Source: Chloroflexota bacterium
GTDB taxonomy: Bacteria > Chloroflexota > Dormibacteria > Dormibacterales > Dormibacteraceae
Direction: 5' to 3'
Assembly (NCBI GenBank): GCA_005882115.1
Contig: VBEG01000039.1
Coordinates: forward strand, 1-64,000
DNA length: 64,000 bases
How positions within the stretch are numbered: the first letter of the stretch is position 1; each line of letters begins with the position of its first letter. Under the pieces are notes generated by a model. That model had not been told where the DNA came from, searched no databases, and worked only from the letters and a program-made list of their open reading frames with translations. A program made the translations under genes and the position numbers. Shown in pieces: positions 1-64,000 of the stretch.

Positions 1-1
1 G

Positions 2-586
2 CTGCCGCTGTTCCGCGCGGTGCTCGTGTGGGTCGCGATCCTGGTCACCGTGATCTTGCCGCGTTTGGATCCGCCCGCCCAGCGTTCCGTAGCGGTCGCC
101 GTGACCCAGCTCAGCGCCTTCGATCGCAACTCGGTGATGCAGCAGACCAAGAACCCGCAGCGTGTCCAGGCCGCGCAGATGGCGCAAGTCCAGTCGTGGT
201 CGCTGGAGCTCAAGCAGGGGCTGGCCGAATACCAGGCCAGGCAGGCCGCGCTGGCGGCAGCGCAGGCTGTGGCCGCCGCGATCGCAGCGCGCAACAACCA
301 CCCGGGACCGCCGCCGGAGATCGCCAAGGACATCACCGACGCATTCAGTCCGCTCGGAGCCGCGGCGGTGCAGTGGGCCATGAACGTCGCCTGGTGCGAG
401 TCCCGCTACCACCCGAACTCGGTCAACTCGGACAGCGGCGCGTCAGGGCTGTTCCAGTTCCTGCCGAGCACGTGGTCCGGCACGCCATACGCCAAACAGT
501 CGCCTTTCGACCCGCGGGCGAACGCCTTCGCGGCGGCGTGGCTCTATAGCCATTACGGGCCTGGCCGCTGGGTGTGCCAGGGCTGA
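2..586 (+). CDS. Secreted lytic transglycosylase-like protein, 5' end possibly cut
   Basis: The frame is open to the left edge of the window, so the true start may lie outside; the first start codon inside is GTG at 20. The N-terminus is a hydrophobic segment (VLVWVAILVTVILP) that would act as signal peptide or anchor. A long Ala/Gln-rich helical stretch follows, then a C-terminal domain with CESRYHPNSVN and GASGLFQFLPSTW. This matches the soluble lytic transglycosylase / resuscitation-factor fold, in which the Glu of the ESR motif is catalytic. The likely role is cleavage of peptidoglycan outside the membrane. The protein ends just after the catalytic domain (WVCQG). Confidence 0.75.
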   Translation: MPLFRAVLVWVAILVTVILPRLDPPAQRSVAVAVTQLSAFDRNSVMQQTKNPQRVQAAQMAQVQSWSLELKQGLAEYQARQAALAAAQAVAAAIAARNNHPGPPPEIAKDITDAFSPLGAAAVQWAMNVAWCESRYHPNSVNSDSGASGLFQFLPSTWSGTPYAKQSPFDPRANAFAAAWLYSHYGPGRWVCQG

Positions 587-592
587 GGATCT

Positions 593-697
593 AACTCCTC
601 CCCATGCATGGGGAGGTGGCCCGAAGGGCCGGAGGAGCCCGGTGCCATCGCCCAGCTGCGCCGGGCACTTCCCCACCAGTTGGGAAGAGTTTCGTCC
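593..697. repeat. Double-hairpin palindromic repeat, two copies in opposite orientation
   Basis: Between two convergent genes lie CTCCTCCCCATGCATGGGG with an adjoining GGCCCGAAGGGCC hairpin, then a second unit in the other orientation ending CTTCCCCACCAGTTGGGAAG-AGTTT. The same design (a GC hairpin, then CTTCCCC-loop-GGGGAAG-AGTT) recurs at about ten places in the window. Here it could also act as a two-way terminator for the flanking genes. Confidence 0.75.
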
Positions 698-700
698 TCG

Positions 701-1876
701 TTATTCCGCGATGACGGAGATTGCCAGCTCAAAGATCGCCTGCGGTCCCTTCGCTCCCTTCAGCAGCATCGGCTCGTAGTCCGACACCCTGAACCCGTCT
801 GGCAACCGCAAACGTGTCGTTTCCGACATCAGGACCCGGGCCGGCCGCACCTTCGACAGGTACGCGCTGTTGTTGACGGGCACACCGATCAGGGTGAACT
901 CCATCCGGTCATCCGACCCGACGTGACCCGCCACGACCTCACCCGTGTCCAGGCCCATGCCGACCGCGATCGCGGATTTTCCCGAGTCGACCAGCTCCCG
1001 GTTGAAACGGTCGATCTCCCGGACCATGGCCAGCGCCGCGTGGAGAGCGCGCTCCGCGTGGTCGTTCATCGGGTTGGGCGCCCCGAAGACCACGAGCATG
1101 CCGTCGCCCTGGAACTTGTCGATGTTGCCGCCGTGGTCGAGGACCACACGGATCATGCGCTGGAAGTACTCGTTGAGGAATCGGACGAGCTCTTCGGCGT
1201 CCATGCTCTGGGTCAGAGTCGAGAAGCCGGCGATGTCGGAGTTCAGCATCGTGACCTCGCGCCGCTCGCCCGGCAGGAATCGCAGCGTCCGGCCGGACCG
1301 CGTCAGCACATAGTCGGTGACCTGCTTGTTGACGTGGGCCTCGAACACCTGGCGCAGGAACTCCGACTGCTCGTACTGACGGGCGTTGTCGATCGCGATG
1401 GCCGCGAGGTCTGAGATCGCCTGGAGGAACTCCTTGTCCTTCTCCTCGAAGATCGCCGCGCGGAAGGGGCTGTCGACGTAGACCGCGCCGATCACCTTGC
1501 CCTTGGTGACCAGAGGCACAGCGATGATCGAGCGCAGGTTCTGCATGATCACCGACTGCTGGCCCTTGAAACGGTCGTCGAGGCTGGCGTCGGTCGAGAC
1601 TACGGCCTGGCCCATGCGGACGACGTGCTCGATCACAGTCTTGGAGCCCAGGAACTGGCGGGCCTTTTCCTCATCGGCCTCGCCGCTGGACATCTGAACG
1701 GACATCGTGTTCGTGACCGGATCGACCAGGACGATGAAGCCGCGGGCGGCTTTCATCAGGGTGATCACGCGGTCCATGACCTTGCGCAGCACGACATCGA
1801 GCTCGAGCGATGAGCTGAGGTCACGCGCAAGCTCGTAGAGCAGGTGGTCACGCATGCCGAGATCCACTTCGCGCAT
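701..1876 (-). CDS. GAF-domain class III adenylate/guanylate cyclase-like protein
   Basis: A 391-residue protein with a GAF sensor domain (about residues 20-170, IAVPLVTKGKVIGAVYVDS) joined by a helical linker to a class III nucleotide cyclase domain. The two metal-binding Asp residues are visible in MLNSDIAGFSTLT and QGDGMLVVFG, and the adenine-selecting Lys sits in NIDKFQGDG. In the usual VNxxxR motif the sequence reads VNNSAYL, so the transition-state Arg appears replaced by Tyr and activity is uncertain. I chose the ATG at 1876 because further extension would run into the divergent pcrA gene; ATG at 1855 is an alternative. Likely a cytosolic ligand-gated cyclic nucleotide enzyme. Confidence 0.8.
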   Translation of the reverse strand: MREVDLGMRDHLLYELARDLSSSLELDVVLRKVMDRVITLMKAARGFIVLVDPVTNTMSVQMSSGEADEEKARQFLGSKTVIEHVVRMGQAVVSTDASLDDRFKGQQSVIMQNLRSIIAVPLVTKGKVIGAVYVDSPFRAAIFEEKDKEFLQAISDLAAIAIDNARQYEQSEFLRQVFEAHVNKQVTDYVLTRSGRTLRFLPGERREVTMLNSDIAGFSTLTQSMDAEELVRFLNEYFQRMIRVVLDHGGNIDKFQGDGMLVVFGAPNPMNDHAERALHAALAMVREIDRFNRELVDSGKSAIAVGMGLDTGEVVAGHVGSDDRMEFTLIGVPVNNSAYLSKVRPARVLMSETTRLRLPDGFRVSDYEPMLLKGAKGPQAIFELAISVIAE

Positions 1877-1978
1877 CAAGGGCACGACGAGTCTAACGAC
1901 GGGTCTGGCGATTTCCGTCTCGCTAAGGCGAGACCGGCTCGGGGAGGGTGCCGAAGGCTCAGTAAACTCGTTACTCCC

Positions 1979-6398
<4,420 letters not shown>

Positions 6399-6401
<3 letters not shown>

Positions 6402-6411
6402 GCTAAACCCC
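6399..6411 (+). promoter_or_regulatory. Candidate -10 box for leaderless gatC mRNA
   Basis: TAAGCT at 6399-6404 lies eight bases before the GTG of gatC, with no Shine-Dalgarno sequence between. The same CTAAGCTA arrangement precedes the GTG at 18414 and, on the minus strand, the GTG of xseA at 41941. Confidence 0.4.
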
Positions 6412-6705
6412 GTGCCACTTTCGAAGGACGAAGTCCGCCATGTCGCCATGCTCGCGCGCATCGGTCTCGAGCCGGGCGACGAGGAGTTCTACGCTGGACA
6501 GTTGAGCGGCATCCTCGAACACATCGACCGGCTGCAGCAGCTCGACACCGAGGACATCCCGCCAACAGCGCAGGTCGTGGAGATCGCCAGCCGCCTGCGC
6601 GAGGACGAACCGCGGCCATCGCTCACCCAAGAGGAGGCTCTGGCGAATGCGCCGGCTGCCGTCAACGGCTCCTTTCGTGTGCCGTCGATCCAGGAAGAGA
6701 CGTGA
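6412..6705 (+). CDS. gatC: Asp-tRNA(Asn)/Glu-tRNA(Gln) amidotransferase subunit C
   Basis: A 97-residue subunit that stabilises the GatA-GatB interface in the amidotransferase that converts misacylated Glu-tRNA(Gln) or Asp-tRNA(Asn). The start MPLSKDEVRHVAMLARIGL and the central FYAGQLSGILEHIDRLQQLDT match the family, and the C-terminal LREDEPRPSL is its usual loop. It starts with GTG, and its stop overlaps the gatA GTG by four bases. It heads the gatC-gatA-gatB operon. Confidence 0.93.
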   Translation: MPLSKDEVRHVAMLARIGLEPGDEEFYAGQLSGILEHIDRLQQLDTEDIPPTAQVVEIASRLREDEPRPSLTQEEALANAPAAVNGSFRVPSIQEET

Positions 6706-8168
6706 CCGACGACCTGACGCAGCTCACGATCAAGGAGGCCTCGCGTCTGTTGCGACTCGGCTCGATCTCCGCCGCCGACCTCGTGACCGCCCACGTGCAG
6801 CGCATCGAGCGGCTCGACCAACACGTCAAGGCATTCCTCCGGTTCACTCCGGAAGTCTGGGAGAAGCAGGCGGACGAGGCCGACCGCAGGCTGAGGCAGG
6901 GTGACGCGCCCCCGTTGTGCGGAATCCCGCTCGCGGTGAAAGACGTGTTGTGCGTACGGGGTGTGGAGACCACCGCCGGGTCTCAGATCCTCAAAGGTTT
7001 CAGGCCTCCGTACACAGCGACCGCGGTGGCGCGACTCTTCGAGGCCGGAGCGGTGATGCTCGGGGTCACGAACTGCGATGAGTTCGCAATGGGCAGCTCG
7101 ACGGAGAACTCAGGCTACTTTCCGACGCGGAACCCGTGGGACCTGGAGCGCGTGCCCGGCGGCAGCTCGGGTGGAAGCGCGGCCGCGGTTGCCGCGGGCG
7201 AGGCGATGATCGCGCTGGGCTCCGATACCGGCGGATCGATCCGTCAACCCGCCGCGTTGTGCGGGGTCGTCGGCATGAAACCGACCTACGGTCGGGTCAG
7301 CCGCTACGGGCTGATCGCGTTTGCCTCGAGTCTCGATCAGATCGGCCCATTCGCGCGCAGCGTCGATGACGCCGCGATAACCCTCTCGCTGATGAGCGGG
7401 CTGGATCCGCTCGATGCGACATCGTCTGACCGCGCCGGCATGGAGGTGCTGAACAACTTCGGCGCCGGCGTGAAGGGAATGAGGCTTGGCGTTCCGCGCG
7501 AGTACTACGACGTCAAGGGGATCGAGCCTGGCGTGAAGTCGGCGATCGACGCGGCGCTTGCGGTTTTGCGAACGCAGGGCGCGGAGGTCGTCGAGGTATC
7601 GCTTCCGCACACCGACTACGGACTCGCGGCGTACTACATCATCGCGCCGGCCGAGTGCTCGTCCAACCTGGCCCGATTCGACGGTGTCAGGTACGGCATG
7701 TCCGAGGTCGACGCACCGAACATCACCGAGCAGTACCTCGAAACCCGACGCAAAGGCTTTGGCTCTGAGGTCCGGCGCAGGGTCATGCTCGGCACCTACG
7801 CGCTCTCGAGCGGCTACTACGACGCCTACTACCTCAAGGCGCAGAAAGTCAGGACGCTGATCAAGCGCGACTTCGACGAAGCCTTCAAGCAATGCGACGC
7901 GATCGTCAGCGCTACGTCGCCGACGGTGGCGTTTCCCATCGGATCCAAGACGCAGAACCCGCTGTCCATGTACCTGTGCGATGTGCTCACGCTGGGCGGC
8001 AACCTGGCGGGCCTGCCGGGGATCAGCGTCCCGTGCGGCACATCGCACGGCCTGCCCGTCGGGTTGCAGGTCCTCGGTCCGCAGTGGGGAGAGAACGTGG
8101 TCTTGCGAGTGGCTCGCTCCTACGAAGAGGCAAGCGGCGTGAAAACGCAGGTGGCCGACGTTGTCTAG
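6702..8168 (+). CDS. gatA: Glutamyl-tRNA(Gln) amidotransferase subunit A
   Basis: A 488-residue amidase-signature enzyme that releases ammonia from glutamine for transamidation of charged tRNA. The Ser-cisSer-Lys catalytic set is visible: Lys in LAVKDVLCV, the Gly/Ser-rich loop [10 protein letters not shown], and the nucleophile region [17 protein letters not shown]. Length and order are normal. The GTG start overlaps gatC, and its 3' end overlaps the gatB start by eight bases. Confidence 0.96.
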
Positions 8169-9609
8169 CCCCTCCGGCGATGCGCGCCACCTCCCCGCAC
8201 AGCGGGGAGGAGTTTGGGAAGTCGTCATCGGCATGGAGGTCCATGTCCAGCCGCGCACTCGCTCCAAGATGTTCTGCGGCTGCGCGATCGGCGAGCTCGG
8301 TGACGCGCCCAACACGCACGTGTGCGAGGTCTGCCTCGGCCTGCCCGGCGTGCTGCCGGTGCCGAACAAGGCAGCGGTCGAGGCGTGCCTCAAGACCGCG
8401 CTCGCCCTGGGCTGCGAGATCCCTCGACATACGAAGTTCGACCGCAAGAACTACATGTATCCCGACCTGCCCAAGGGCTACCAGATCAGCCAGTACGACC
8501 TGCCGATGAGCATCAACGGCCACCTCGATGTGGGCGGGCGCAAGGTTCGCATCCGCCGCGTTCACCTCGAAGAGGACACCGGCAAGCTCATCCACGCAGG
8601 CGACAAGCTGCACAAAGCGTGGGAGTCGTACGTCGACCTGAATCGCGCGGGCGTGCCGCTGATGGAGATAGTGAGCGAGCCCGACCTGCGATCCGCGGAC
8701 GAGGCGCGCGACTACGCCATAGAGCTGCGCACTCTGCTGCGCACCATCGGCGCGTCCGAGGCGGAGATGGAGAAGGGGCAGATGCGCGCCGAGCCGAACA
8801 TCTCGATCCGGCGCGAAGGCTCGAGTGAGCTGGGTGTCAAGACCGAGCTGAAAAACATCAACTCGTTCCGCGCGCTCCATCGCGCCATCCTCTTCGAGGT
8901 CGAGCGTCAGAAGCAGCTGCTCGAAGCGGGTGACACCGTCGTGCAGGAGACGCGCGGCTGGTCGGAGGCCGAGCAGCGGACTTTCTCCCAGCGCAGCAAG
9001 GAATTCGCCGAGGACTATCGCTACTTCCCGGAGCCCGATATCCCTCCCCTGGAGCTGGATCGGGCGTGGATCGAAGACCTGAGGCGAGGCCTGCCCGAGC
9101 TGCCGGCGGTGCGTCGCGCCCGGCTCGTCGCCGACCACTCGCTGCCGCACCGTGATGTGGCGGTGATCGGCGCCGACCGCGAGCTTGCGGATCTGTTCGA
9201 CGGGGCCGTGGCGGCCGGCGCGCCCGCAAAGCAGGTCGCGAACTGGATCGTCGCGGAGGTTGCGCCAAGCGGCAAGCTGCCTTCGGCGCAGAACCTGGCC
9301 GAGCTCGTGAAGCTGGTGAGCGACGGGAGCATCACCCGTGACCAGGCCCGCGAGGTGCTCGTGGAGTCGGTCGAGACGGGGCGCACCCCCGCCGAGATTG
9401 CGGCCGAGCACGGACACAAGCAGGTGAGCGATGAATCCGAGCTTCGCGTCCTTGCCGAAGCTGTCATCGACGCCAACCCCAAAGCTGCCGCCGACTTCCG
9501 CGGCGGCAAAAAGCAGGCGATGCAGGCGCTCATGGCGGACCTCCGCAAGCGCGCACCTCAGGCGAACCCCAAGGTCGCCAACGAGCTGCTGCTGAAACTG
9601 CTCGGCTAG
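8161..9609 (+). CDS. gatB: Asp/Glu-tRNA amidotransferase subunit B with repeat-derived N-terminus
   Basis: A 482-residue GatB, the tRNA-binding and transamidation subunit. It contains the conserved [11 protein letters not shown] near the N-terminus, the zinc-site Cys residues in MFCGCAIG and [24 protein letters not shown], and a YqeY-like C-terminal tail. Family members usually start a few residues before EVVIG. Here the only in-frame start before that motif is TTG at 8161 (a TGA lies in frame just upstream), so about 17 residues encoded by a palindromic repeat precede the conserved core. It overlaps gatA by eight bases. Confidence 0.95.
8167..8219 (+). repeat. Double-hairpin palindromic repeat inside gatB 5' end
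   Basis: AGCCCCTCCGGCGATGCGCG, then CACCTCCCCGCACAGCGGGG and AGGAGTTT, match the dispersed repeat consensus. This copy is read through as the first codons of gatB. It aligns with the reverse complement of the copy at 33906-33956. Confidence 0.7.
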
Positions 9610-9709
9610 GCGTTACCGGCGTCGTGTACCCCGCGACAGGGGAGTGTGGGCACACATGCCAGGACCTTGATCCACCGGTTGTTTCCGGCGTCGCCGAAAC
9701 GCAAGACAC

Positions 9710-10033
9710 TTAGTTCGCGGGGCGGCGGGACAGCCAGGCGCTGAACACGTACAGGACCAGCGCCACCACGTAGGCGGCCAGCGCAACGAGGACAAGGATT
9801 CCGCCTGCTGTACCGGACACGATCGACGTGAAGACGATGATGAGAATCGACGCGCCCAGCCCGATCGCGGTCAGCCCCTGCAGGCGGGCGACAAACGGCG
9901 TCACGCGCACCAAAGGCCACAGCAGCCGCCCGGGCCACCAGCGGGGAAACCTGCCACGCATCAGCAGGTACAGCCCGGCTCCGATCAAGAAGGCGCCCGC
10001 AAGGTAGGCCACGGCCTCCACCACGTACCCCAC
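9710..10033 (-). CDS. Hypothetical membrane protein
   Basis: A 107-residue protein with GTG start and three or four hydrophobic segments (VEAVAYLAGAFLIGAGLYLL, AIGLGASILIIVF, GGILVLVALAAYVVALVLYV), plus a basic loop GRFPRWWPGR. It is convergent with gatB. Composition and codon use match its neighbours. I do not recognise a family; a small integral membrane role is all that can be said. Confidence 0.6.
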   Translation of the reverse strand: MGYVVEAVAYLAGAFLIGAGLYLLMRGRFPRWWPGRLLWPLVRVTPFVARLQGLTAIGLGASILIIVFTSIVSGTAGGILVLVALAAYVVALVLYVFSAWLSRRPAN

Positions 10034-10047
10034 GGCCGGATTTTAGG

Positions 10048-10112
10048 GCGAGTTCACCTCCCCGCTCGCGGGGGAGGTCGCCCGCGCAGCAGGCGGGTGG
10101 GGGCGCCCGATT
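10048..10112 (-). repeat. Palindromic repeat copy
   Basis: CACCTCCCCGCTCGCGGGGG-AGGTCGCCCGCGCAGCAGGCGGGTGGGGG lies between the divergent genes at 10033 and 10131. It is closest to the copy at 53479-53535, sharing CACCTCCCCG, a hairpin, and GCGGG-GGGGG. I read it as inverted relative to the copy in gatB. Confidence 0.6.
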
Positions 10113-10130
10113 CACCGCTAGCCTTGTTAG

Positions 10131-10922
10131 GTGGTCCTCCCTCCTGACCTCCACGTGCACACGGAATGGTCGTACGACGGCAGGCGCGGGTCGATGGAGC
10201 GCAGCTGCGAGCGCGCGATCGAGCTGGGGCTCCCGGCCGTCGCCTTCACCGACCACGCGGACTTCGTGAAGGTCCACGAAGACCAGTACTGCGTCGACAT
10301 CGCGGGCTACCTTGACTCGGTGGAGCGATGCCGCACCAAATTTCCGGGCCTGCGCATCCTGAGTGGCGTCGAGCTCGGCGAGCCTCACTGGTTTCCCGCT
10401 GAGACGGCGGCCGTGCTGTCCGTGGGCCCGCTGGATAACGTCCTCGGCTCGGTCCACTGCGTGAAGCTGGAGGGCGAGATCGTCGATGCCAGCCAGCTGC
10501 GAGACCGCGAAGGCGTCGACCTGGCTGCGGCTACCCGGGAGTACTTCGGCGAGGTGCTCGCGATGCTCGAGGCGGACCAGCCTTTCGAGACGCTCGCCCA
10601 TCTCGACTACCCGAAGCGCTACTGGATCGAGGGAGCGCCGCCATATAAGGAAAAGGACTTCGAGCCTGAGATTCGCGAGGTGCTGAAGGCTGCCGCTCGA
10701 ACAGGCCGCGTGCTGGAGGTGAACACGACGCGCGGCGACAGGCTGTGCCCGGACATGACTGTCGTGCGGTGGTGGCGAGAGCTGGGCGGGCAGGCCGTGC
10801 AGTACGGCAGCGATGCGCACAGCCCAGACAAGATTGCCGCCGGCTTTCATGTGGCGACGCAGATGGTTGAGGCGGCCGGCTTCAAGCCGGCGCGCGATCC
10901 GGTCTCCCTGTGGCGCCGCTGA
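10131..10922 (+). CDS. PHP-domain phosphatase, histidinol-phosphatase-like
   Basis: A 263-residue metal-dependent hydrolase of the PHP superfamily. Metal ligands are seen in DLHVHTEWSYDG, AFTDHADF, GVELGE, GSVHC and YGSDAH. This is the HisK-type layout, in which histidinol phosphate is a usual substrate, but no his genes lie nearby, so another phosphoester is possible. It starts with GTG, and its 3' end overlaps the next gene by 13 bases, suggesting cotranscription. Confidence 0.8.
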   Translation: MVLPPDLHVHTEWSYDGRRGSMERSCERAIELGLPAVAFTDHADFVKVHEDQYCVDIAGYLDSVERCRTKFPGLRILSGVELGEPHWFPAETAAVLSVGPLDNVLGSVHCVKLEGEIVDASQLRDREGVDLAAATREYFGEVLAMLEADQPFETLAHLDYPKRYWIEGAPPYKEKDFEPEIREVLKAAARTGRVLEVNTTRGDRLCPDMTVVRWWRELGGQAVQYGSDAHSPDKIAAGFHVATQMVEAAGFKPARDPVSLWRR

Positions 10923-12151
10923 TCCTGCGGCCATCGTCGCCGGCCCACGGTGGGGCCGCGGTCGCTCGTGACGACGGCAAGGTGTGGCTTGTCAACTACG
11001 CGCTGCCGGGCGAGGTCGTCGAGGCGGAGCCGCGCGGCCGCCAGGGCGGTGTCGCTGTCGCGGCGGCCACTCGCGTGATCGAAGCCTCGCCCCATCGCGT
11101 CGCCGCGCCGTGCCCTTACTTCGGCGCCTGCGGCGGCTGCCAACTGCAGCATGCCTCTTACGCCCATCAGCTCGAGCTGAAGCGGCAAGTGGTCGAAGAG
11201 GCCTGGGCGCGAGCGGGCCTGCGCCTGCCTCCGGATACCGCCGTCCTCGGTATGGATGATCCGTGGCGGTACCGGATTCGCGGTGAGTTCGAGGCTGTCG
11301 CCGGCGCGGGTGGGTGGCGGTTCGGCTTTCACCGCCTGCGCTCGCACTCGGTGCTGCCGATCGACAGCTGCGTCATCCATGACGCTCGGATCGAAAGCGC
11401 ATTACCGGCCTTTGCGCAGGCCGCGAACGAGCTACAGCTGACCGGCTTGCAGAATCTGCTGCTGACCGCTGAGCCGACCGGCAGCGGGCTGCTGTGGAGG
11501 CTGCGCTTCCACGGCCGTGAGCCGCGTTGGCCGCGCGACGATTTCGCGCACCGCGTGGCCGAGCTGCTTCCCGGCTCGACGTTGCTCGACGAGGCGATGA
11601 CGTTGGAGTTCTGGAACATGACGTTTCGTGTCCGTAGCGACACGTTCCTGCAGACGAACTACAAGCAGATGCTCGTCCTGTACCAAGTCGCCCTCGACAT
11701 GCTGCAGACGAAGAGTGAGGAGCGCATCCTCGATCTCTACGCAGGCATCGGGACGATCTCGGTCGCGGTCGCTCGAAGTGGGGCCGCGGTGACGGCCATC
11801 GAAGAGAACCCGCACGCGGTGCAGCTCGGGAGGCTCAACGCGCGGATCAACTCGGCACGAGTCGAGTACCTGCCCGGCAAGGTGGAGACGGTGCTCCGCG
11901 CCATCCGGCTTGGACAGCACCAGGCCGTGATCCTGGACCCGCCGCGCGCGGGCTGCGAACCAGCGGCACTCGCGGAGCTGATTCGGCTGGGGCTTGACCG
12001 CCTCGTCTACGTCAGCTGCGAGCCCTCGACGCACGCGCGGGACCTCGTGGGCCTGGTGCGCGGCGGTTATAGGGTCAGGCGCGCCGCGATCGTCGACATG
12101 TTTCCGCAGACGTACCACATTGAATCCGTGGCCATGTTGGAGCGGAGCTAG
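10910..12151 (+). CDS. TrmA/RumA-type RNA (uracil-5-)-methyltransferase
   Basis: A 413-residue class I methyltransferase that probably makes m5U in rRNA or tRNA. It has a TRAM-like N-terminal segment, an iron-sulphur motif CPYFGACGGCQLQH, substrate-loop DTFLQTNYKQM, SAM-binding LDLYAGIGTISVAVA, and VILDPPRAG. The catalytic Cys lies in VYVSCEPSTHARDL. Which RNA site is modified cannot be told from sequence. The start is GTG overlapping the preceding phosphatase gene. Confidence 0.88.
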   Translation: MAPLILRPSSPAHGGAAVARDDGKVWLVNYALPGEVVEAEPRGRQGGVAVAAATRVIEASPHRVAAPCPYFGACGGCQLQHASYAHQLELKRQVVEEAWARAGLRLPPDTAVLGMDDPWRYRIRGEFEAVAGAGGWRFGFHRLRSHSVLPIDSCVIHDARIESALPAFAQAANELQLTGLQNLLLTAEPTGSGLLWRLRFHGREPRWPRDDFAHRVAELLPGSTLLDEAMTLEFWNMTFRVRSDTFLQTNYKQMLVLYQVALDMLQTKSEERILDLYAGIGTISVAVARSGAAVTAIEENPHAVQLGRLNARINSARVEYLPGKVETVLRAIRLGQHQAVILDPPRAGCEPAALAELIRLGLDRLVYVSCEPSTHARDLVGLVRGGYRVRRAAIVDMFPQTYHIESVAMLERS

Positions 12152-12153
12152 AG

Positions 12154-12211
12154 GAGCAGCCCCAATCCCCCGCCTCCGGCGGGTGCTTCCCCACAAGTGG
12201 GGAAGAGTTTT
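12154..12211 (+). repeat. Double-hairpin palindromic repeat
   Basis: AGCCCCAATCCCCCGCCTCC-GGCGGGTGCTTCCCCACAAG-TGGGGAAGAGTTT. This is one of the clearest copies, with both hairpins intact (CCCGCC/GGCGGG and CTTCCCCA/TGGGGAAG). It follows the methyltransferase stop directly. Confidence 0.8.
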
Positions 12212-12217
12212 GCCGGC

Positions 12218-12319
12218 TTAACGTTCCAGCTTGCGGGCGAGCTTGACGACTGAAAGCCGCAGGCGCCCCGGGCCGAGCGACCTGACGACCATCGACAGGA
12301 TCGGCCTCAGCAGCTGCAT
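12218..12319 (-). CDS. Small protein (33 aa), LGPGRLRL family copy A
   Basis: A 33-codon ORF (ATG 12319, TAA 12218) encoding MQLLRPILSMVV... followed by SLGPGRLRLSVVKLARKLER. A second ORF at 13577-13675 encodes the same core LGPGRLRL-VVKL. Over the 12 aligned core codons there are six synonymous third-base changes and one amino-acid change, a coding-selection pattern. The two copies flank the aminotransferase gene on the same strand. The hydrophobic N-terminal half and basic C-terminal half suggest an amphipathic or membrane-associated peptide. No function can be assigned and no clear ribosome site is seen. Confidence 0.5.
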   Translation of the reverse strand: MQLLRPILSMVVRSLGPGRLRLSVVKLARKLER

Positions 12320-12394
12320 GTCGGGCCAAACGAAACGTGGGGTGGGACGGTTACGCCCGAAGTCAACGGCGGCAGCTTAAACGAAACGACCCGG

Positions 12395-13552
12395 CTACGT
12401 ACTCCCGTGTACGAATCTGGCCAGCCGGCCGACTCCTTCGCGCAGGTCTGCCTCTGAGCTCGCCAGGCTGATCCGCACGGCCTCCGAGGCCACCTCGCCG
12501 AACGCGGTCCCTGGCGCGGCGCTGACCCCCTGCTCGCGGAGCAGGGCAAACGAGAATTCACGGGCAGGAAGGCCCCGCAACGAGACGTCGGCCATGATGT
12601 AGAAGGCCCCGGTCGGTTCGGAGATCAACAGCTCCGCGTCCTTCAAGATGTCGACGACGAGATCCCGGCGCCGCCGGTAGGCGCTGACCATCTCGCCGAC
12701 GCAGTCCTGTGGACCGGTCAACGCGGCTTCCGCCGCGACCTGCGTGATCGTCGAGACGCACGACGAGTTCGACTCGAGGACTTTGGTCGCGGTGTCGATG
12801 AGATCGACCGACCCCGCGATGTAACCGAGACGCCATCCGGTCATCGCGTACGTTTTGGAGAAGGTGAATGCGGTCACGATGCGGTCGTCGTCCGGCGCGA
12901 GCTTGGCGGGACTCGTCCACGATCCGTCGAAGACGATCTGGTCATAGCATTCGTCGCTCAAGAGCCACAGGTTGTGGCTTTGCGCGAGGTCGATCATCGC
13001 CGCGACCGTCGCTTCCGGGTAGACAGCTCCGGTCGGGTTGTTGGGGCTGTTGACCACGAGGATCTTGGTCCGGGGTGAAATGAGCCGCGCCAACGATTCG
13101 AGGTCGGGTTGAAAGCCGTATTCCGGCGGGCATGGGTAGAAGATGCCTCGCGTACCCAGCCAGGGCAGCATCATCCGGTAGTTCGGCCAACCAGGATCAG
13201 GAAGCAGCACCTCATCGCCTTGCTCGAGAACAGCGGCGAACATCGCCGCGATGGCACCGACACCGCCCGGACCGCAGGCGATGGCCTCGGGTGTCGTCTT
13301 GATGCCGTTGACGCGCGCTAGCTTGTCGACCAGCTTCTCGCGCAGCGATAGCAAGCCCTGTGTATGCGTGTAGAAGGTCTTGTTCTCGTCGATCGCACGC
13401 TTGCCCGCGTCCTTGACATGCTGGGGAGTGGGGAAGTCGGGCTGGCCGACGTCGAGGCGGATCGTGCCTGGCCGGCGGATGGCCTCGTTGGCGATCTCGC
13501 GTATCCCCGAGTGCAGTGACTCGGCAGGTCCGTGGGCGAGGGATGGGATCAC
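12395..13552 (-). CDS. PLP-dependent aminotransferase, class I/II
   Basis: A 385-residue fold-type I aminotransferase of the aspartate aminotransferase group. Seen: RLDVGQPDFPTPQHV near the N-terminus, the cofactor-contact Asn region VNSPNNPTGAVYP, DECYDQIVF, the PLP Lys in TFSKTYAMTGWRLGYIAG, and a C-terminal Arg motif EAVRISLASSEADL. The substrate is not determined. GTG start at 13552. It is flanked on both sides by small paralogous ORFs of the same strand. Confidence 0.88.
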   Translation of the reverse strand: MIPSLAHGPAESLHSGIREIANEAIRRPGTIRLDVGQPDFPTPQHVKDAGKRAIDENKTFYTHTQGLLSLREKLVDKLARVNGIKTTPEAIACGPGGVGAIAAMFAAVLEQGDEVLLPDPGWPNYRMMLPWLGTRGIFYPCPPEYGFQPDLESLARLISPRTKILVVNSPNNPTGAVYPEATVAAMIDLAQSHNLWLLSDECYDQIVFDGSWTSPAKLAPDDDRIVTAFTFSKTYAMTGWRLGYIAGSVDLIDTATKVLESNSSCVSTITQVAAEAALTGPQDCVGEMVSAYRRRRDLVVDILKDAELLISEPTGAFYIMADVSLRGLPAREFSFALLREQGVSAAPGTAFGEVASEAVRISLASSEADLREGVGRLARFVHGST

Positions 13553-13576
13553 GGTCCCAATTCTCGCGGGTGAGGG

Positions 13577-13675
13577 CTAGTAGAGCCTGGGGTTGTGGTG
13601 CAGCTTGACGACGGCGAGTCGCAGGCGTCCTGGACCGAGGGTCCAGATCACCAGTCCCAGGACGATCCGTAGCAT
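13577..13675 (-). CDS. Small protein (32 aa), LGPGRLRL family copy B
   Basis: A 32-codon ORF (ATG 13675, TAG 13577) encoding MLRIVLGLVIWT followed by LGPGRLRLAVVKLHHNPRLY. It is paralogous to the ORF at 12218-12319, differing mostly at silent positions in the conserved core. The N-terminal half is hydrophobic with one basic residue, like a single membrane-inserting helix; the C-terminal half is basic. It lies just upstream of the aminotransferase and about 125 bases from the divergent dnaE start. Function unknown. Confidence 0.5.
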   Translation of the reverse strand: MLRIVLGLVIWTLGPGRLRLAVVKLHHNPRLY

Positions 13676-13800
13676 CACACCGGCTTAAACGCGGCCAGGG
13701 CGGAGTCGGTTACTGGCCCAGGAATCTCGGAGGTCGCTCGGGAAGGTGCGCGGCTCGAAGTAGACTATCCGCCGGGGGCCGCCACACCCAGAATCAAACG

Positions 13801-16800
13801 ATGCGGCACGCCCCAGAAACTTTCGTCCACCTCCACAACCACACCGAGTATTCGCTGCTCGACGGCGCCAGCCGCATTCCCGCCATGGTGTCGCGTGCGG
13901 CCGAGCTCGGGATGCCGGCGATCGGGCTTACAGACCACGGCGTCATGTACGGCGCGATCCACTTCTACAAGGCCTGCAAGGAAGCCGGGATCAAGCCGAT
14001 CATCGGCTGCGAGGTCTACGTCGCGCCGCGGTCTCGCCTGCTGCGGGAAGGCCGCGTGGACCGCGACCCCAACCACCTGACACTCCTCGCGTCCAGCCAC
14101 GAGGGCTACCTCAACCTGATGCGGCTTTGCACCGTCGGCCAGATGGAGGGGATGTACTACAAGCCGCGCATCGACAAGGAGATCCTGGCCGAGCACTCGA
14201 AGGGCTTGATCGCCCTTTCGGGTTGTCTCCAGGGCGAGGCGGCCAGCAAGATCGTCGACGGCGACATCGACGGCGCGCGGGAGTCGGTCGCAACGTATCG
14301 CGACATCTTCGGCAAGGACAACTTTCTGCTCGAGGTCCAGAGACACGGAATCGAGAAGCAGGTCGAGGTCAACACCGTGCTCGCCCGGTTCGGTAACGAG
14401 CTCGGACTTCGTCTTTGCGCCACCAACGATCTGCATTACGTCCACCGCCATGACTCGGAGGCGCACGACGTGTTGCTTTGTCTGCAGACCGGCGCGCGCT
14501 TCAACGACCCAAACCGGTGGCGCTTCTCGACCCAGGAGAACTACCTGAAGACGGCCGCCGAGATGATCGATGCATTCGCCGACATGCCGGATGCGCTGGC
14601 CAGCACGCTCGAGGTCGCCGACCAGTGCGACCTGAAGCTGAATCTCGGCGCCACGCTGCTGCCACCGTTCGACGTGCCGGATGGATTGACTCCGGATCAG
14701 TGCCTGCGGCAGCTCGTGGTCAAAGGTCTCGAGTGGCGCTTCGGCAAGCCGTCAGCCTCGGTGACGGAGCGAGCGGACCAGGAGCTGTCGGTCATCAGCC
14801 AGACCGGCTACGCGTCCTACTTCCTGATCGTGTGGGACTTCTACAACTTCGCGCGCCAGAACGGAATCGTCGTCGGGCCGGGGCGGGGCAGCGCGGCCGG
14901 CAGCCTCGTTTCGTACAGCCTCGGCATCACCAACCTGGATCCCCTGCAACACGGACTGATCTTCGAGCGCTTCCTGAACATCGACCGCGTCTCGATGCCT
15001 GACATCGACTGCGACTTTTCGGTGGAAGGTCGCGAGAAGGTGATCCGCTACGTCTCGGAGAAGTACGGCGCCGATCGTGTCGCGCAGATCATCACCTTCA
15101 CGACGATGGCGTCCAAGGCCGCGATCCGCGACGTCGGTCGCGTGCTCGAGGTTCCCCTCCGGGACACGGATCGGCTGGCCAAGCTCGTGCCCGTGTGGCA
15201 GGGCCGGTCGAAGACGCTCGAAGACACGGTCAAGGAAGTTCCCGAGTTTCGCGAGGCGTATGAGTCCAGCGACGAGGCCAAACGGCTGGTCGACGTCGCC
15301 AAGGCGCTGGAGGGTGTCTCGCGCAACGTCAGCACCCACGCCGCCGGCGTCGTGATCGCGCCGGAACCCCTCGTCCGGTACACGCCGTTGCAGTTCGGCC
15401 CGGGCCGCGAGGCTGTGATCACCCAGTACGACATGAAGGCGGTCGGCGACATCGGCCTGTTGAAGATCGACTTCCTCGGCCTGCAGAACCTGGACATCAT
15501 CGCCACGTGCCTGCGCCTGCTGAAGGAGAGGCGGGGAATCGAGATTGACCTGGAGCACCTGACGTTCGACGACACCAAGACGTACGAGCTGATTTCCAAT
15601 GCGGACACGCATGGTGTGTTCCAGCTCGAAGGTGCGGGCATGCGCCGGATGCTCATGGACATGCGGCCGCAGAGCTTCGAGGACGTGTCCGCAGCGATCG
15701 CGTTGTTCCGACCCGGACCCATGGTCAACATCCCGGCGTTCATCGCGCGGAAGCAGGGCCGGGAGCCCATCGAGTACATGCACGAGCGCCTCGAGCCGAT
15801 CCTGCGCGAGACCTACGGCGTGATGATCTACCAGGAGCAGGTGATGATGGCCGCGCGGGAGCTGGCCGGGTTCACGATGAGCGAGGCCGACATCCTTCGC
15901 GCCGCGATGGGGAAGAAGGACAAGGCCAAGATGGCAAAGTTGCGCACGAAGTTCATCGATGGAACTGTCGAGCGCGGGATTCCAAAGACCACGGCCGAGG
16001 CCCTGTTCGACGGCATCGCAAAATTTGCGGAGTACGGGTTCAACCGCGCCCACTCTGCCGCCTACGCGGTGATCAGCTACCAGACCGCGTATCTGAAGGC
16101 CAACCATCCGCTCGAGTACATGACCGCGCTCCTGATTCATATGGAAGGAAGCGCCGACCGTGTGGCCACGGCGATCGTGGACTGCCGTCTGCGCGGGATC
16201 GACGTGCTGGCTCCGGACGTCAACCAGTCGCGGACCGATTTCTCGATGACCGACGGGCGGATCCTGTTCGGGCTGGCGGCGATCAAGAACGTGGGCCGCC
16301 ACGCGGTGGAAAGCATTGTCGGCCTGCGTGACGCGGATGGTCCATTCAAATCGCTGGAGGAGCTGTGCGAGCGCACGTCAGCGATTCAGGACGTCAACCG
16401 GCGCGTCCTCGAGGCGCTCGTGCAGTCGGGCGCATGCGATTCGTTGGGCGAGCGCGCTCGTCTGATCGCCGCCCTCGACCACGCGGTGAGCCGCGCGGAG
16501 CGCGCGCGTCGCGACCGAGAGTCTGGGCAGACCTCCCTGCTCGATATGGTCGGCACGCCCGACGTCGAGATCGAGGACTACGGGCTGACCATCGACGTCG
16601 CCCCGATGGCCGGTGACGAGAAGCTGCGACTGGAGAAAGAGCTGCTCGGGCTTTACCTGAGCGATCACCCGCTGCGCCGTATTTCGGCTGAGCTGGCCAA
16701 GCTGTCGGACGCGCAGGCCGTCGAGGTCACAAGCGCGTTGCAAGACACGGAGGTTCGCGTCGCAGGCTTGGTGCGCGAGGTGCGGCGGGTGGTCACGCGA

Positions 16801-17373
16801 AAGGGCCAGATCATGGCTTACGCGACTCTGGAAGACCTCACCGGCACCGTCGACATCGTGTTGTTCCCGCGCGTGTTCGAGCAGACCAGGCTGCTGTTCG
16901 AGCCGGACAAAGTGGTCGTTGTGCAGGGCAAAGTGGATGCGCGGGCCGGGAGCACGCGCGCGACCGGCGCGGTGGTCTCGCTCGCCGAACCGGAGATCGA
17001 GGCCGAGGTCGAGACTGCGTCGGTGGTCGCCGACATGGCGTGGCTGTGGGACGACCCGGACTGCGTACCGGTGTCGCGGCGCCAGCTCGTCCACGTTCGC
17101 ATTCCGAACGGTGACGCCGGGCTTGCGGACCGCCTCGAAGCGGTGCTCGCCCGGCATCCGGGGACCGACGAAGTCGTGCTGCATGTCGTCGTCGGCAGCC
17201 GCGAGGTCGTGGTAAATGCCGATCGTTATCATGTCCTCGCCGGTCCGGCGCTCGCCGCCGAAATCGACGACTTGGTCGGTCAGGCGGCGACCAGGCTGGA
17301 GACGGTCAGGCCGAAGGCGCAGTCCAACGGCAGTGGAAGGGGGAACGGTGACCGAGGACGACGAACCCAGTAG
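13801..17373 (+). CDS. dnaE: DNA polymerase III subunit alpha
   Basis: The replicative polymerase, 1190 residues, of normal DnaE length. N-terminal PHP domain with FVHLHNHTEYSLLDGAS and GLTDHGVMYG. Polymerase palm with GRGSAAGSLVSYSLGI and the metal-binding Asp residues in MPDIDCDFS. Fingers region includes YQEQVMMAARELAGF. A tandem HhH and C-terminal OB fold (VRVAGLVREVRRVVTRKGQ, TVDIVLFPRVF) follow. ATG start at 13801. The 3' end overlaps mtrB by 26 bases. Confidence 0.97.
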   Translation: MRHAPETFVHLHNHTEYSLLDGASRIPAMVSRAAELGMPAIGLTDHGVMYGAIHFYKACKEAGIKPIIGCEVYVAPRSRLLREGRVDRDPNHLTLLASSHEGYLNLMRLCTVGQMEGMYYKPRIDKEILAEHSKGLIALSGCLQGEAASKIVDGDIDGARESVATYRDIFGKDNFLLEVQRHGIEKQVEVNTVLARFGNELGLRLCATNDLHYVHRHDSEAHDVLLCLQTGARFNDPNRWRFSTQENYLKTAAEMIDAFADMPDALASTLEVADQCDLKLNLGATLLPPFDVPDGLTPDQCLRQLVVKGLEWRFGKPSASVTERADQELSVISQTGYASYFLIVWDFYNFARQNGIVVGPGRGSAAGSLVSYSLGITNLDPLQHGLIFERFLNIDRVSMPDIDCDFSVEGREKVIRYVSEKYGADRVAQIITFTTMASKAAIRDVGRVLEVPLRDTDRLAKLVPVWQGRSKTLEDTVKEVPEFREAYESSDEAKRLVDVAKALEGVSRNVSTHAAGVVIAPEPLVRYTPLQFGPGREAVITQYDMKAVGDIGLLKIDFLGLQNLDIIATCLRLLKERRGIEIDLEHLTFDDTKTYELISNADTHGVFQLEGAGMRRMLMDMRPQSFEDVSAAIALFRPGPMVNIPAFIARKQGREPIEYMHERLEPILRETYGVMIYQEQVMMAARELAGFTMSEADILRAAMGKKDKAKMAKLRTKFIDGTVERGIPKTTAEALFDGIAKFAEYGFNRAHSAAYAVISYQTAYLKANHPLEYMTALLIHMEGSADRVATAIVDCRLRGIDVLAPDVNQSRTDFSMTDGRILFGLAAIKNVGRHAVESIVGLRDADGPFKSLEELCERTSAIQDVNRRVLEALVQSGACDSLGERARLIAALDHAVSRAERARRDRESGQTSLLDMVGTPDVEIEDYGLTIDVAPMAGDEKLRLEKELLGLYLSDHPLRRISAELAKLSDAQAVEVTSALQDTEVRVAGLVREVRRVVTRKGQIMAYATLEDLTGTVDIVLFPRVFEQTRLLFEPDKVVVVQGKVDARAGSTRATGAVVSLAEPEIEAEVETASVVADMAWLWDDPDCVPVSRRQLVHVRIPNGDAGLADRLEAVLARHPGTDEVVLHVVVGSREVVVNADRYHVLAGPALAAEIDDLVGQAATRLETVRPKAQSNGSGRGNGDRGRRTQ

Positions 17374-17578
17374 CCGGTACATCGTGGTCAAGGCGCTGGA
17401 GGATGGCGTGGTGATCATGGGCTTGACTCGCGGCAAGGACACCCGATCGCATCACTCGGAGCGTCTGGATGCCGGCGAGGTGCTGGTCGCACAGTTCACG
17501 GAGCTGACGGCGGCGATCAAGATTCGCGGCAAGGCCGAGATTCTCACCGACGTGGGGAAGGTGGAGTCCGGGCTCTAG
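17348..17578 (+). CDS. mtrB: Tryptophan RNA-binding attenuation protein (TRAP) homologue
   Basis: A 76-residue protein matching Bacillus TRAP along nearly its whole length (VVKALEDGV, MGLTRGKDT, HHSERLDAGEVLVAQFTE, AAIKIRGKAEI). The Trp-binding Thr residues correspond to Thr27 and Thr32. Of the three RNA-contacting residues known in Bacillus (Lys37, Lys56, Arg58), two are kept (Lys58, Arg60) and the first is Arg39. TRAP forms an 11-mer ring that binds spaced GAG/UAG triplets when tryptophan is plentiful. I chose GTG at 17348 because AAGGGGG precedes it. It overlaps the end of dnaE. No trp genes are visible in this window. Confidence 0.85.
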   Translation: MTEDDEPSSRYIVVKALEDGVVIMGLTRGKDTRSHHSERLDAGEVLVAQFTELTAAIKIRGKAEILTDVGKVESGL

Positions 17579-17952
17579 GGCCTCACCGGAAGGCCGGCTG
17601 CCTTCCAGGCCGCGAAGCCGCCGATCACGTCCGTCGCGTTGACCAGGCCGAGCTCCTGGAGGGAGGCCGCGGCGAGGCTCGACGAGTAGCCCTGGTTGCA
17701 GATCACGATGACCCGGACCGCGTGGTTCGTGGCTTCAGGAATCCTCGCCGGCGACGCGGGGTCGAGGCGCCACTCGACGACCGTGCGGTCGATGACCAGC
17801 GCGCCGGGAATCTCGCCGTCCCTGGCGCGCTGCTCCGAGGTGCGCGTATCGACCAGCAGCGCTCCGTTGGCATGCTCGGCAGAGGCCTGCTGAGGCGTGA
17901 CGCGGCGCAGGCGGCGCCGCGCGTTGTCGAGCAGGTCGTCGATCGTCGGCAT
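17575..17952 (-). CDS. Rhodanese-like domain protein
   Basis: A 125-residue single-domain rhodanese. It carries the substrate-side ALLVDTRTSEQRARDGEIPG motif and the active-site loop VICNQGYSSSLAA with the persulfide-forming Cys; the C-terminus has GGFAAWKAAGLPV. Likely a cytosolic sulfurtransferase or persulfide carrier. The stop codon overlaps the mtrB stop by three bases in convergent orientation, so the two genes share their 3' end. Confidence 0.85.
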   Translation of the reverse strand: MPTIDDLLDNARRRLRRVTPQQASAEHANGALLVDTRTSEQRARDGEIPGALVIDRTVVEWRLDPASPARIPEATNHAVRVIVICNQGYSSSLAAASLQELGLVNATDVIGGFAAWKAAGLPVRP

Positions 17953-17996
17953 GATCTGGCGCTCAGTTTGTAGCAGATAGAATCGGACTGAGTCCC

Positions 17997-18072
17997 GCCC
18001 ACGTAGCTCAGGCGGTAGAGCATTTCCTTGGTAAGGAAAAGGTCCCCGGTTCGAATCCGGGCGTGGGCTCCA
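17997..18072 (+). tRNA. tRNA-Thr (anticodon GGT)
   Basis: A complete cloverleaf: acceptor GCCCACG/CGTGGGC, D arm GCTC-AGGCGGTA-GAGC, anticodon arm TTTCC-TTGGTAA-GGAAA with anticodon GGT, a five-base variable loop, T arm CCCGG-TTCGAAT-CCGGG, and a genome-encoded CCA end. Two further copies of its 3' half lie 2.4 and 6.9 kb downstream, which marks it as an integration target. Confidence 0.97.
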
Positions 18073-18107
18073 AATTTAATAGGGCCGCCAGGACCAGAGT
18101 GTTCTCC

Positions 18108-18303
18108 TCACTCCTGCATCGCGCCTAATGTTCCCGTCCGGCCCACCCAGCGCGGCACTGCCGCCAGGTAAGCCGTCCCAGCGGCGCAGACGATCACCAG
18201 CTCCGCCCAGTTGGCGGCACGGCCGTAGAAGAGTGCCCAGCCGAGCCAGGACCACAGCCTCACCGGCGTGCATCGGATTCCGGCTCAGGCGATACGATGG
18301 CAT
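18108..18303 (-). pseudogene. Decayed isoprenylcysteine-methyltransferase-like membrane protein
   Basis: On the minus strand one frame gives YRLSRNPMHAG, matching the RNPMY-G motif of the isoprenylcysteine O-methyltransferase / PEMT-like family. A one-base shift then continues as VRLWSWLGWALFYG and LVIVCAAGTAYLAAVPRW, which resembles the family's next helix and VPRW ending. The normal segment between them seems deleted. The N-terminal helices are missing as well. It sits right after tRNA-Thr, inside the first island segment. Confidence 0.4.
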
Positions 18304-18401
18304 GCCCAGTGGCTGCAGACTTCCGCGGCCCCGAGCGCGCGTTCGCGATGGGCGCCGACTTAAGGGTGCGCGCGTCCACCGGGGACCAGCCCCTACGCCA
18401 C

Positions 18402-18413
18402 TAAGCTAAAGCC
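18402..18413 (+). promoter_or_regulatory. Candidate -10 box for leaderless methyltransferase mRNA
   Basis: TAAGCT at 18402-18407 lies seven bases before GTG 18414, in the same CTAAGCTAAA context as upstream of gatC. Confidence 0.35.
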
Positions 18414-19001
18414 GTGGCTCAACACCCCTCCTGGAACAGCGTCTACGAGGGATCGCCGCCCTGGGACATCGGCCGGCCGCAGCCCGACTTCGTGAGGCTG
18501 GCCGATGCTGGCAAGTTCCACGGACACATGCTGGACGTCGGCTGCGGAACCGGCGAGCACGTGATGCTGGCGGCGAGCCTCGGTGCGGAGGCAATGGGAG
18601 TGGACATGGCGGAGCTGGCCATCGAGCGCGCGCGGGCCAAGGCGCAGCAGCGGGGCATCACCGCGACGTTCGAGGTCGGGGATGTGCTGCACCTCGACCG
18701 GTTGAGGCGGCAGTTCGACGTCATCACCGATAGTGGCGTGTTCCATGTCTTCGACGACGAGGAGCGCCCGGTTTATGTCAACAGCCTGAGGTCGGCCCTT
18801 CGGCCCGGGGGGATGTACTACCTGATGTGTTTCAGCGACCGCCAGCCGGGGGACTGGGGCCCGCGCCGGGTGTCGCAGGCCGAGCTGCGCGCTGCCTTCG
18901 TGGACGGTTGGTCGATCAGGTCGATAGACGCCGCGATGTTCGCCGTCACGATCGACGACAACGGCGCCCAGGCCTGGCTCGCAACGATCGAACGCCTCTG
19001 A
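18414..19001 (+). CDS. SAM-dependent methyltransferase (class I)
   Basis: A 195-residue Rossmann-fold methyltransferase. The SAM-binding motif I is MLDVGCGTGEHVMLAASLG, followed by GVDMAELAIERARAKA and FDVITDSGVFHVF. The N-terminal PPWDIGRPQPDF resembles the small thiopurine/tellurite-type methyltransferases, so a small-molecule detoxification role is plausible but the substrate is unknown. GTG start. It belongs to the first accessory segment between tRNA-Thr and its first duplicate. Confidence 0.82.
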   Translation: MAQHPSWNSVYEGSPPWDIGRPQPDFVRLADAGKFHGHMLDVGCGTGEHVMLAASLGAEAMGVDMAELAIERARAKAQQRGITATFEVGDVLHLDRLRRQFDVITDSGVFHVFDDEERPVYVNSLRSALRPGGMYYLMCFSDRQPGDWGPRRVSQAELRAAFVDGWSIRSIDAAMFAVTIDDNGAQAWLATIERL

Positions 19002-19358
19002 TCAATTCCCCTCGGCCTCTTGTGGGGACGGGAATCGGGACTGGACGCCGGGAGAGGCGCGCTTATAGGACATTCGGCTCCAAAATCCCGTCATCACCAG
19101 GACGAACAGGAAACCTGCCGTCCCGGTCAGATAGACGCCGGGTGTTGGGATCGCCGCCGCGACCGCACCGAGGGCTCCGATTGCGCCGGCCACTGCCGCG
19201 ACGATGACCGCCAGCATGCCGGGCAGAGTTTGAAAGACGTGCAGGACCGACCCACGCGCCGGCGCCCATTGCGGAACGGTCGATGCCACGGTGTCGACAG
19301 GTAGGCGAACGTTCCCGGCCGGAATGCATAACCGCGCAGTGCGCGTTTCCGGTGACAT
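19002..19358 (-). CDS. Hypothetical membrane protein
   Basis: The convincing part is the C-terminal half, two adjoining hydrophobic segments (MLAVIVAAVAGAIGALGAV and GVYLTGTAGFLFVLVMTGFW) ending in a basic tail. The start is unsure: ATG at 19358 gives 118 residues; ATG 19380 and upstream codons are possible, and a short form from the internal Met before LAVIV cannot be excluded. No family is recognised. It is convergent with the methyltransferase, the stop codons being adjacent. Confidence 0.4.
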   Translation of the reverse strand: MSPETRTARLCIPAGNVRLPVDTVASTVPQWAPARGSVLHVFQTLPGMLAVIVAAVAGAIGALGAVAAAIPTPGVYLTGTAGFLFVLVMTGFWSRMSYKRASPGVQSRFPSPQEAEGN

Positions 19359-19441
19359 GAGAAACGATAGGGAAGGCATGGATGCATGAACCGATGAGGC
19401 GTGATCTACGACGGCGGACACATGATTGAGCGGAGGAAAGC

Positions 19442-20191
19442 ATGACTGATCACAAGGTGGCAAGCCGGGAGGAGTGGCTGGCCGCTCGCGAGGCGCTTCT
19501 CGCGCGCGAAAAGGAGCACACGCGGATGGGCGACGACCTGGCGCGGCAACGGCGCGAGTTGCCTTGGGTCCGGGTCGAGAAGGAGTACAGCTTCGAGGCC
19601 AACGAAGGCATCAGGACCCTCGCCGAGCTATTCGACGGTAGGTCACAGCTCCTCGTCTACCACTTCATGTTCGGCCCGAGCTACGAGGCGGGGTGCCCGA
19701 CCTGCTCCTCTAGCGCCGATGCCGTCAACGGCGTCCTTCCTCATCTCAACGCCCGGGACGTCACGATGGTTTACGTTTCGCGCGCGCCCCTGGAGAAGCT
19801 CCTGGCCTATAAGCGCCGGATGGGCTGGAGCTTCCCCTGGGTCTCATCGGCCAGCAGCGAGTTCAACTTCGACTTCAGGGTGTCACGGACCGAGGAACAG
19901 ACGCGCGAAGCGTTCAAGCCGATGATCGACGCGGGGATCCCGCCGATCGTAGACCACCTCGCGAGCGCCTCCGGAACGGACGTTGTCGGCTACTTGTCGG
20001 AAGGCCCGGGCTTCAGCACCTTCGTCCACGACGAGGGTGCCATATACCACGCCTACTCCACCACGGCCCGCGGGCTGGAGTTTCTGATGGGGTACTACCC
20101 AATCCTCGACCGCGCCCCCAAGGGGCGCGACGAAGCCGACTCGCCTCTTTGGCTTCGCCGGCACGACGAGTATGCGCAGAGGGCGAAGTGA
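19442..20191 (+). CDS. DUF899 thioredoxin-like protein
   Basis: A 249-residue member of the DUF899 family, which is thioredoxin-like. Seen: VASREEWLAAREALLAREKE, LPWVRVEKEYSF, YHFMFGPSYEAGCPTCSSSAD with a CxxC, FPWVSSASSEFNFDF and the C-terminal DEYAQRAK. ATG at 19442 follows GCGGAGGAAAGC, a good ribosome site. The biochemical role of the family is not established. It is the last gene before the duplicated tRNA fragment. Confidence 0.85.
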   Translation: MTDHKVASREEWLAAREALLAREKEHTRMGDDLARQRRELPWVRVEKEYSFEANEGIRTLAELFDGRSQLLVYHFMFGPSYEAGCPTCSSSADAVNGVLPHLNARDVTMVYVSRAPLEKLLAYKRRMGWSFPWVSSASSEFNFDFRVSRTEEQTREAFKPMIDAGIPPIVDHLASASGTDVVGYLSEGPGFSTFVHDEGAIYHAYSTTARGLEFLMGYYPILDRAPKGRDEADSPLWLRRHDEYAQRAK

Positions 20192-20586
20192 TACTCGGCG
20201 AGGTATTGGGGCATTGAGGGCGCCATTGACACCCGCGCCATCAGCTGGATTGATCCTGCCGCCGGCACTGAGAGGCGCGTGGTCGGGTGGGTGATCATCG
20301 CCGCGGATATGTTCCGCGACAGATCCGGCGCTAGGCGTTCAGCTCCGGCCGGTGAGTTGATTTTCTAGGAAGCGCTGCTAGGCAGCGATTATTGGCAATA
20401 GCCTCTCCATTCGACCTCAGCGGAGCACCAATTGGGAAATAGGTCTCCAGCGTTTCCTTGGTAAGGAAAAGGTCCCCGGTTCGAATCCGGGCGTGGGCTC
20501 CAAGTTCAATACCACCGTTTCCTTCCATCTTCTGCCTCGCAACATCTCCCGAGAAATGACGTAAGGAAATGCTCTGCAGCAGAGCT
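20192..20586. other. Intergenic stretch with tRNA fragment; no gene seen
   Basis: About 395 bases hold no convincing gene. A perfect hairpin CGCTGC-TAG-GCAGCG lies at 20373-20387, and the tRNA-Thr 3' fragment at 20453-20503. Parts are less GC-rich than the surrounding genes. Confidence 0.6.
20453..20503 (+). repeat. Exact 51-bp copy of tRNA-Thr 3' half (att-like scar)
   Basis: Identical over 51 bases to 18023-18073 of the tRNA-Thr gene, from the anticodon stem (TTTCCTTGGTAAGGAAAAGG) through the T arm, acceptor 3' strand and CCA. No 5' half is present, so it is not a functional tRNA. This is what site-specific integration into a tRNA gene leaves as the far attachment site. Confidence 0.9.
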
Positions 20587-22875
20587 TTAATGCCTCGCGA
20601 CCCAGCCGGCGATCTGGGCCCGGGAGTTGAAGCCGAGCTTGTTCAGGATGCTGCGGACGTGGCTGTCCACGGTGCGCTCGGAAATGAACAGGCGTGCCCC
20701 GATCTGCTTGTTGCTCAGGCCTTCGGCGATCAGCCGAGCCACGTCGGCCTCCCGTCGCCCGAGCCCGCCAAGGGCGCCGTCGCCGGAGCGGCCGGGAGCC
20801 GCGGCAGCCTGGCCTGGCTCGCCCAGCGCCAGTGCGATCGCCGCCTCCCGGTCCATCCGCTTACCGGCGCCGAACTCCGCGTCGAACCTCGCCTGACCCA
20901 GCAGGGCGATCGCGGTCTCCTCGGTCTGGGCGATCAGCGGGGCCAGCGGCGCCATCACTGCCGCGCCCGCTCCCAGGCGTGTCGACTCTGCCGCCCCCAG
21001 CAGCTGGGCCGCCAACCGCCCGTGGCGAGCTAAGGCCGCGTAGTAGCCGAACGCGGCCATCAAATAGGACTGAACGAGCCGGTCGTCGATCCGCCGCGCG
21101 ATCTGCAGAGCCTCCGTGTAGAGCGGCCGGGATCCGTCTGCGTCGCCCACGTTCAACACCGCGAAAGCCAGCTCCATCAGCATGATCTCGAGCACGTAGA
21201 GGTCGCCGGCCTCCCGGCTCAGCCGCACGCCCTCCGTGGACGCCTCTCGGACCACGGCAAGTTCGCCCGTGAACATCCCATTCAAAGCTCGTGTCTGGAG
21301 GACCGCCGTCGTGGCGGCCAGGTCGTTGGCGCCCGCCAGCGCCGTCAGCGCCTCCTCATGCAGCGCGTCCGCGGCGCTGCGGTCGCCCGCCAACATCGCC
21401 GCGATCGACCCCATCGCCTGCGCCTGCGTCAGAAGCGCCAGATCACCCAGCTCGGTGGCGGCAGCCGCGGCGCGCGCCAGCCACGGTCGAGCCGACGGCG
21501 GGTCGTTCTGCAGCACGGCCAGGAAGCCGCGCAGGAAGCAGGCCCAGGCGAGCCCCTCCGGGTTGCCCTTGCCCGGCGCGAGCATCTCCTCCAGCCACCG
21601 CACGCCCTCGGTGGTCGCGCGTGTGATCCAGAACCAGCCAAGCGACGCGACCAGGTCGACGCCGCGCGCAAAGTCGCCGCGGGTCACACAGTGCCGGAGG
21701 ATGGCGCGGACGTTGTCGATTTCGAGCTCCATCCACCCGAGCCACTCGGCCAGGCGATACCGGCCTGCAGGCCCGGTCGCACCGCACTTGAGCACGTAGT
21801 ACTCCGTGGCGCGTTCCCCGAGGGTCTCGTCCTCGCTGGCCTCCCTCAGCTTGAGGGCGGCGTACTCACGCATTGTCTCGTGCAGGCGATAGCAGGCCTG
21901 GCCGCGTGCGTCCTCCTTGATCACGAGCGACCTGTCGACCAACGACGAAAGCGAATCGAGCACCGATGCGGCGGGCAGTTGGTCAGAAGCACAGATGCCC
22001 TCGACGTCCTCCAGCGTGAATCGTCCCGCGAACACGCAAAGCCTTCGCAGCAGCGTCCGCTCGGAGGCCGACAGGAGATCGTGGCTCCATTCGATGGTGG
22101 TCTGCAGCGTCTGATGCCGGGGCAGCGCGGCGCGGCCACCGCCCACCAGGAGGCTGAACCTGTCGCTCAGGCGCTCGAGGATCTGCTCCACCGAAAGCGC
22201 TCGAGTCCGAACTGCCGCCAGCTCGATCGCCAGCGGCAGGCCATCCAGCCGCCGGCACACGTCGGCGACCGACGACTGATTCGACGCGGTCAGCTCGAAG
22301 GTCCCCGACGCCGCCGCTGCCCGCTCGACGAAGAGCATCACCGCTTCGTTCTGCCCCAGCCTGTCGCCATCTGCGGTGGGCAGCTCCAGAGGGGGGATGG
22401 GGACGAGGTGCTCCCCCGGCACGTCAAGCGGTTCGCGGCTGGTGGCGATCACCCGCAGGCCCGGCGCGGCACGAACCGCCTCGTTGACCAGCTCGGAGAC
22501 CCCCTCGAGCAGGTGCTCGCAGTTGTCCAGCACCAGAAGCAGCTCCTTGTCCGCGAGGTAAGACCGGAGCAGGGCGAGCGGTTCGGTCGCTGCCTGGTCG
22601 CGCAGGTCCAGCGCGGCCATCACGGCGTTGCCCACCAGCGCCGAGTCCCGGACCTCCGCCAGCTCGACCAGCCATGCGCCGTTCCGGAACCCGCGCGCCA
22701 GGTTGGTCGCGGCCCGGATCGCGAGCCGGGTCTTGCCCACGCCGCCCGGTCCCACCAGGCTCACCACCCGCGCCGACGCCAGCTTCTTGCGCAGCTCGGC
22801 CAGCTCGCGGCGGCGGCCGATGAAGCTCGTGGCTTCCGCGGGTAGGTTCCCCAGACGGCGGGCGGGCTTGGCCAT
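20587..22875 (-). CDS. LuxR-family regulator with AfsR/LAL-type NTPase domain
   Basis: A 762-residue multidomain regulator. Near the N-terminus is a STAND-type NTPase with SFIGRRRELAEL, Walker A VGPGGVGKTRLA, Walker B LLLVLDNCEHLL and SREPLDVPGE. The middle is helical TPR-like. The C-terminus is a LuxR DNA-binding helix-turn-helix (LGRREADVARLIAEGLSNKQ, FISERTVDSHVRSILNKLG). It probably acts as a ligand-gated transcription switch for nearby or distant genes. I chose ATG 22875 (MAKPARRLGNLP); the frame is open to 22920. It opens the second accessory segment. Confidence 0.88.
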   Translation of the reverse strand: MAKPARRLGNLPAEATSFIGRRRELAELRKKLASARVVSLVGPGGVGKTRLAIRAATNLARGFRNGAWLVELAEVRDSALVGNAVMAALDLRDQAATEPLALLRSYLADKELLLVLDNCEHLLEGVSELVNEAVRAAPGLRVIATSREPLDVPGEHLVPIPPLELPTADGDRLGQNEAVMLFVERAAAASGTFELTASNQSSVADVCRRLDGLPLAIELAAVRTRALSVEQILERLSDRFSLLVGGGRAALPRHQTLQTTIEWSHDLLSASERTLLRRLCVFAGRFTLEDVEGICASDQLPAASVLDSLSSLVDRSLVIKEDARGQACYRLHETMREYAALKLREASEDETLGERATEYYVLKCGATGPAGRYRLAEWLGWMELEIDNVRAILRHCVTRGDFARGVDLVASLGWFWITRATTEGVRWLEEMLAPGKGNPEGLAWACFLRGFLAVLQNDPPSARPWLARAAAAATELGDLALLTQAQAMGSIAAMLAGDRSAADALHEEALTALAGANDLAATTAVLQTRALNGMFTGELAVVREASTEGVRLSREAGDLYVLEIMLMELAFAVLNVGDADGSRPLYTEALQIARRIDDRLVQSYLMAAFGYYAALARHGRLAAQLLGAAESTRLGAGAAVMAPLAPLIAQTEETAIALLGQARFDAEFGAGKRMDREAAIALALGEPGQAAAAPGRSGDGALGGLGRREADVARLIAEGLSNKQIGARLFISERTVDSHVRSILNKLGFNSRAQIAGWVARH

Positions 22876-22958
22876 CGTGAGACGGCAAGTTACTACCGAG
22901 TCAAGAATCGGTGATTCCACCGATTCCCAGGGCCGCGCGACTGCGTAGCTTGGCTGAC

Positions 22959-23174
22959 GTGACCGGGGTGCCTCAGTTGAGAAAAGTGGAGGTCAGCTTC
23001 GTCGGCGCGCCGCCCGCGCATCAGATCGCGCGTGCGTCGGGCGTAAGCAGGGTCGAGACCAATGGCCGGTTCCTCCGCTGCGTCGTGTACGGGAGCTTTC
23101 AGCCGTTCCTCGAGGCGTTGCACGGTCACGAGGTGGTCAGCCTCGAATCAACCGATCTCATCCAGGAGGGGTGA
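22959..23174 (+). pseudogene. C-terminal remnant of an ABC transporter ATP-binding protein
   Basis: A 70-codon frame from GTG 22959. It reads LRKVEVSFVGAPPAHQIARA, SGVSRVETNGRFLRCVVYGS and FQPFLEALHGHEVVSLEST. This resembles the accessory domain that follows the ATPase core in ABC-2 type exporters, where a DLEEIFL-like end is expected. The ATPase core (Walker motifs) is absent, and the reading ends early after DLIQEG. It may still be translated, as it directly precedes the DUF4389 gene, but it looks like a truncated leftover from transfer or deletion. Confidence 0.55.
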
Positions 23175-23178
23175 ACAA

Positions 23179-23793
23179 ATGGTCAGCAGCTATCCGGTCC
23201 AGTTCGACGTCGACTTTCCCGCCCGCCCGCTCAGCCGGCTGACGACGGCCTTCCGGCTGCTCGCCGCGATCCCCGTCGTCATTTTGCTCACCATGCTGTC
23301 CGGCGAGACCTTTCAGGACGGCCACAACCAGAGGGCAGTTGTCATCGGCGGCGCTGCCGTGTTCGTGCCCCTCGTCCTGATGCTCGTCTTCCGCCAGAAG
23401 TACCCGCGGTGGTGGTTCGACTGGAACCTCAACCTGCTCCGGTTCTCCAACCGGGTCACCGCCTACATGGCGCTGCTCGACGACCGCTACCCGTCGACCG
23501 ACGACGAGCAGTCCGTGCACCTCGACTTCGCGTATCCCGACGCCAAGCAGCTCAACCGCTGGCTGCCCCTGGTCAAGTGGCTGCTCGCCATCCCGCACTA
23601 CGTTGTGCTGTTCTTCCTGTGGATCGGCGCCGCCTTCGCGATCATCGCCGCCTGGTTCGCCATCCTCTTCACCGGCACCTATCCAAAGGGGCTCTTCCGC
23701 TACGTCGTCGGGGTGCTGCGCTGGAACAACCGGGTGACCGCCTACGCCTTCACCCTCGTGACCGACAAGTACCCACCGTTCAGCCTGAGCTGA
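23179..23793 (+). CDS. DUF4389 membrane protein
   Basis: A 204-residue integral membrane protein. It starts YPVQFDVDFPARPLSRLTT, the usual opening of DUF4389 proteins. It contains four hydrophobic segments, and twice repeats the core LLRFSNRVTAYMALLDDRYP / VLRWNNRVTAYAFTLVTDKYP. ATG 23179 is preceded by AGGAGGGG, a strong ribosome site, so the longer open frame upstream was not used. Function of the family is unknown. It is followed after five bases by a dehydrogenase gene and is probably cotranscribed with it. Confidence 0.85.
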   Translation: MVSSYPVQFDVDFPARPLSRLTTAFRLLAAIPVVILLTMLSGETFQDGHNQRAVVIGGAAVFVPLVLMLVFRQKYPRWWFDWNLNLLRFSNRVTAYMALLDDRYPSTDDEQSVHLDFAYPDAKQLNRWLPLVKWLLAIPHYVVLFFLWIGAAFAIIAAWFAILFTGTYPKGLFRYVVGVLRWNNRVTAYAFTLVTDKYPPFSLS

Positions 23794-23798
23794 CGCCG

Positions 23799-24818
23799 AT
23801 GAAAGCGATCGTCTGCGAAAAACGCGGCACGATGAAGCTCGAAGAGATCGAGCAGCCTGCGGTGCCCGACGACGGCGTGCTCGTGCGCGTGCACGCGTCG
23901 TCGGTGAACCCGGTCGATCTGTTTCCCCTATCAGTCGCGGGACGCCTGATGCGAAAGCTGGCCCGTAAGCCAACGCGTGATGTGATGGGCACGGACTTCG
24001 CGGGGACCGTCCAGTCGGTGGGCAAGGACGTCACACGGTTCCGGCCCGGCGATGAGGTGTTCGGGGGCGAGCACGGGTCCTTCGCCGAATACATATGCCT
24101 GTCGGAGTCCGAAGCGCTGGCGCTCAAGCCGTCCAATGTGTCGTTCGAGCAGGCGGGCTGCGTGGCGGTCGCGGCGCTGACCGCGCTGCAGGCGATCCGG
24201 GACCACGGCCAGGTCAAGCCGGGCCAGAAGGTGTTGATCAACGGCGCTTCCGGAGGCGTGGGGACGTTTGCGGTGCAGATCGCGAGGGCGCTCGGTGCCG
24301 AGGTCACCGCGGTCTGCAGCCCGCGCAACGCAGACGCGGTCCGCTCGCTCGGCGCGCAGCGCGTGATCGACTACACGCGGGAGGACTTCACGCAGAGCGG
24401 AGAGCGTTACGACACGCTGATCGACATTGCAGGGAACCGCTCCCTGTCGGCGTGCAGGCGCGTCCTCCAACCCGGCGCAATCTTCGTCTTGGTGGGTGCG
24501 GCCGCGGTCCAGCACACGAGCGAGATGAAGGCTTTCGGTCATTTCATCGGCACACGCCTGCGCTCGATTCGCGGCACGCAGAAATCGGTGTTCTTCATCG
24601 CCAAGCTGACACAAAAGGACATTGAGGCCATCGCGGAACTCATGGCGGCCGGTAAGGTGACGACCGCCATCGACAGGCGGTACATGCTCGACCAGCTCGC
24701 CGAAGCGTTCGCCTACTTCAACGAGGGTCATGCGAGGGGAAAGATCGCGCTCGAGCCGGTGCGGCCTGAGCCCGCGAACGCAGCGGCCGGCGCGCCGCGG
24801 GAGCGAGCCACCGTGTGA
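23799..24818 (+). CDS. MDR-superfamily NAD(P)-dependent oxidoreductase, quinone-oxidoreductase-like
   Basis: A 339-residue medium-chain dehydrogenase/reductase. The GroES-like N-terminal domain reads VRVHASSVNPVDLFPL and DVMGTDFAGTVQSVG. The Rossmann domain has LINGASGGVGTFAVQIARAL. The zinc-ligand pattern of alcohol dehydrogenases is absent, so it is the zinc-free quinone oxidoreductase type acting on quinones or enones with NADPH. It lies five bases after the DUF4389 gene and is the last gene before the third tRNA-Thr fragment. Confidence 0.85.
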   Translation: MKAIVCEKRGTMKLEEIEQPAVPDDGVLVRVHASSVNPVDLFPLSVAGRLMRKLARKPTRDVMGTDFAGTVQSVGKDVTRFRPGDEVFGGEHGSFAEYICLSESEALALKPSNVSFEQAGCVAVAALTALQAIRDHGQVKPGQKVLINGASGGVGTFAVQIARALGAEVTAVCSPRNADAVRSLGAQRVIDYTREDFTQSGERYDTLIDIAGNRSLSACRRVLQPGAIFVLVGAAAVQHTSEMKAFGHFIGTRLRSIRGTQKSVFFIAKLTQKDIEAIAELMAAGKVTTAIDRRYMLDQLAEAFAYFNEGHARGKIALEPVRPEPANAAAGAPRERATV

Positions 24819-24968
24819 GCTGGCGTGTCATCCCCAAAGCTAGAGCGATCGCCATCAGTTGACGCCAATTTCACAGCAGATTGAGGAGAAATTCGCTCGC
24901 TGGAAGGAGACGGTGGTCTAGACAAGGATCATGTCAGGAAGATGTTCGCTCCGTCGAGCAGAAAGATT

Positions 24969-25013
24969 CTTGGTAAGGAAAGGCCCCCGGTTCGAATCCG
25001 GGCGTGGGCTCCA
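24969..25013 (+). repeat. Diverged copy of tRNA-Thr 3' half (older att-like scar)
   Basis: CTTGGTAAGGAAAGGCCCCC, then GGTTCGAATCCGGGCGTGGG and CTCCA, match the tRNA-Thr 3' half with one lost A and one T-to-C change. The T arm and CCA end are intact. No 5' tRNA half is present. The surrounding 24819-25054 has no gene. Confidence 0.85.
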
Positions 25014-25054
25014 TATGCCTTAACCCGGTCGATCCCGCCAACGACGACCACAGA

Positions 25055-25972
25055 ATGTGTCGACGGCGGATGAGAAACCGATTGCGAGCCTTTCGAAAAC
25101 GACGCATTGCGTACGCGTTGGTGGCACTGGTGGTGCTTTGGGCCGTTGGTCTCTATGTCGTTCCAATACTGCCTTTCGTGCCGCGGTCGGTCGCGGATCT
25201 CAAATTCAGCGTCATCGACAATGTCGGCGAACCCCTCGTCTGTACTGGTTGGGGCATGCCGAACCCACGCTCTAACCCGTACGGGGAGTATCCGCACATC
25301 GTTTCTGATTTGCCAACCTACTCGGCGATCATCAGGCGCGAGCACTTACCGCCAACTCCCCTGAACGATGATCAAGTCGTCGCGGTATATCGGGACTGGT
25401 TGAAGCTCAACGCGGTACGACTGGAGAGGGATGGAGCCGTTTACCGCTTCGACATGTTCCCGGGCCCTACTCCGTCCGGAGCCTTGCGTAACGAGCTTGT
25501 CGGCAAAGTCGATTTGCTGGGTCATGTCTATGAGGTTCATCAAGGTCCGGGACTGGGTGCGTGTCCAATCTGCCTCGCGGCCGACTCGCTCATCTCCACG
25601 CCAACCGGTCCTGTTTTCGTCTCCAAGATTGCAGTGGGAATGCAAGTGTGGTCGGCTTCGCACGACGGCCGGCCAATCGTCGCGGTTGTCCTGAAGATGA
25701 CGAGTCGGCTGGATGCGCCAGGCAGCGAGATGATTCATGTCTTCCTGGCCGACGGTCGCCAGCTCACTGCGTCCGCACCACACGAGATCGCCGACGGCCG
25801 ATCCCTCGGAAGCCTGACAGTCAGTGATCAGATCGACGGAGTCACGATCACCGCTCTCGAGGTGGTTGGGGCCTCATCCGGGCACACGTACGATCTGCTG
25901 CCTTCCGGGGAGACAGGTGAGTACTGGGCGAACGGAATATTGATGCGCAGCACGCTCAAGCCCGATTCATAG
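25055..25972 (+). CDS. Membrane-anchored Hint-domain protein
   Basis: A 305-residue protein. A basic N-terminus (RRRMRNRLRAFRKRR) and one membrane helix (ALVALVVLWAVGLYVVPI) precede an exported region. The C-terminal 130 residues form a Hint (Hedgehog/intein) fold: ACPICLAADSLISTPTGPVF at its start, TASAPHEIADGR in the middle and HTYDLLPSGETGEYWANGIL at its end. Inteins end in His-Asn, which is lacking, so splicing is unlikely; Cys-dependent autocleavage would be the family activity to consider. The host part is unrecognised. ATG 25055 was chosen; 25070 is an alternative. It follows the last tRNA scar. Confidence 0.7.
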   Translation: MCRRRMRNRLRAFRKRRIAYALVALVVLWAVGLYVVPILPFVPRSVADLKFSVIDNVGEPLVCTGWGMPNPRSNPYGEYPHIVSDLPTYSAIIRREHLPPTPLNDDQVVAVYRDWLKLNAVRLERDGAVYRFDMFPGPTPSGALRNELVGKVDLLGHVYEVHQGPGLGACPICLAADSLISTPTGPVFVSKIAVGMQVWSASHDGRPIVAVVLKMTSRLDAPGSEMIHVFLADGRQLTASAPHEIADGRSLGSLTVSDQIDGVTITALEVVGASSGHTYDLLPSGETGEYWANGILMRSTLKPDS

Positions 25973-26010
25973 GAAGCGTCGGAATTCGGTGGTGTTCTTG
26001 CAGTTTCCGC

Positions 26011-26122
26011 CTGCTTGCCGAGCGCCAAAACGCGCCAATCCCATGAACCGGGACTAAGAACCTGGTGAAAACCGATAGCGGGGTGCCGCGAGTCAAAGAC
26101 TGCTGAGCCGCGTTTTCTCTCT
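26011..26122 (+). ncRNA. Possible structured leader (GEMM/c-di-GMP-I-like elements)
   Basis: This gene-free leader before the glycosyltransferase contains CCC-loop-GGGACTAAG (26040-26057), then CCGATAGCGGGGTGCCG (26072-26088), and a small hairpin AGTC-AAA-GACT (26091-26101). CUAAG followed by a UAGCGGGGU hairpin is reminiscent of the class I cyclic-di-GMP riboswitch. However, the 5' GCAAACC / ACGCAAAG elements are only weakly matched. I regard it as a candidate only. Confidence 0.2.
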
Positions 26123-26581
26123 GTGCTGCTGCACGCGGCTTTGTTTTTCGGCGTTCTGAGCGCGGTGACCACGCTTGGCGCCTTTGTGCCGGGGGCCGTC
26201 CGTGCCCGCGTGTGGGTGGGCTTGCCCCTGGGACTGGCCCTGATCTCGTTGGTGGCATGGAACGCCACCATCCTCAGCCGGGAGCGTGACGTCGAGCTTG
26301 GGCTCGCGCTCGGCGCGTTCCTGGTAGCTCTTGCTTTGCGCTTGGCGATGCGACGCTGGAGCTGGCTGGGCGCGCAGCTCTTCGCCGCCGCCACGCTGGC
26401 GTCATCACCTCCACGCTCTTGCTGGTGCTCGAGGTTGCGGCCCTCACGCTTTCTCTCTCCTACCTGTTCGAGATCGTGGACACGACAAGCCGGACTTCGG
26501 ATCGCCCGCATCCGGTCGACTCGAATTACCGGCCGAGGGTTGCCATCCAGGTCCCGGCTTACAACGAACCGCTCGAGGTGA
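26123..26581 (+). pseudogene. Membrane N-terminal part of the glycosyltransferase, out of frame
   Basis: From GTG 26123 the first 95 residues form three membrane helices (LLHAALFFGVLSAVTTLGA, VGLPLGLALISLVAWNATI, LGLALGAFLVALALRLA). After about 26400 this frame becomes Arg/Ser-rich and unlike protein, while the neighbouring frame continues with another helix (ITSTLLLVLEVAALTLSLS) into the glycosyltransferase at 26419. The simplest reading is one original gene of about 680 residues, broken by a single-base change or a sequencing error between about 26390 and 26418. Two overlapping genes are less likely. Confidence 0.5.
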
Positions 26582-28161
26582 TGACCGAAACTCTCAACGC
26601 GCTCGCGCAGCTCGACTATCCGGACCTGATCATTCAGGTGGTCGACAACAACACGCCTGATCGCGAAAACTGGACCGCCCTACAGAAACGCTGCGAGGAG
26701 CTGGGCCCTCGATTTCAGTTCATGCACCTGGAGAACTGGCCGGGCTTCAAGGCCGGGGCGCTGAACGAGGCGACGCGCCGGTTGCCGAAAGAGGTCGAGA
26801 TCGTCGGTGTCGTCGATTCGGATTACGTGGTCAGGCCGGATTGGCTTCGGGCAGTGATCGGACACTTCGCCGACTCCAAAGTGGCCTTCGTCCAGACGCC
26901 GCAGAACTATCGCGACTGGACCGACGACCAGTATCTGCGCGGTCTTTATTACAGCTACCGCTACTTCTTCGAGATCACCATGCCATCCCGCGCGCACCGC
27001 AACGCGATCATCTTCGCGGGCACGATGGGCCTCATCCGGCGCAGCGCGTTGGAGGAGATCGGCGGATGGAATACCGATGTTGTCACCGAAGATGCGGAGG
27101 CCAGCCTGCGCATGCTGGCGCGTGGCCATATCGGCATCTACGTGCCTCGTGCCTACGGTGAGGGGCTCATGCCGCTCAGCTTCGACGGCCTCAAGAAACA
27201 ACGTTTCCGCTGGGCATTGGGTGGAGTCCAGATCTTGCGGTTGCATTGGCGCCGCTTGCTGCTACCAGGTCGCGGCGAGCGGCTGACGGTCGCACAACGC
27301 ATTCACTACCTCCTCGGCAACGTCCAGTGGTTTGGCGATGTCCTGATGTTCTGCTTCACCGTCTTGCTTCTCCTGACGGCGCTCTCCACGGCCATGCATC
27401 ACCAATTGCCGATACGTCAGCTGACCGGCGTTGCGCTTGGGCTGCCGATCGCGTTTCTCGCCAGCGGGCTGCTGAGAGCCGTATGGGCGATGAAGCTCAC
27501 GACGCGGTGCACCTGGCGCGATGCGATCGCCGGTCTCCAGGTCTGGTTCGCGTTGAGCTGGGTAGTGACGGTCGCCTGTCTGCGAGGCCTGGTGCGTTTT
27601 CACACCACGTTCCTCCGCACGCCGAAGTTGAAGGAAGGCGAGGCCTCGATCATCAAGGCTCTTCGGGCTGCTCAGGTGGAGACGTTGCTGGCCTGCGTCG
27701 GGTTGGCTGCAGCGATCGTGACGCTCGTCCGCGCTCCCTCGCTGCCCACGATCGCGCTCGCCACCTTGCTCGCGTTCCAGGCGGCCATCTACGCAAACGC
27801 GCCGTGGGCCGGCGCCTCGGCCGAAGGCATCCACCTCACTCCTCTGCGTCGCGCCTACAGGGCATCGGCGCAAAGCACCGGCGTGCGGCCGGGATCTGGC
27901 GCTGAGACGCTGGCCGTGCCGGTGGCGCTCGCCCTGGTCGCTTTGGTGCTGATGGTGTTCCTCTCGATCGCCGCCCCGCCACCGCCGCCCGAACCCGGAT
28001 CGTCCGGCCAGGCCGCGCCGGTCACCTCGCCGCATGGAACGCCGTCGGCTTCACCTTCGCCCTCTCCTTCTCCTTCGCCTTCGCCTTCGTCGTCCTCTTT
28101 ACCGTCGGCGTCGCCGCCTGCCTCGGCCTCGCCGAGCGGATCTCCGCCACCCGGTCCGTAA
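26419..28161 (+). CDS. GT2-family membrane glycosyltransferase
   Basis: A 580-residue processive-type glycosyltransferase family 2 enzyme. The GT-A domain reads RVAIQVPAYNEPLEVM, VVDNNT, GVVDSDYVVRPDW, VVTEDAEASLRM and the acceptor motif KKQRFRWALGG, matching D,D,D,QxxRW of cellulose-synthase-like enzymes. Four to six membrane helices follow, then a Pro/Ser-rich tail (from about residue 535) ending SPPPGP. It probably polymerises or exports a surface polysaccharide. The start at 26419 lies in mid-helix, and the preceding frame supplies the missing N-terminal helices. Confidence 0.85.
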   Translation: MLVLEVAALTLSLSYLFEIVDTTSRTSDRPHPVDSNYRPRVAIQVPAYNEPLEVMTETLNALAQLDYPDLIIQVVDNNTPDRENWTALQKRCEELGPRFQFMHLENWPGFKAGALNEATRRLPKEVEIVGVVDSDYVVRPDWLRAVIGHFADSKVAFVQTPQNYRDWTDDQYLRGLYYSYRYFFEITMPSRAHRNAIIFAGTMGLIRRSALEEIGGWNTDVVTEDAEASLRMLARGHIGIYVPRAYGEGLMPLSFDGLKKQRFRWALGGVQILRLHWRRLLLPGRGERLTVAQRIHYLLGNVQWFGDVLMFCFTVLLLLTALSTAMHHQLPIRQLTGVALGLPIAFLASGLLRAVWAMKLTTRCTWRDAIAGLQVWFALSWVVTVACLRGLVRFHTTFLRTPKLKEGEASIIKALRAAQVETLLACVGLAAAIVTLVRAPSLPTIALATLLAFQAAIYANAPWAGASAEGIHLTPLRRAYRASAQSTGVRPGSGAETLAVPVALALVALVLMVFLSIAAPPPPPEPGSSGQAAPVTSPHGTPSASPSPSPSPSPSPSSSSLPSASPPASASPSGSPPPGP

Positions 28162-28261
28162 GGCCGGCTGGGAGATCGGCGGCTCATCGCCGTCGTACTT
28201 GGAGCTAGCCACTTTTCCGCAGCCGGTGTAGCCTTACTGAGACTTGCAAGAGCGCTCGGAC

Positions 28262-29098
28262 ATGGAGTCGCCAGAGGACAAGAACGGGGCGGAGTCGCTG
28301 CAGGAGACCGGTGCTCTACGGTCGTGGGTCGTAGGTGGCACCAGACGAACGGCCATCGACCCGCGGCGCCGCTCCGGGGCCAACGCCAAGGCGCGGCGCT
28401 TGCTCACGTCAGACGAAGCACGAAGAGCAGGCGTTTATGGGGGTTGGCTCGGCCTCGTCGCCGCCTTGCAGCGTCACACCGTCCGCGACGCCATGGCCGA
28501 GATGCCCAAGGAAGATCGCAACATTCTCACATTGGCCTACCTCCATGGCCACACGAACGACCAGATCGCGCAGGCACTGAACGTTTCAGTCAGGACCGTG
28601 AGCAGGCGCTTGACGAACGCGCTCGGAAAGCTCGAAGAGCATGTCACCAGCCTGGGTGTCTGGATGCTGTCGGCGGTCCTGCTGGTGCTCGCCTCGCTGC
28701 GGAATCTGCGCGAGCACCAGGCGATCACCATCGCGGCGGTGGGTGCGGCGACGGTGGTTGCCATCGGGGTGGTTGCTTCGAACCCGGCAGCGGCGCCGGC
28801 AAAAAGTGCCCTCGCCCCGTCGACCGGTCATTCGATAGCCGCTGCCCTGCCCGTGGATTCTGATCCCGCTCTGACGCAAGCAGTGACGAGCGCGAGCGTT
28901 GAGCACGCGGCTACCGCGGCGGTCAACGCGGCCAAGCCGGCCCACAAGCCGTCTCAGGAGACGGTGGAGGCGACCAATGGATGCGGAGGCAACCCGACCA
29001 GTGCGCCTCCATCGGTTCCGGTCGGACCGCGTGGACCCGGTCCGCACAGTGCCCCTGTAACTCATCCTGGCAAGGGAGGCTGCGGCCCGAACGCGTAG
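28262..29098 (+). CDS. Sigma-region-4-like HTH protein with membrane helices
   Basis: A 278-residue protein. About residues 80-135 form a sigma-70 region 4 type helix-turn-helix (MPKEDRNILTLAYLHGHTND, QIAQALNVSVRTVSRRLTNA). Two hydrophobic segments (VWMLSAVLLVLASL and ITIAAVGAATVVAIGVVAS) follow, then a long Ala/Pro-rich, probably exported tail ending GKGGCGPNA. No region 2 is present, so it is not a complete sigma factor. It may be a membrane-tethered regulator or an anti-sigma-like protein. ATG 28262 was preferred over a TTG at 28244. Confidence 0.65.
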   Translation: MESPEDKNGAESLQETGALRSWVVGGTRRTAIDPRRRSGANAKARRLLTSDEARRAGVYGGWLGLVAALQRHTVRDAMAEMPKEDRNILTLAYLHGHTNDQIAQALNVSVRTVSRRLTNALGKLEEHVTSLGVWMLSAVLLVLASLRNLREHQAITIAAVGAATVVAIGVVASNPAAAPAKSALAPSTGHSIAAALPVDSDPALTQAVTSASVEHAATAAVNAAKPAHKPSQETVEATNGCGGNPTSAPPSVPVGPRGPGPHSAPVTHPGKGGCGPNA

Positions 29099-29115
29099 CC
29101 GTCTGCTTGGGGCCG

Positions 29116-29574
29116 CTACGCGGTCTCAGGCGAGACCTTCAGGGCGAGGAAAAAGGTGACGTCGCCTTCGGGCCAGGTCCCGGACACCGCGTAGACGTAG
29201 ACCCCGGCCTCGTCGTCCTGGACTTGCGGCTGGGCAAATGTCCGCGGAGCCGTGGTCGCGATTGCCGACGGACTTCCCGGACCGTAGACGAGGTCGACCG
29301 TGAAGCGGCGCAGCTGAAACAAAGGGTGGAAGACGATCTGTATGTCGTAGCCGCCGGCGGTCGCGTACGGCTTCAGGTCGCCCATCCGCAGCAGGGTTTC
29401 CGCCCCCGGGCTGTCGGCGCACGCAGCGTGGCCACCGCTGTTCCAGCAGTAGCTCCCTCGGGGCAGCTCGATCGATGCCCCGTACAGCTCGGCCGTCGCC
29501 GTTGGCAGCGGCGACCCGTCTGGAACGCATCCCGCGAGGAGCACCAACGCGATGAGAAAAGGACCCACCTTCAT
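29116..29574 (-). CDS. Predicted lipoprotein, unknown function
   Basis: A 152-residue exported protein. The signal peptide MKVGPFLIALVLLAGC has a clear lipobox (LAGC), so the mature protein would be lipid-anchored at its Cys. The body includes PRGSYCWNSGGHAACAD, in which two Cys may pair, and a beta-rich C-terminus. I recognise no family. Confidence 0.7.
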   Translation of the reverse strand: MKVGPFLIALVLLAGCVPDGSPLPTATAELYGASIELPRGSYCWNSGGHAACADSPGAETLLRMGDLKPYATAGGYDIQIVFHPLFQLRRFTVDLVYGPGSPSAIATTAPRTFAQPQVQDDEAGVYVYAVSGTWPEGDVTFFLALKVSPETA

Positions 29575-29639
29575 GGCTGAGGAAACGATGGCATGCCGAC
29601 CTCGTAACGACGAAGGGCGAGTGCTGACTCCAGCCGAGA

Positions 29640-30062
29640 CTAGGGAGCCGCCTCCACCTTCTTCTTCAAACCGGCGAGCACAGCGTTGAAGGTCTTGAGG
29701 ATCTGGCCGCTCATCATCGGCCCGACCAGGGGGGCCAGCAACCCGCGAGGTTCGAATCCCTGCGTGATCTGACTCCCGGCGCCCCTGGAGCCGATCGTCG
29801 CGCGGATCGCCATCTTGGTCCCGGGCAGCGCGGTGCTTTCAAGCTCGAAGGATCGACCCTCCTCGAAATGCGTCACCACGACATCGTGCTTGCCGCCCGA
29901 CCTCGTGTTGATCATCCCCGTCGCACCGAGCTTGAGGGGCCCGTCGAGGCGGGATTCCTTCATGTCAGGGTTCCACTCCGGCCATTGATTCACGTTTGAC
30001 CAGACCTGCCACACCCTGGCCGGCGCAGCAGTGGTCTCCAGCGACGCCTCTCGAAACGCCAT
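29640..30062 (-). CDS. SRPBCC-family protein
   Basis: A 140-residue START/Bet v1-like (SRPBCC) protein. Typical opening MAFREASLETTAAPARVWQV-WSNVNQWPEWNPD, GPLKLGATGMI, and a C-terminal amphipathic helix (MMSGQILKTFNAVLAGLKKK). Such proteins bind hydrophobic ligands or act as polyketide cyclases; the ligand here is unknown. It stands alone between two minus-strand genes. Confidence 0.8.
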   Translation of the reverse strand: MAFREASLETTAAPARVWQVWSNVNQWPEWNPDMKESRLDGPLKLGATGMINTRSGGKHDVVVTHFEEGRSFELESTALPGTKMAIRATIGSRGAGSQITQGFEPRGLLAPLVGPMMSGQILKTFNAVLAGLKKKVEAAP

Positions 30063-30134
30063 ATCGTCCCTCCTTCCAGCCCTAAAGAAGCCACCTTCAG
30101 AATCGCGGTTTGGAATTTACACTCCGCACCCGAG

Positions 30135-30443
30135 TCATATCCGAAATCCGATGACCAAAAGGGCGATGGCACCGATCGTGCGGAGCAGAAAGCCACCGAC
30201 GACTGTCATCCGAGCGACCCTGGAGAGGCTGGCCCACCCGCCGGTCATCAATACGGCTGCCGGTCGGAGAACCGCTCCCGCGAGAAGACCAAGGACAAAC
30301 ACCGCGACGCCGAGTCGCACCAGGACTCGATTTCCCTGACCCGGCCCCAGGGCGACAACGAACAGGATTAGCGCCAGCACATACGGAGCGAACGTGGCGC
30401 CGAGGATGCCGAAAAGCACGCGCCGTCGGCTGGACCAGTCCAC
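30135..30443 (-). CDS. Hypothetical membrane protein
   Basis: A 102-residue protein with GTG start and about three hydrophobic segments (LGATFAPYVLALILFVVALG, LGVAVFVLGLLAGAVL, FLLRTIGAIALLVIGFRI). It begins with a basic patch (SSRRR). No family recognised. It is divergent from the HtrA-like protease gene and separated from it by about 115 bases that should hold both promoters. Confidence 0.6.
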   Translation of the reverse strand: MDWSSRRRVLFGILGATFAPYVLALILFVVALGPGQGNRVLVRLGVAVFVLGLLAGAVLRPAAVLMTGGWASLSRVARMTVVGGFLLRTIGAIALLVIGFRI

Positions 30444-30557
30444 TCTCTAACCTAGGTTCTCAGGAAACGTTAAGGATCCATCGAGTTGGCTCAAAGGTTG
30501 CGGGGCCAATCTAGAGCACAAATCGAAGCTTCAGAGAGTTTCCGGAGGTAGACCCAG

Positions 30558-31841
30558 ATGACAGACGAGAATCCACAAGAACCGGGACAGCCGCAGCTGA
30601 CCCCGCGCGAACCCACACTGCTGCCGCCGCCCAGCTACGCGCCGATGGGACCGCCGCCAAGCTGGGCGCCACCTCAGCCGCCGCCCCCGACCTCGGTCTG
30701 GAGCCGGATCGCGGCGTACGTCGTCCTGATCGCCGTGGTCGCGGCTGCGGCCGGCGCCGGAATCGGATGGAGTCTCGCCCGAGCGGTCAATACGCACCAG
30801 ATCGCGCAGTCCACCACACAGACGCCGGCGCCGATCACTCCGACCACGCCGATCACGCCGGTCACGCCAGGCACGGGTTCCTCCAACGCGAGCGCCGCCG
30901 CGATCGCGGCGAGGGTGGGCCCCGCCATCGTTGACATCAACACCACGCTCGGTTCGAGTCAGGCGGCAGGGACCGGCATGCTGATCAGCTCCACCGGCGA
31001 GATCCTGACCAACAACCACGTGGTCAGTGGGTCGACGAGCATCACAATCACCGTGGAGGGCCAGTCCAGCACTTTCACAGCGCATGTCGTTGGAGTTGAC
31101 GTCTCGCAGGACGTCGCAGTGATCCAGATCGACCAGAGCGTGTCCGGACTTCCGACTGTTACGTTCGCCGATTCCTCGTCGCTGCAGGTTGGCGACACCG
31201 TGGTCACCCTGGGCAACGCCCTCGGCCAGGGCGGCGCGCCGCACGTGACACAGGGCCAGGTGACCGCGCTCAATCAAACCATCACGGCGAGCGAGGGTGC
31301 CGGCAGCGCGGAAACCCTCAGCGGGATGATCCAGAGCGATGCCGTCATCTACCAGGGCGACTCCGGTGGGGCGCTCGTCAACACCTCGAGTCAGGTCGTC
31401 GGCATGATCACGGCGGGCGAGGCCCAAGGATTCCGCTCCGCGGCGTCCAGCACCGGCTACGCGATCGCGTCCAACACCGCGGTCGGCGTCGCCAACCGGA
31501 TACGCGCCCACGAGCAGGCCGCGGACCTCACGTATGGCCAGGTTGGGTACCTCGGGGTCGCAGTGCAGAGCATCGATGCCTCCGGCGCTTCACAGCTCGG
31601 TCTCAATGTCAGTTCGGGTGCGCTGGTGTCTGCAGCGCCCCTATCGGGCACACCCGCGGCCTCGGCCGGCATCACAAGAGGCTCCGTCATCACCAAGGTC
31701 GGCGGATCGTCGGTCACCTCGGCCGACACTCTCGGAACCGCGGTCAAGTCGCACAAGCCTGGCGACAGAGTGTCCGTGACCTGGGTCAACACGAGCGGAT
31801 CGCACACGGCCATCGTGACCCTCGGTGGGGTGAACCCCTAA
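30558..31841 (+). CDS. HtrA/DegP-like S1C serine protease with PDZ domain
   Basis: A 427-residue membrane-anchored protease. A Pro-rich cytosolic N-terminus (PPPSYAPMGPPPSWAPP) precedes one membrane helix (AAYVVLIAVVAAAAGAGIGW). The trypsin-like domain has the triad His in TNNHVV, Asp in DVAVIQID and Ser in YQGDSGGAL. A C-terminal PDZ domain follows (YLGVAVQSIDASG, GSVITKVGGSSVTSADTL). Family members degrade or refold damaged extracytoplasmic proteins under stress. ATG 30558 follows CGGAGGT, a good ribosome site. Confidence 0.92.
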   Translation: MTDENPQEPGQPQLTPREPTLLPPPSYAPMGPPPSWAPPQPPPPTSVWSRIAAYVVLIAVVAAAAGAGIGWSLARAVNTHQIAQSTTQTPAPITPTTPITPVTPGTGSSNASAAAIAARVGPAIVDINTTLGSSQAAGTGMLISSTGEILTNNHVVSGSTSITITVEGQSSTFTAHVVGVDVSQDVAVIQIDQSVSGLPTVTFADSSSLQVGDTVVTLGNALGQGGAPHVTQGQVTALNQTITASEGAGSAETLSGMIQSDAVIYQGDSGGALVNTSSQVVGMITAGEAQGFRSAASSTGYAIASNTAVGVANRIRAHEQAADLTYGQVGYLGVAVQSIDASGASQLGLNVSSGALVSAAPLSGTPAASAGITRGSVITKVGGSSVTSADTLGTAVKSHKPGDRVSVTWVNTSGSHTAIVTLGGVNP

Positions 31842-31888
31842 ACAAGACCGACTGTCACAAACCCGGCGCGCGCGGTGCTTGATTCACA

Positions 31889-32803
31889 GTGAGCACCGCG
31901 CAGCCGGTACTTCGCGCTCAGGCGCTGTCCAAGTCCTACGGCAAACGGCTGGCGGTCGACAGGCTCGACCTCGAGGTCGATCAGGCCGAGCTTTTCGGAT
32001 TTCTCGGGCCAAACGGAGCGGGGAAGACGACGACGATCCGAATGGCGCTCGGCCTCATCGCGCCGACCGGCGGCTCGATCGAGATCCTCGGCCAAGAGGT
32101 TGGTTCGCATCGCTCAAGGGTCCTGCCGCGGGTCGGCGCTCTTGTCGAGTCGCCGGCCCTCTATGGCTACCTGTCGGGCCGCGACAACCTCCGGGTCGTC
32201 GGAAACGTGCTGGGGGGCGTTTCGCACAAGCGCATCGACGAGGTGCTCGAGATCGTTTCGTTGGAAGGCCGCGATCGCGACCGTGTGCGGACTTACTCGC
32301 TGGGCATGAAGCAGCGGCTGGGCCTTGCCATCGCACTGCTCAACGATCCCGATCTTCTGATCCTCGACGAACCCGCGAACGGGCTCGACCCAGCTGGAAT
32401 CGTCAAGATGCGCGATCTGCTTAGGAACCTCGCTTCGTCGGGCAAGACCGTTTTCATCTCCAGCCACGTGTTGAGCGAGGTCCAGCAGATCTGCACGCGC
32501 GTCGCGATCATCAACCACGGAAAGCTCGTTCGCGTCGCGCCGGTTGCCGAGCTGATCGAGGCCCATGGCGAATTCGAGGTAAAGGTCGACTCGCCACATG
32601 ACCTGGCCGCCGCGCTGCATCTTCAACCTTGGGGCGCAGAGGCGCGCGCCGAAGACGGGTTGGTGATCACATCGGCTCCGGGCGGGAGCGGTCGTGAGAT
32701 GATCAGGTTCCTGGTCCAGAACGGCTTCGAAGCTGACGCGGTCAGCCCGCGGCACAAGGACCTCGAGGACATCTTCCTCAGTCTCACCGGAGCGGATTCA
32801 TGA
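31889..32803 (+). CDS. ABC transporter ATP-binding protein
   Basis: A 304-residue ABC-2-type ATPase. Walker A GPNGAGKTTTI, signature YSLGMKQRLGLA, Walker B LLILDEPANGLDP, and H-loop ISSHVLSE are intact, and the C-terminal accessory domain is complete (DLEDIFLSLTG). GTG start at 31889. Its stop overlaps the permease start (ATGA), so the two form an exporter operon. The substrate is not evident. The gene fragment at 22959-23174 resembles the C-terminal part of this kind of protein. Confidence 0.92.
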   Translation: MSTAQPVLRAQALSKSYGKRLAVDRLDLEVDQAELFGFLGPNGAGKTTTIRMALGLIAPTGGSIEILGQEVGSHRSRVLPRVGALVESPALYGYLSGRDNLRVVGNVLGGVSHKRIDEVLEIVSLEGRDRDRVRTYSLGMKQRLGLAIALLNDPDLLILDEPANGLDPAGIVKMRDLLRNLASSGKTVFISSHVLSEVQQICTRVAIINHGKLVRVAPVAELIEAHGEFEVKVDSPHDLAAALHLQPWGAEARAEDGLVITSAPGGSGREMIRFLVQNGFEADAVSPRHKDLEDIFLSLTGADS

Positions 32804-33681
32804 GCACGATCGCGCTGAGGCCGAGCTTCGTGGGGGCGGTGCGCGGTGAGGCGCTGAAGCTCAGCCGGCAGCTCAGCCTGTGGCTGACCCTGGCCGGTGG
32901 GGTCGTTCTACTGGCTGTCATCGTGCTGGCGATATCGGGCGCCTCCAACCTCAAGGAGTCCCTGGTAGCCAACCCGACCGCGTGGGCCTACAACATGCTG
33001 GAGGTCTTCGGGACGGTGTTTCAAATCGGATCGGGAATATTTCTCCTGATCTTCGGAGCCCGCCTCATCGCGATGGAGTATTCGTCCGGCACGATCCGGA
33101 TCCTCTACGCACGTGGAACAGGACGTTTGCGTTTGCTTCTCGCCAAGCTCTTCACGCTTGCGCTGGTCGGGATCGTGCTTTTCGCGGGCTACGTGCTCGT
33201 CGTCGGAGCGATCCTCGCGTTGATGATCCTTTCGTTGAGCGGCGACTTCGAGGGGATCTCGCAGATCTCCAATGAGTTCTGGAGCGACCTGGGTCGCTGG
33301 GCCGCGGTGCAAGGGATCAGCATGGGCATGGCCATTCTGCTGGCGGCGGCTGCGTCCGCCCTCGGCCGTTCGCTGGCCTTCGCCATCGCAGCCTCACTCG
33401 CGTTCTATCCCGCGGACAACTTCCTGACCATCCTCGAGATCCTGGCCATCCGAGCCACCGGTCACGACCAGCCATGGACCGCCATCAGCCAGTACCAGCT
33501 CGGACCGAACCTGAATGTCGTGCTGAATCTCATCGAGCCCGCCCATCGTTCCAGGCCGGCTTTCGCGGCGCCGCTTGCGGCGGTCGATGCGACGCATGCG
33601 TTGGCCGTGATCGGCGCGTTCGCTGTTGCGTTCGTTGCGATCGCGCTCTTCAGGACGCTCCGACCGGACGTCCTCGAGTAG
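32800..33681 (+). CDS. ABC transporter permease (ABC-2 type)
   Basis: A 293-residue membrane partner of the preceding ATPase. About six hydrophobic segments are visible, e.g. LWLTLAGGVVLLAVIVLAI, VFQIGSGIFLLIFGARLIAM and VGIVLFAGYVLVVGAILALM, with the EYSSGTIRILYARG motif between helices that is typical of ABC-2 permeases. It overlaps the ATPase gene by four bases. Confidence 0.88.
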   Translation: MSTIALRPSFVGAVRGEALKLSRQLSLWLTLAGGVVLLAVIVLAISGASNLKESLVANPTAWAYNMLEVFGTVFQIGSGIFLLIFGARLIAMEYSSGTIRILYARGTGRLRLLLAKLFTLALVGIVLFAGYVLVVGAILALMILSLSGDFEGISQISNEFWSDLGRWAAVQGISMGMAILLAAAASALGRSLAFAIAASLAFYPADNFLTILEILAIRATGHDQPWTAISQYQLGPNLNVVLNLIEPAHRSRPAFAAPLAAVDATHALAVIGAFAVAFVAIALFRTLRPDVLE

Positions 33682-33730
33682 GTCCTTTACAGCGCAGGCC
33701 CATCCGCCCGGCCTGTATCCTTGACGGATT

Positions 33731-33904
33731 GTGCGAATAGTCGTCAAGGACCCTGAGGAGTTCGAACAGGCGCTGCGCGAGTTCCGCCGCAAGGTGCAGG
33801 AGCAGGGACTCGTGCGCGAGATGCGACGCCGTTCGCACTACGTCCCGCCGGCCGAGGCGCGCAAGATCAAGAGCCTGCGCGCCCGGCGTCGAAGAACCCG
33901 GTAG
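33731..33904 (+). CDS. rpsU: 30S ribosomal protein S21
   Basis: A 57-codon gene from GTG 33731 to TAG 33902-33904. It encodes MRIVVKDPEEFEQALREFRR, KVQEQGLVREMRRRSHYVPP and a very basic tail ending RARRRRTR. This matches S21, which sits near the mRNA exit site of the 30S subunit and assists initiation. No Shine-Dalgarno sequence precedes the GTG. It lies just before a palindromic repeat and the 5S rRNA gene. Confidence 0.88.
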   Translation: MRIVVKDPEEFEQALREFRRKVQEQGLVREMRRRSHYVPPAEARKIKSLRARRRRTR

Positions 33905-33905
33905 T

Positions 33906-33956
33906 TAAGGGAACTCCTCCCCATTCTGGGGAGGTGGCCCGAAGGGCCGGAGGGGC
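33906..33956 (-). repeat. Double-hairpin palindromic repeat, after rpsU
   Basis: AACTCCTCCCCATTCTGGGG-AGGTGGCCCGAAGGGCCGGA-GGGGCC is nearly the same sequence as the first unit at 593 and the reverse complement of the gatB copy. It may serve as the rpsU terminator. Confidence 0.75.
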
Positions 33957-33970
33957 CAACCGCTACTCGG

Positions 33971-33976
33971 TATAAT
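33971..33976 (+). promoter_or_regulatory. -10 box of the 5S rRNA promoter
   Basis: TATAAT at 33971-33976 ends seven bases before the 5S gene start (GGTATAATTCCCGGG). The same ATAATTCC core occurs upstream of the genes at 35520 and 49056. No clear -35 box is seen. Confidence 0.6.
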
Positions 33977-33982
33977 TCCCGG

Positions 33983-34100
33983 GTTCGGTGACCATGGCGG
34001 AGGGGAGACACCCGTTCCCTTTCCGAACACGGAAGTTAAGCCCTCCAGCGCCGATGGTACTGTCGGGGCAACCCGGCGGGAGAGTAGGTCGTTGCCGAGC
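33983..34100 (+). rRNA. rrf: 5S ribosomal RNA (isolated)
   Basis: About 117 bases with 5S hallmarks: the terminal helix TTCGGTGACC pairing with GGTCGTTGCCGA, the loop B/C segment ACACCCGTTCCCTTTCCGAA-CACGGAAGTTAAG, and GGGAGAGTAGGTCG near the 3' end. No 16S or 23S gene lies within the window on either side, so this 5S gene has its own promoter. Confidence 0.93.
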
Positions 34101-34126
34101 ATCTTTGTTTGTGCGTGCGCCCGGCG

Positions 34127-34159
34127 AAGTCCCGCGCTCTTTCTGGGGTGGCGGGACTT
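34127..34159. terminator. Hairpin between 5S rRNA and flippase gene
   Basis: A perfect nine-base stem AAGTCCCGC / GCGGGACTT with a 15-base loop. It has no strong T run on either side. It lies between two convergent genes and could end both transcripts. Confidence 0.5.
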
Positions 34160-34162
34160 GAG

Positions 34163-35473
34163 TTATTGGACGGCCGGCTCAGGCTCGGCGAGCGATTCGG
34201 GACGCAGTTTCGGCAGCAGCAGGTAGCACCTGAAGCTGAGCAGCACCAGCAGCCCGACCAATGCGATCAAGACGTCGAGCACGACCTGACCGACGCGCGC
34301 GTGAAACAGGAAGATGAGCACGCCCTCGACCACGACGCCCAGGGCAAGGATCGGCACGAAGACGCGGTCGTGGACGGCCATGAAGAACTGCACGAGCAGG
34401 TTGTCGAGCGAGAGCGCGAGCCCGATCACACCCACCGGAAAAACGAGCGGTATGGCGTCGCGAAAGCTGGGTCCGAACAGGATGCCGACCACCAGACCGG
34501 GCGCGACGGCGAAAACAAGCAGCGCACCCGCGCCCAGGGCGGCGAGGATTCCGGCCGAGGACAGCAGGATTCGTCCCGGGTGGTGGCCCTTGGCCACGGC
34601 CTCGACGACCCGGGGAAACAGCACCTGGCTGACGCTCAACGTGAGGAAGTAGAGGATCGTCCCGATCTTGTTGAGCCCCCCGTAGATGCCGCCGTCGTGG
34701 AGGCTCAGGTAATGCTCGGCCAGGATGACGTCCTGGTTGTAAAGGATCTGCACGCCGATGATGCCGGCTGCGGCGGTCAGGGAGAAGCCGGCCATCACGC
34801 GCAGGCGCACGCGGGCCGGCTGCCGGCGGAAATGGTCGCGCAGGGAGAAAAGACCGAGGCAGAAGACAAAGGCGAGGCCCGCGAAAACCGCCGCCATCGC
34901 GCCCGAGACCGCGTATCCGGCTTTCAGAAGGAGCACGACGACGACCGTGCGGACGACCAGCTCAAGTGAGAGGTTGAGCGACAGCGAAGTAAATCGTTGG
35001 AGACCCTGCAGGATGCCGCGCGGGATCGCGACTTGCCAGATGAGCGCGATCGAGAAACCGAGGATCAGGATCGGGATGGTTGATCCGAGGTTTGCGAACT
35101 GCGCGATGTGACGTGCAAACAGGGTCGTGACGAGGATCAGAGCCAGACACGGGATTGCGATCAGGCGTACGGTCCTCGCCAGCAGCGAACGCACGCCGGG
35201 ATCGCCGCGAGCGTTGAGCATCGCGGTGTAGCGAGCGAGGACGACGACCAGGATCAGCGCGGGGCCGGTGCCCACCGCGTAGACGGCGATCAGAAACGCA
35301 ACCTGCCCATAGGTCGCGGGGCCGAGCACGCGACCGGCGATCGCGTGGTAGACAAATCCCCCGACGCCGGCGATCAATCCGCCGCTGAAAAGGACCAGAT
35401 TCTGGCGGACCAGACGGTTCCTCTGGAGGGTGGCCAGGCGCTGGCCGATCCCCAGTCTCGCGCCGGTCTGCAC
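34163..35473 (-). CDS. Polysaccharide flippase, Wzx/MATE-like
   Basis: A 436-residue polytopic membrane protein with about 12-14 hydrophobic segments. It begins LVRQNLVLFSGGLIAGVGGF and VLGPATYGQVAFLIAVY, typical of the oligosaccharide flippase family that moves lipid-linked sugar units across the membrane. It ends in a cytosolic tail. I chose GTG at 35473 because a longer frame runs into the divergent glycosyltransferase gene. A GATACAAT -10 box lies just upstream. Confidence 0.82.
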   Translation of the reverse strand: MQTGARLGIGQRLATLQRNRLVRQNLVLFSGGLIAGVGGFVYHAIAGRVLGPATYGQVAFLIAVYAVGTGPALILVVVLARYTAMLNARGDPGVRSLLARTVRLIAIPCLALILVTTLFARHIAQFANLGSTIPILILGFSIALIWQVAIPRGILQGLQRFTSLSLNLSLELVVRTVVVVLLLKAGYAVSGAMAAVFAGLAFVFCLGLFSLRDHFRRQPARVRLRVMAGFSLTAAAGIIGVQILYNQDVILAEHYLSLHDGGIYGGLNKIGTILYFLTLSVSQVLFPRVVEAVAKGHHPGRILLSSAGILAALGAGALLVFAVAPGLVVGILFGPSFRDAIPLVFPVGVIGLALSLDNLLVQFFMAVHDRVFVPILALGVVVEGVLIFLFHARVGQVVLDVLIALVGLLVLLSFRCYLLLPKLRPESLAEPEPAVQ

Positions 35474-35482
35474 TTCCCGACG

Positions 35483-35510
35483 ATTGTATCGAGCCCCCTG
35501 CGGGGATAAT
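35483..35510. promoter_or_regulatory. Divergent promoter region between flippase and glycosyltransferase
   Basis: Minus-strand TACAAT (in GATACAATCG) faces the GTG at 35473, and plus-strand GATAAT at 35505-35510 lies nine bases before ATG 35520. The two start codons are only 46 bases apart, so both transcripts should be leaderless or nearly so. Confidence 0.45.
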
Positions 35511-35519
35511 TCCAAGCCG

Positions 35520-36413
35520 ATGCCCGAACTTGCGAAGCCTGTCGTCTCGGCGCTTGTCGTCAGCCGCAACGCGAAAGACGAGCTTCTTCAGTGCCTGAAG
35601 TCGTTCTTCGCGAGTGCTGACGTCCCGGTTGAAGCCATCGTCGTCGACAACAATTCCTCCGACGGCTCACCGGCCGCCGTCACCGATGAGTTCCCGCAGG
35701 CCACCGTTCTCGTCCAGTCGAAAAACCTGGGCTACGGCCGGGCCGCGAACATCGGTCTCGAGCGCTGCCAGGGCCGTTTCGTCCTGCTCCTGAGCCCCAA
35801 CGTCCGGCTCGACCCGCAGTGTGTCGGGCGGCTCGCGGACCTCTTGCTCACCCGTCCCGACGCCGGCGCGGCCGGGCCGCGTCTGCTCCTGCCCGACGGC
35901 GGGCGGGATCCCGACGCGAGGCGTGCGTTCCCCATCCCCAGCACGCTCTTCTATCAGACGGTCGGCTTGAGCAGGCTCTTTCCCAGGAGCTCGCGCTTCG
36001 GCCGCCACAACATGGGGCACCTGCCGGAGTCGGACGTCCACGAGATGGACGCCGGCACCGCGGCCTGCTTGATGCTGAGGCGGTCTGCGCTCGACCGGGT
36101 CGGATTCTTCGACCCGCGCTACTTCATGTTCGGCGAGGACCTGGACCTCTGCTACCGGCTGAAGCTGGGCGGCTGGAAGATGTTCTATGTCCCGACGGCG
36201 AGCGCGATCCACCAGGTGAGGCCGCCGTCGCGAGAGCGTCAGCGCCAGATCTCGTACGAGCGGCACCGCGCGATGTGGACGTATCACTTCAAGCACCACT
36301 CGGAGGACGTATCGGCGTTCGGCAACGGGCTCGTATGGGCCCAGATCTGGGGTCGTTATGTGGCCGAGCGTGTCCGCGACACCGTCAAGCCCGACAAACG
36401 GGCCACCACCTGA
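35520..36413 (+). CDS. GT2-family glycosyltransferase, rhamnosyltransferase-like
   Basis: A 297-residue soluble glycosyltransferase. GT-A motifs: VSALVVSRNAKDELLQCL, AIVVDNNSSDGS, NLGYGRAANIGL, LLLSPNVRLD (in place of the usual DxD-type motif), MDAGTAACLMLRRSALDRVG, and FGEDLDLCYRLKLGGW. This is the WbbL/rhamnosyltransferase layout for cell-surface sugar chains. It is divergent from the flippase gene, which supports a role in exported polysaccharide. ATG 35520 was chosen because the promoter lies directly before it. Confidence 0.85.
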   Translation: MPELAKPVVSALVVSRNAKDELLQCLKSFFASADVPVEAIVVDNNSSDGSPAAVTDEFPQATVLVQSKNLGYGRAANIGLERCQGRFVLLLSPNVRLDPQCVGRLADLLLTRPDAGAAGPRLLLPDGGRDPDARRAFPIPSTLFYQTVGLSRLFPRSSRFGRHNMGHLPESDVHEMDAGTAACLMLRRSALDRVGFFDPRYFMFGEDLDLCYRLKLGGWKMFYVPTASAIHQVRPPSRERQRQISYERHRAMWTYHFKHHSEDVSAFGNGLVWAQIWGRYVAERVRDTVKPDKRATT

Positions 36414-36417
36414 GCCC

Positions 36418-37314
36418 ATGTACCACCAGATCGCACGCAACAAGCGCAACAGCATCCTCGTGGTGATTGGCTTTCTCGTGGTTTGGCTTGCCGTCGGGCT
36501 GATCATCGGATGGCTGGCCGACGGCCAGGTCGGAGCCATCGGCGGCGCGATCATCCTCGGCCTGCTTGGAGTCCTCGCCGCTTTGTACGCGTACTACTTC
36601 GGCTCCGCGACAGTGCTGTCGGCGATGGGCGCGCAGCCCGCCGATCCACGCCAGTACCAGCAGCTCCACAACATCGTGCAGGCGCTCGCGATCGGGGATG
36701 GCCTTCCGCTGCCCAAGGTGTACGTCATCAATGACGCAAGCCCCAACGCTTTCGCCACAGGGCGTGATCCCAACCATGCGTCTGTGACGGTGACGACCGG
36801 CCTCCTGCAGATGATGAATCGGGAGGAGCTCGAGGGCGTGCTCGCCCACGAGATGAGCCACATCAAGAACTTCGACGTCAGGCTGCTGCTGGTTGTGGTG
36901 ACGATGATCGGGCTGGCGGCGGTCATCGCGAGCATGTTCTGGCACAGCGTTGGACGCATGCGGCTGCGAGGCAATGGTGCGATTGTCGTTCTCGCCATCG
37001 GGATTCTTTTCACCCTCATCGCGTTCGTCGTCGGCCCGCTCATGCAGTTCGCGCTTTCCCGCCAACGGGAGTCGCTCGCTGATGTCAGCGGTGTGGAGCT
37101 GACTCGGAACCCGACAGGTTTGATCTCCGCGCTGCAGAAGATCGCCCAGAACGACCGGCCGCCGGAGCGTTTCAACCACGCCGTCGCGGCGATGATGATC
37201 GACAACCCGGACGAGCACCACGGCAGCTTCTTCAGCCGGCTCTTCGACACGCATCCGCCGATCGCCGAACGCATCGCCGCCTTGCAGAGGATTGCGAGCG
37301 TCCAGCAGGTCTAG
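36418..37314 (+). CDS. htpX: Membrane zinc metalloprotease HtpX
   Basis: A 298-residue M48 peptidase that degrades misfolded membrane proteins. Two N-terminal helices (SILVVIGFLVVWLAVGLIIG and IGGAIILGLLGVLAALYAYY) precede the zinc site HEMSH in EGVLAHEMSHIKNFD. Two more helices (LLLVVVTMIGLAAVIASMF and IVVLAIGILFTLIAFVVG) follow, then the third ligand region SRQRESLADVSGVELT and DTHPPIAERIAAL near the end. ATG at 36418, five bases after the preceding gene's stop. Confidence 0.93.
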   Translation: MYHQIARNKRNSILVVIGFLVVWLAVGLIIGWLADGQVGAIGGAIILGLLGVLAALYAYYFGSATVLSAMGAQPADPRQYQQLHNIVQALAIGDGLPLPKVYVINDASPNAFATGRDPNHASVTVTTGLLQMMNREELEGVLAHEMSHIKNFDVRLLLVVVTMIGLAAVIASMFWHSVGRMRLRGNGAIVVLAIGILFTLIAFVVGPLMQFALSRQRESLADVSGVELTRNPTGLISALQKIAQNDRPPERFNHAVAAMMIDNPDEHHGSFFSRLFDTHPPIAERIAALQRIASVQQV

Positions 37315-37318
37315 ACCT

Positions 37319-40300
37319 TTGGAGCGAGAGGCGGTCTCGCCGCTGCTCGCCAAGATCCTGCACGTACGCCGGACCGAGCTCCGCCGCACGCTGCAGGTCG
37401 CGGGGTTCGCGATGGTCATCGGCTGGGCCATGTACACGGCCTTCAGCGCGGCCCAGTCCATCTTCCTCAACAAGACCGGCCCGCATGCCTATCCCGTTTT
37501 CTTCATCGTCCTGGCCCTCGCCGTCTGGCCGATGGACGCGCTGCAGGGCGCTTTGACTCGGCGTTTTGGGGTCGGGCGAGCGTTTCGCATCAACCTCGTC
37601 GCGAATGCGGGCGCGGCGATCGGCATCTTCGTCGCGTACACGGTCCGTGAGGACTCCACGGTTGCCTTCACGGCGTATGTGGTCTATTCGGTCGCCTTCG
37701 AGCTGGTCATGCTCCACTTCTGGACCTTCGTCACCCAGCACTTCAACGTGCTAGAGGGCAAGCGAATCTTTCCTGTCATCGCCGCCGGCTCGAGCGTCGG
37801 CTACATGCTGTCCGGCGTCACGACGACCGTCGTCGCGTTCATCGCGACCGAGCCGCTGATGTTCGTCTGGGCGATCGGTTCGCTCGCGGCCGCGTACATG
37901 TCGATCGGACTCGAGCGCACCCTCTACCGCCCGGCGTTTGTGGAGGATGAGGATCAATTCCTCGTCCAGCACGAGGTCGAGCGCAAGCGCCACGGCGTGA
38001 TCGCCATGTTCGGACGCGCGCTCGAGCACGTGACGGGCAGCCGACTTGTTCTTGCCCTGTTGCTGCTGGCGTTCGTGCTGCAGGTCGCGAGCCGGGTTGG
38101 CGACTATCTCGTCGCGGTCATCTTCGTCGCCGCCACGCACAACAACCTCCAGGAGCTGACGATCCTGATCGGCAACGCCTGGCTCGCCAGCTACGCGGTG
38201 CAGCTCGTCGTGAGCCTGTTCGTCGCTCCGTGGGTGCTCGACCGGCTCGGCGTGAAGAACGCGATCCTCGCGCTGCCGGTCTTCACCCTGATCGGCTTCA
38301 TAGGGGTCGCCATCAACCCCATCCTGGCGACCTCGCTCTTGCTGTTCATCGTCCGCAACGGCCTGCAGACCGGGCTGGACGATCCCGCGCAGAACGTGCT
38401 GGGTGGCGCGCTCCCGGCCCAGGTGGTGCCGAAGCTGCAGTTCCTTCTCAACAATGCTGTGCTGCCGGGTGGCGCCGTGCTGAGCGGCGTCGTCCTTCTG
38501 GCGCTGCAGCCGGAGATCGTCGGCAACGTGGAGGTGCTGGCCGGCGTCGGCATCGTTGTCGCCATCGCCTTCATCGGCGCGGCCTGGTGGCTGCGCAGCC
38601 AGTACCTGGACGCGATCTACACGCGCCTCCGGACGCATGCGTTGAGCCTTGCCGACTACCAGCAGGCCGTGGGACGGCCGGCTCCCGAGGAGATCGCCGA
38701 GCTGCAGGCGCACGTGCGGGGTGGGGAAAAGAGGATGAGGGAGTTCGCGGCGGCAGCGCTGGCGCGGATGTCACCCGACACCTTCGCCGGCATGGTGCCC
38801 GAGCTTCTTGGGTCCTCGGACCCGGTGATCCGCCGCCTTGCGCTTCAGCTTGGGCCGCCCGAGCGGATCACTCGCGAGCAGCTCGCCGCGGCCCGGAACG
38901 ACGAGAACGGATGGGTCCGCGCGGCGGCCGCGGTCGCCGGCATGACGGTCCCAGAACCAGGCGATGGCCTGGACGGGCTGCTCGCAGGTCTTCGCGATGC
39001 ACCTGATCCGCAGGACCGCGCGGCGGCGGTGTGGGCAGCTGCCTTTCTCGCCGACGAAGGTGCGATCGCACGCGGGATGCGAGACGCAGATCGGCAGGTC
39101 CGCCTGGAGGCGATTCGCAGCTTTGCGCGCATGAAAGGCGAAGTCCAGGAGATCGCCGAGGCACTGATCGCCTGTCTTCGCGATGATGACGTCGAAGTCA
39201 GGCGCGAGGCGCTGCGCCAGGCGGTGCGCTGGACGCCGCCCGCAGACTGGACACGGCGGTTCTCCGAAGCACTCGCCGATGGTTTGGCCAGCGGGGACCG
39301 CGACGTGCGGTTGCTGGCCTCGGAAGCGATGTCCACGCAGGCTCCGGAGGCGCTTGACCTTGTCCTGCCCATGCTGCTTGCCAGGGACGAGACGTCTTTG
39401 GCCGCCGTCGAGGCCCTGGTCAGGAGCGGCAGGCCGGAGCTCTTCCAGCGAGCCCGTGAACACCTGGAGATGCAGCTTGGCCAGGGCGCCCATCTTGCCC
39501 GGCTGTCGGCGCGGGTGGCCGGGGCGATGAGGCATCTCGATGGAAACGAAGCGGCGGGTTACGCCTTGCTTCGCATCGGACTCGACGACTTCGTCCAGAG
39601 CGCGGCCGAATCGGGGCTGGCTGCCATGCGCGCCCTGCATGGCAAACGAGGCTTTGCGACTGTGGAACGCGGCCTTTCGTCGGTGCACGCGCAAACGCGC
39701 GTGGAGGCGCTGGAGACGTTGCTAAACTTCGGCCCCAGTTGGCTCGCCGGACCCCTGGCCCGCCTCCTCGAGCCGGGATCTTTTGACCCGGTGCTCGCCC
39801 GGCCACTGGCGCAGGCGGAGATCGAGGCCCTGGCGAAGCATCCTGACCGGTGGGTCCGCGAAACAGCGGAAGCGGCGTCGCACGGACTCGATGAACACAT
39901 GAAAGAGCTGATTGCGCTGAAGCAGGTTCCGCTTTTCACCGCGCTCACGCTCGAACAGCTGGCAAGCGTCGACCGGCTCATGGTCAGCAGGCACTACGCC
40001 AAGGGCGAGACGCTTTTCCGCCGGGGCGATGTTGGCGGCGAGCTCTACGTCGTGGTCGAGGGCGAGATCCGAGTCCACCTCGACCACGCGGGCCAGGAGG
40101 TCACGCTCGTGCGGCATCGCGCGGGGACGGCGCTAGGAGAGATGTCGGTTTTCGACGACCAGCCGCGCTCGGCGAGCGCCCAGGCGATGGCCGACACCAC
40201 CGTCCGGGTGCTGCGGCGCGACCGCCTGCAGGCGATCGTGCACGAGCATCCAGAGGTGATGCTCGAGTTCATCAAGAACCTCAGCCAGCGCCTGCGGGCG

Positions 40301-40405
40301 ATGGACGAGAAGCTGGAGTCTTCTACCTTGGCCAGCCCCTCCGGCGGCCCCATTCCGGCCTCCGGCCGGACTTCCCCATCAATGGAGAAAAGCTCTACTC
40401 CGTAG
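37319..40405 (+). CDS. Transporter-HEAT-cNMP-binding fusion protein
   Basis: About 1028 residues. Residues 1-440 form a 12-helix MFS-like or ATP/ADP-translocase-like membrane domain (MVIGWAMYTAFSAAQSIFLN, FPVIAAGSSVGYMLSGVTTT). Residues about 450-880 are HEAT-type helical repeats (VRREALRQAVRWTP, DRDVRLLASEAM). The C-terminal 130 residues form a cyclic-nucleotide-binding domain with RRGDVGGELYVVVEGE and the phosphate cassette GEMSVFDDQPRSASAQA. The last about 25 residues come from a palindromic repeat. TTG 37319 was chosen; ATG codons further in are possible. It ends overlapping xseB by 11 bases, convergently. Confidence 0.8.
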   Translation: MEREAVSPLLAKILHVRRTELRRTLQVAGFAMVIGWAMYTAFSAAQSIFLNKTGPHAYPVFFIVLALAVWPMDALQGALTRRFGVGRAFRINLVANAGAAIGIFVAYTVREDSTVAFTAYVVYSVAFELVMLHFWTFVTQHFNVLEGKRIFPVIAAGSSVGYMLSGVTTTVVAFIATEPLMFVWAIGSLAAAYMSIGLERTLYRPAFVEDEDQFLVQHEVERKRHGVIAMFGRALEHVTGSRLVLALLLLAFVLQVASRVGDYLVAVIFVAATHNNLQELTILIGNAWLASYAVQLVVSLFVAPWVLDRLGVKNAILALPVFTLIGFIGVAINPILATSLLLFIVRNGLQTGLDDPAQNVLGGALPAQVVPKLQFLLNNAVLPGGAVLSGVVLLALQPEIVGNVEVLAGVGIVVAIAFIGAAWWLRSQYLDAIYTRLRTHALSLADYQQAVGRPAPEEIAELQAHVRGGEKRMREFAAAALARMSPDTFAGMVPELLGSSDPVIRRLALQLGPPERITREQLAAARNDENGWVRAAAAVAGMTVPEPGDGLDGLLAGLRDAPDPQDRAAAVWAAAFLADEGAIARGMRDADRQVRLEAIRSFARMKGEVQEIAEALIACLRDDDVEVRREALRQAVRWTPPADWTRRFSEALADGLASGDRDVRLLASEAMSTQAPEALDLVLPMLLARDETSLAAVEALVRSGRPELFQRAREHLEMQLGQGAHLARLSARVAGAMRHLDGNEAAGYALLRIGLDDFVQSAAESGLAAMRALHGKRGFATVERGLSSVHAQTRVEALETLLNFGPSWLAGPLARLLEPGSFDPVLARPLAQAEIEALAKHPDRWVRETAEAASHGLDEHMKELIALKQVPLFTALTLEQLASVDRLMVSRHYAKGETLFRRGDVGGELYVVVEGEIRVHLDHAGQEVTLVRHRAGTALGEMSVFDDQPRSASAQAMADTTVRVLRRDRLQAIVHEHPEVMLEFIKNLSQRLRAMDEKLESSTLASPSGGPIPASGRTSPSMEKSSTP
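40333..40400 (+). repeat. Palindromic repeat forming the end of the preceding coding region
   Basis: AGCCCCTCCGGCGGCCCCAT-TCCGGCCTCCGGCCGGACTT-CCCCATCAATGGAGAAAAG fits the repeat consensus, with a decayed second hairpin (CTTCCCCATCAATGGAGAAA). It is translated as ASPSGGPIPASGRTSPSMEK at the C-terminus of the large fusion protein. Confidence 0.65.
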
Positions 40406-40595
40406 TTTCCGGCTCCCCGCGGACCTCGATCTTCTTGCGGGCGGCTTCTAGCCTTTCGGTGCAGACCTTCAGGTAGACGCGCGCCTCATCGACGGCTTTC
40501 AGCGCGTCTTCGAGGGAAAGGTTGCCGTCCTCGAGCAGCTTCAGCTGCTCGTCGAGCTTCTCGAGCGCCTCTTCGTAGGTGAGCTCCTGGCTCAT
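40395..40595 (-). CDS. xseB: Exodeoxyribonuclease VII small subunit
   Basis: A 66-residue XseB: LTYEEALEKLDEQLKLLEDG and LSLEDALKAVDEARVYLKVC match the family coiled-coil hairpin that caps the nuclease. Its start overlaps the end of xseA (ATGA), so the two are coupled. The 3' end runs into the repeat-derived tail of the convergent gene. Confidence 0.92.
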   Translation of the reverse strand: MSQELTYEEALEKLDEQLKLLEDGNLSLEDALKAVDEARVYLKVCTERLEAARKKIEVRGEPETTE

Positions 40596-41941
40596 GTCTC
40601 GACCTCCTCGACCCTTGCCCCGATACGTCCCGACGCGAGCCGTATGCGGACGCGGCGGTTGACCTTCGTCGCGGCCGCGGAGCGGATGACGGTGCCCGAC
40701 TCGGCATCCAGCGTGATGCTGTAACCGCGCGCGAGGACACCGTCCGGGCTGAGCGCGGCCAGGCGCTGCTCCCGATGGCCGAGAGCTCGTATCGCGCCGG
40801 CGAAACGTTCTGACAGGGCCCGCTCCAGCCTGTCGACCGCCCGCCGTGACGCAAATGCGTTGGTGCTCCGGGCGAGCCTCGAAGCTGCCGCGCTGTCGAT
40901 CCGTCGGGCACGTTCGCGAAGCGCGTCCTCGCGGCGCGCGACCTGCGCGATCGGGCTCAGCCTGCCCAGCTCGCCGGCCGCGCGGGCAAGCCGGTCCGCC
41001 CGCTGGCGGACTAGCGACGGCAGGAGCTGGACCATCCGCTCCCGCTTGTGGGCCAGCCGTTCGGCCTCGCGTGCAATGCGCTGACTAATCTCGCGGTCGA
41101 GTCTTCGCCCTCGTTCGCCAAGCCGGGCGATCAGGTCCGACTTCTTCGGCACGACATGCGCGCCTGCCTCGGTCGGCGTGCGGCACTCGGCGTCGCCGAC
41201 AAGATCGGAGACAGTGCGGTCGGACGTGTGTCCGAGCGCCGTGACCACCGGCAGTCGTGATTCAAGGATCGCGCGGGCGACCAGCTCGGTGTTGAACGCG
41301 TACATCTCCTCGAAACTGCCGCCGCCACGGGCGAGCACGATCACGTCAGCGAGCTGCTCCTGGTTGCAGCGCCGCAGCGCGCGGGCGATGCTCATCGGCG
41401 CGCCCGCGCCCTGCACCTGCACCGGGTAGACGACGACTCCCATGTTCGGAAACCGCTCCCAGATCGTTTCCTGAAGGTCATGGATCACAGCGCCGGTCGG
41501 TGAGGTGAGGATCGCCACGGCTCGCGGCAGGAATGGAATCCGGCGCTTACGCTCCGCCGCGAAAGCGCCTTCGGCCTCGAGCCTTCGCTTCAGCTCGTCG
41601 AGCCGCGCTCGGAGCTTGCCGACGTCGTCGAACTCGACCTGGTCGACGATGAAGCGGATCGTTCCGTACTGGATCCAGTAATCGACTCGCCCTCGGAAGA
41701 TGAAGACCTGGCCGTCTTCAGGCAGCGTCGTGACGCGCCGCGCGTCGTCGGCGTAGATGAAGGCGTTGATCAGGCTCTGGCCATCGCGAATGACGAAGCT
41801 GTAGTGGCCTTTCGAGCCCTGCTTCATGCCGCTGACCTCTCCTTTGAGCAGCAGGGCGGTCAGCGGACGGAGCTCGCGCCGGATCTCATTTGCGAGCTCG
41901 GTGACGGTGTAGGGGCGCTGGGCCTCCTCGGGCCGAATCAC
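40592..41941 (-). CDS. xseA: Exodeoxyribonuclease VII large subunit
   Basis: A 449-residue XseA that degrades single-stranded DNA from both ends together with XseB. N-terminal OB fold (YTVTELANEIRRELRPLTAL, LLKGEVSGMKQGSKGHYSF). Nuclease core with VAILTSPTGAVIHDL, VIVLARGGGSFEEMYAFN, and ALGHTSDRTVSDLVGDAECR-TPTEAG. A long coiled coil follows, and a C-terminal LARGYSIT strand. GTG start seven bases after a minus-strand TAAGCT box, hence probably leaderless. Confidence 0.95.
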   Translation of the reverse strand: MIRPEEAQRPYTVTELANEIRRELRPLTALLLKGEVSGMKQGSKGHYSFVIRDGQSLINAFIYADDARRVTTLPEDGQVFIFRGRVDYWIQYGTIRFIVDQVEFDDVGKLRARLDELKRRLEAEGAFAAERKRRIPFLPRAVAILTSPTGAVIHDLQETIWERFPNMGVVVYPVQVQGAGAPMSIARALRRCNQEQLADVIVLARGGGSFEEMYAFNTELVARAILESRLPVVTALGHTSDRTVSDLVGDAECRTPTEAGAHVVPKKSDLIARLGERGRRLDREISQRIAREAERLAHKRERMVQLLPSLVRQRADRLARAAGELGRLSPIAQVARREDALRERARRIDSAAASRLARSTNAFASRRAVDRLERALSERFAGAIRALGHREQRLAALSPDGVLARGYSITLDAESGTVIRSAAATKVNRRVRIRLASGRIGARVEEVET

Positions 41942-41948
41942 GCGATCT

Positions 41949-41954
41949 AGCTTA
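41949..41954 (-). promoter_or_regulatory. Candidate -10 box for leaderless xseA mRNA
   Basis: Minus-strand TAAGCT (in CCTAAGCTAGATC) seven bases before the xseA GTG. Same box and spacing as upstream of 6412 and 18414. Confidence 0.4.
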
Positions 41955-41973
41955 GGCCGGAGCCAAATGCCCG

Positions 41974-42034
41974 TTAGTCCGGACTATGCGGCTGATCGCG
42001 TTGTCACAACCTCGGTTGGTCCGGACTATCCGGG
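41974..42034. repeat. Paired AGTCCGGACT repeat, copy 1
   Basis: AGTCCGGACT at 41976-41985 and GGTCCGGACT at 42018-42027, 42 bases apart, the second continuing TATCCGGGTTGATC. The reverse complement resembles 56022-56088, which has the same pair at the same 42-base spacing. It lies between moaA and xseA. Confidence 0.6.
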
Positions 42035-42038
42035 TTGA

Positions 42039-43037
42039 TCAGCCCCCGATCTGGGACATGCTCTTGGCCGGCTTGATGAATCCCGGCTTGTTGATGAGGT
42101 GGCCCTCCTCTTTGCGCCAGATCGCGGCCTCGATCACCGATCCGAGGTGATCGTCCGAGACGCCCGAGCGCATCAGGTCGCGCAGCGGGGTCTCGTGCAG
42201 CGAGAAGAGGCACGTGCGCAGGCCGCCCTCGGCCGTCAGCCGGACTCGGTTGCAGGTGGTGCAGAAGGCCTGGCTGACCGAGGAGATGAAGCCGACGCCA
42301 CCCACCGCGCCGTCGGCGAACCGGTAGCGGGTCGCCGGCCCGGGTCGCGTGTCGACCACCGGCTCGAGCGGGAACTGGTCCTCGATCTGCTCCTGGATGC
42401 GGCGGCTCGGCACGACCTGCTCGTTGGTCCAGATGTTGTCTCCATCGAGAGGCATGAACTCGATGAAGCGGACCTCGTAGCCCTCGCTGTGCGCGAGTCG
42501 AGCGAAGTCCACGACCTCGCCGTCGTTGTGCCCCTTCATCACGACCATGTTCAGCTTGATCGGCCAGAGGCCTGCCTCGCGCGCCGCGGTGATGCCGTCC
42601 ATCACGCGGTCGAAAGCATCGCTGCGGGCCATGTCCTTGAAGGTGTCCATATGCAGCGTGTCCAGCGAGATATTGATGCGCTTCAGACCCGCGTCGCGCA
42701 GCGCCAGCGCCTTCTGCCGGAGCAGCACGCCATTGGTGGTCATCGTGATGTCGAGCGTCGGGTCGATCGCATTGATCATCCCGATGAGCTCTTCCAGCTT
42801 GACGCGCACCAGCGGCTCGCCGCCCGTGATGCGGATCGTGCGCACGCCGTAGCGCTCGACGAAGATGCGGGCCAGGCGGACGATCTCCTCGTACCTCAGG
42901 ATGTCCTCGCGCGCCAGCCACTTGAGACCTTCCGCCGGCATGCAGTAGATGCAGCGGAAGTTGCAGCGGTCGGTCACCGAGATCCGCAGGTCGTCGGCCA
43001 CCCTGCCGTAGGAGTCCACGAGTCTGTGGCTGGCCAT
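42039..43037 (-). CDS. moaA: GTP 3',8-cyclase MoaA
   Basis: A 332-residue radical SAM enzyme for the first step of molybdenum cofactor synthesis (GTP to 3',8-cyclo-GTP). The N-terminal cluster motif is DRCNFRCIYCMPAEG. The GGEPLVR motif follows. The second cluster is bound by CTTCNRVRLTAEGGLRTC near the C-terminus. It ends PAKSMSQIGG, the expected GG-type tail. It is divergent from a crotonase gene 20 bases away. It would supply cofactor to the molybdenum reductase at 50-54 kb. Confidence 0.95.
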   Translation of the reverse strand: MASHRLVDSYGRVADDLRISVTDRCNFRCIYCMPAEGLKWLAREDILRYEEIVRLARIFVERYGVRTIRITGGEPLVRVKLEELIGMINAIDPTLDITMTTNGVLLRQKALALRDAGLKRINISLDTLHMDTFKDMARSDAFDRVMDGITAAREAGLWPIKLNMVVMKGHNDGEVVDFARLAHSEGYEVRFIEFMPLDGDNIWTNEQVVPSRRIQEQIEDQFPLEPVVDTRPGPATRYRFADGAVGGVGFISSVSQAFCTTCNRVRLTAEGGLRTCLFSLHETPLRDLMRSGVSDDHLGSVIEAAIWRKEEGHLINKPGFIKPAKSMSQIGG

Positions 43038-43057
43038 TTAGCCGATGATAGGGCGCG

Positions 43058-43831
43058 ATGGGGTACGAGAACGTCCTTGTCGAAATCGACGCGCCAATTG
43101 CGACCGTCACGCTCAACCGCCCGAAGGTTCTGAACGCGCTCAGCCCTGACCTGATCCGCGAGCTGACCGCAGCCCTCGCGGACCTGGATGCCGATGAGAC
43201 CGTCCGCGCGGTGGTGCTTACCGGCGGTCCCAAGGTATTCGCCGCCGGTGCCGACATCGGCGACATGGCGGACAGAAGCGCCGTCGAGCAGCTGAGCCGC
43301 GACCAGACCGGGCGCTGGATATCGCTCGCCGGATTCAGCAAGCCCCTCATCGCCGCGGTCAACGGCTACGCCCTGGGCGGCGGCTGCGAGGTGATGCTGA
43401 TGTGCGACCTGGTCGTCGCGGGGGAGACCGCCCGCCTGGGCCAGCCGGAGATCAACCTCGGCATCATCCCCGGCGCGGGCGGCACGCAACGCTGGCCGCG
43501 GACCGCGGGGAAGTACGCGGCGATGGAGGTCATGCTCTCCGGCGCGCCGGTGACCGCCGAGCGGGCCTACGAGTTGGGCATCGTCAACAAGGTCGTGCCC
43601 GCGGAGATGACGATCGAGGTCGCGAAGCGGCTCGCGCGCCAGCTTGCCGAGAAGCCGCCGCTGGCGGTGCGGATGGCGAAGGAGGCGGTGCTCAAGGCCT
43701 TCGAGTCGCCGCTCTCTGAAGGGCTGGCTTCCGAGCGCAAGAGCTTCTACTTCCTGTTTGCGAGCGAGGATCAGAAGGAAGGCATGCACGCGTTCCTCGA
43801 AAAGCGGAAGGGCGTTTTCAAAGGACGATGA
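43058..43831 (+). CDS. Enoyl-CoA hydratase (crotonase family)
   Basis: A 257-residue crotonase. The oxyanion hole is in FAAGADIGDM and NGYALGGGCEVMLMCDLV. Both catalytic Glu residues are present (GGCEV and GQPEINLGIIPGAGGTQR). It should hydrate 2-enoyl-CoA in fatty-acid or aromatic-acid breakdown. Followed after three bases by a second crotonase and then a thiolase, forming a beta-oxidation-type cluster. Confidence 0.9.
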   Translation: MGYENVLVEIDAPIATVTLNRPKVLNALSPDLIRELTAALADLDADETVRAVVLTGGPKVFAAGADIGDMADRSAVEQLSRDQTGRWISLAGFSKPLIAAVNGYALGGGCEVMLMCDLVVAGETARLGQPEINLGIIPGAGGTQRWPRTAGKYAAMEVMLSGAPVTAERAYELGIVNKVVPAEMTIEVAKRLARQLAEKPPLAVRMAKEAVLKAFESPLSEGLASERKSFYFLFASEDQKEGMHAFLEKRKGVFKGR

Positions 43832-43834
43832 AAT

Positions 43835-44629
43835 ATGGCGACTGAAGTCGAGCAGCACGTAAGCGTCGAAAACGAAAGCGGCATCGGCTGGATCCGATTC
43901 AACCGGCCCGAGAAGATGAACGCGATCGGAGCGCTCACCCGGAAGCAGCTCGCCGAGTCGATCAAGCAGGCGGAGCGCGACGACGCGGTTCGGGTCGTCG
44001 TCCTGACAGGATCCGGTCGCGCCTTCTCGTCTGGAGCCGATGTGACCGAGATGGTGCAAGGAGCCGGGATGCGCACCCCTGAGGACGTCGGCAACGTCCT
44101 GCGCAACGAGTACATGCCGATGCTGATGCGCCTTCGCACGATGCCCAAGCCCGTGATCGCGGCGATGAACGGGCCAGCCGTTGGAATCGGCGCGAGCTTC
44201 GCGCTCGCGTGCGATATCCGGATCGGAACGCCCGAGTCCTACATCCTCGAGGCCTTCGTCAACATCGGCCTGGCTCCCGATGGCGGCGTGAGCTGGCTGC
44301 TGCCGCGCCTCGCCGGAACCGGCGTCGCGTACGAGATGTTCTTCACGGGCAAGCCGCTCTCGGCGGCGGACGCCCACCGGCTGGGTGTGATCAACCGGAT
44401 CGTGCCGGCGGAGCGGCTGGAAGAAGAGGTCCGTGACCTCGCCAATCAACTCGTGGCGCAGCCGAGGCAGGCGCTCGCCGGGGCCAAGCGCTCGGTCAAC
44501 CACGCGCTGGTCTCGAGCTACGAGGATGCGATGGAGTTTGAGTCCTACCTGCAGGAGGCGCAGGCCGCGAGCTCCGAGTTCGCAGAAGGCGTGCAGGCAT
44601 TTCTGGCTCGGCGGTTAGCGAAGAAATGA
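43835..44629 (+). CDS. Crotonase-family enoyl-CoA hydratase/isomerase, PaaG-like
   Basis: A 264-residue paralogue of the preceding gene. Where hydratases have Glu it reads GIGASFALACDIRIGTP and LEAFVNIGLAPDGGVSWLLP. The first catalytic Glu is replaced by Ser, and the second region keeps the NIGLAPDGG pattern seen in PaaG-type isomerases. Isomerase rather than hydratase activity is therefore likely. Residues SSGADVTEMVQGAG form part of the oxyanion hole. ATG start with a three-base gap from the upstream gene. Confidence 0.85.
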   Translation: MATEVEQHVSVENESGIGWIRFNRPEKMNAIGALTRKQLAESIKQAERDDAVRVVVLTGSGRAFSSGADVTEMVQGAGMRTPEDVGNVLRNEYMPMLMRLRTMPKPVIAAMNGPAVGIGASFALACDIRIGTPESYILEAFVNIGLAPDGGVSWLLPRLAGTGVAYEMFFTGKPLSAADAHRLGVINRIVPAERLEEEVRDLANQLVAQPRQALAGAKRSVNHALVSSYEDAMEFESYLQEAQAASSEFAEGVQAFLARRLAKK

Positions 44630-44632
44630 ACC

Positions 44633-44690
44633 GCCAGCCCCATCCCCGCCCTACGGGCGGTACTTCCCCATAAATGGGGAAGAGTTGCGA
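44633..44690 (+). repeat. Double-hairpin palindromic repeat
   Basis: AGCCCCATCCCCGCCCTACG-GGCGGTACTTCCCCATAAAT-GGGGAAGAGTTG is a well-preserved copy with both hairpins. It sits between the crotonase and thiolase genes. Confidence 0.8.
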
Positions 44691-44695
44691 CTGAC

Positions 44696-45895
44696 TTGCC
44701 GGAAGCGGTAATCGTCGCCACGGCGCGCACGCCGATGGGGCGCTATGGCGGCCAGCTGAAGGACGTGCGCCCGGACGACCTCGCCGCGATCGTTCTCAAG
44801 GAGGCGTGCCAGCGCGCGCACGTCATGCCCGAGGAGGTCGAGGACGTCATCCTCGGTTGCGCCAACCAGGCGGGCGAGGACAACCGCAACGTCGCTCGTA
44901 TGGCCCTGCTCCTCGCCGGGTTTCCGGTGGAGGTTCCGGGCCAGACCGTGAACCGTCTGTGCGGGTCGGGGATGCAGGCGACCATCGCCGCCGCTCGCGA
45001 GATCCAGTCCGGCGCGGCGGACATCATGGTCGCCGGCGGCGTCGAAAGCATGACCCGTGCGCCGTGGGTGATGCCCAAGCCGGACGGGGGATTTCCCCGT
45101 GGGTCGCAGACCGCCTATGACACCGCGCTGGGATGGCGACTTGTCAATCCGAAGATGGCCACGATGTACGGCACGCTGCAGATGGGGGAGACCGCGGAAC
45201 GGGTCGCCCAGAAGTACGAGGTCTCACGGGAGGAACAGGACGCGTTTGCGCTGCGCAGCCACCAACGCGCCGTTGCCGCGCGGCGATCGGGCCGGCTGGC
45301 GGAGGAGATTGTGCCCGTCTCGATCGCGCAACGAAAAGGCGAGCCGCTGGTGGTCTCGGACGACGAAGGCCCCCGGCCCGATTCGACCCTGGAATCGCTT
45401 GCCAAGCTGAAGCCTGCATTCGCGGAAAACGGCTCCGTCACCGCGGGCAATGCTTCGCCGTTGAACGACGGCGCGACCGCGTTGGTGCTGATGTCCAATA
45501 CGAAGGCCAGGGAACGCGGATTGCAGCCGCTCGCACGACTTGTGGCCGCCGCGCCGGCGGGCGTGCATCCCGACTACATGGGCATCGGGCCAGTCCCTTC
45601 TTCGCTGAAGGCACTCGAGAAGGCTGGGTTGCACCCGGGCGATATGGCCGTCGTCGAGCTGAACGAGGCGTTCGCATCGCAGTCGCTGGCGTGCATCCGG
45701 CTCCTGGGTTTGGACGAGGAGAGGGTCAACGTCAACGGGGGCGCGATCGCACTGGGGCATCCCCTCGGCAGCAGCGGCGCTCGGCTTGTCGGAACGCTGG
45801 TTCGCGAGATGGAGCACCGAGACGCGGAGTACGGCCTCGCCACGATGTGCATCGGCGTCGGGCAGGGCATCGCTTCGATCTGGCAGAAAATCTGA
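44696..45895 (+). CDS. Acetyl-CoA acetyltransferase / 3-ketoacyl-CoA thiolase
   Basis: A 399-residue thiolase of usual length. The acyl-accepting Cys is in [16 protein letters not shown]; the His in [20 protein letters not shown] and the proton-transferring Cys in CIGVGQGIA are intact. TTG start (TTGCCGGAAGCGGTAATC) directly after the repeat; no better start is present because homology begins at once ([15 protein letters not shown]). With the two crotonases it suggests degradative beta-oxidation, perhaps of an aromatic ring-cleavage product. Confidence 0.92.
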
Positions 45896-45915
45896 GCGAA
45901 CGAGATCCTGACGCA

Positions 45916-46566
45916 GTGCGGTCGATGTTCGACCGCATCGCCGGCCGCTACGACACCGTCAACACGGTGCTGTCCGCGGGCACCGACGCGGGCTGGCGCC
46001 GGCAAGCCGCGCGCGAGACGGGATTGCGACCTGGCGGATCGGCCCTGGACGTGGCATGCGGCTCGGGCAAGCTGGCGGCGGAGCTCGCGAAGCTCGCCGG
46101 AGGTGGCCGGGTGGTGGGCATCGACTTCAGCCCGCAGATGCTCGCGATCGCGCGCCGCGAGCATCCTCAGATCGAGTTCATCGAAGGGGACGCTCTGAAC
46201 CTTCCGTTCGATGATGCAAGCTTCGATGCGTCGACCATCGCATTCGGCCTCCGCAACCTGGCCGACCCCCTCCGCGGTCTGCGTGAGATGCGCCGCGTCA
46301 CCAGGGGACACGTCGTCGTCCTGGAGTTCGTCCGCCCGCCGAAGGGCGTCGTCGGGGCGGCGTATCGGACCTACCTCAGAGCGCTGCTGCCGGTCATCGG
46401 CGGCCTGGTCTCGGGACAGCCATCCGCGTACCGATACCTGAGTGACACCGTCGACACCTACCGCACGCCTGAGGAGCTCACCGCGATGGCACGGGCCGCC
46501 GGATGGTCAGACGCGCGCTTTCACAGCCTGGCCATGGGAACCGTCGGAATCGTGACGGGTACCTGA
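45916..46566 (+). CDS. ubiE: Demethylmenaquinone methyltransferase UbiE/MenG
   Basis: A 216-residue SAM methyltransferase for the last step of menaquinone synthesis. Diagnostic motifs: SMFDRIAGRYDTVN at the N-terminus, LDVACGSGKLAAELAKLA, FDASTIAFGLRNLADP, VVVLEFVRPPKG and YRYLSDTVDTY. The start is a guess: GTG 45916 begins just before the conserved MFDRIAG; an upstream open frame overlaps the thiolase end. It is convergent with a polyprenyl synthase gene that would make the quinone side chain. Confidence 0.88.
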   Translation: MRSMFDRIAGRYDTVNTVLSAGTDAGWRRQAARETGLRPGGSALDVACGSGKLAAELAKLAGGGRVVGIDFSPQMLAIARREHPQIEFIEGDALNLPFDDASFDASTIAFGLRNLADPLRGLREMRRVTRGHVVVLEFVRPPKGVVGAAYRTYLRALLPVIGGLVSGQPSAYRYLSDTVDTYRTPEELTAMARAAGWSDARFHSLAMGTVGIVTGT

Positions 46567-46612
46567 GGCGCCGAGGTGGGCGACGGTGCAGGCAGCGTCA
46601 GGGTTTGGGGTC

Positions 46613-47992
46613 CTAGGACTGACGGTCGACCGCCGAGAGCGCCAATCCGACGAGCGCCGGCCGGAGCCCATCCAGCTCCACTGCCTCCAGCTCGCGTACG
46701 GCATCCTCGACCAGTGCCTGCGCCTCTTTGCGCACCCGTGTCAGGGCTTCGCACGAAGTCACGAGCTCGGTGACACGCCCGACCTCGGCGTCGCCCAGGG
46801 AGCCGGCCAGGAGGCGGCGTATCTCCGGGCCGACGACGCGATCTTCCGCCGCATAGATAAGAGGAAGGGAAAGCACGCGCTGGCGCACGTCGAGACCGAC
46901 CGGCTTACCCGAGCTCGGGCTGAAGTCGACCATATCGTCGGCCATCTGGAAAGCGATCCCAAGCAGGTCGCCGTACCGGCGCAGAGCGGCCACCACCTCG
47001 GGCTCGGCTCCGGATAGCAGCGCGCCCGATGCGCACGCAGCCGCAAAGAGCGACGCCGTCTTGCCGCGGACCACTCGCAGGTACGATTCGCGGTCGCCCG
47101 GAAATGCCCCGCGTAGCGCGACGTCGTCGATCTGCGATGCGCAGATCGCCTCGAGCGCTTCGGCCAGCGCCGAGGTGACGCCCGCGTTGCCCATCTCAGC
47201 GATCAGGCGCGTCGCCTTCGCGAAATAGAAATCGCCGACCGCGATCGCGCGCTCCGGCCCTTCTTCGGCGGCGACTGTTGGACGGCCGCGCCGGTGAGTG
47301 CTCTCGTCGACGTAGTCGTCGTGGATCAAGGTCGCGTTGTGCAGCAGCTCGACCGCCGCCGCCAGCTCGGCGGCGCGCAGCGGGTCATTGCGAGGGCCGA
47401 TCGCAGCGGTGAGCTGGACGAGCTTTGGCCGGAGGCGCTTTCCGCCCGCCTCGACGAGCCGGCGCATCGGCGATGCGACTGCGTCGGGGTCGACCATCAG
47501 CTGCCGGGCAAGCTCGATCTCCACCAGCGACTCCGGCAGGTCGCTGCGGCGACGGCCGAAGTCCCCATCGAGCTGCACCGCGAGCTGCCGGTGCCGTGGG
47601 CCGTCCAGCTCCACCGCGAATACGGATTGCCACCGGCCGAGGACCAGCTGCCCGTCCTCCACCAGCAAGGTGGCGAAAGCGGTCAGCAGGAGCTGGCGAC
47701 AGTGCGCGTGGCCGTTGACCGGTTCGCCGAGCGGGACGTCGAAGCGCCGCGAGAAGTCGTCGTGCTCGTAGCCCGCCCCTGTCGGAGCCAGTCGCTCCAG
47801 CAGGTTTTCGAAATCGCGGTGCAGCAGAGGCTCGTTTTCGTTGACGGCGATGCCGAGTGTCGTGTGCAGCGACTGAAGGTGGACGCAGCCGTCGCGCAAT
47901 CCGGATCGTCGCACCGACTCGCGGATGCGATCGGTGATGTCGACGAATTCGGTGGAGCGTGTGGTGTCGAACTCGATGCGGTTGGCGGTCAC
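46613..47992 (-). CDS. YjbQ-polyprenyl diphosphate synthase fusion
   Basis: A single 459-residue frame with two unrelated domains. Residues 1-143 are a YjbQ/UPF0047 protein (FVDITDRIRESV, LHTTLGIAVNENE, NGHAHCRQLLL, QLVLGRWQSVFAVELDGPRH). Residues about 155-459 are an isoprenyl diphosphate synthase with LVEAGGKRLRPKLVQL, first Asp-rich motif LIHDDYVDE (about 225-230) and second QMADDMVDF. The synthase half should make a long prenyl diphosphate, probably for menaquinone. Members of the YjbQ group are linked to secondary thiamine-phosphate synthesis. It overlaps the upstream gene by four bases in a TetR-led operon. Confidence 0.85.
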   Translation of the reverse strand: MTANRIEFDTTRSTEFVDITDRIRESVRRSGLRDGCVHLQSLHTTLGIAVNENEPLLHRDFENLLERLAPTGAGYEHDDFSRRFDVPLGEPVNGHAHCRQLLLTAFATLLVEDGQLVLGRWQSVFAVELDGPRHRQLAVQLDGDFGRRRSDLPESLVEIELARQLMVDPDAVASPMRRLVEAGGKRLRPKLVQLTAAIGPRNDPLRAAELAAAVELLHNATLIHDDYVDESTHRRGRPTVAAEEGPERAIAVGDFYFAKATRLIAEMGNAGVTSALAEALEAICASQIDDVALRGAFPGDRESYLRVVRGKTASLFAAACASGALLSGAEPEVVAALRRYGDLLGIAFQMADDMVDFSPSSGKPVGLDVRQRVLSLPLIYAAEDRVVGPEIRRLLAGSLGDAEVGRVTELVTSCEALTRVRKEAQALVEDAVRELEAVELDGLRPALVGLALSAVDRQS

Positions 47993-48399
47993 CTGACTTG
48001 TACCCCAGGCGGGGTCCCGGCTCCGAGCGCGGTCGCAAGTAGCTGCCTGGTCGTCGGGGTCGGCTGCTCGGACGCGGCCGCCGAGGACATCGACTCGATC
48101 GCGCGAGCGAAGGCCACCTGGACGGCCAGCGGCGCGTTGTCAGCCAGCAGCCTCGAGCCGCGGGCCAGGCAAAGGTCGCCCATCAGGAGCGTGGTCGGCG
48201 GCGCCGCCCGGCCGCCCAGGCCCTGCAGCCGGAGGCCGACCTCGATCAGGGCCGCCGCCAGGGCCAGCTTGGGCTGTGTCTCGGCGGCGAATTGACCGAC
48301 GCTGTCGAGGTACGCGCGATACGTCTCGGACAGCCCGTCTGACCACAGGCCCTCCAGGCGGTCGAGCTCGCGGTCCAGCGCCTGAAGCTGGACGGTCAT
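47989..48399 (-). CDS. Hypothetical helical protein, possible prenyl-synthase partner
   Basis: A 136-residue, mainly helical protein with no clear family. The segment TTLLMGDLCLARGSRLLADN resembles the GD-x-L-x-x-A helix of polyprenyl synthases, but Asp-rich motifs are absent. As it overlaps both neighbours by four bases (TetR upstream, the fusion synthase downstream), a non-catalytic subunit like those of two-component prenyl synthases is a reasonable guess, not proven. Confidence 0.65.
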   Translation of the reverse strand: MTVQLQALDRELDRLEGLWSDGLSETYRAYLDSVGQFAAETQPKLALAAALIEVGLRLQGLGGRAAPPTTLLMGDLCLARGSRLLADNAPLAVQVAFARAIESMSSAAASEQPTPTTRQLLATALGAGTPPGVQVR

Positions 48400-48998
48400 T
48401 CAACGGCCTCGATCACGCTGCCCGCGAGCTGCCGGAATGCGGAAAGTGCGCGCAGGCAGGACTCGTCGTCGCGTGTGACCACGTAGTAGAGGCCAAAGCC
48501 AAGCACCGTGTTCAGGACGAGGGGGACGAGCACGTCGCGAGGCACGGTGAGACGGATCCGGCCGTCTTCCTCGAGCCGATCGAGCTGCTCCTGGATGACC
48601 TCGCGGTAGCGCGTGAAGAGCTCCGGCAGGTAGGCCCGCAAGCGCTCGGTGCGCGGCGCCTGCACCAGCAGGTCGAACGCCGCGAGCTGGACGTCGCCCA
48701 GGCGGCGCAGTGAGTCCCACAGCGACTCCACGCCCACCTCCAGGACCTCGAGCGGATCGGTCAGCTGGTTCAGGGTCCGGCGCAGCTCCTCGACGGACTT
48801 CGCGGTCAGGTACCGCCACGCCTCGACCAGCAGCTCGGACTTGGTCGGGAACCAGTACTGCAGGTTGCCGATAGCGACTCCTGCCTTCGACGCGATGGAC
48901 CGGACGCTGGTGCCCGAATACCCGTTCTCGAGGAGGGAATCGGCCGCCGCGTGGATGATCTGATCACGGGTGCTCTCGGTGGCTGTGGCACCTGTCAT
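48396..48998 (-). CDS. TetR-family transcriptional regulator
   Basis: A 200-residue regulator. The N-terminal helix-turn-helix reads TRDQIIHAAADSLLENGYSG and TSVRSIASKAGVAIGNLQYW. The C-terminal two-thirds form the ligand-binding dimer domain. It is the first gene of a three-gene operon with four-base overlaps, and a palindrome covers its own start codon, suggesting autoregulation. Confidence 0.88.
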   Translation of the reverse strand: MTGATATESTRDQIIHAAADSLLENGYSGTSVRSIASKAGVAIGNLQYWFPTKSELLVEAWRYLTAKSVEELRRTLNQLTDPLEVLEVGVESLWDSLRRLGDVQLAAFDLLVQAPRTERLRAYLPELFTRYREVIQEQLDRLEEDGRIRLTVPRDVLVPLVLNTVLGFGLYYVVTRDDESCLRALSAFRQLAGSVIEAVE

Positions 48999-49016
48999 AC
49001 GTATGTACCAGCATAC
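48996..49016. promoter_or_regulatory. Candidate TetR operator and promoter
   Basis: CATACGTATGTACCAGCATAC contains the perfect palindrome CATACGTATG (48996-49005) and an inverted pair GTATG-N6-CATAC (49001-49016). It overlaps the tetR ATG and a minus-strand TATGCT -10 box (49010-49015). A bound repressor would block the tetR transcript and may affect the divergent gene at 49056. Confidence 0.5.
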
Positions 49017-49039
49017 CGAGGGCCGGCAAGCGGCTGGGG

Positions 49040-49045
49040 GATAAT
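49040..49045 (+). promoter_or_regulatory. -10 box for the KDPG-aldolase-like gene
   Basis: GATAAT at 49040-49045 in GGGGATAATTCC, ten bases before GTG 49056, the same element as upstream of 35520. Confidence 0.45.
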
Positions 49046-49055
49046 TCCCTGCGGC

Positions 49056-49688
49056 GTGCGGTCCATCGCCGAAGCTTTCCCCAACCGTATTTGCGGCGTG
49101 CTGCGCACCGAGAACGCCGACGCCGGATTTCAGGCCTGCCTGACGGCGCTCGAAGCGGGCGTGTTCACGATCGAGATCACGAAGACGGTCCCGTCGTGCT
49201 TCGAGCTGATCAAAGGGCTCATCGCCACGACGGGAGGCAGGTATTCGGTCGGTGTGGGGACGGTGTGGGATCCGGGCGCGGTGACTGAGGCCAAGCAGGC
49301 CGGTGCCTCGTTCGTCGTGACGCCGGTTCTGCTGCCCGAGGTCGCCGACGCTTGCCGCAAGGAGGACATCCTGTGTGTCCTTGGCGCGCTGACCCCTACC
49401 GAGATCTACCAGGCGAGGCTTTCAGGCGCGGCGCTGGTGAAGGTGTTCCCAATCACACCGGTGGGTGGACCTCGCTACATCGAATCACTGAACGGCCCGC
49501 TCGCCGGCGTTCCGTTCTGGGTTTCGGGCGGAGTGCCAATCGAGGACATAGGCGCCTACCTGCGGCTTGGCGTCAAGGCGGTGGGGCTCACGGGATCGCT
49601 GTTTCCTGCCGAAGCGCTCGCGACCAAGGACATGGAAACGATCCGGCGAAACGCCGAGCGGGCCGCTCGGGCGGCGGCGGCCGGCTAA
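49056..49688 (+). CDS. eda: KDPG/KHG aldolase
   Basis: A 210-residue class I aldolase barrel of the 2-dehydro-3-deoxyphosphogluconate / 4-hydroxy-2-oxoglutarate type, splitting its substrate to pyruvate plus glyceraldehyde 3-phosphate or glyoxylate. The catalytic Glu is in TIEITKTVP and the Schiff-base Lys in ALVKVFPITPVGG. GAGASF-like TPVLLPEV and WVSGGVP complete the active site. I chose GTG 49056 because the -10 box is just before it, although the frame is open to 48951. It is divergent from tetR. Confidence 0.85.
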   Translation: MRSIAEAFPNRICGVLRTENADAGFQACLTALEAGVFTIEITKTVPSCFELIKGLIATTGGRYSVGVGTVWDPGAVTEAKQAGASFVVTPVLLPEVADACRKEDILCVLGALTPTEIYQARLSGAALVKVFPITPVGGPRYIESLNGPLAGVPFWVSGGVPIEDIGAYLRLGVKAVGLTGSLFPAEALATKDMETIRRNAERAARAAAAG

Positions 49689-49689
49689 C

Positions 49690-49790
49690 TCCAACCCGGC
49701 CCTCCGGCGCCGCCCCATCCCCCGCCTCCGGCGGGTACTTGCCCATAAATGGGGAAGAGTTCCACATCTCCCGACAAGTGGGGAGGCGTT
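49690..49790 (+). repeat. Palindromic repeat, one full copy plus a partial
   Basis: GCCCCATCCCCCGCCTCCGG-CGGGTACTTGCCCATAAATG-GGGAAGAGTTCC is a full copy, followed by ACATCTCCCGACAAGTGGGG-AGGCGTTGGG, a partial one. It lies between the convergent aldolase and pilin genes. Confidence 0.75.
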
Positions 49791-49799
49791 GGGTCCGAG

Positions 49800-49973
49800 C
49801 TAGCAGCCCACCTTGTAGTTGCACATGGTCGCGGTGATATTCGAGTACAAGTTCATCACCTGGCCGCCGGTCGTGATCAGCGCGATGATCACGATGAGCA
49901 CCACGAGCGCCAGGATCAAGGCGAACTCGACCATGCCCTGGGCGCGCTGACGGGAACGAGCCCGGTTCAGCAC
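49800..49973 (-). CDS. Flp-type pilin, copy 1
   Basis: A 57-residue small pilin-like protein. A basic leader (MLNRARSRQRAQG) is followed by MVEFALILALVVLIVIIALI, the hydrophobic helix with the Glu of Flp/type IVb prepilins, then TTGGQVMNLYSNITATMCNY and a terminal Cys. The leader would be cut after Gly. GTG 49973 gives a length like its paralogue; the frame is open to 49991. It overlaps the stop of copy 2 by seven bases. Confidence 0.75.
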   Translation of the reverse strand: MLNRARSRQRAQGMVEFALILALVVLIVIIALITTGGQVMNLYSNITATMCNYKVGC

Positions 49974-50134
49974 CCCACGTGGTAGCTGCACATGGTGGCC
50001 GTGATGTTCGAGTAGACGTTCAACAACTGGCCGCCAGTCGTGATCAGAGCAACGATCACGATCAGGGCGATAAGCGCAAGAATCAGCGCGTACTCGACCA
50101 TTCCCTGTGCGGATTGCAAGTTCAATTGGCGCAT
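49967..50134 (-). CDS. Flp-type pilin, copy 2
   Basis: A 55-residue paralogue of the downstream pilin: leader MRQLNLQSAQG, then MVEYALILALIALIVIVALI, TTGGQLLNVYSNITATMCSY and HVGC. ATG at 50134 overlaps the stop of the molybdenum-hydroxylase FAD subunit in TGATG, so it is apparently translated from the same message. The two pilins differ at only about a dozen positions outside the leader. Confidence 0.75.
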   Translation of the reverse strand: MRQLNLQSAQGMVEYALILALIALIVIVALITTGGQLLNVYSNITATMCSYHVGC

Positions 50135-51141
50135 CACCGGCCTGAAAGCTTAACCACTGAGGCCCCCCCGTTGGTCGTTGCTCGCGCCAAAGCTTGCTCG
50201 ACGACGACGCGAACCATTCGCTTCCGCCAGAAGTGGCTGAGGTCGGCGTTGTCGAGAGGTTTTGCCGGCTTGGCCGCCAGCTCGGCCGCTTCCCGTACGA
50301 CGTCCGCTTCCAGCCGTTTTCCCTTCAGGAAAACTTCAGCCGCGGTCGCTTCCAACGGGTACGAGGCAACCGCCGACAAGACGATCCGGCAGCCGCTGAC
50401 GACTTCGCCATCGAGCTGGAGCGCGACCGCCGCGCCCGCGACCGGGAAGTCGATCGAGCCACGCCGCCGGAGCTTTACGTAGGCGCTGCGCGTGTTCGGG
50501 CTCCCTTTGAGTCGAAGCGCGGTGACAACCTCTGACGGCTGCTTCGCCATGTACTCGATGCCGTCGTCGCGGTAGAGCGAGGCGACGGGAACCTCGCGCT
50601 CGCCATCCACGCCGACCAGCGTCACGACTCCTTCGAGGGCCATCGCCATGGGCGCAGTGTCCGACGAAGAGACGGCCCAGCACCGGGGACTGCTCGGTGC
50701 GACGAGACAGATGTCCCCATCTTTCTTCAAACAGAACCCGGCAGCCTTGCGCCACTCGTAGGTCATGTCGTAGTAGTTGCATCGCGTGTCGACGCAGAGG
50801 TTTCCTCCGATGGTGCCGGCGTTGCGCAAGGGGGGAGACGAGACGAGACCGGCGGCTTGTGCGTAGCCAGTGAAGTGTTCGTTCAGATGCGCGTTGTGTG
50901 CGGCGGCGCTCAAGGTTACGCCTGCGTCGATGCTGTGCTCGGCGGACCCGTTGCGGATCTCGCGCGGCAGGAAATCGAGCCCGATCAATGTGTCGATCTC
51001 GAACTGGCGGCGTTTCAGTTTTGGAAATAGGTCGGTGCCTCCGGCCACGAACATCGCGCTCGGGCCCAGACCCGCCGCCATCTTCGCGGCCTCGCGCGCC
51101 GTCTTCGGCTGCAGGTAATTAAATCGCGGCAGTCGCAGCAT
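50134..51141 (-). CDS. hcrB: 4-hydroxybenzoyl-CoA reductase-type beta (FAD, 4Fe-4S) subunit
   Basis: A 335-residue FAD-binding subunit of a molybdenum hydroxylase. FAD loops: FVAGGTDLFPKLK and RNAGTIGGNLCVDTRC. It carries an insertion with four Cys at 121, 137, 145 and 154 (spacing 16/8/9), the pattern I recall for the extra 4Fe-4S cluster unique to 4-hydroxybenzoyl-CoA reductase (Cys122/138/146/155 in Thauera). That enzyme reductively removes the para-hydroxyl to give benzoyl-CoA. It overlaps the Mo subunit by 23 bases upstream. Substrate specificity is inferred from the insertion only. Confidence 0.82.
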   Translation of the reverse strand: MLRLPRFNYLQPKTAREAAKMAAGLGPSAMFVAGGTDLFPKLKRRQFEIDTLIGLDFLPREIRNGSAEHSIDAGVTLSAAAHNAHLNEHFTGYAQAAGLVSSPPLRNAGTIGGNLCVDTRCNYYDMTYEWRKAAGFCLKKDGDICLVAPSSPRCWAVSSSDTAPMAMALEGVVTLVGVDGEREVPVASLYRDDGIEYMAKQPSEVVTALRLKGSPNTRSAYVKLRRRGSIDFPVAGAAVALQLDGEVVSGCRIVLSAVASYPLEATAAEVFLKGKRLEADVVREAAELAAKPAKPLDNADLSHFWRKRMVRVVVEQALARATTNGGASVVKLSGR

Positions 51142-53531
51142 CGAGGTCCTTGGGCGGTGGCTCTACTTTGATCACCGGCGGATACGGAATCGACGGAAAG
51201 CGCGGCGGTCCGTAGCGCGCGGGCTCTCCTTTCTCTTTGCGGCGCAACGCCTCGACCACTTTCTCGGGCGTCACTGGGATCTCGTCGATCCACACCCCAA
51301 GGGCGTCGAACACCGCGGCGCACAGCGCCGGCGGGACTGGGAGCAGCGGGCCCTGTCCTGCCTCCTTCGCGCCGTAGGGCCCTTCCGGGTCAACCGTCTC
51401 GACGATGAACGTCTCGATCTCCGGCGTATCCAGAAACGTGGGTGACTTGTACTCCAGCATCGACGGCCACTTGTGCAGGCCTTTGCGAAATGCCTGCTCT
51501 TCCATCAGAGCTTCCCCTAGGCCCATGTACACGCTTCCCTCGACCTGTCCCTCGACAAGCAGCGGGTTAATGGCGCGGCCCACGTCGTGGGCGATCCACA
51601 CTTTGTTCACGCGCACCAGCCCCGTGCGCGCGTCCGCGTCGAGGTCGACTACGCAAGCGGAGTAGCTGTACGCGGGACTTGGTCCGACACCAGAGCCCTT
51701 GAACGGCCCGGCGATCTTGGGCGGCGTGTAGCTTCCCGCGCTGGTCAGGGTGCCGAACCGCGCCTCGGCCAGGATGCTTGCTTCCTCGAAGCTGAGGTCG
51801 CCGATGCGGCCGTCGGTCACCTCGACGTCGGCAGGGTCGCGGCTCATCTTCGCCGCCGCGGCCTCCACAAGCTTCGCGCGCATCTTTCGCGCGGCTTCGA
51901 GCGCCGCGTTGCCCGCCATGAACGTCACACGTGAGGAATAGGAACCCAGGTCGATGGGAGTCGTGTCGGTGTCGGCGGTTACCAGGCGGATGTCGGGAGG
52001 CTGGAGTCCAAGCTCCTCGGCCACGATCGAGGCCAGCACCGAATCTGATCCCTGCCCTATGTCCATGGCACCGCAGAAGACGGTGATGCCTCCCCGGTCG
52101 ACCTTGATCTGCACCTCGGAATGGGGCATATCGTTCCAGTAGATGGCCGTACCCGCGCCGGACATGTAGCTGGAAATGGCGAAGCCCATACCGTGACCCG
52201 CGCGCCTGGTCCGATCTTGATAACCGGACGCGTTCATCACGCGCTCGGTGCACTCTTCGAGTCCGCACGAGGTGACGCGTAGCCAGTTCACGGTCCTGCT
52301 GTAGGGCTTGACGAAGTTGCGCCGTTTGAGGTCGACCGGATCCAGGCCGAGGTCGCGCGCGATCTTCTCCAGGTGGAGCTCCAACGCGAAGCGCGGCTGC
52401 GGAGTGCCATGCCCACGCTTGGGTCCGCAAGGCGGTTTGTTGGTGAACACACGACAGCCTTCGAAACGGTAGGCGGGAATATCGTAAGTGACGGTCTGGA
52501 GCGCACCCGTGTAGAAGGTGGAGGCGACTCCGTATGAGCCGTAGGCGCCTCCATCGAGGGCGCTGCGGAAATGCATCGCGGTGATGCGGCCCTCGCGCGT
52601 CACGCCGGTCCTGACCCACATCAGCACGGGATGCCGGCCGCGGTGCGCGTAGAAAACCTCTTCGCGGCTGAGGGTGCACTTGACGGGCCGACCGGTGAGC
52701 ATCGCGAGCTTGGCGACGATGATCTCGTGCGCGAAGGGATCGGTCTTTCCACCGAAGCCTCCGCCGTGTGCCGCTCCGATCACGCGGATCCGGTTCATCG
52801 GCAGCTCGAGCACCTTCGACAGGGCGCGGTGCACGTAATGGACGACCTGGGTCGATGACCAGAGCGTCACCTTGCCGTCGACAAACGTCGCGATGGCGCT
52901 GTGCTGCTCCATCGGCAGGTGCGTGTTGCCCTGAAAGAAGAAGACGTCCTCGCGGACATGCTCGGCGCGGCTGAATCCGTCGTCCACATCTCCGAACTCC
53001 AGCGCCACGAACTTGTGGACATTGTTGGGGCCGCCGTAGTCCTGGACCCGCTCGTCTTTCGGGGGCTGTAGCGCGGCGTCGATCGACATCACCGGCTCGA
53101 GGACCTCGTATTCGACGTTGATCGCGTCGCAGGCCGCGGCCGCGATCTCTTCCTCGGTCGCCGCGACCGCAGCGATTGGGTCGCCGACGTAGCGGACCTT
53201 TTCGTGCTCGAGGGCGCGCTCGTCCTGCGTGACGGGGAGGATGCCGAACTTGATCGGAAGGTCCGCGCCGGTGATCACAGCGATGACGCCCGGGATGCGA
53301 CGGGCGGCGGAGGTGTCGATCGAGAGGATGCGCGCGTGCGGGTGCGGGCTGCGCAGGATCTTGCAGTGCAGGGTGCGCGCCGGCAGCATGTCGTCCGCGT
53401 ACACCGCGCGCCCGGTGACCTTCGTCGCGGCGTCGACCTTCGGCAGCGGCTTGCCCACCACCTTGAGGTCAGCGCTTTCACCTCCCCGCCTTGCCGGGGA
53501 GGTCGACGGCCTAGCCGGCGGGAGGGGGTTT

Positions 53532-53539
<8 letters not shown>
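51119..53539 (-). CDS. hcrA: 4-hydroxybenzoyl-CoA reductase-type alpha (molybdopterin) subunit
   Basis: An 806-residue xanthine-oxidase-family catalytic subunit that binds the molybdenum cofactor. Seen: GKPLPKVDAATKVTGRAVYA, GNTHLPMEQHSA, IGAAHGGGFGGKTDPFA, KPPCGPKRGHGTPQPRFALE, FCGAMDIGQGSDSVLA and the catalytic Glu in GAKEAGQGP. The CO-dehydrogenase AYxCSFR motif is absent. The first about 20 residues (NPLPPARPSTSPARRGG) derive from a palindromic repeat; ATG 53539 overlaps the iron-sulphur subunit by eight bases, which fixes the start. Confidence 0.88.
53479..53535 (-). repeat. Palindromic repeat forming the hcrA N-terminus
   Basis: CACCTCCCCGCCTTGCCGGG-GAGGTCGACGGCCTAGCCGG-CGGGAGGGGG, related to the copy at 10048-10112. 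It is translated as residues 4-20 of the Mo subunit. Confidence 0.65.
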
Positions 53540-54028
<489 letters not shown>

Positions 54029-54029
<1 letters not shown>

Positions 54030-54808
54030 CAAGATCCGAGCATATTCCTGACCGCTTTCGCGCACTCCCAGAGATCCGGCACCACCGCCTCAGCACGGCT
54101 CATCGCGGGTGCGGGGTCGTCGGGATGGACGAGGATCGCCCGCATGCCCAGCTCGAGCGCCGGCTCGATGTCGTTCTCCTCGCGGTTGCCGATGACAACG
54201 CATTTCTCGGCGCCGACGCCCGCCCATCGCATCGCCATCTCAAACACCGCGGGATGTGGCTTCAGGCGTCCCGCGTCGACCGAGGTGATGACGCCGTCTA
54301 TGTGCTCGGCCATGCCCAGCAGGCGAAAGTCCTCCCAGTAGCTGTCGGCGTCGCGCCAGTACGTGTTGCTGGCGATGACGTTGCGCATGCCAAGGCGGCG
54401 GATCTCGGCGAGGAGCTCGACGGCCCCGGGCAGCGGCTTCATCCGGTCGGAGACGGGGATCGACATGGCGCGACGGATGCGCCGGATCGTGTCTGCGTCC
54501 GCCGGCAGACCGCAACGGCTGAGGCTCGCGCTAATGAGCAACTCGGCCGGCGAGTTGATCGAGACCTTGTTCTCGGTCGAGATGGTGCGCGCCTCGTCGC
54601 CCGGCCGGCTGCTCTCGATCAGGTCATCCGCCAGCGCCTCGACCGTCGCCGCCTCGATCCCGGGCATCGCGGCTCGAATCCGGACCCGACGGCCAACGGC
54701 ATCTTCCTTGCGGATCGGCCAGGAATTCGGCCACAACGTGCCGCCCACGTCGATCAGTGCGACTTGCAGCCTCCCCACTCGCTGGGGATTCTGGCCGGGC
54801 GCGTTCAC
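54029..54808 (-). CDS. HAD-superfamily protein with altered motif I
   Basis: A 259-residue HAD-fold protein. Motif I reads VALIDVGGTLW, so the second Asp of the usual DxDxT is Gly. Motif II lies in NVIASNTYW, and motifs III/IV in RLKPHPAVFEMA and VVIGNREENDIEPA. Loss of the general acid/base suggests altered or weak phosphatase activity. It is the first gene of the reductase operon (TGATG overlap with the 2Fe-2S subunit). A role in that pathway is possible but unproven. Confidence 0.8.
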
Positions 54809-54871
54809 GCGCCCGGCCTGGTGGTGGTGAGTGGTCGGGCCACTGCCGCGGTGTCTCCTATGATCGCCTCC

Positions 54872-56032
54872 ATGCTCCGGTTCTTGACCTCAGGCGAGTC
54901 ACACGGGCCCCAGCTCACGGTCGTCATCGAAGGATTGCCGGCCGGACTCGAGATCAGCGAGGAAGATCTTCGCCGGGATCTCGCGCGGAGGCAAGGCGGA
55001 CATGGCCGCGGAGGGCGCCAGAAGATCGAGACCGACTTGGCGCGGATCGTCAGTGGTGTGCGGGGCGGCTTCACGATCGGCAGCCCGGTGACTCTTGTTC
55101 TCGAGAACAAGGACCACGTCAACTGGACCGGCCAGATGACCGCATCCAAGGAAGGCTTCGAGCCGAAGGTGGTGACGCGCCTCCGACCTGGTCACGCCGA
55201 CTTGGCCGGGGCGCTCAAGTACGGGCACACCGACATCCGCAACGTGCTGGAGCGGTCCTCGGCGCGCGAGACGGCGACCAGGGTGGCAGCGGGTGGGATC
55301 GCTCGCAAGCTGCTAGGCCATTTCGGCATCGACGTCGTCAGCTTCACGCAGTCGATCGGCACCGTCGACATCGGATTCGACGGCTGCGACCCGGACATCC
55401 TGACCGAAGACGACGTTGAGAAGTCGCCGGTCCGCTGCCCCGACCCCGAAGCTTCCCAGCGCATGGTCGCCGCGATCGATGAGGCTGCCGAGCAGGGAGA
55501 CACGCTGGGCGGGACTTTTCGCGTCATCGCGCGCGGTGTGCCCGCCGGGCTGGGCAGCTACGTGCACTGGGACCGCAAGCTGGACGGCCGGCTCGCGCAG
55601 GCGGTGCTGTCGATCAACGCGGTGAAGGGAGTGGAGTTCGGAGCGGGATTCGAGGGCGCGGCGCGGCGCGGTTCCGAATTCCACGACGAGATCGACTACC
55701 AGGAAGGTCGCTTCCGCCACCTGACCAATCGCGCGGGAGGCCTGACCGGCGGCGTGACGAACGGCGAGCCGATCGACCTGCGGGTGGCGATCAAGCCGAT
55801 CTCGACGATGAAGAAGCCGATGGCATCGATCGACCTGAAGACGAAGGCAAAAACCGAGGCGCACTACGAGCGCAGCGACGTTTGTGTAGTGCCGGCGGCC
55901 GGCGTCATCGGCGAGGCCGTGGTCGCGCTTGTGATCGCGGACGCGTTGCTCGAGAAGTTCGGCGGCGACTCGATGAATGAGCTCGAGCGCAACTACCGGT
56001 CCTACGTAGAGTCGATCGCGCATCCCGGATAG
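54872..56032 (+). CDS. aroC: Chorismate synthase
   Basis: A 386-residue enzyme for the last shikimate step (EPSP to chorismate, FMN-dependent). Family signature GESHGPQLTVVIEGLPAG, RRQGGHGRGGRQKIE, RLRPGHADLAGALKYG, RSSARETATRVAAG, and FRHLTNRAGGLTGGVTNGEP are all present. ATG 54872 gives the usual MLRFLTSGESHGP start; an ATG at 54860 is possible. The last codons (HPG-stop) fall inside a paired AGTCCGGAC repeat. Confidence 0.96.
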   Translation: MLRFLTSGESHGPQLTVVIEGLPAGLEISEEDLRRDLARRQGGHGRGGRQKIETDLARIVSGVRGGFTIGSPVTLVLENKDHVNWTGQMTASKEGFEPKVVTRLRPGHADLAGALKYGHTDIRNVLERSSARETATRVAAGGIARKLLGHFGIDVVSFTQSIGTVDIGFDGCDPDILTEDDVEKSPVRCPDPEASQRMVAAIDEAAEQGDTLGGTFRVIARGVPAGLGSYVHWDRKLDGRLAQAVLSINAVKGVEFGAGFEGAARRGSEFHDEIDYQEGRFRHLTNRAGGLTGGVTNGEPIDLRVAIKPISTMKKPMASIDLKTKAKTEAHYERSDVCVVPAAGVIGEAVVALVIADALLEKFGGDSMNELERNYRSYVESIAHPG

Positions 56033-56088
56033 TCCGGACAAAGCGAGCGGAACCCCACCAAGAATCCCGGACAGTCCGGACTATCCGG
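56022..56088. repeat. Paired AGTCCGGAC repeat, copy 2
   Basis: CCCGGATAGTCCGGAC at the end of aroC, and CCCGGACAGTCCGGACTATC 42 bases later. It matches the reverse complement of 41974-42034 in motif and spacing. The TAG of CCGGATAG is the aroC stop codon. Confidence 0.6.
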
Positions 56089-56104
56089 AAGGGGAGGGCT
56101 CTGA

Positions 56105-56881
56105 TTACTCCCCTTTGAAGTCGGGCTTCCGCTTTTCCCCGAAGGCCTTGATCCCTTCGTTGGCGTCCTTGGAGACGAAGACGCGGCTGATCGCTTCGCG
56201 CTCGAGGGCGAGGCCCAGGTCAAGCGGCGCGCTGTAGCCCTGCGTGATCGCGAGCTTCGCGTGGCCGAGTGCCACGCTGGGTCCGGCCGCGATCTTGGTC
56301 GCGTAGTCGATCGCCTCCTGCCGGCACGAGGCGGCGTCGGGAAACAGGCGGTCCACCAGCCCCGCTTCCTTCGCCTTCGCCGGCGGCACCGTCGTTGCGT
56401 TGAGGATCATGTCCAGGCCTTTCGCAAGGCCGACCAGCCGCGGCAGCCGCTGGGTGCCGCCACTGCCCGGAAAGAGACCGAGGTTGAGCTCCGGCAGCCC
56501 GATCTGGTAGGAGCCCTCCGCCGCAAAACGCATATCGCACGCGAGCGCGAGCTCGAATCCGCCGCCGAGGCAATGCCCGCAGATGGCCGCGATGAAAACG
56601 ATCGGCGTGTTCTCCATCTTTCGAAACGCCTCATGCGCCAGCGTCGCGGTCATCACGCGTGAGCGAGTTGTGCCGGACGCGAAGGCGCTGACATCGGCCC
56701 CCGCGGAAAAGAACTTCTCCGACGCGCTTGTGACGACCACAGCATGGATGTCCTCGTCGGCTCGCACATCGTCCACCGCACCGGCGAACGAGCGGAGGAA
56801 CGCGTAGTCGTAGCTGTTCGCGGGCGGGCGATCGAGGACAATGACTCCGACCCCGCCCTGCTTCTCCAATCTGACCGACAT
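56105..56881 (-). CDS. Enoyl-CoA hydratase (crotonase family)
   Basis: A 258-residue crotonase with [12 protein letters not shown] and [20 protein letters not shown]. Both catalytic Glu residues are present (GGFEL and [20 protein letters not shown]), so hydratase activity is expected. ATG 56881 was chosen; the frame stays open far upstream but only as antisense of the next gene. It is divergent from an aldehyde dehydrogenase gene 52 bases away and convergent with aroC. Confidence 0.9.
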
Positions 56882-56933
56882 AGCGAACCCGATAACCTTA
56901 TCGAAGAACCAAAACCAGGCACGGGGGTGGCGT

Positions 56934-58364
56934 ATGGCGACGATGATCATCGAAGGCGACCGGGCAAAGGCCGCCTCTGGCAAGACGTACGAGGTCCGCA
57001 ATCCGGCGACCGGAGAAGTCGTCGACGAAGTTCCGGCGGGCGGTGCCGCCGACGTGGACAAGGCCGCCCAGGCTGCGTCTAAGGCTTTCGCCACCTGGTC
57101 GAAGCTGCCGGCGAACAAGCGCGCTGAGGTCCTGCACAGGGCGTCGCAGCACATGCTGGGCAAGGTGGAGGAGATCGCGCCCATCCTGACCAAGGAGCAG
57201 GGCAAGACGCTGCTTGAGTCGCGCATTGAAGCGCAGCGTTTCGGGGAGAACATCGCATGGTTCGCCGACCTCGCGGACAAGATCCACGGCGAGCACGTGC
57301 GCCTGCCCGACCTGACGACATACGGGCTCGTCATCCGCAAGCCGATCGGCGTGTGCGGCGCCATCGTGCCGTGGAACTTTCCGCTGACGCTCGCCGCGAA
57401 CAAGGTCGCACCCGCGATCGCGGCCGGCAACACGGTCGTCCTGAAACCGGCGAGCACGACGCCGCTGTCAACACTTGCGTGCATCGAAGCGCTGATCGAG
57501 GGCGGGTTGCCAGAGGGCGTGGTCAACGTTGTGCTAGGCCAGGCGACTGGCGAGGCGATCGTGTCCCATCCCTTGATCAGGAAGATCGCGCTCACCGGCT
57601 CGACGCCGACCGGCAAGAAGGTGATGGCACGCGCGGCGGAAGGCTTGAAGAAGGTCACGCTCGAGCTCGGTGGCAGCGACCCGTGCATCGTGCTCGACGA
57701 CGCGGACATCGAGGGCGCCGCGAGGGCGATCTCGATCGGCCGGTTCTTCAACTGCGGTCAGGCATGCCTGGCGGTCAAGCGACTCTACGTGCAGGATGGC
57801 GTCTACGACGCGCTGCTCGAGAAGCTCATCGCGCGAGCTTCCAAGTTGAAGCCGGGCAACGGGTTGGAGAAGGACAGCCGCATGGGACCGATGCACACCG
57901 AGACGCAGCGCGCAGAGGTTGAGGCGCAGGTGAAGGATGCCATCGACCGTGGCGCCAAGGCTGCCCACGGCGGCGGCAGGCCCAAGGGCGCCGAGTATGA
58001 GAAGGGTTGGTTCATCGAGCCGACGATCCTGGAGAACGTGCCGGACGGCGCTCGCATGTGGACCGAGGAGGTCTTCGGGCCCGCGCTGCCGATCCGCCGC
58101 ATCAAAGACCTCGACGAAGGTCTTCGACTCGCCAACGACTCGCAGTTCGGCCTCGGGTCGTCGATCTGGACCACCAACATGGCCGCCGCGAATCGGGCGG
58201 TCCAGGAGCTCGAGGCGGGATACACGTGGGTCAATGCGCTCCAGATCGCGCACGACGAGCTTCCCTTTGGAGGCACCAAACAGTCGGGCTTCGGCAAGGA
58301 GCATGGGGTGGAGGCTTTCCTCCAGTACACCGAGGAAAAGTCGGTTGTCTACGGCGGAATGTGA
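56934..58364 (+). CDS. NAD(P)-dependent aldehyde dehydrogenase, succinate-semialdehyde-type
   Basis: A 476-residue ALDH. Seen: VRNPATGEVVDEVPAG, the oxyanion Asn in VPWNFPLTLAANKVAPAIAA, ALTGSTPTGKKV, catalytic Glu in VTLELGGSDPCIVLDDADIE, and catalytic Cys in FFNCGQACLAVKRLYV. Length and motifs fit the succinate-semialdehyde / broad aldehyde group; substrate unproven. ATG 56934 has a G-rich ribosome site before it. Confidence 0.9.
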   Translation: MATMIIEGDRAKAASGKTYEVRNPATGEVVDEVPAGGAADVDKAAQAASKAFATWSKLPANKRAEVLHRASQHMLGKVEEIAPILTKEQGKTLLESRIEAQRFGENIAWFADLADKIHGEHVRLPDLTTYGLVIRKPIGVCGAIVPWNFPLTLAANKVAPAIAAGNTVVLKPASTTPLSTLACIEALIEGGLPEGVVNVVLGQATGEAIVSHPLIRKIALTGSTPTGKKVMARAAEGLKKVTLELGGSDPCIVLDDADIEGAARAISIGRFFNCGQACLAVKRLYVQDGVYDALLEKLIARASKLKPGNGLEKDSRMGPMHTETQRAEVEAQVKDAIDRGAKAAHGGGRPKGAEYEKGWFIEPTILENVPDGARMWTEEVFGPALPIRRIKDLDEGLRLANDSQFGLGSSIWTTNMAAANRAVQELEAGYTWVNALQIAHDELPFGGTKQSGFGKEHGVEAFLQYTEEKSVVYGGM

Positions 58365-58391
58365 GGTGACCGCGCCGAGTAGTTAGCTGGG

Positions 58392-58586
58392 GTGAGGACC
58401 GGGCTCGCGATCGTCGGCGCGCTGATGCTGCTCGCGGGGGCGGTGTTCGCAGGTCAGGGCCTGGGCTACATACCCGGCAGCTACATGACCGGGGACGTCA
58501 AGTGGTTCTGGATCGGGTCGGCGATGGTCGTGGTCGGGCTGGTCATGGGCGTGGTCGCCCTAGTCCGGCCCGCTAAGAGGGTATAG
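58392..58586 (+). CDS. Small two-helix membrane protein
   Basis: A 64-residue protein with GTG start, two hydrophobic helices (LAIVGALMLLAGAVFAGQGL and FWIGSAMVVVGLVMGVVALV), a PGSYM loop between, and a basic end (RPAKRV). Similar small proteins occur widely in high-GC bacteria without known function. A TTAGCT box lies just before the GTG, as for other leaderless genes here. Confidence 0.6.
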   Translation: MRTGLAIVGALMLLAGAVFAGQGLGYIPGSYMTGDVKWFWIGSAMVVVGLVMGVVALVRPAKRV

Positions 58587-58599
58587 CTCAGCTCCAGGG

Positions 58600-58698
58600 C
58601 CCCACCACCCTTGCCCTCCCCACTTCGTGGGGAGGGGTCTGGAGAACTTCACAGAGACCGCTCCCCTGGTGCTCTCCCGATCGGGAGAGCGATAAGAG
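58600..58698. repeat. Palindromic repeat region with two hairpins
   Basis: CCCTCCCCACTTCGTGGGGA-GGGG at 58613-58636 and GCTCTCCCGATCGGGAGAGC at 58671-58690. The first fits the CTCCCC-loop-GGGGAG core of the dispersed family; the second is a separate strong palindrome, followed by GATAAGAGTT. Both lie between convergent genes. Confidence 0.55.
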
Positions 58699-59094
58699 TT
58701 AGGCGGTTCTTCCGTTGATTCGGTCCCAGTGGCCCTGGCACTCGACGCAGCGTGTGGCGGCCGGCTGGTACCGCAGGCGCGCTTCGGGAATCCGGCGGCC
58801 GCAGCCTTCGCAGATCCCGTACGCACCTTCCCGCAGGCGCTCGAGCGCGCGCTCGACCTGTTCGCGGTTCTGGTCCAGCAGGTGCACCAGCAAGTCGCTG
58901 GTCTCCCGGTCGGACAGTGCCTGGGCGAGGTCCGTCTCCTCCGGAATCCCCGTGATCACTCCGCCAACAACGTCGTTGAGCGGGCGGTGCAGGCCGGCCT
59001 CCTCGCCGCACTGCGCTGCCAGGAGCTCCAACCGTCTCCTGTCAGCTTCGAGCCTCTCCTCTGGAGCGTTTCCGGTCTTTTTCCGAATCGCCAT
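58699..59094 (-). CDS. DksA/TraR-type zinc-finger protein
   Basis: A 131-residue protein. A coiled-coil N-terminal half (ERLEADRRRLELLAAQ, REQVERALERLREGAYG) leads to a C4 zinc finger CEGCGRRIPEARL plus CVECQ. Such proteins bind RNA polymerase through the secondary channel, often with ppGpp. The exact partner is not known for this lineage. ATG 59094. Confidence 0.82.
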   Translation of the reverse strand: MAIRKKTGNAPEERLEADRRRLELLAAQCGEEAGLHRPLNDVVGGVITGIPEETDLAQALSDRETSDLLVHLLDQNREQVERALERLREGAYGICEGCGRRIPEARLRYQPAATRCVECQGHWDRINGRTA

Positions 59095-59202
59095 TGCTAA
59101 ACCCCCCTTCCAAACTCATTACCGCATCCGGCGTCGTTTGGATTCCGAGAGCAGAACGCGTGCACCGGCAGGCGTACCTACTCCCGCACAATTAGTCGCC
59201 GA

Positions 59203-59802
59203 ATGCCAACCCCGCTGCCAATCCCCCGGAAGATTCTGACCGCAGTCGCGTTGGTCGCGTTGGTCGGTTGCCAGCCGAACTCCCCGCGTCCGGTGCCGAG
59301 CGTACCTCAGATCGGAAGCAATCTCAAGTGCTCGCAGGGTGACCACGGGTACGAGGACCCGCAGGCGGGGTGGGGCTTCTGCTACCCGGGGACATGGAGG
59401 TACACAGAGCGCTCGCAGGGTAGCCAGAGCCCGCCGGGCCTGGACCTGACCTTTGACATCACGTTCGTCCCACCGACGCCGACGCCGTGCCGGAGTCCGA
59501 GTCCCCTCGCTTCGCCGCCGGCAGCCAGCCCTTGCCCAGGCGACTTCGCGTTCATGATCATCTCGACCTACCAGCGCGGCGACTCCGGTGATCTGGCCGG
59601 TTGGGCGGCCGCGAACCTGAAGCCCCTACCTCAGCTCGACGCGATCTCGTGGGGCAACGCCGTGGAAGCGGCGCGCTTGTCAGACGGCAGGCGGATTGCT
59701 TTGACCCCGCACCACGTCGTGATCATGGACCTGCACTCCGGCCTGCTCAACCTGGAGGCAGAGATGTCCACCAGGTTGGGGACCTGGAAGTTCAGCTTCT
59801 AG
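59203..59802 (+). CDS. Predicted lipoprotein, unknown function
   Basis: A 199-residue exported protein. Signal peptide ILTAVALVALVGC with lipobox LVGC. The mature part has YEDPQAGWGFCYPGTWRYTE, a Pro/Ser-rich linker (PTPTPCRSPSPLASPP), and a beta-rich C-terminal domain. I recognise no family. ATG 59203; convergent with the SCP2 gene, stops ten bases apart. Confidence 0.7.
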   Translation: MPTPLPIPRKILTAVALVALVGCQPNSPRPVPSVPQIGSNLKCSQGDHGYEDPQAGWGFCYPGTWRYTERSQGSQSPPGLDLTFDITFVPPTPTPCRSPSPLASPPAASPCPGDFAFMIISTYQRGDSGDLAGWAAANLKPLPQLDAISWGNAVEAARLSDGRRIALTPHHVVIMDLHSGLLNLEAEMSTRLGTWKFSF

Positions 59803-59812
59803 CGAGTCCGCT

Positions 59813-60154
59813 CTAGTCCGGGCGCCGGAACAGCGACTGGAGCTTGATCGCCAGGCCCATATCGCCCTTGATCTTCAGCTTGCCCTGCATGAAGGCGGCG
59901 GTCCCGTCCAGCTGCCCGGTCATGATCTTGACCCAGTCGTGAGCGTCGGCCAGGAGCGTGAGGTTGGCCGGCTCGCCTGGGTCGCCCTTGCCAGACACCG
60001 CCTTGCCGTCGTGGATCCGGACCCACCACTTGCCGCCTGCATCGCCGCTAAGGTCGAACTGGATCGTGGCCTTGGTCTGGCCGGCCTTTTCCGGAATCAG
60101 GAAGTTGGGCATCGCGTCGACGATCTGATCGGGTGTCATCTGGACTTCGGACAT
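59813..60154 (-). CDS. SCP2 sterol-carrier-domain protein
   Basis: A 113-residue single-domain protein with the SCP2 fold (TIQFDLSGDAGGKWWVRIHD, NLTLLADAHDWVKIMTGQLD, AAFMQGKLKIKGDMGLAIKL). The domain binds lipids or acyl-CoA in a hydrophobic tunnel. In this setting it may carry acyl-CoA for the crotonase/thiolase enzymes, which is a guess. Confidence 0.85.
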   Translation of the reverse strand: MSEVQMTPDQIVDAMPNFLIPEKAGQTKATIQFDLSGDAGGKWWVRIHDGKAVSGKGDPGEPANLTLLADAHDWVKIMTGQLDGTAAFMQGKLKIKGDMGLAIKLQSLFRRPD

Positions 60155-60243
60155 CGGCTCCTCCCATGAAGCAATCGGTTCGTTTTTAGTACGTTCGAGT
60201 ACGGTCCGCTACTCATCTTAGACGGCTCAGCGAGAATTCCGGG

Positions 60244-61224
60244 GTGGCGACTGAGCTCGCTTTGACCGAGGTGGCGGCGGGCGTGTTCGAGCTGCGGCTG
60301 CCGATCCCTTTCGAAGACGGCCTCGTCAACGTCTTCCTCTTCACCGACGGCAAGCACACCGACCTGCTGGACTGCGGGATGAACGCCGATGAATCCCTCG
60401 CCGCGATCAAGCGAGCGCTGGAGCACCTCGGATCGCGACGGCTGCGCCGTCTTGTGGTCACCCACATCCACCCGGACCACTACGGAGCGGCGGGCATCTT
60501 CGCCGGCCCCGGACTGGCGGATCTGTACATCCATCGCCTCGAGGTCCCGCTCGTCCATCCCCGCTACGTGGAGCTGGAGCACCTGGTGGAAGAGGTTCGC
60601 AACTACCTGCTCGTCAACGGTGTGCCCGCGGAGGAGGCCGACGTGCTCAGCAACTCGCAGCGCGCCTTGAGCGAGGTCGTCAAAACCGCGGAGCCGTCGG
60701 TCCAGCTTGACGGCGCCGAGCACATCGAGATGGGTCGACACTCGTTGCGGGTGGAGTGGACGCCGGGCCACTCGCCCGGCCACATCTGCCTCTATTCGGC
60801 AACCGAAGGACTGCTCTTCGCCGGCGATCACATCCTCCCCGAGCTCTCGCCCAACATCGGATTGCACCCGCAGAGCACGCCTGATCCGCTCCATGACTAT
60901 CTCGACGGGCTGATGCGCATGGCCGCCCATCAACCCAAGGTCGTGCTTCCCGCACACGGACGTCCGTTCTCCGATGCGCCAAGCCGTGTCGATGCGCTTG
61001 TTTCACATCACCAGCGCCGGCTAGATCAAATCGTGGAGATCCTCGTTCGAAATGAAGAAAAGACCGGGTGGCAGGTGGCGCTCGACCTCTGGGGGCCGCG
61101 CGACAACCTCTACGAGAAGCGGCTTGCCTTACAGGAAGGGCTGGCGCACCTGCAGGCGCTTGCGGTCGAAGGGCGCGTGATCAAATCGGTCACGCCCGCG
61201 TCCGTGCGCTGGCAGCCGGCTTGA
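60244..61224 (+). CDS. Metallo-beta-lactamase-fold hydrolase
   Basis: A 326-residue MBL-fold protein. Metal ligands in VVTHIHPDHYGAAG (HxHxDH), then WTPGHSPGHICLYS and FAGDHILPELSPN, and ALPAHGRPF-type VLPAHGRPFSD. The C-terminal LQEGLAHLQALAVEGRVIK looks like the winged-helix tail of LACTB2-like thioesterases/RNases. GTG start at 60244. It overlaps the DegV gene end by 35 bases in convergent orientation. Confidence 0.85.
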   Translation: MATELALTEVAAGVFELRLPIPFEDGLVNVFLFTDGKHTDLLDCGMNADESLAAIKRALEHLGSRRLRRLVVTHIHPDHYGAAGIFAGPGLADLYIHRLEVPLVHPRYVELEHLVEEVRNYLLVNGVPAEEADVLSNSQRALSEVVKTAEPSVQLDGAEHIEMGRHSLRVEWTPGHSPGHICLYSATEGLLFAGDHILPELSPNIGLHPQSTPDPLHDYLDGLMRMAAHQPKVVLPAHGRPFSDAPSRVDALVSHHQRRLDQIVEILVRNEEKTGWQVALDLWGPRDNLYEKRLALQEGLAHLQALAVEGRVIKSVTPASVRWQPA

Positions 61225-62083
61225 TCTTCAGAGGAAGGATGTCCGCTGGGTAGCATCCGACCCCGACCACGCCCGGTCCCGCGTGCGCGCCGACAACTGG
61301 GCCTAGCGGTTGGATCATCAGCGTCTCCGCGATGGGCTCGAGCTCTCGCGCGACGCGCTCAGCGTCGGCCTCCGCGTCTGCGTGGCCGACGATCACGCAG
61401 ACGCCGTGGCCGCGATCCACCTCGCGTGTCAGCTCGACGATTCGGTTCAAAGCCCGGTCGAAAGTCCGCACGCGCTCGAGCGGCGTGACGAGTCCGTCGC
61501 GAATGCAAAGAACGGGCTTCACCTGGAGGACCGAGCCAAGCAAAGCGGAGGCGCGCCCGATGCGCCCCCCGCGGCGCAGGAATTCGAGGGTCGCCACGGA
61601 GAAATATGTCTGCACCTGCTCGCGCATCGCGGTGATTCGCTGCGCGACGGACTCCGCGTCCGAACCCTGCGCAGCCATCTCCGTCGCAGCGAGGGTCAGC
61701 AGCCCAAGCGACATCGAGGCGAGCTGGGAGTCGATCACGCGCACGCGCTTGGCGTCCGTCATCTCCGCGCCCTGCAGAGCAGACGCATACGTGCCGCTCA
61801 ACTTTTCCGAGATGTGGATGGAAACGACCTCTTCGTGATCGGTCAAAAGCTGCCCGTAGGCTTCCGCAAATTCGCCCGGCGCCGGCTGCGAGGTGGTCGG
61901 GTGAGTGGTGACGTTGGGGAGCTTGCGGTAGAACTCGGACGGCCTGATGTCGACGCCATCGAGCAGCGAACGGCCCTCGAAATGCAACGTCAGCGGCACG
62001 ACGGTGATCGCTCGGGCCTTGACGAGCTGCGGCGGTAGGTCCGCGGTCGAGTCGGTGACGATCGCGATCTTGCGACCGCTCAT
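61190..62083 (-). CDS. DegV-family fatty-acid-binding protein
   Basis: A 297-residue DegV protein. Seen: KIAIVTDSTADLPPQL, NVTTHPTTSQPAPGEF (with the lipid-contacting Thr-Ser), ISEKLSGTYASAL, LEFLRRGGRIGRASA, and HAGPGVVGVG near the end. In Firmicutes such FakB proteins present fatty acids to the kinase FakA. ATG 62083 overlaps the MgtC stop in ATGA, so it is cotranslated with it. Confidence 0.9.
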   Translation of the reverse strand: MSGRKIAIVTDSTADLPPQLVKARAITVVPLTLHFEGRSLLDGVDIRPSEFYRKLPNVTTHPTTSQPAPGEFAEAYGQLLTDHEEVVSIHISEKLSGTYASALQGAEMTDAKRVRVIDSQLASMSLGLLTLAATEMAAQGSDAESVAQRITAMREQVQTYFSVATLEFLRRGGRIGRASALLGSVLQVKPVLCIRDGLVTPLERVRTFDRALNRIVELTREVDRGHGVCVIVGHADAEADAERVARELEPIAETLMIQPLGPVVGAHAGPGVVGVGCYPADILPLKIKPAASARTRA

Positions 62084-62448
62084 TCCGAGACGTCGGTCGG
62101 ATGCGGGTCGGTGATCCGCCTGTTTCTGCGGTTGCGGATGAAGCGCTCTTCGACGGGCTTGATGGAGATGAGTGTCAGGATGACCAGGACACCGGAGAAG
62201 ATCGCGACCGCGTAGAAGCCGAAGCCGACCGCCATGCCCAGCGAGGCGACGACCCAGATCATCGCTGCTGTGGTCAGGCCCCTGACGTCCTCGCCGAGGC
62301 GGAGGATGCTGCCCGCACCGAGAAAGCCGACGCCTGTCACGATCTGCGCGGCGATTCGCGTCGGGTCGACCGTCTTGCCGAAGAACGGGATCAAGCCGAG
62401 GCCTGTGAACATGCACGAGCCCGCCGCGATCAGGGCCATCGTCCTCAT
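62080..62448 (-). CDS. MgtC/SapB-family membrane protein (start uncertain)
   Basis: From the only canonical start (ATG 62448) the protein has 122 residues: MALIAAGSCMFTGLGLIPF, GVGFLGAGSILRLGEDVRGL, TTAAMIWVVASLGMAVGFGF and a basic tail. This is the MgtC/SapB core, a membrane protein family linked to magnesium stress. The family's conserved first helix and TERELRGHAAGMRT are encoded in frame upstream, where no ATG, GTG or TTG exists. It overlaps degV by four bases. Confidence 0.75.
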   Translation of the reverse strand: MRTMALIAAGSCMFTGLGLIPFFGKTVDPTRIAAQIVTGVGFLGAGSILRLGEDVRGLTTAAMIWVVASLGMAVGFGFYAVAIFSGVLVILTLISIKPVEERFIRNRRNRRITDPHPTDVSE

Positions 62449-62568
62449 CCCTGCCGCGTGGCCGCGAAGCTCGCGCTCGGTCCCGATCGCGAGGCCGATC
62501 AGGAGGGCGACGAAAACACGGAAAGCGAGGTCGAGCTCGCCGTTTACCCCGCCGGAGAGGGGCGTGCT
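62449..62568 (-). other. In-frame 5' extension of MgtC lacking a usual start codon
   Basis: Forty codons between the DUF151 stop (TAG, 62569-62571) and ATG 62448 read GGVNGELDLAFRVFVALLIG then LAIGTERELRGHAAG. The last part matches the conserved MgtC first helix and its ERE-AG motif, so it is almost surely translated. Candidate starts would be unusual codons (GTA, ACG or CTG), or readthrough of the TAG, since DUF151 is in the same frame. Confidence 0.65.
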
Positions 62569-63168
62569 CTAGCCCCGGCCGGGTCTTCCCCCGGGTCTGT
62601 CCTGAGCGCCGGGTTCGTCCTTGGCACCGGGCTCATCGGGAAGCTCCGGGAGGTCCAGACTGTTCACGAAGTCGCGGAAGACTGCGAGACGCTCTTCGTC
62701 GACGACGGTGGTCTCGCCCTTTTCCTTGTCGCCGTCGATCTCGTCTGCCTCGGGGATGATGCCAGCCGTGTCCATGACCTCGGTCGCGACGAAAATCGGA
62801 CACTCGACGCGGACCGCGAGCGCGATGGCGTCTGACGGCCGCGCGTCGAAGTCGAGATCACGCCCGTTCTGCTTCACGTAAAGCCGCGCGTAGAAGACCT
62901 GGTCGGCAAGCCGTGTGACCACGATGCGCTTGATGCTGATCCCGAGGTCGCCGAACGCGGTGGCCATCAGGTCGTGCGTCAGCGGACGGCCAAGCGTGTT
63001 GCCCGAGATCTTGGTCGCGATGGCCTGCGCCTCGAAGGAGCCGATCCAGATCGGCAGGTAGCGGTCTGCTTCCTTCTCTTTGAGGATCACGAGGTGCTGA
63101 GCGGTCGGCATGTGGATGCGAATGCTGTCCACGGACACCTCGATGAGGTTTTTCATCCTCGCATCCAT
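62569..63168 (-). CDS. Bifunctional nuclease family protein (DUF151)
   Basis: A 199-residue protein whose N-terminal 130 residues match the DUF151/BFN family (LVILKEKEADRYLPIWIGSF, EAQAIATKISG, RPLTHDLMATAFGDLG, SIKRIVVTRLADQVFYARLY, FDARPSDAIALAVRVECPIF). The C-terminus is acidic, then Gly/Pro/Arg-rich. Some relatives have DNase/RNase activity; the role is otherwise unclear. ATG 63168 or 63156. It leads the DUF151-MgtC-DegV operon, divergent from polA. Confidence 0.88.
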   Translation of the reverse strand: MDARMKNLIEVSVDSIRIHMPTAQHLVILKEKEADRYLPIWIGSFEAQAIATKISGNTLGRPLTHDLMATAFGDLGISIKRIVVTRLADQVFYARLYVKQNGRDLDFDARPSDAIALAVRVECPIFVATEVMDTAGIIPEADEIDGDKEKGETTVVDEERLAVFRDFVNSLDLPELPDEPGAKDEPGAQDRPGGRPGRG

Positions 63169-63252
63169 TCTAGTCTGCGGTCCTCCACATCCCTCCTATT
63201 GAACGCGCACGGCCCCTCTGGGGTGTCACCCGCGGCTACGTAAGATTCGAAC

Positions 63253-64000
63253 GTGGCGAAGGGGAGACGCGGCCGGCTGATTCTGATCGATGCCCACAGC
63301 CTCATCTACCGTGCGTTTTTCGCGCTGCCCCCGATGAGCACGTCGGACGGCCGGGTGACCAACGCCGTCTACGGCTTCACTTCGATGCTGGCCATCGTCC
63401 TCGCCTCGCGGCCGGAGTACGCGATCGCCGCCTTCGACCTTGGGAAACCCACATTCCGGTCCCTGGAATACGAGGAGTACAAGGCGGGGCGGCGCGCCAT
63501 GCCGGACGACCTGCGGCCGCAGATGGACATGGTCCGCGAGGTGCTGGAAGCGTTTTCCATCCCGATCTACGGAGTCGAGGGCTTCGAGGCGGACGACGTC
63601 ATCGGCACCCTGGCGCGCATCGCTGAGGAGCGCGGCCACGCCGTCACCATCGTCTCGGGCGACCTCGACTGCCTCCAGCTCGTCTCCGAGTCGGTGGAAG
63701 CGCTCGTGCCACGGCGCGGCATCACGGACACCTTCGTCTACGGCCCCGAGCAGGTCCGGCAGCGCTACGGCTTCGAGCCCCCGCAACTGGTTGACTTCAA
63801 GGCCCTGCGCGGGGATACGTCGGACAACATCCCCGGCGTGCCGGGCGTGGGGGACAAGACGGCGGCCAAGCTGGTCCAGGACTTCGTCAGCGTCGAGGCC
63901 CTCCTCGAGCGAGTCGACGAGCTGCCCGAGGGCCGGCTCAAAACCGCGCTCCAAGCCCATGCCGACAAGATCCGGCTCGGCAAGCGGATGGTCACGATCG
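63253..64000 (+). CDS. polA: DNA polymerase I, 5'-3' exonuclease part (cut by window)
   Basis: The first 249 codons of polA run off the right edge. The flap-exonuclease domain is clear: LILIDAHSLIYRAFFALP, NAVYGFTSMLAIVLA, GVEGFEADDVIGTLARIAEE, VSGDLDCLQLV, GDTSDNIPGVPGVGDKTAAK. GTG 63253 lies six bases after a TAAGAT box, so the message may be leaderless. The polymerase domain would lie beyond the window, so whether the gene is full length cannot be seen. Confidence 0.9.
   Translation, partial: MAKGRRGRLILIDAHSLIYRAFFALPPMSTSDGRVTNAVYGFTSMLAIVLASRPEYAIAAFDLGKPTFRSLEYEEYKAGRRAMPDDLRPQMDMVREVLEAFSIPIYGVEGFEADDVIGTLARIAEERGHAVTIVSGDLDCLQLVSESVEALVPRRGITDTFVYGPEQVRQRYGFEPPQLVDFKALRGDTSDNIPGVPGVGDKTAAKLVQDFVSVEALLERVDELPEGRLKTALQAHADKIRLGKRMVTI

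Follow-up and report, generated by a model that had tools for sequence, protein, structure and literature searches.

Do the two very short open reading frames (ORFs) on either side of an aminotransferase gene in this Dormibacteria genome encode peptides and, if so, what might these peptides do? An earlier note, made from the letters of the DNA alone, had singled out the pair within the stretch analyzed here (64,000 nucleotides; hereafter the window). Both of the paralogous minus-strand ORFs it described are present, and they flank the aminotransferase as follows.

10910-12151, plus strand: rlmD/rumA, 23S rRNA m5U1939 methyltransferase (TIGR00479, 268.9 bits; cut-off 183.55)
12218-12319, minus strand: ORF A, a 33-aa peptide with its ATG at 12319 and a TAA stop, sequence MQLLRPILSMVVRSLGPGRLRLSVVKLARKLER
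12395-13552, minus strand: PLP-dependent aminotransferase, the syntenic neighbor (NCBIfam matches, all below the equivalog cut-offs)
13577-13678, minus strand: ORF B, the paralogous 33-aa peptide, sequence (V/M)MLRIVLGLVIWTLGPGRLRLAVVKLHHNPRLY

Read along the minus strand, the order is B, aminotransferase and A, and around them dnaE lies upstream in divergent and rlmD downstream in convergent orientation. The stop codon of ORF B ends 24 nt ahead of the start of the aminotransferase, which itself lies outside the peptide family. The earlier note had placed the right edge of the locus at 13675. An in-frame ATG does stand there, but it is internal; because of the promoter spacing described below, the favored start of ORF B is the GTG at 13678, with the ATG at 13675 a possible alternative. 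Tryptic digestion of the ORF A product would yield MQLLRPILSMVVR, SLGPGR and LSVVK, of which variants exist.

Within the shared core of A and B, L-G-P-G-R-L-R-L-[S/A]-V-V-K-L, six codon differences are silent and one is a replacement (S to A), as had been counted before. That count was the basis for proposing that the peptides are translated and selected, and we examined the proposal with a homologue search of 100 relatives and a Ka/Ks-type analysis of the copies found. All genomes compared are metagenome-assembled genomes (MAGs), some of them incomplete, and the evidence is comparative throughout. The ORF frame evolves like coding sequence. Among the 16 copies of ORF A from the genus, pN/pS was 0.25 in the ORF frame and greater than 1 in both other sense frames, and tree-based counts gave 88 synonymous versus 49 non-synonymous changes (p 6e-18 against an expected synonymous fraction of 0.29). 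When the A copies from other genera were added, making 24, the counts were 153.5 synonymous and 99.5 non-synonymous, with an omega-like ratio of 0.28 (p 1.3e-24). No copy contained an in-frame stop, and within the genus the first 31 codons aligned free of indels, so the possibility that the frame is broken in relatives failed. Synonymous change thus far exceeds non-synonymous change in a frame that relatives have kept, and by this comparison A and B are almost certainly translated, selected peptides.

Two other origins for this signal were rejected. A non-coding repeat would be dispersed, and over the ORF only the A and B copies match each other at the DNA level in the genome; the constraint is also frame-specific. 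An ORF on the antisense strand showed weaker constraint (omega-like 0.36 versus 0.22 for sense), and the promoter lies on the sense strand; the synonymous excess in one antisense frame arises because third positions coincide. A different, dispersed element does occupy 12153-12210, between the convergent rlmD and ORF A. It contains two short hairpins (CCGCC..GGCGG and TTCCCCAC..GTGGGGAA), recurs about 33 times elsewhere in the genome (within the window at 631-692, 44635-44686 and 49706-49761, among other places), and is perhaps a mobile terminator-like repeat.

ORF A was found in 16 of the 17 genomes of the genus and in eight genomes from six other genera of the same taxonomic family. Its only absence within the genus was from an incomplete genome (G004); matches elsewhere in the genus had E-values of 1e-10 to 1e-13, except for one at 5e-8 (G005). 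When 400 genomes of the phylum were searched with a profile, a clean gap separated family members (E at most 4e-9) from noise (E at least 6e-4), and no match outside the family rose above noise. The similarity is therefore, by the homologue E-values and by this gap, far above chance. The 15 named MAG loci found with an alignment of the family carry the labels Chloroflexi and Candidatus Dormiibacterota, and most of their scaffold names are soil-depth-like. A plasmid search gave no match. As the earlier note had suspected, no known family accounts for these peptides: Pfam, NCBIfam and PDB held nothing in common with any of the 26 members. The A/B peptides, of about 33 residues, are a real, previously undescribed family in soil Dormibacteria.

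Wherever the contig was long enough, ORF A lay between the aminotransferase and rlmD; in one genome (G019) it lay between dnaE and rlmD, and the aminotransferase was not found adjoining. ORF B was seen only here and in a genome of another genus (G022), at differing positions relative to the aminotransferase, and was not found upstream of that gene in relatives. The two ORFs flank the aminotransferase in the window but do not form a conserved unit, as only A is conserved and B is rare. The rarity of B had escaped the sequence-only reading, as had two further features, an ECF-type promoter and a third paralogue.

The promoter became apparent from the DNA upstream of both ORFs.

12329-12332, minus strand: −10-like element CGTT of ORF A, ending 9 nt before the ATG
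12350-12355, minus strand: −35-like element CGTAAC of ORF A
12356-12386, minus strand: extra conserved block (TCGTTTA..CTGCC..GTTGA..TCGGG) upstream of the ORF A promoter, from column conservation within the genus
13688-13691, minus strand: −10-like element CGTT of ORF B, 9 nt before the GTG
13709-13713, minus strand: −35-like element GTAAC of ORF B

All 26 A/B copies, from seven genera, carry GTAAC-N15-17-CGTT, and in 25 of them the CGTT ends exactly 9 nt before the ATG or GTG. With AAC at −35, CGT(T) at −10 and a fixed distance to the gene, the motif resembles promoters used by ECF sigma factors; AAC in the −35 element is common among ECF groups (PMC8791391). A Shine-Dalgarno site would not fit into these 9 nt, which suggests that the A and B messages are quite probably leaderless.

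Conservation in the region just upstream of ORF A is similar to that of the ORF itself (mean conservation over 45 bases 0.91, versus 0.92-0.93 at first and second codon positions), and B lies directly upstream of the aminotransferase, as might be expected if the locus encoded a regulatory leader peptide or small RNA whose reading frame is incidental. That idea is largely refuted, and we regard it as highly improbable. The constraint is frame-specific (p ~1e-24), downstream of A there is only a convergent gene, B is absent from this position in relatives, and no Rfam family came near threshold, with sub-threshold matches only. As a leader peptide of the aminotransferase in particular, A was rejected by its position downstream of that gene, and B is unlikely.

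We asked which other genes stand behind the same motif. CGTAAC-N16/17-CGTT occurred at 15 sites in this genome, compared with three for the reversed motif and six with the wrong spacing; over eight genomes there were 102 sites, compared with 33 reversed and 27 with a spacing of 20-21 nt. Coding-like ORFs 100 aa or longer began 5-13 nt downstream of 21 of the 47 motif sites examined, and of 3 of 27 controls. The genes behind the motif encode an ECF sigma factor (Sigma70_r2/r4), a LytR_cpsA_psr (LCP) protein, two Transgly proteins, a bifunctional Transgly plus Transpeptidase penicillin-binding protein (PBP), a Big_5/MG2 protein, a Beta-lactamase-family protein and several lipoprotein-like proteins; at two sites (L159, L163) they have no obvious wall role. 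The predicted regulon is dominated by envelope genes, namely those for LCP, transglycosylases, PBP and lipoprotein-like proteins. In three genomes (L150, L180, L184) an unannotated small protein of 36-56 aa with one hydrophobic segment also lies downstream of the motif.

In 26 of the 26 peptide-clade orthologues examined, that of G003 included, the motif stands in the promoter of the sigma gene itself, and 27 orthologue loci bear it in all; an ECF factor that regulates itself would be expected to show this placement. Several ECF sigma factors may coexist in one genome, and it is by its autoregulatory arrangement that this sigma is provisionally paired with the motif. The sharing of the motif with an ECF sigma factor and with envelope genes places the peptides most likely in an autoregulated, envelope-related ECF-sigma regulon, and we consider it very likely that A and B belong to an ECF-type regulon with the GTAAC-CGTT motif. 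The sigma is not a SigE orthologue, scoring 84 bits against TIGR02983 (SigE-fam_strep; cut-off 141.6). Its best model was TIGR02952 (BldN), at 127 bits versus a cut-off of 206. Orthologues were found in 61 of the 61 genomes searched and so are distributed more widely than the peptides, which are confined to the sub-clade where the sigma orthologue is at least 85% identical. The sigma gene is followed by one for a 728-aa protein (L225:1296-3479) that appears to have one membrane segment and contains two Big_5 stretches. No recognized anti-sigma domain matched this protein, which is possibly an unusual anti-sigma factor.

The third paralogue, type C, is longer and lies elsewhere in the genome.

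C124:25726-25818: type C paralogue

Type C proteins are 55-78 aa long with the core LVKPFVVMAARVLGPGPTRLRLVKLAHNL, and were found in seven genomes outside the genus and in 16 of the 17 within it. They are under stronger constraint than A (185 synonymous versus 60 non-synonymous changes, p 8e-51). Their upstream motif, RRTACTC-N13-CGTT, is unlike the A/B promoter. It is common to type C, to a second small protein (MNEFDRFLEL...) and to a membrane protein just before a bifunctional PBP, and lies about 10 nt before start codons (L068, L101, L213, L292 and L293, on G000:C124, G017:C90 and G014:C98). Genome-wide there was no enrichment of this motif; its sites cluster around type C. The second small protein of the cluster is 68-82 aa long and starts M(N/D)(D/E)F. 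Near the cluster lie another ECF-type sigma factor and a two-component pair comprising a GAF histidine kinase and a LuxR regulator. The C-terminal tails of type C proteins vary in length and sequence, while every one of them closes with Ala-Ala (e.g., L076:2895-3128); as speculation, this end might be a protease signal, a ClpXP-like C-terminal degron.

What the peptides do must be judged from their properties and their company. A and B share the invariant core L-x-P-G-x-L-R and have a net charge of +4 to +7. AlphaFold predicted one helix over residues 4-32 (mean pLDDT 78.6, pTM 0.33), weak evidence when it comes from a single short peptide. The first half is amphipathic in most A copies (helical moment 0.38-0.62 in the five scored; 0.28 in B), and the second half alternates polar and apolar residues, with a larger moment at 160 than at 100 degrees. 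The peptides showed neither a signal peptide nor a full transmembrane segment. A transmembrane peptide was rejected: the best 19-residue Kyte-Doolittle means were 0.74-1.53, and no window exceeded 1.6.

Short, cationic, hydrophobic peptides behind a stress-type promoter could be toxic or antimicrobial (type I toxin-like or bacteriocin-like) and made under stress. We consider this very unlikely, given a chromosomal position fixed across many genera, strong purifying selection rather than diversification, and no transporter, leader or immunity gene seen alongside; nor do they have the one full transmembrane helix that, together with an antisense RNA, marks type I toxins. The peptide could instead be a cytoplasmic feedback regulator that tunes the response by binding RNA polymerase, the ECF sigma, the anti-sigma or the ribosome, which would suit its basic character, its place in the sigma factor's own predicted regulon and its confinement to the sub-clade of close sigma orthologues. 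The hydrophobic half and the amphipathic pattern suggest a membrane surface instead, and because type C differs in promoter and neighborhood, a sigma-specific partner is less likely for the whole family. We therefore regard feedback regulation as unlikely.

Because the peptides lack a signal peptide and a full span and appear to share their regulation with wall enzymes, a role at the inner membrane surface is the simplest proposal. The ECF sigma would probably be held by the adjacent membrane protein, a putative anti-sigma with outer Ig-like and propeller-like domains, and be freed on an envelope signal. The freed sigma would direct RNA polymerase to GTAAC-N16/17-CGTT promoters, its own included; the motif and its autoregulatory arrangement are observed, and that this sigma is the one that uses the motif is presumed. 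Transcription at A and B would start at or a few bases from the start codon, giving a leaderless mRNA that is translated into a peptide of some 33 residues, positively charged and predicted to be helical. The peptide would most likely sit on the cytoplasmic membrane's inner face, modulating either the membrane or the wall-building enzymes made with it. We think this whole chain, from a translated family in an autoregulated ECF-sigma regulon up to an envelope-related role, is somewhat more probable than its alternatives together; that the peptide acts at the membrane or the wall machinery is a tentative proposal. Against this explanation, type C, the best conserved paralogue, has a different promoter motif.

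SpoVM of Bacillus, a curvature-sensing peptide whose amphipathic helix binds membranes, and YohP of E. coli are small stress-induced membrane-associated peptides with a documented membrane role. The peptides described here likewise have fewer than 50 residues and no signal peptide; unlike those two, their membrane association is only inferred, and the likeness is one of functional analogy, with no sequence relation claimed. YohP is also covered in PMC12719787. The regulon resembles that of S. coelicolor sigmaE, whose promoters have AAC at −35, CGT at −10 and a 16-17-nt spacer, and whose targets include LCP proteins, penicillin-binding proteins, transglycosylases and lipoproteins (PMC6767563); both promoter type and target classes are alike. 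It differs in its host, a Chloroflexota/Dormibacteria lineage, in its sigma, which is closest to the BldN-type NCBIfam model and well below cut-off, and in including conserved ~33-aa peptides at leaderless-type spacing. A literature search found no paper that brings small proteins and leaderless messages together with ECF sigma factors and cell envelope stress, and nothing relevant about small proteins of Dormibacteria.

No part of a genome is less annotated than its small proteins; the present family lies below the usual limits of gene finders yet is conserved across many genera. Its promoter and regulon give a testable hypothesis of function for a largely uncultured soil lineage and bear on how such bacteria may sense envelope damage. 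A bolder and rather improbable idea is that the leaderless paralogous peptides, A, B and the Ala-Ala-ending C, spread over two separate stress-sigma-like regulons that are both tied to peptidoglycan synthases, directly modulate wall synthesis at the membrane. If true, the two-regulon peptides of Dormibacteria would be a form of wall control of a kind unknown in other bacteria.
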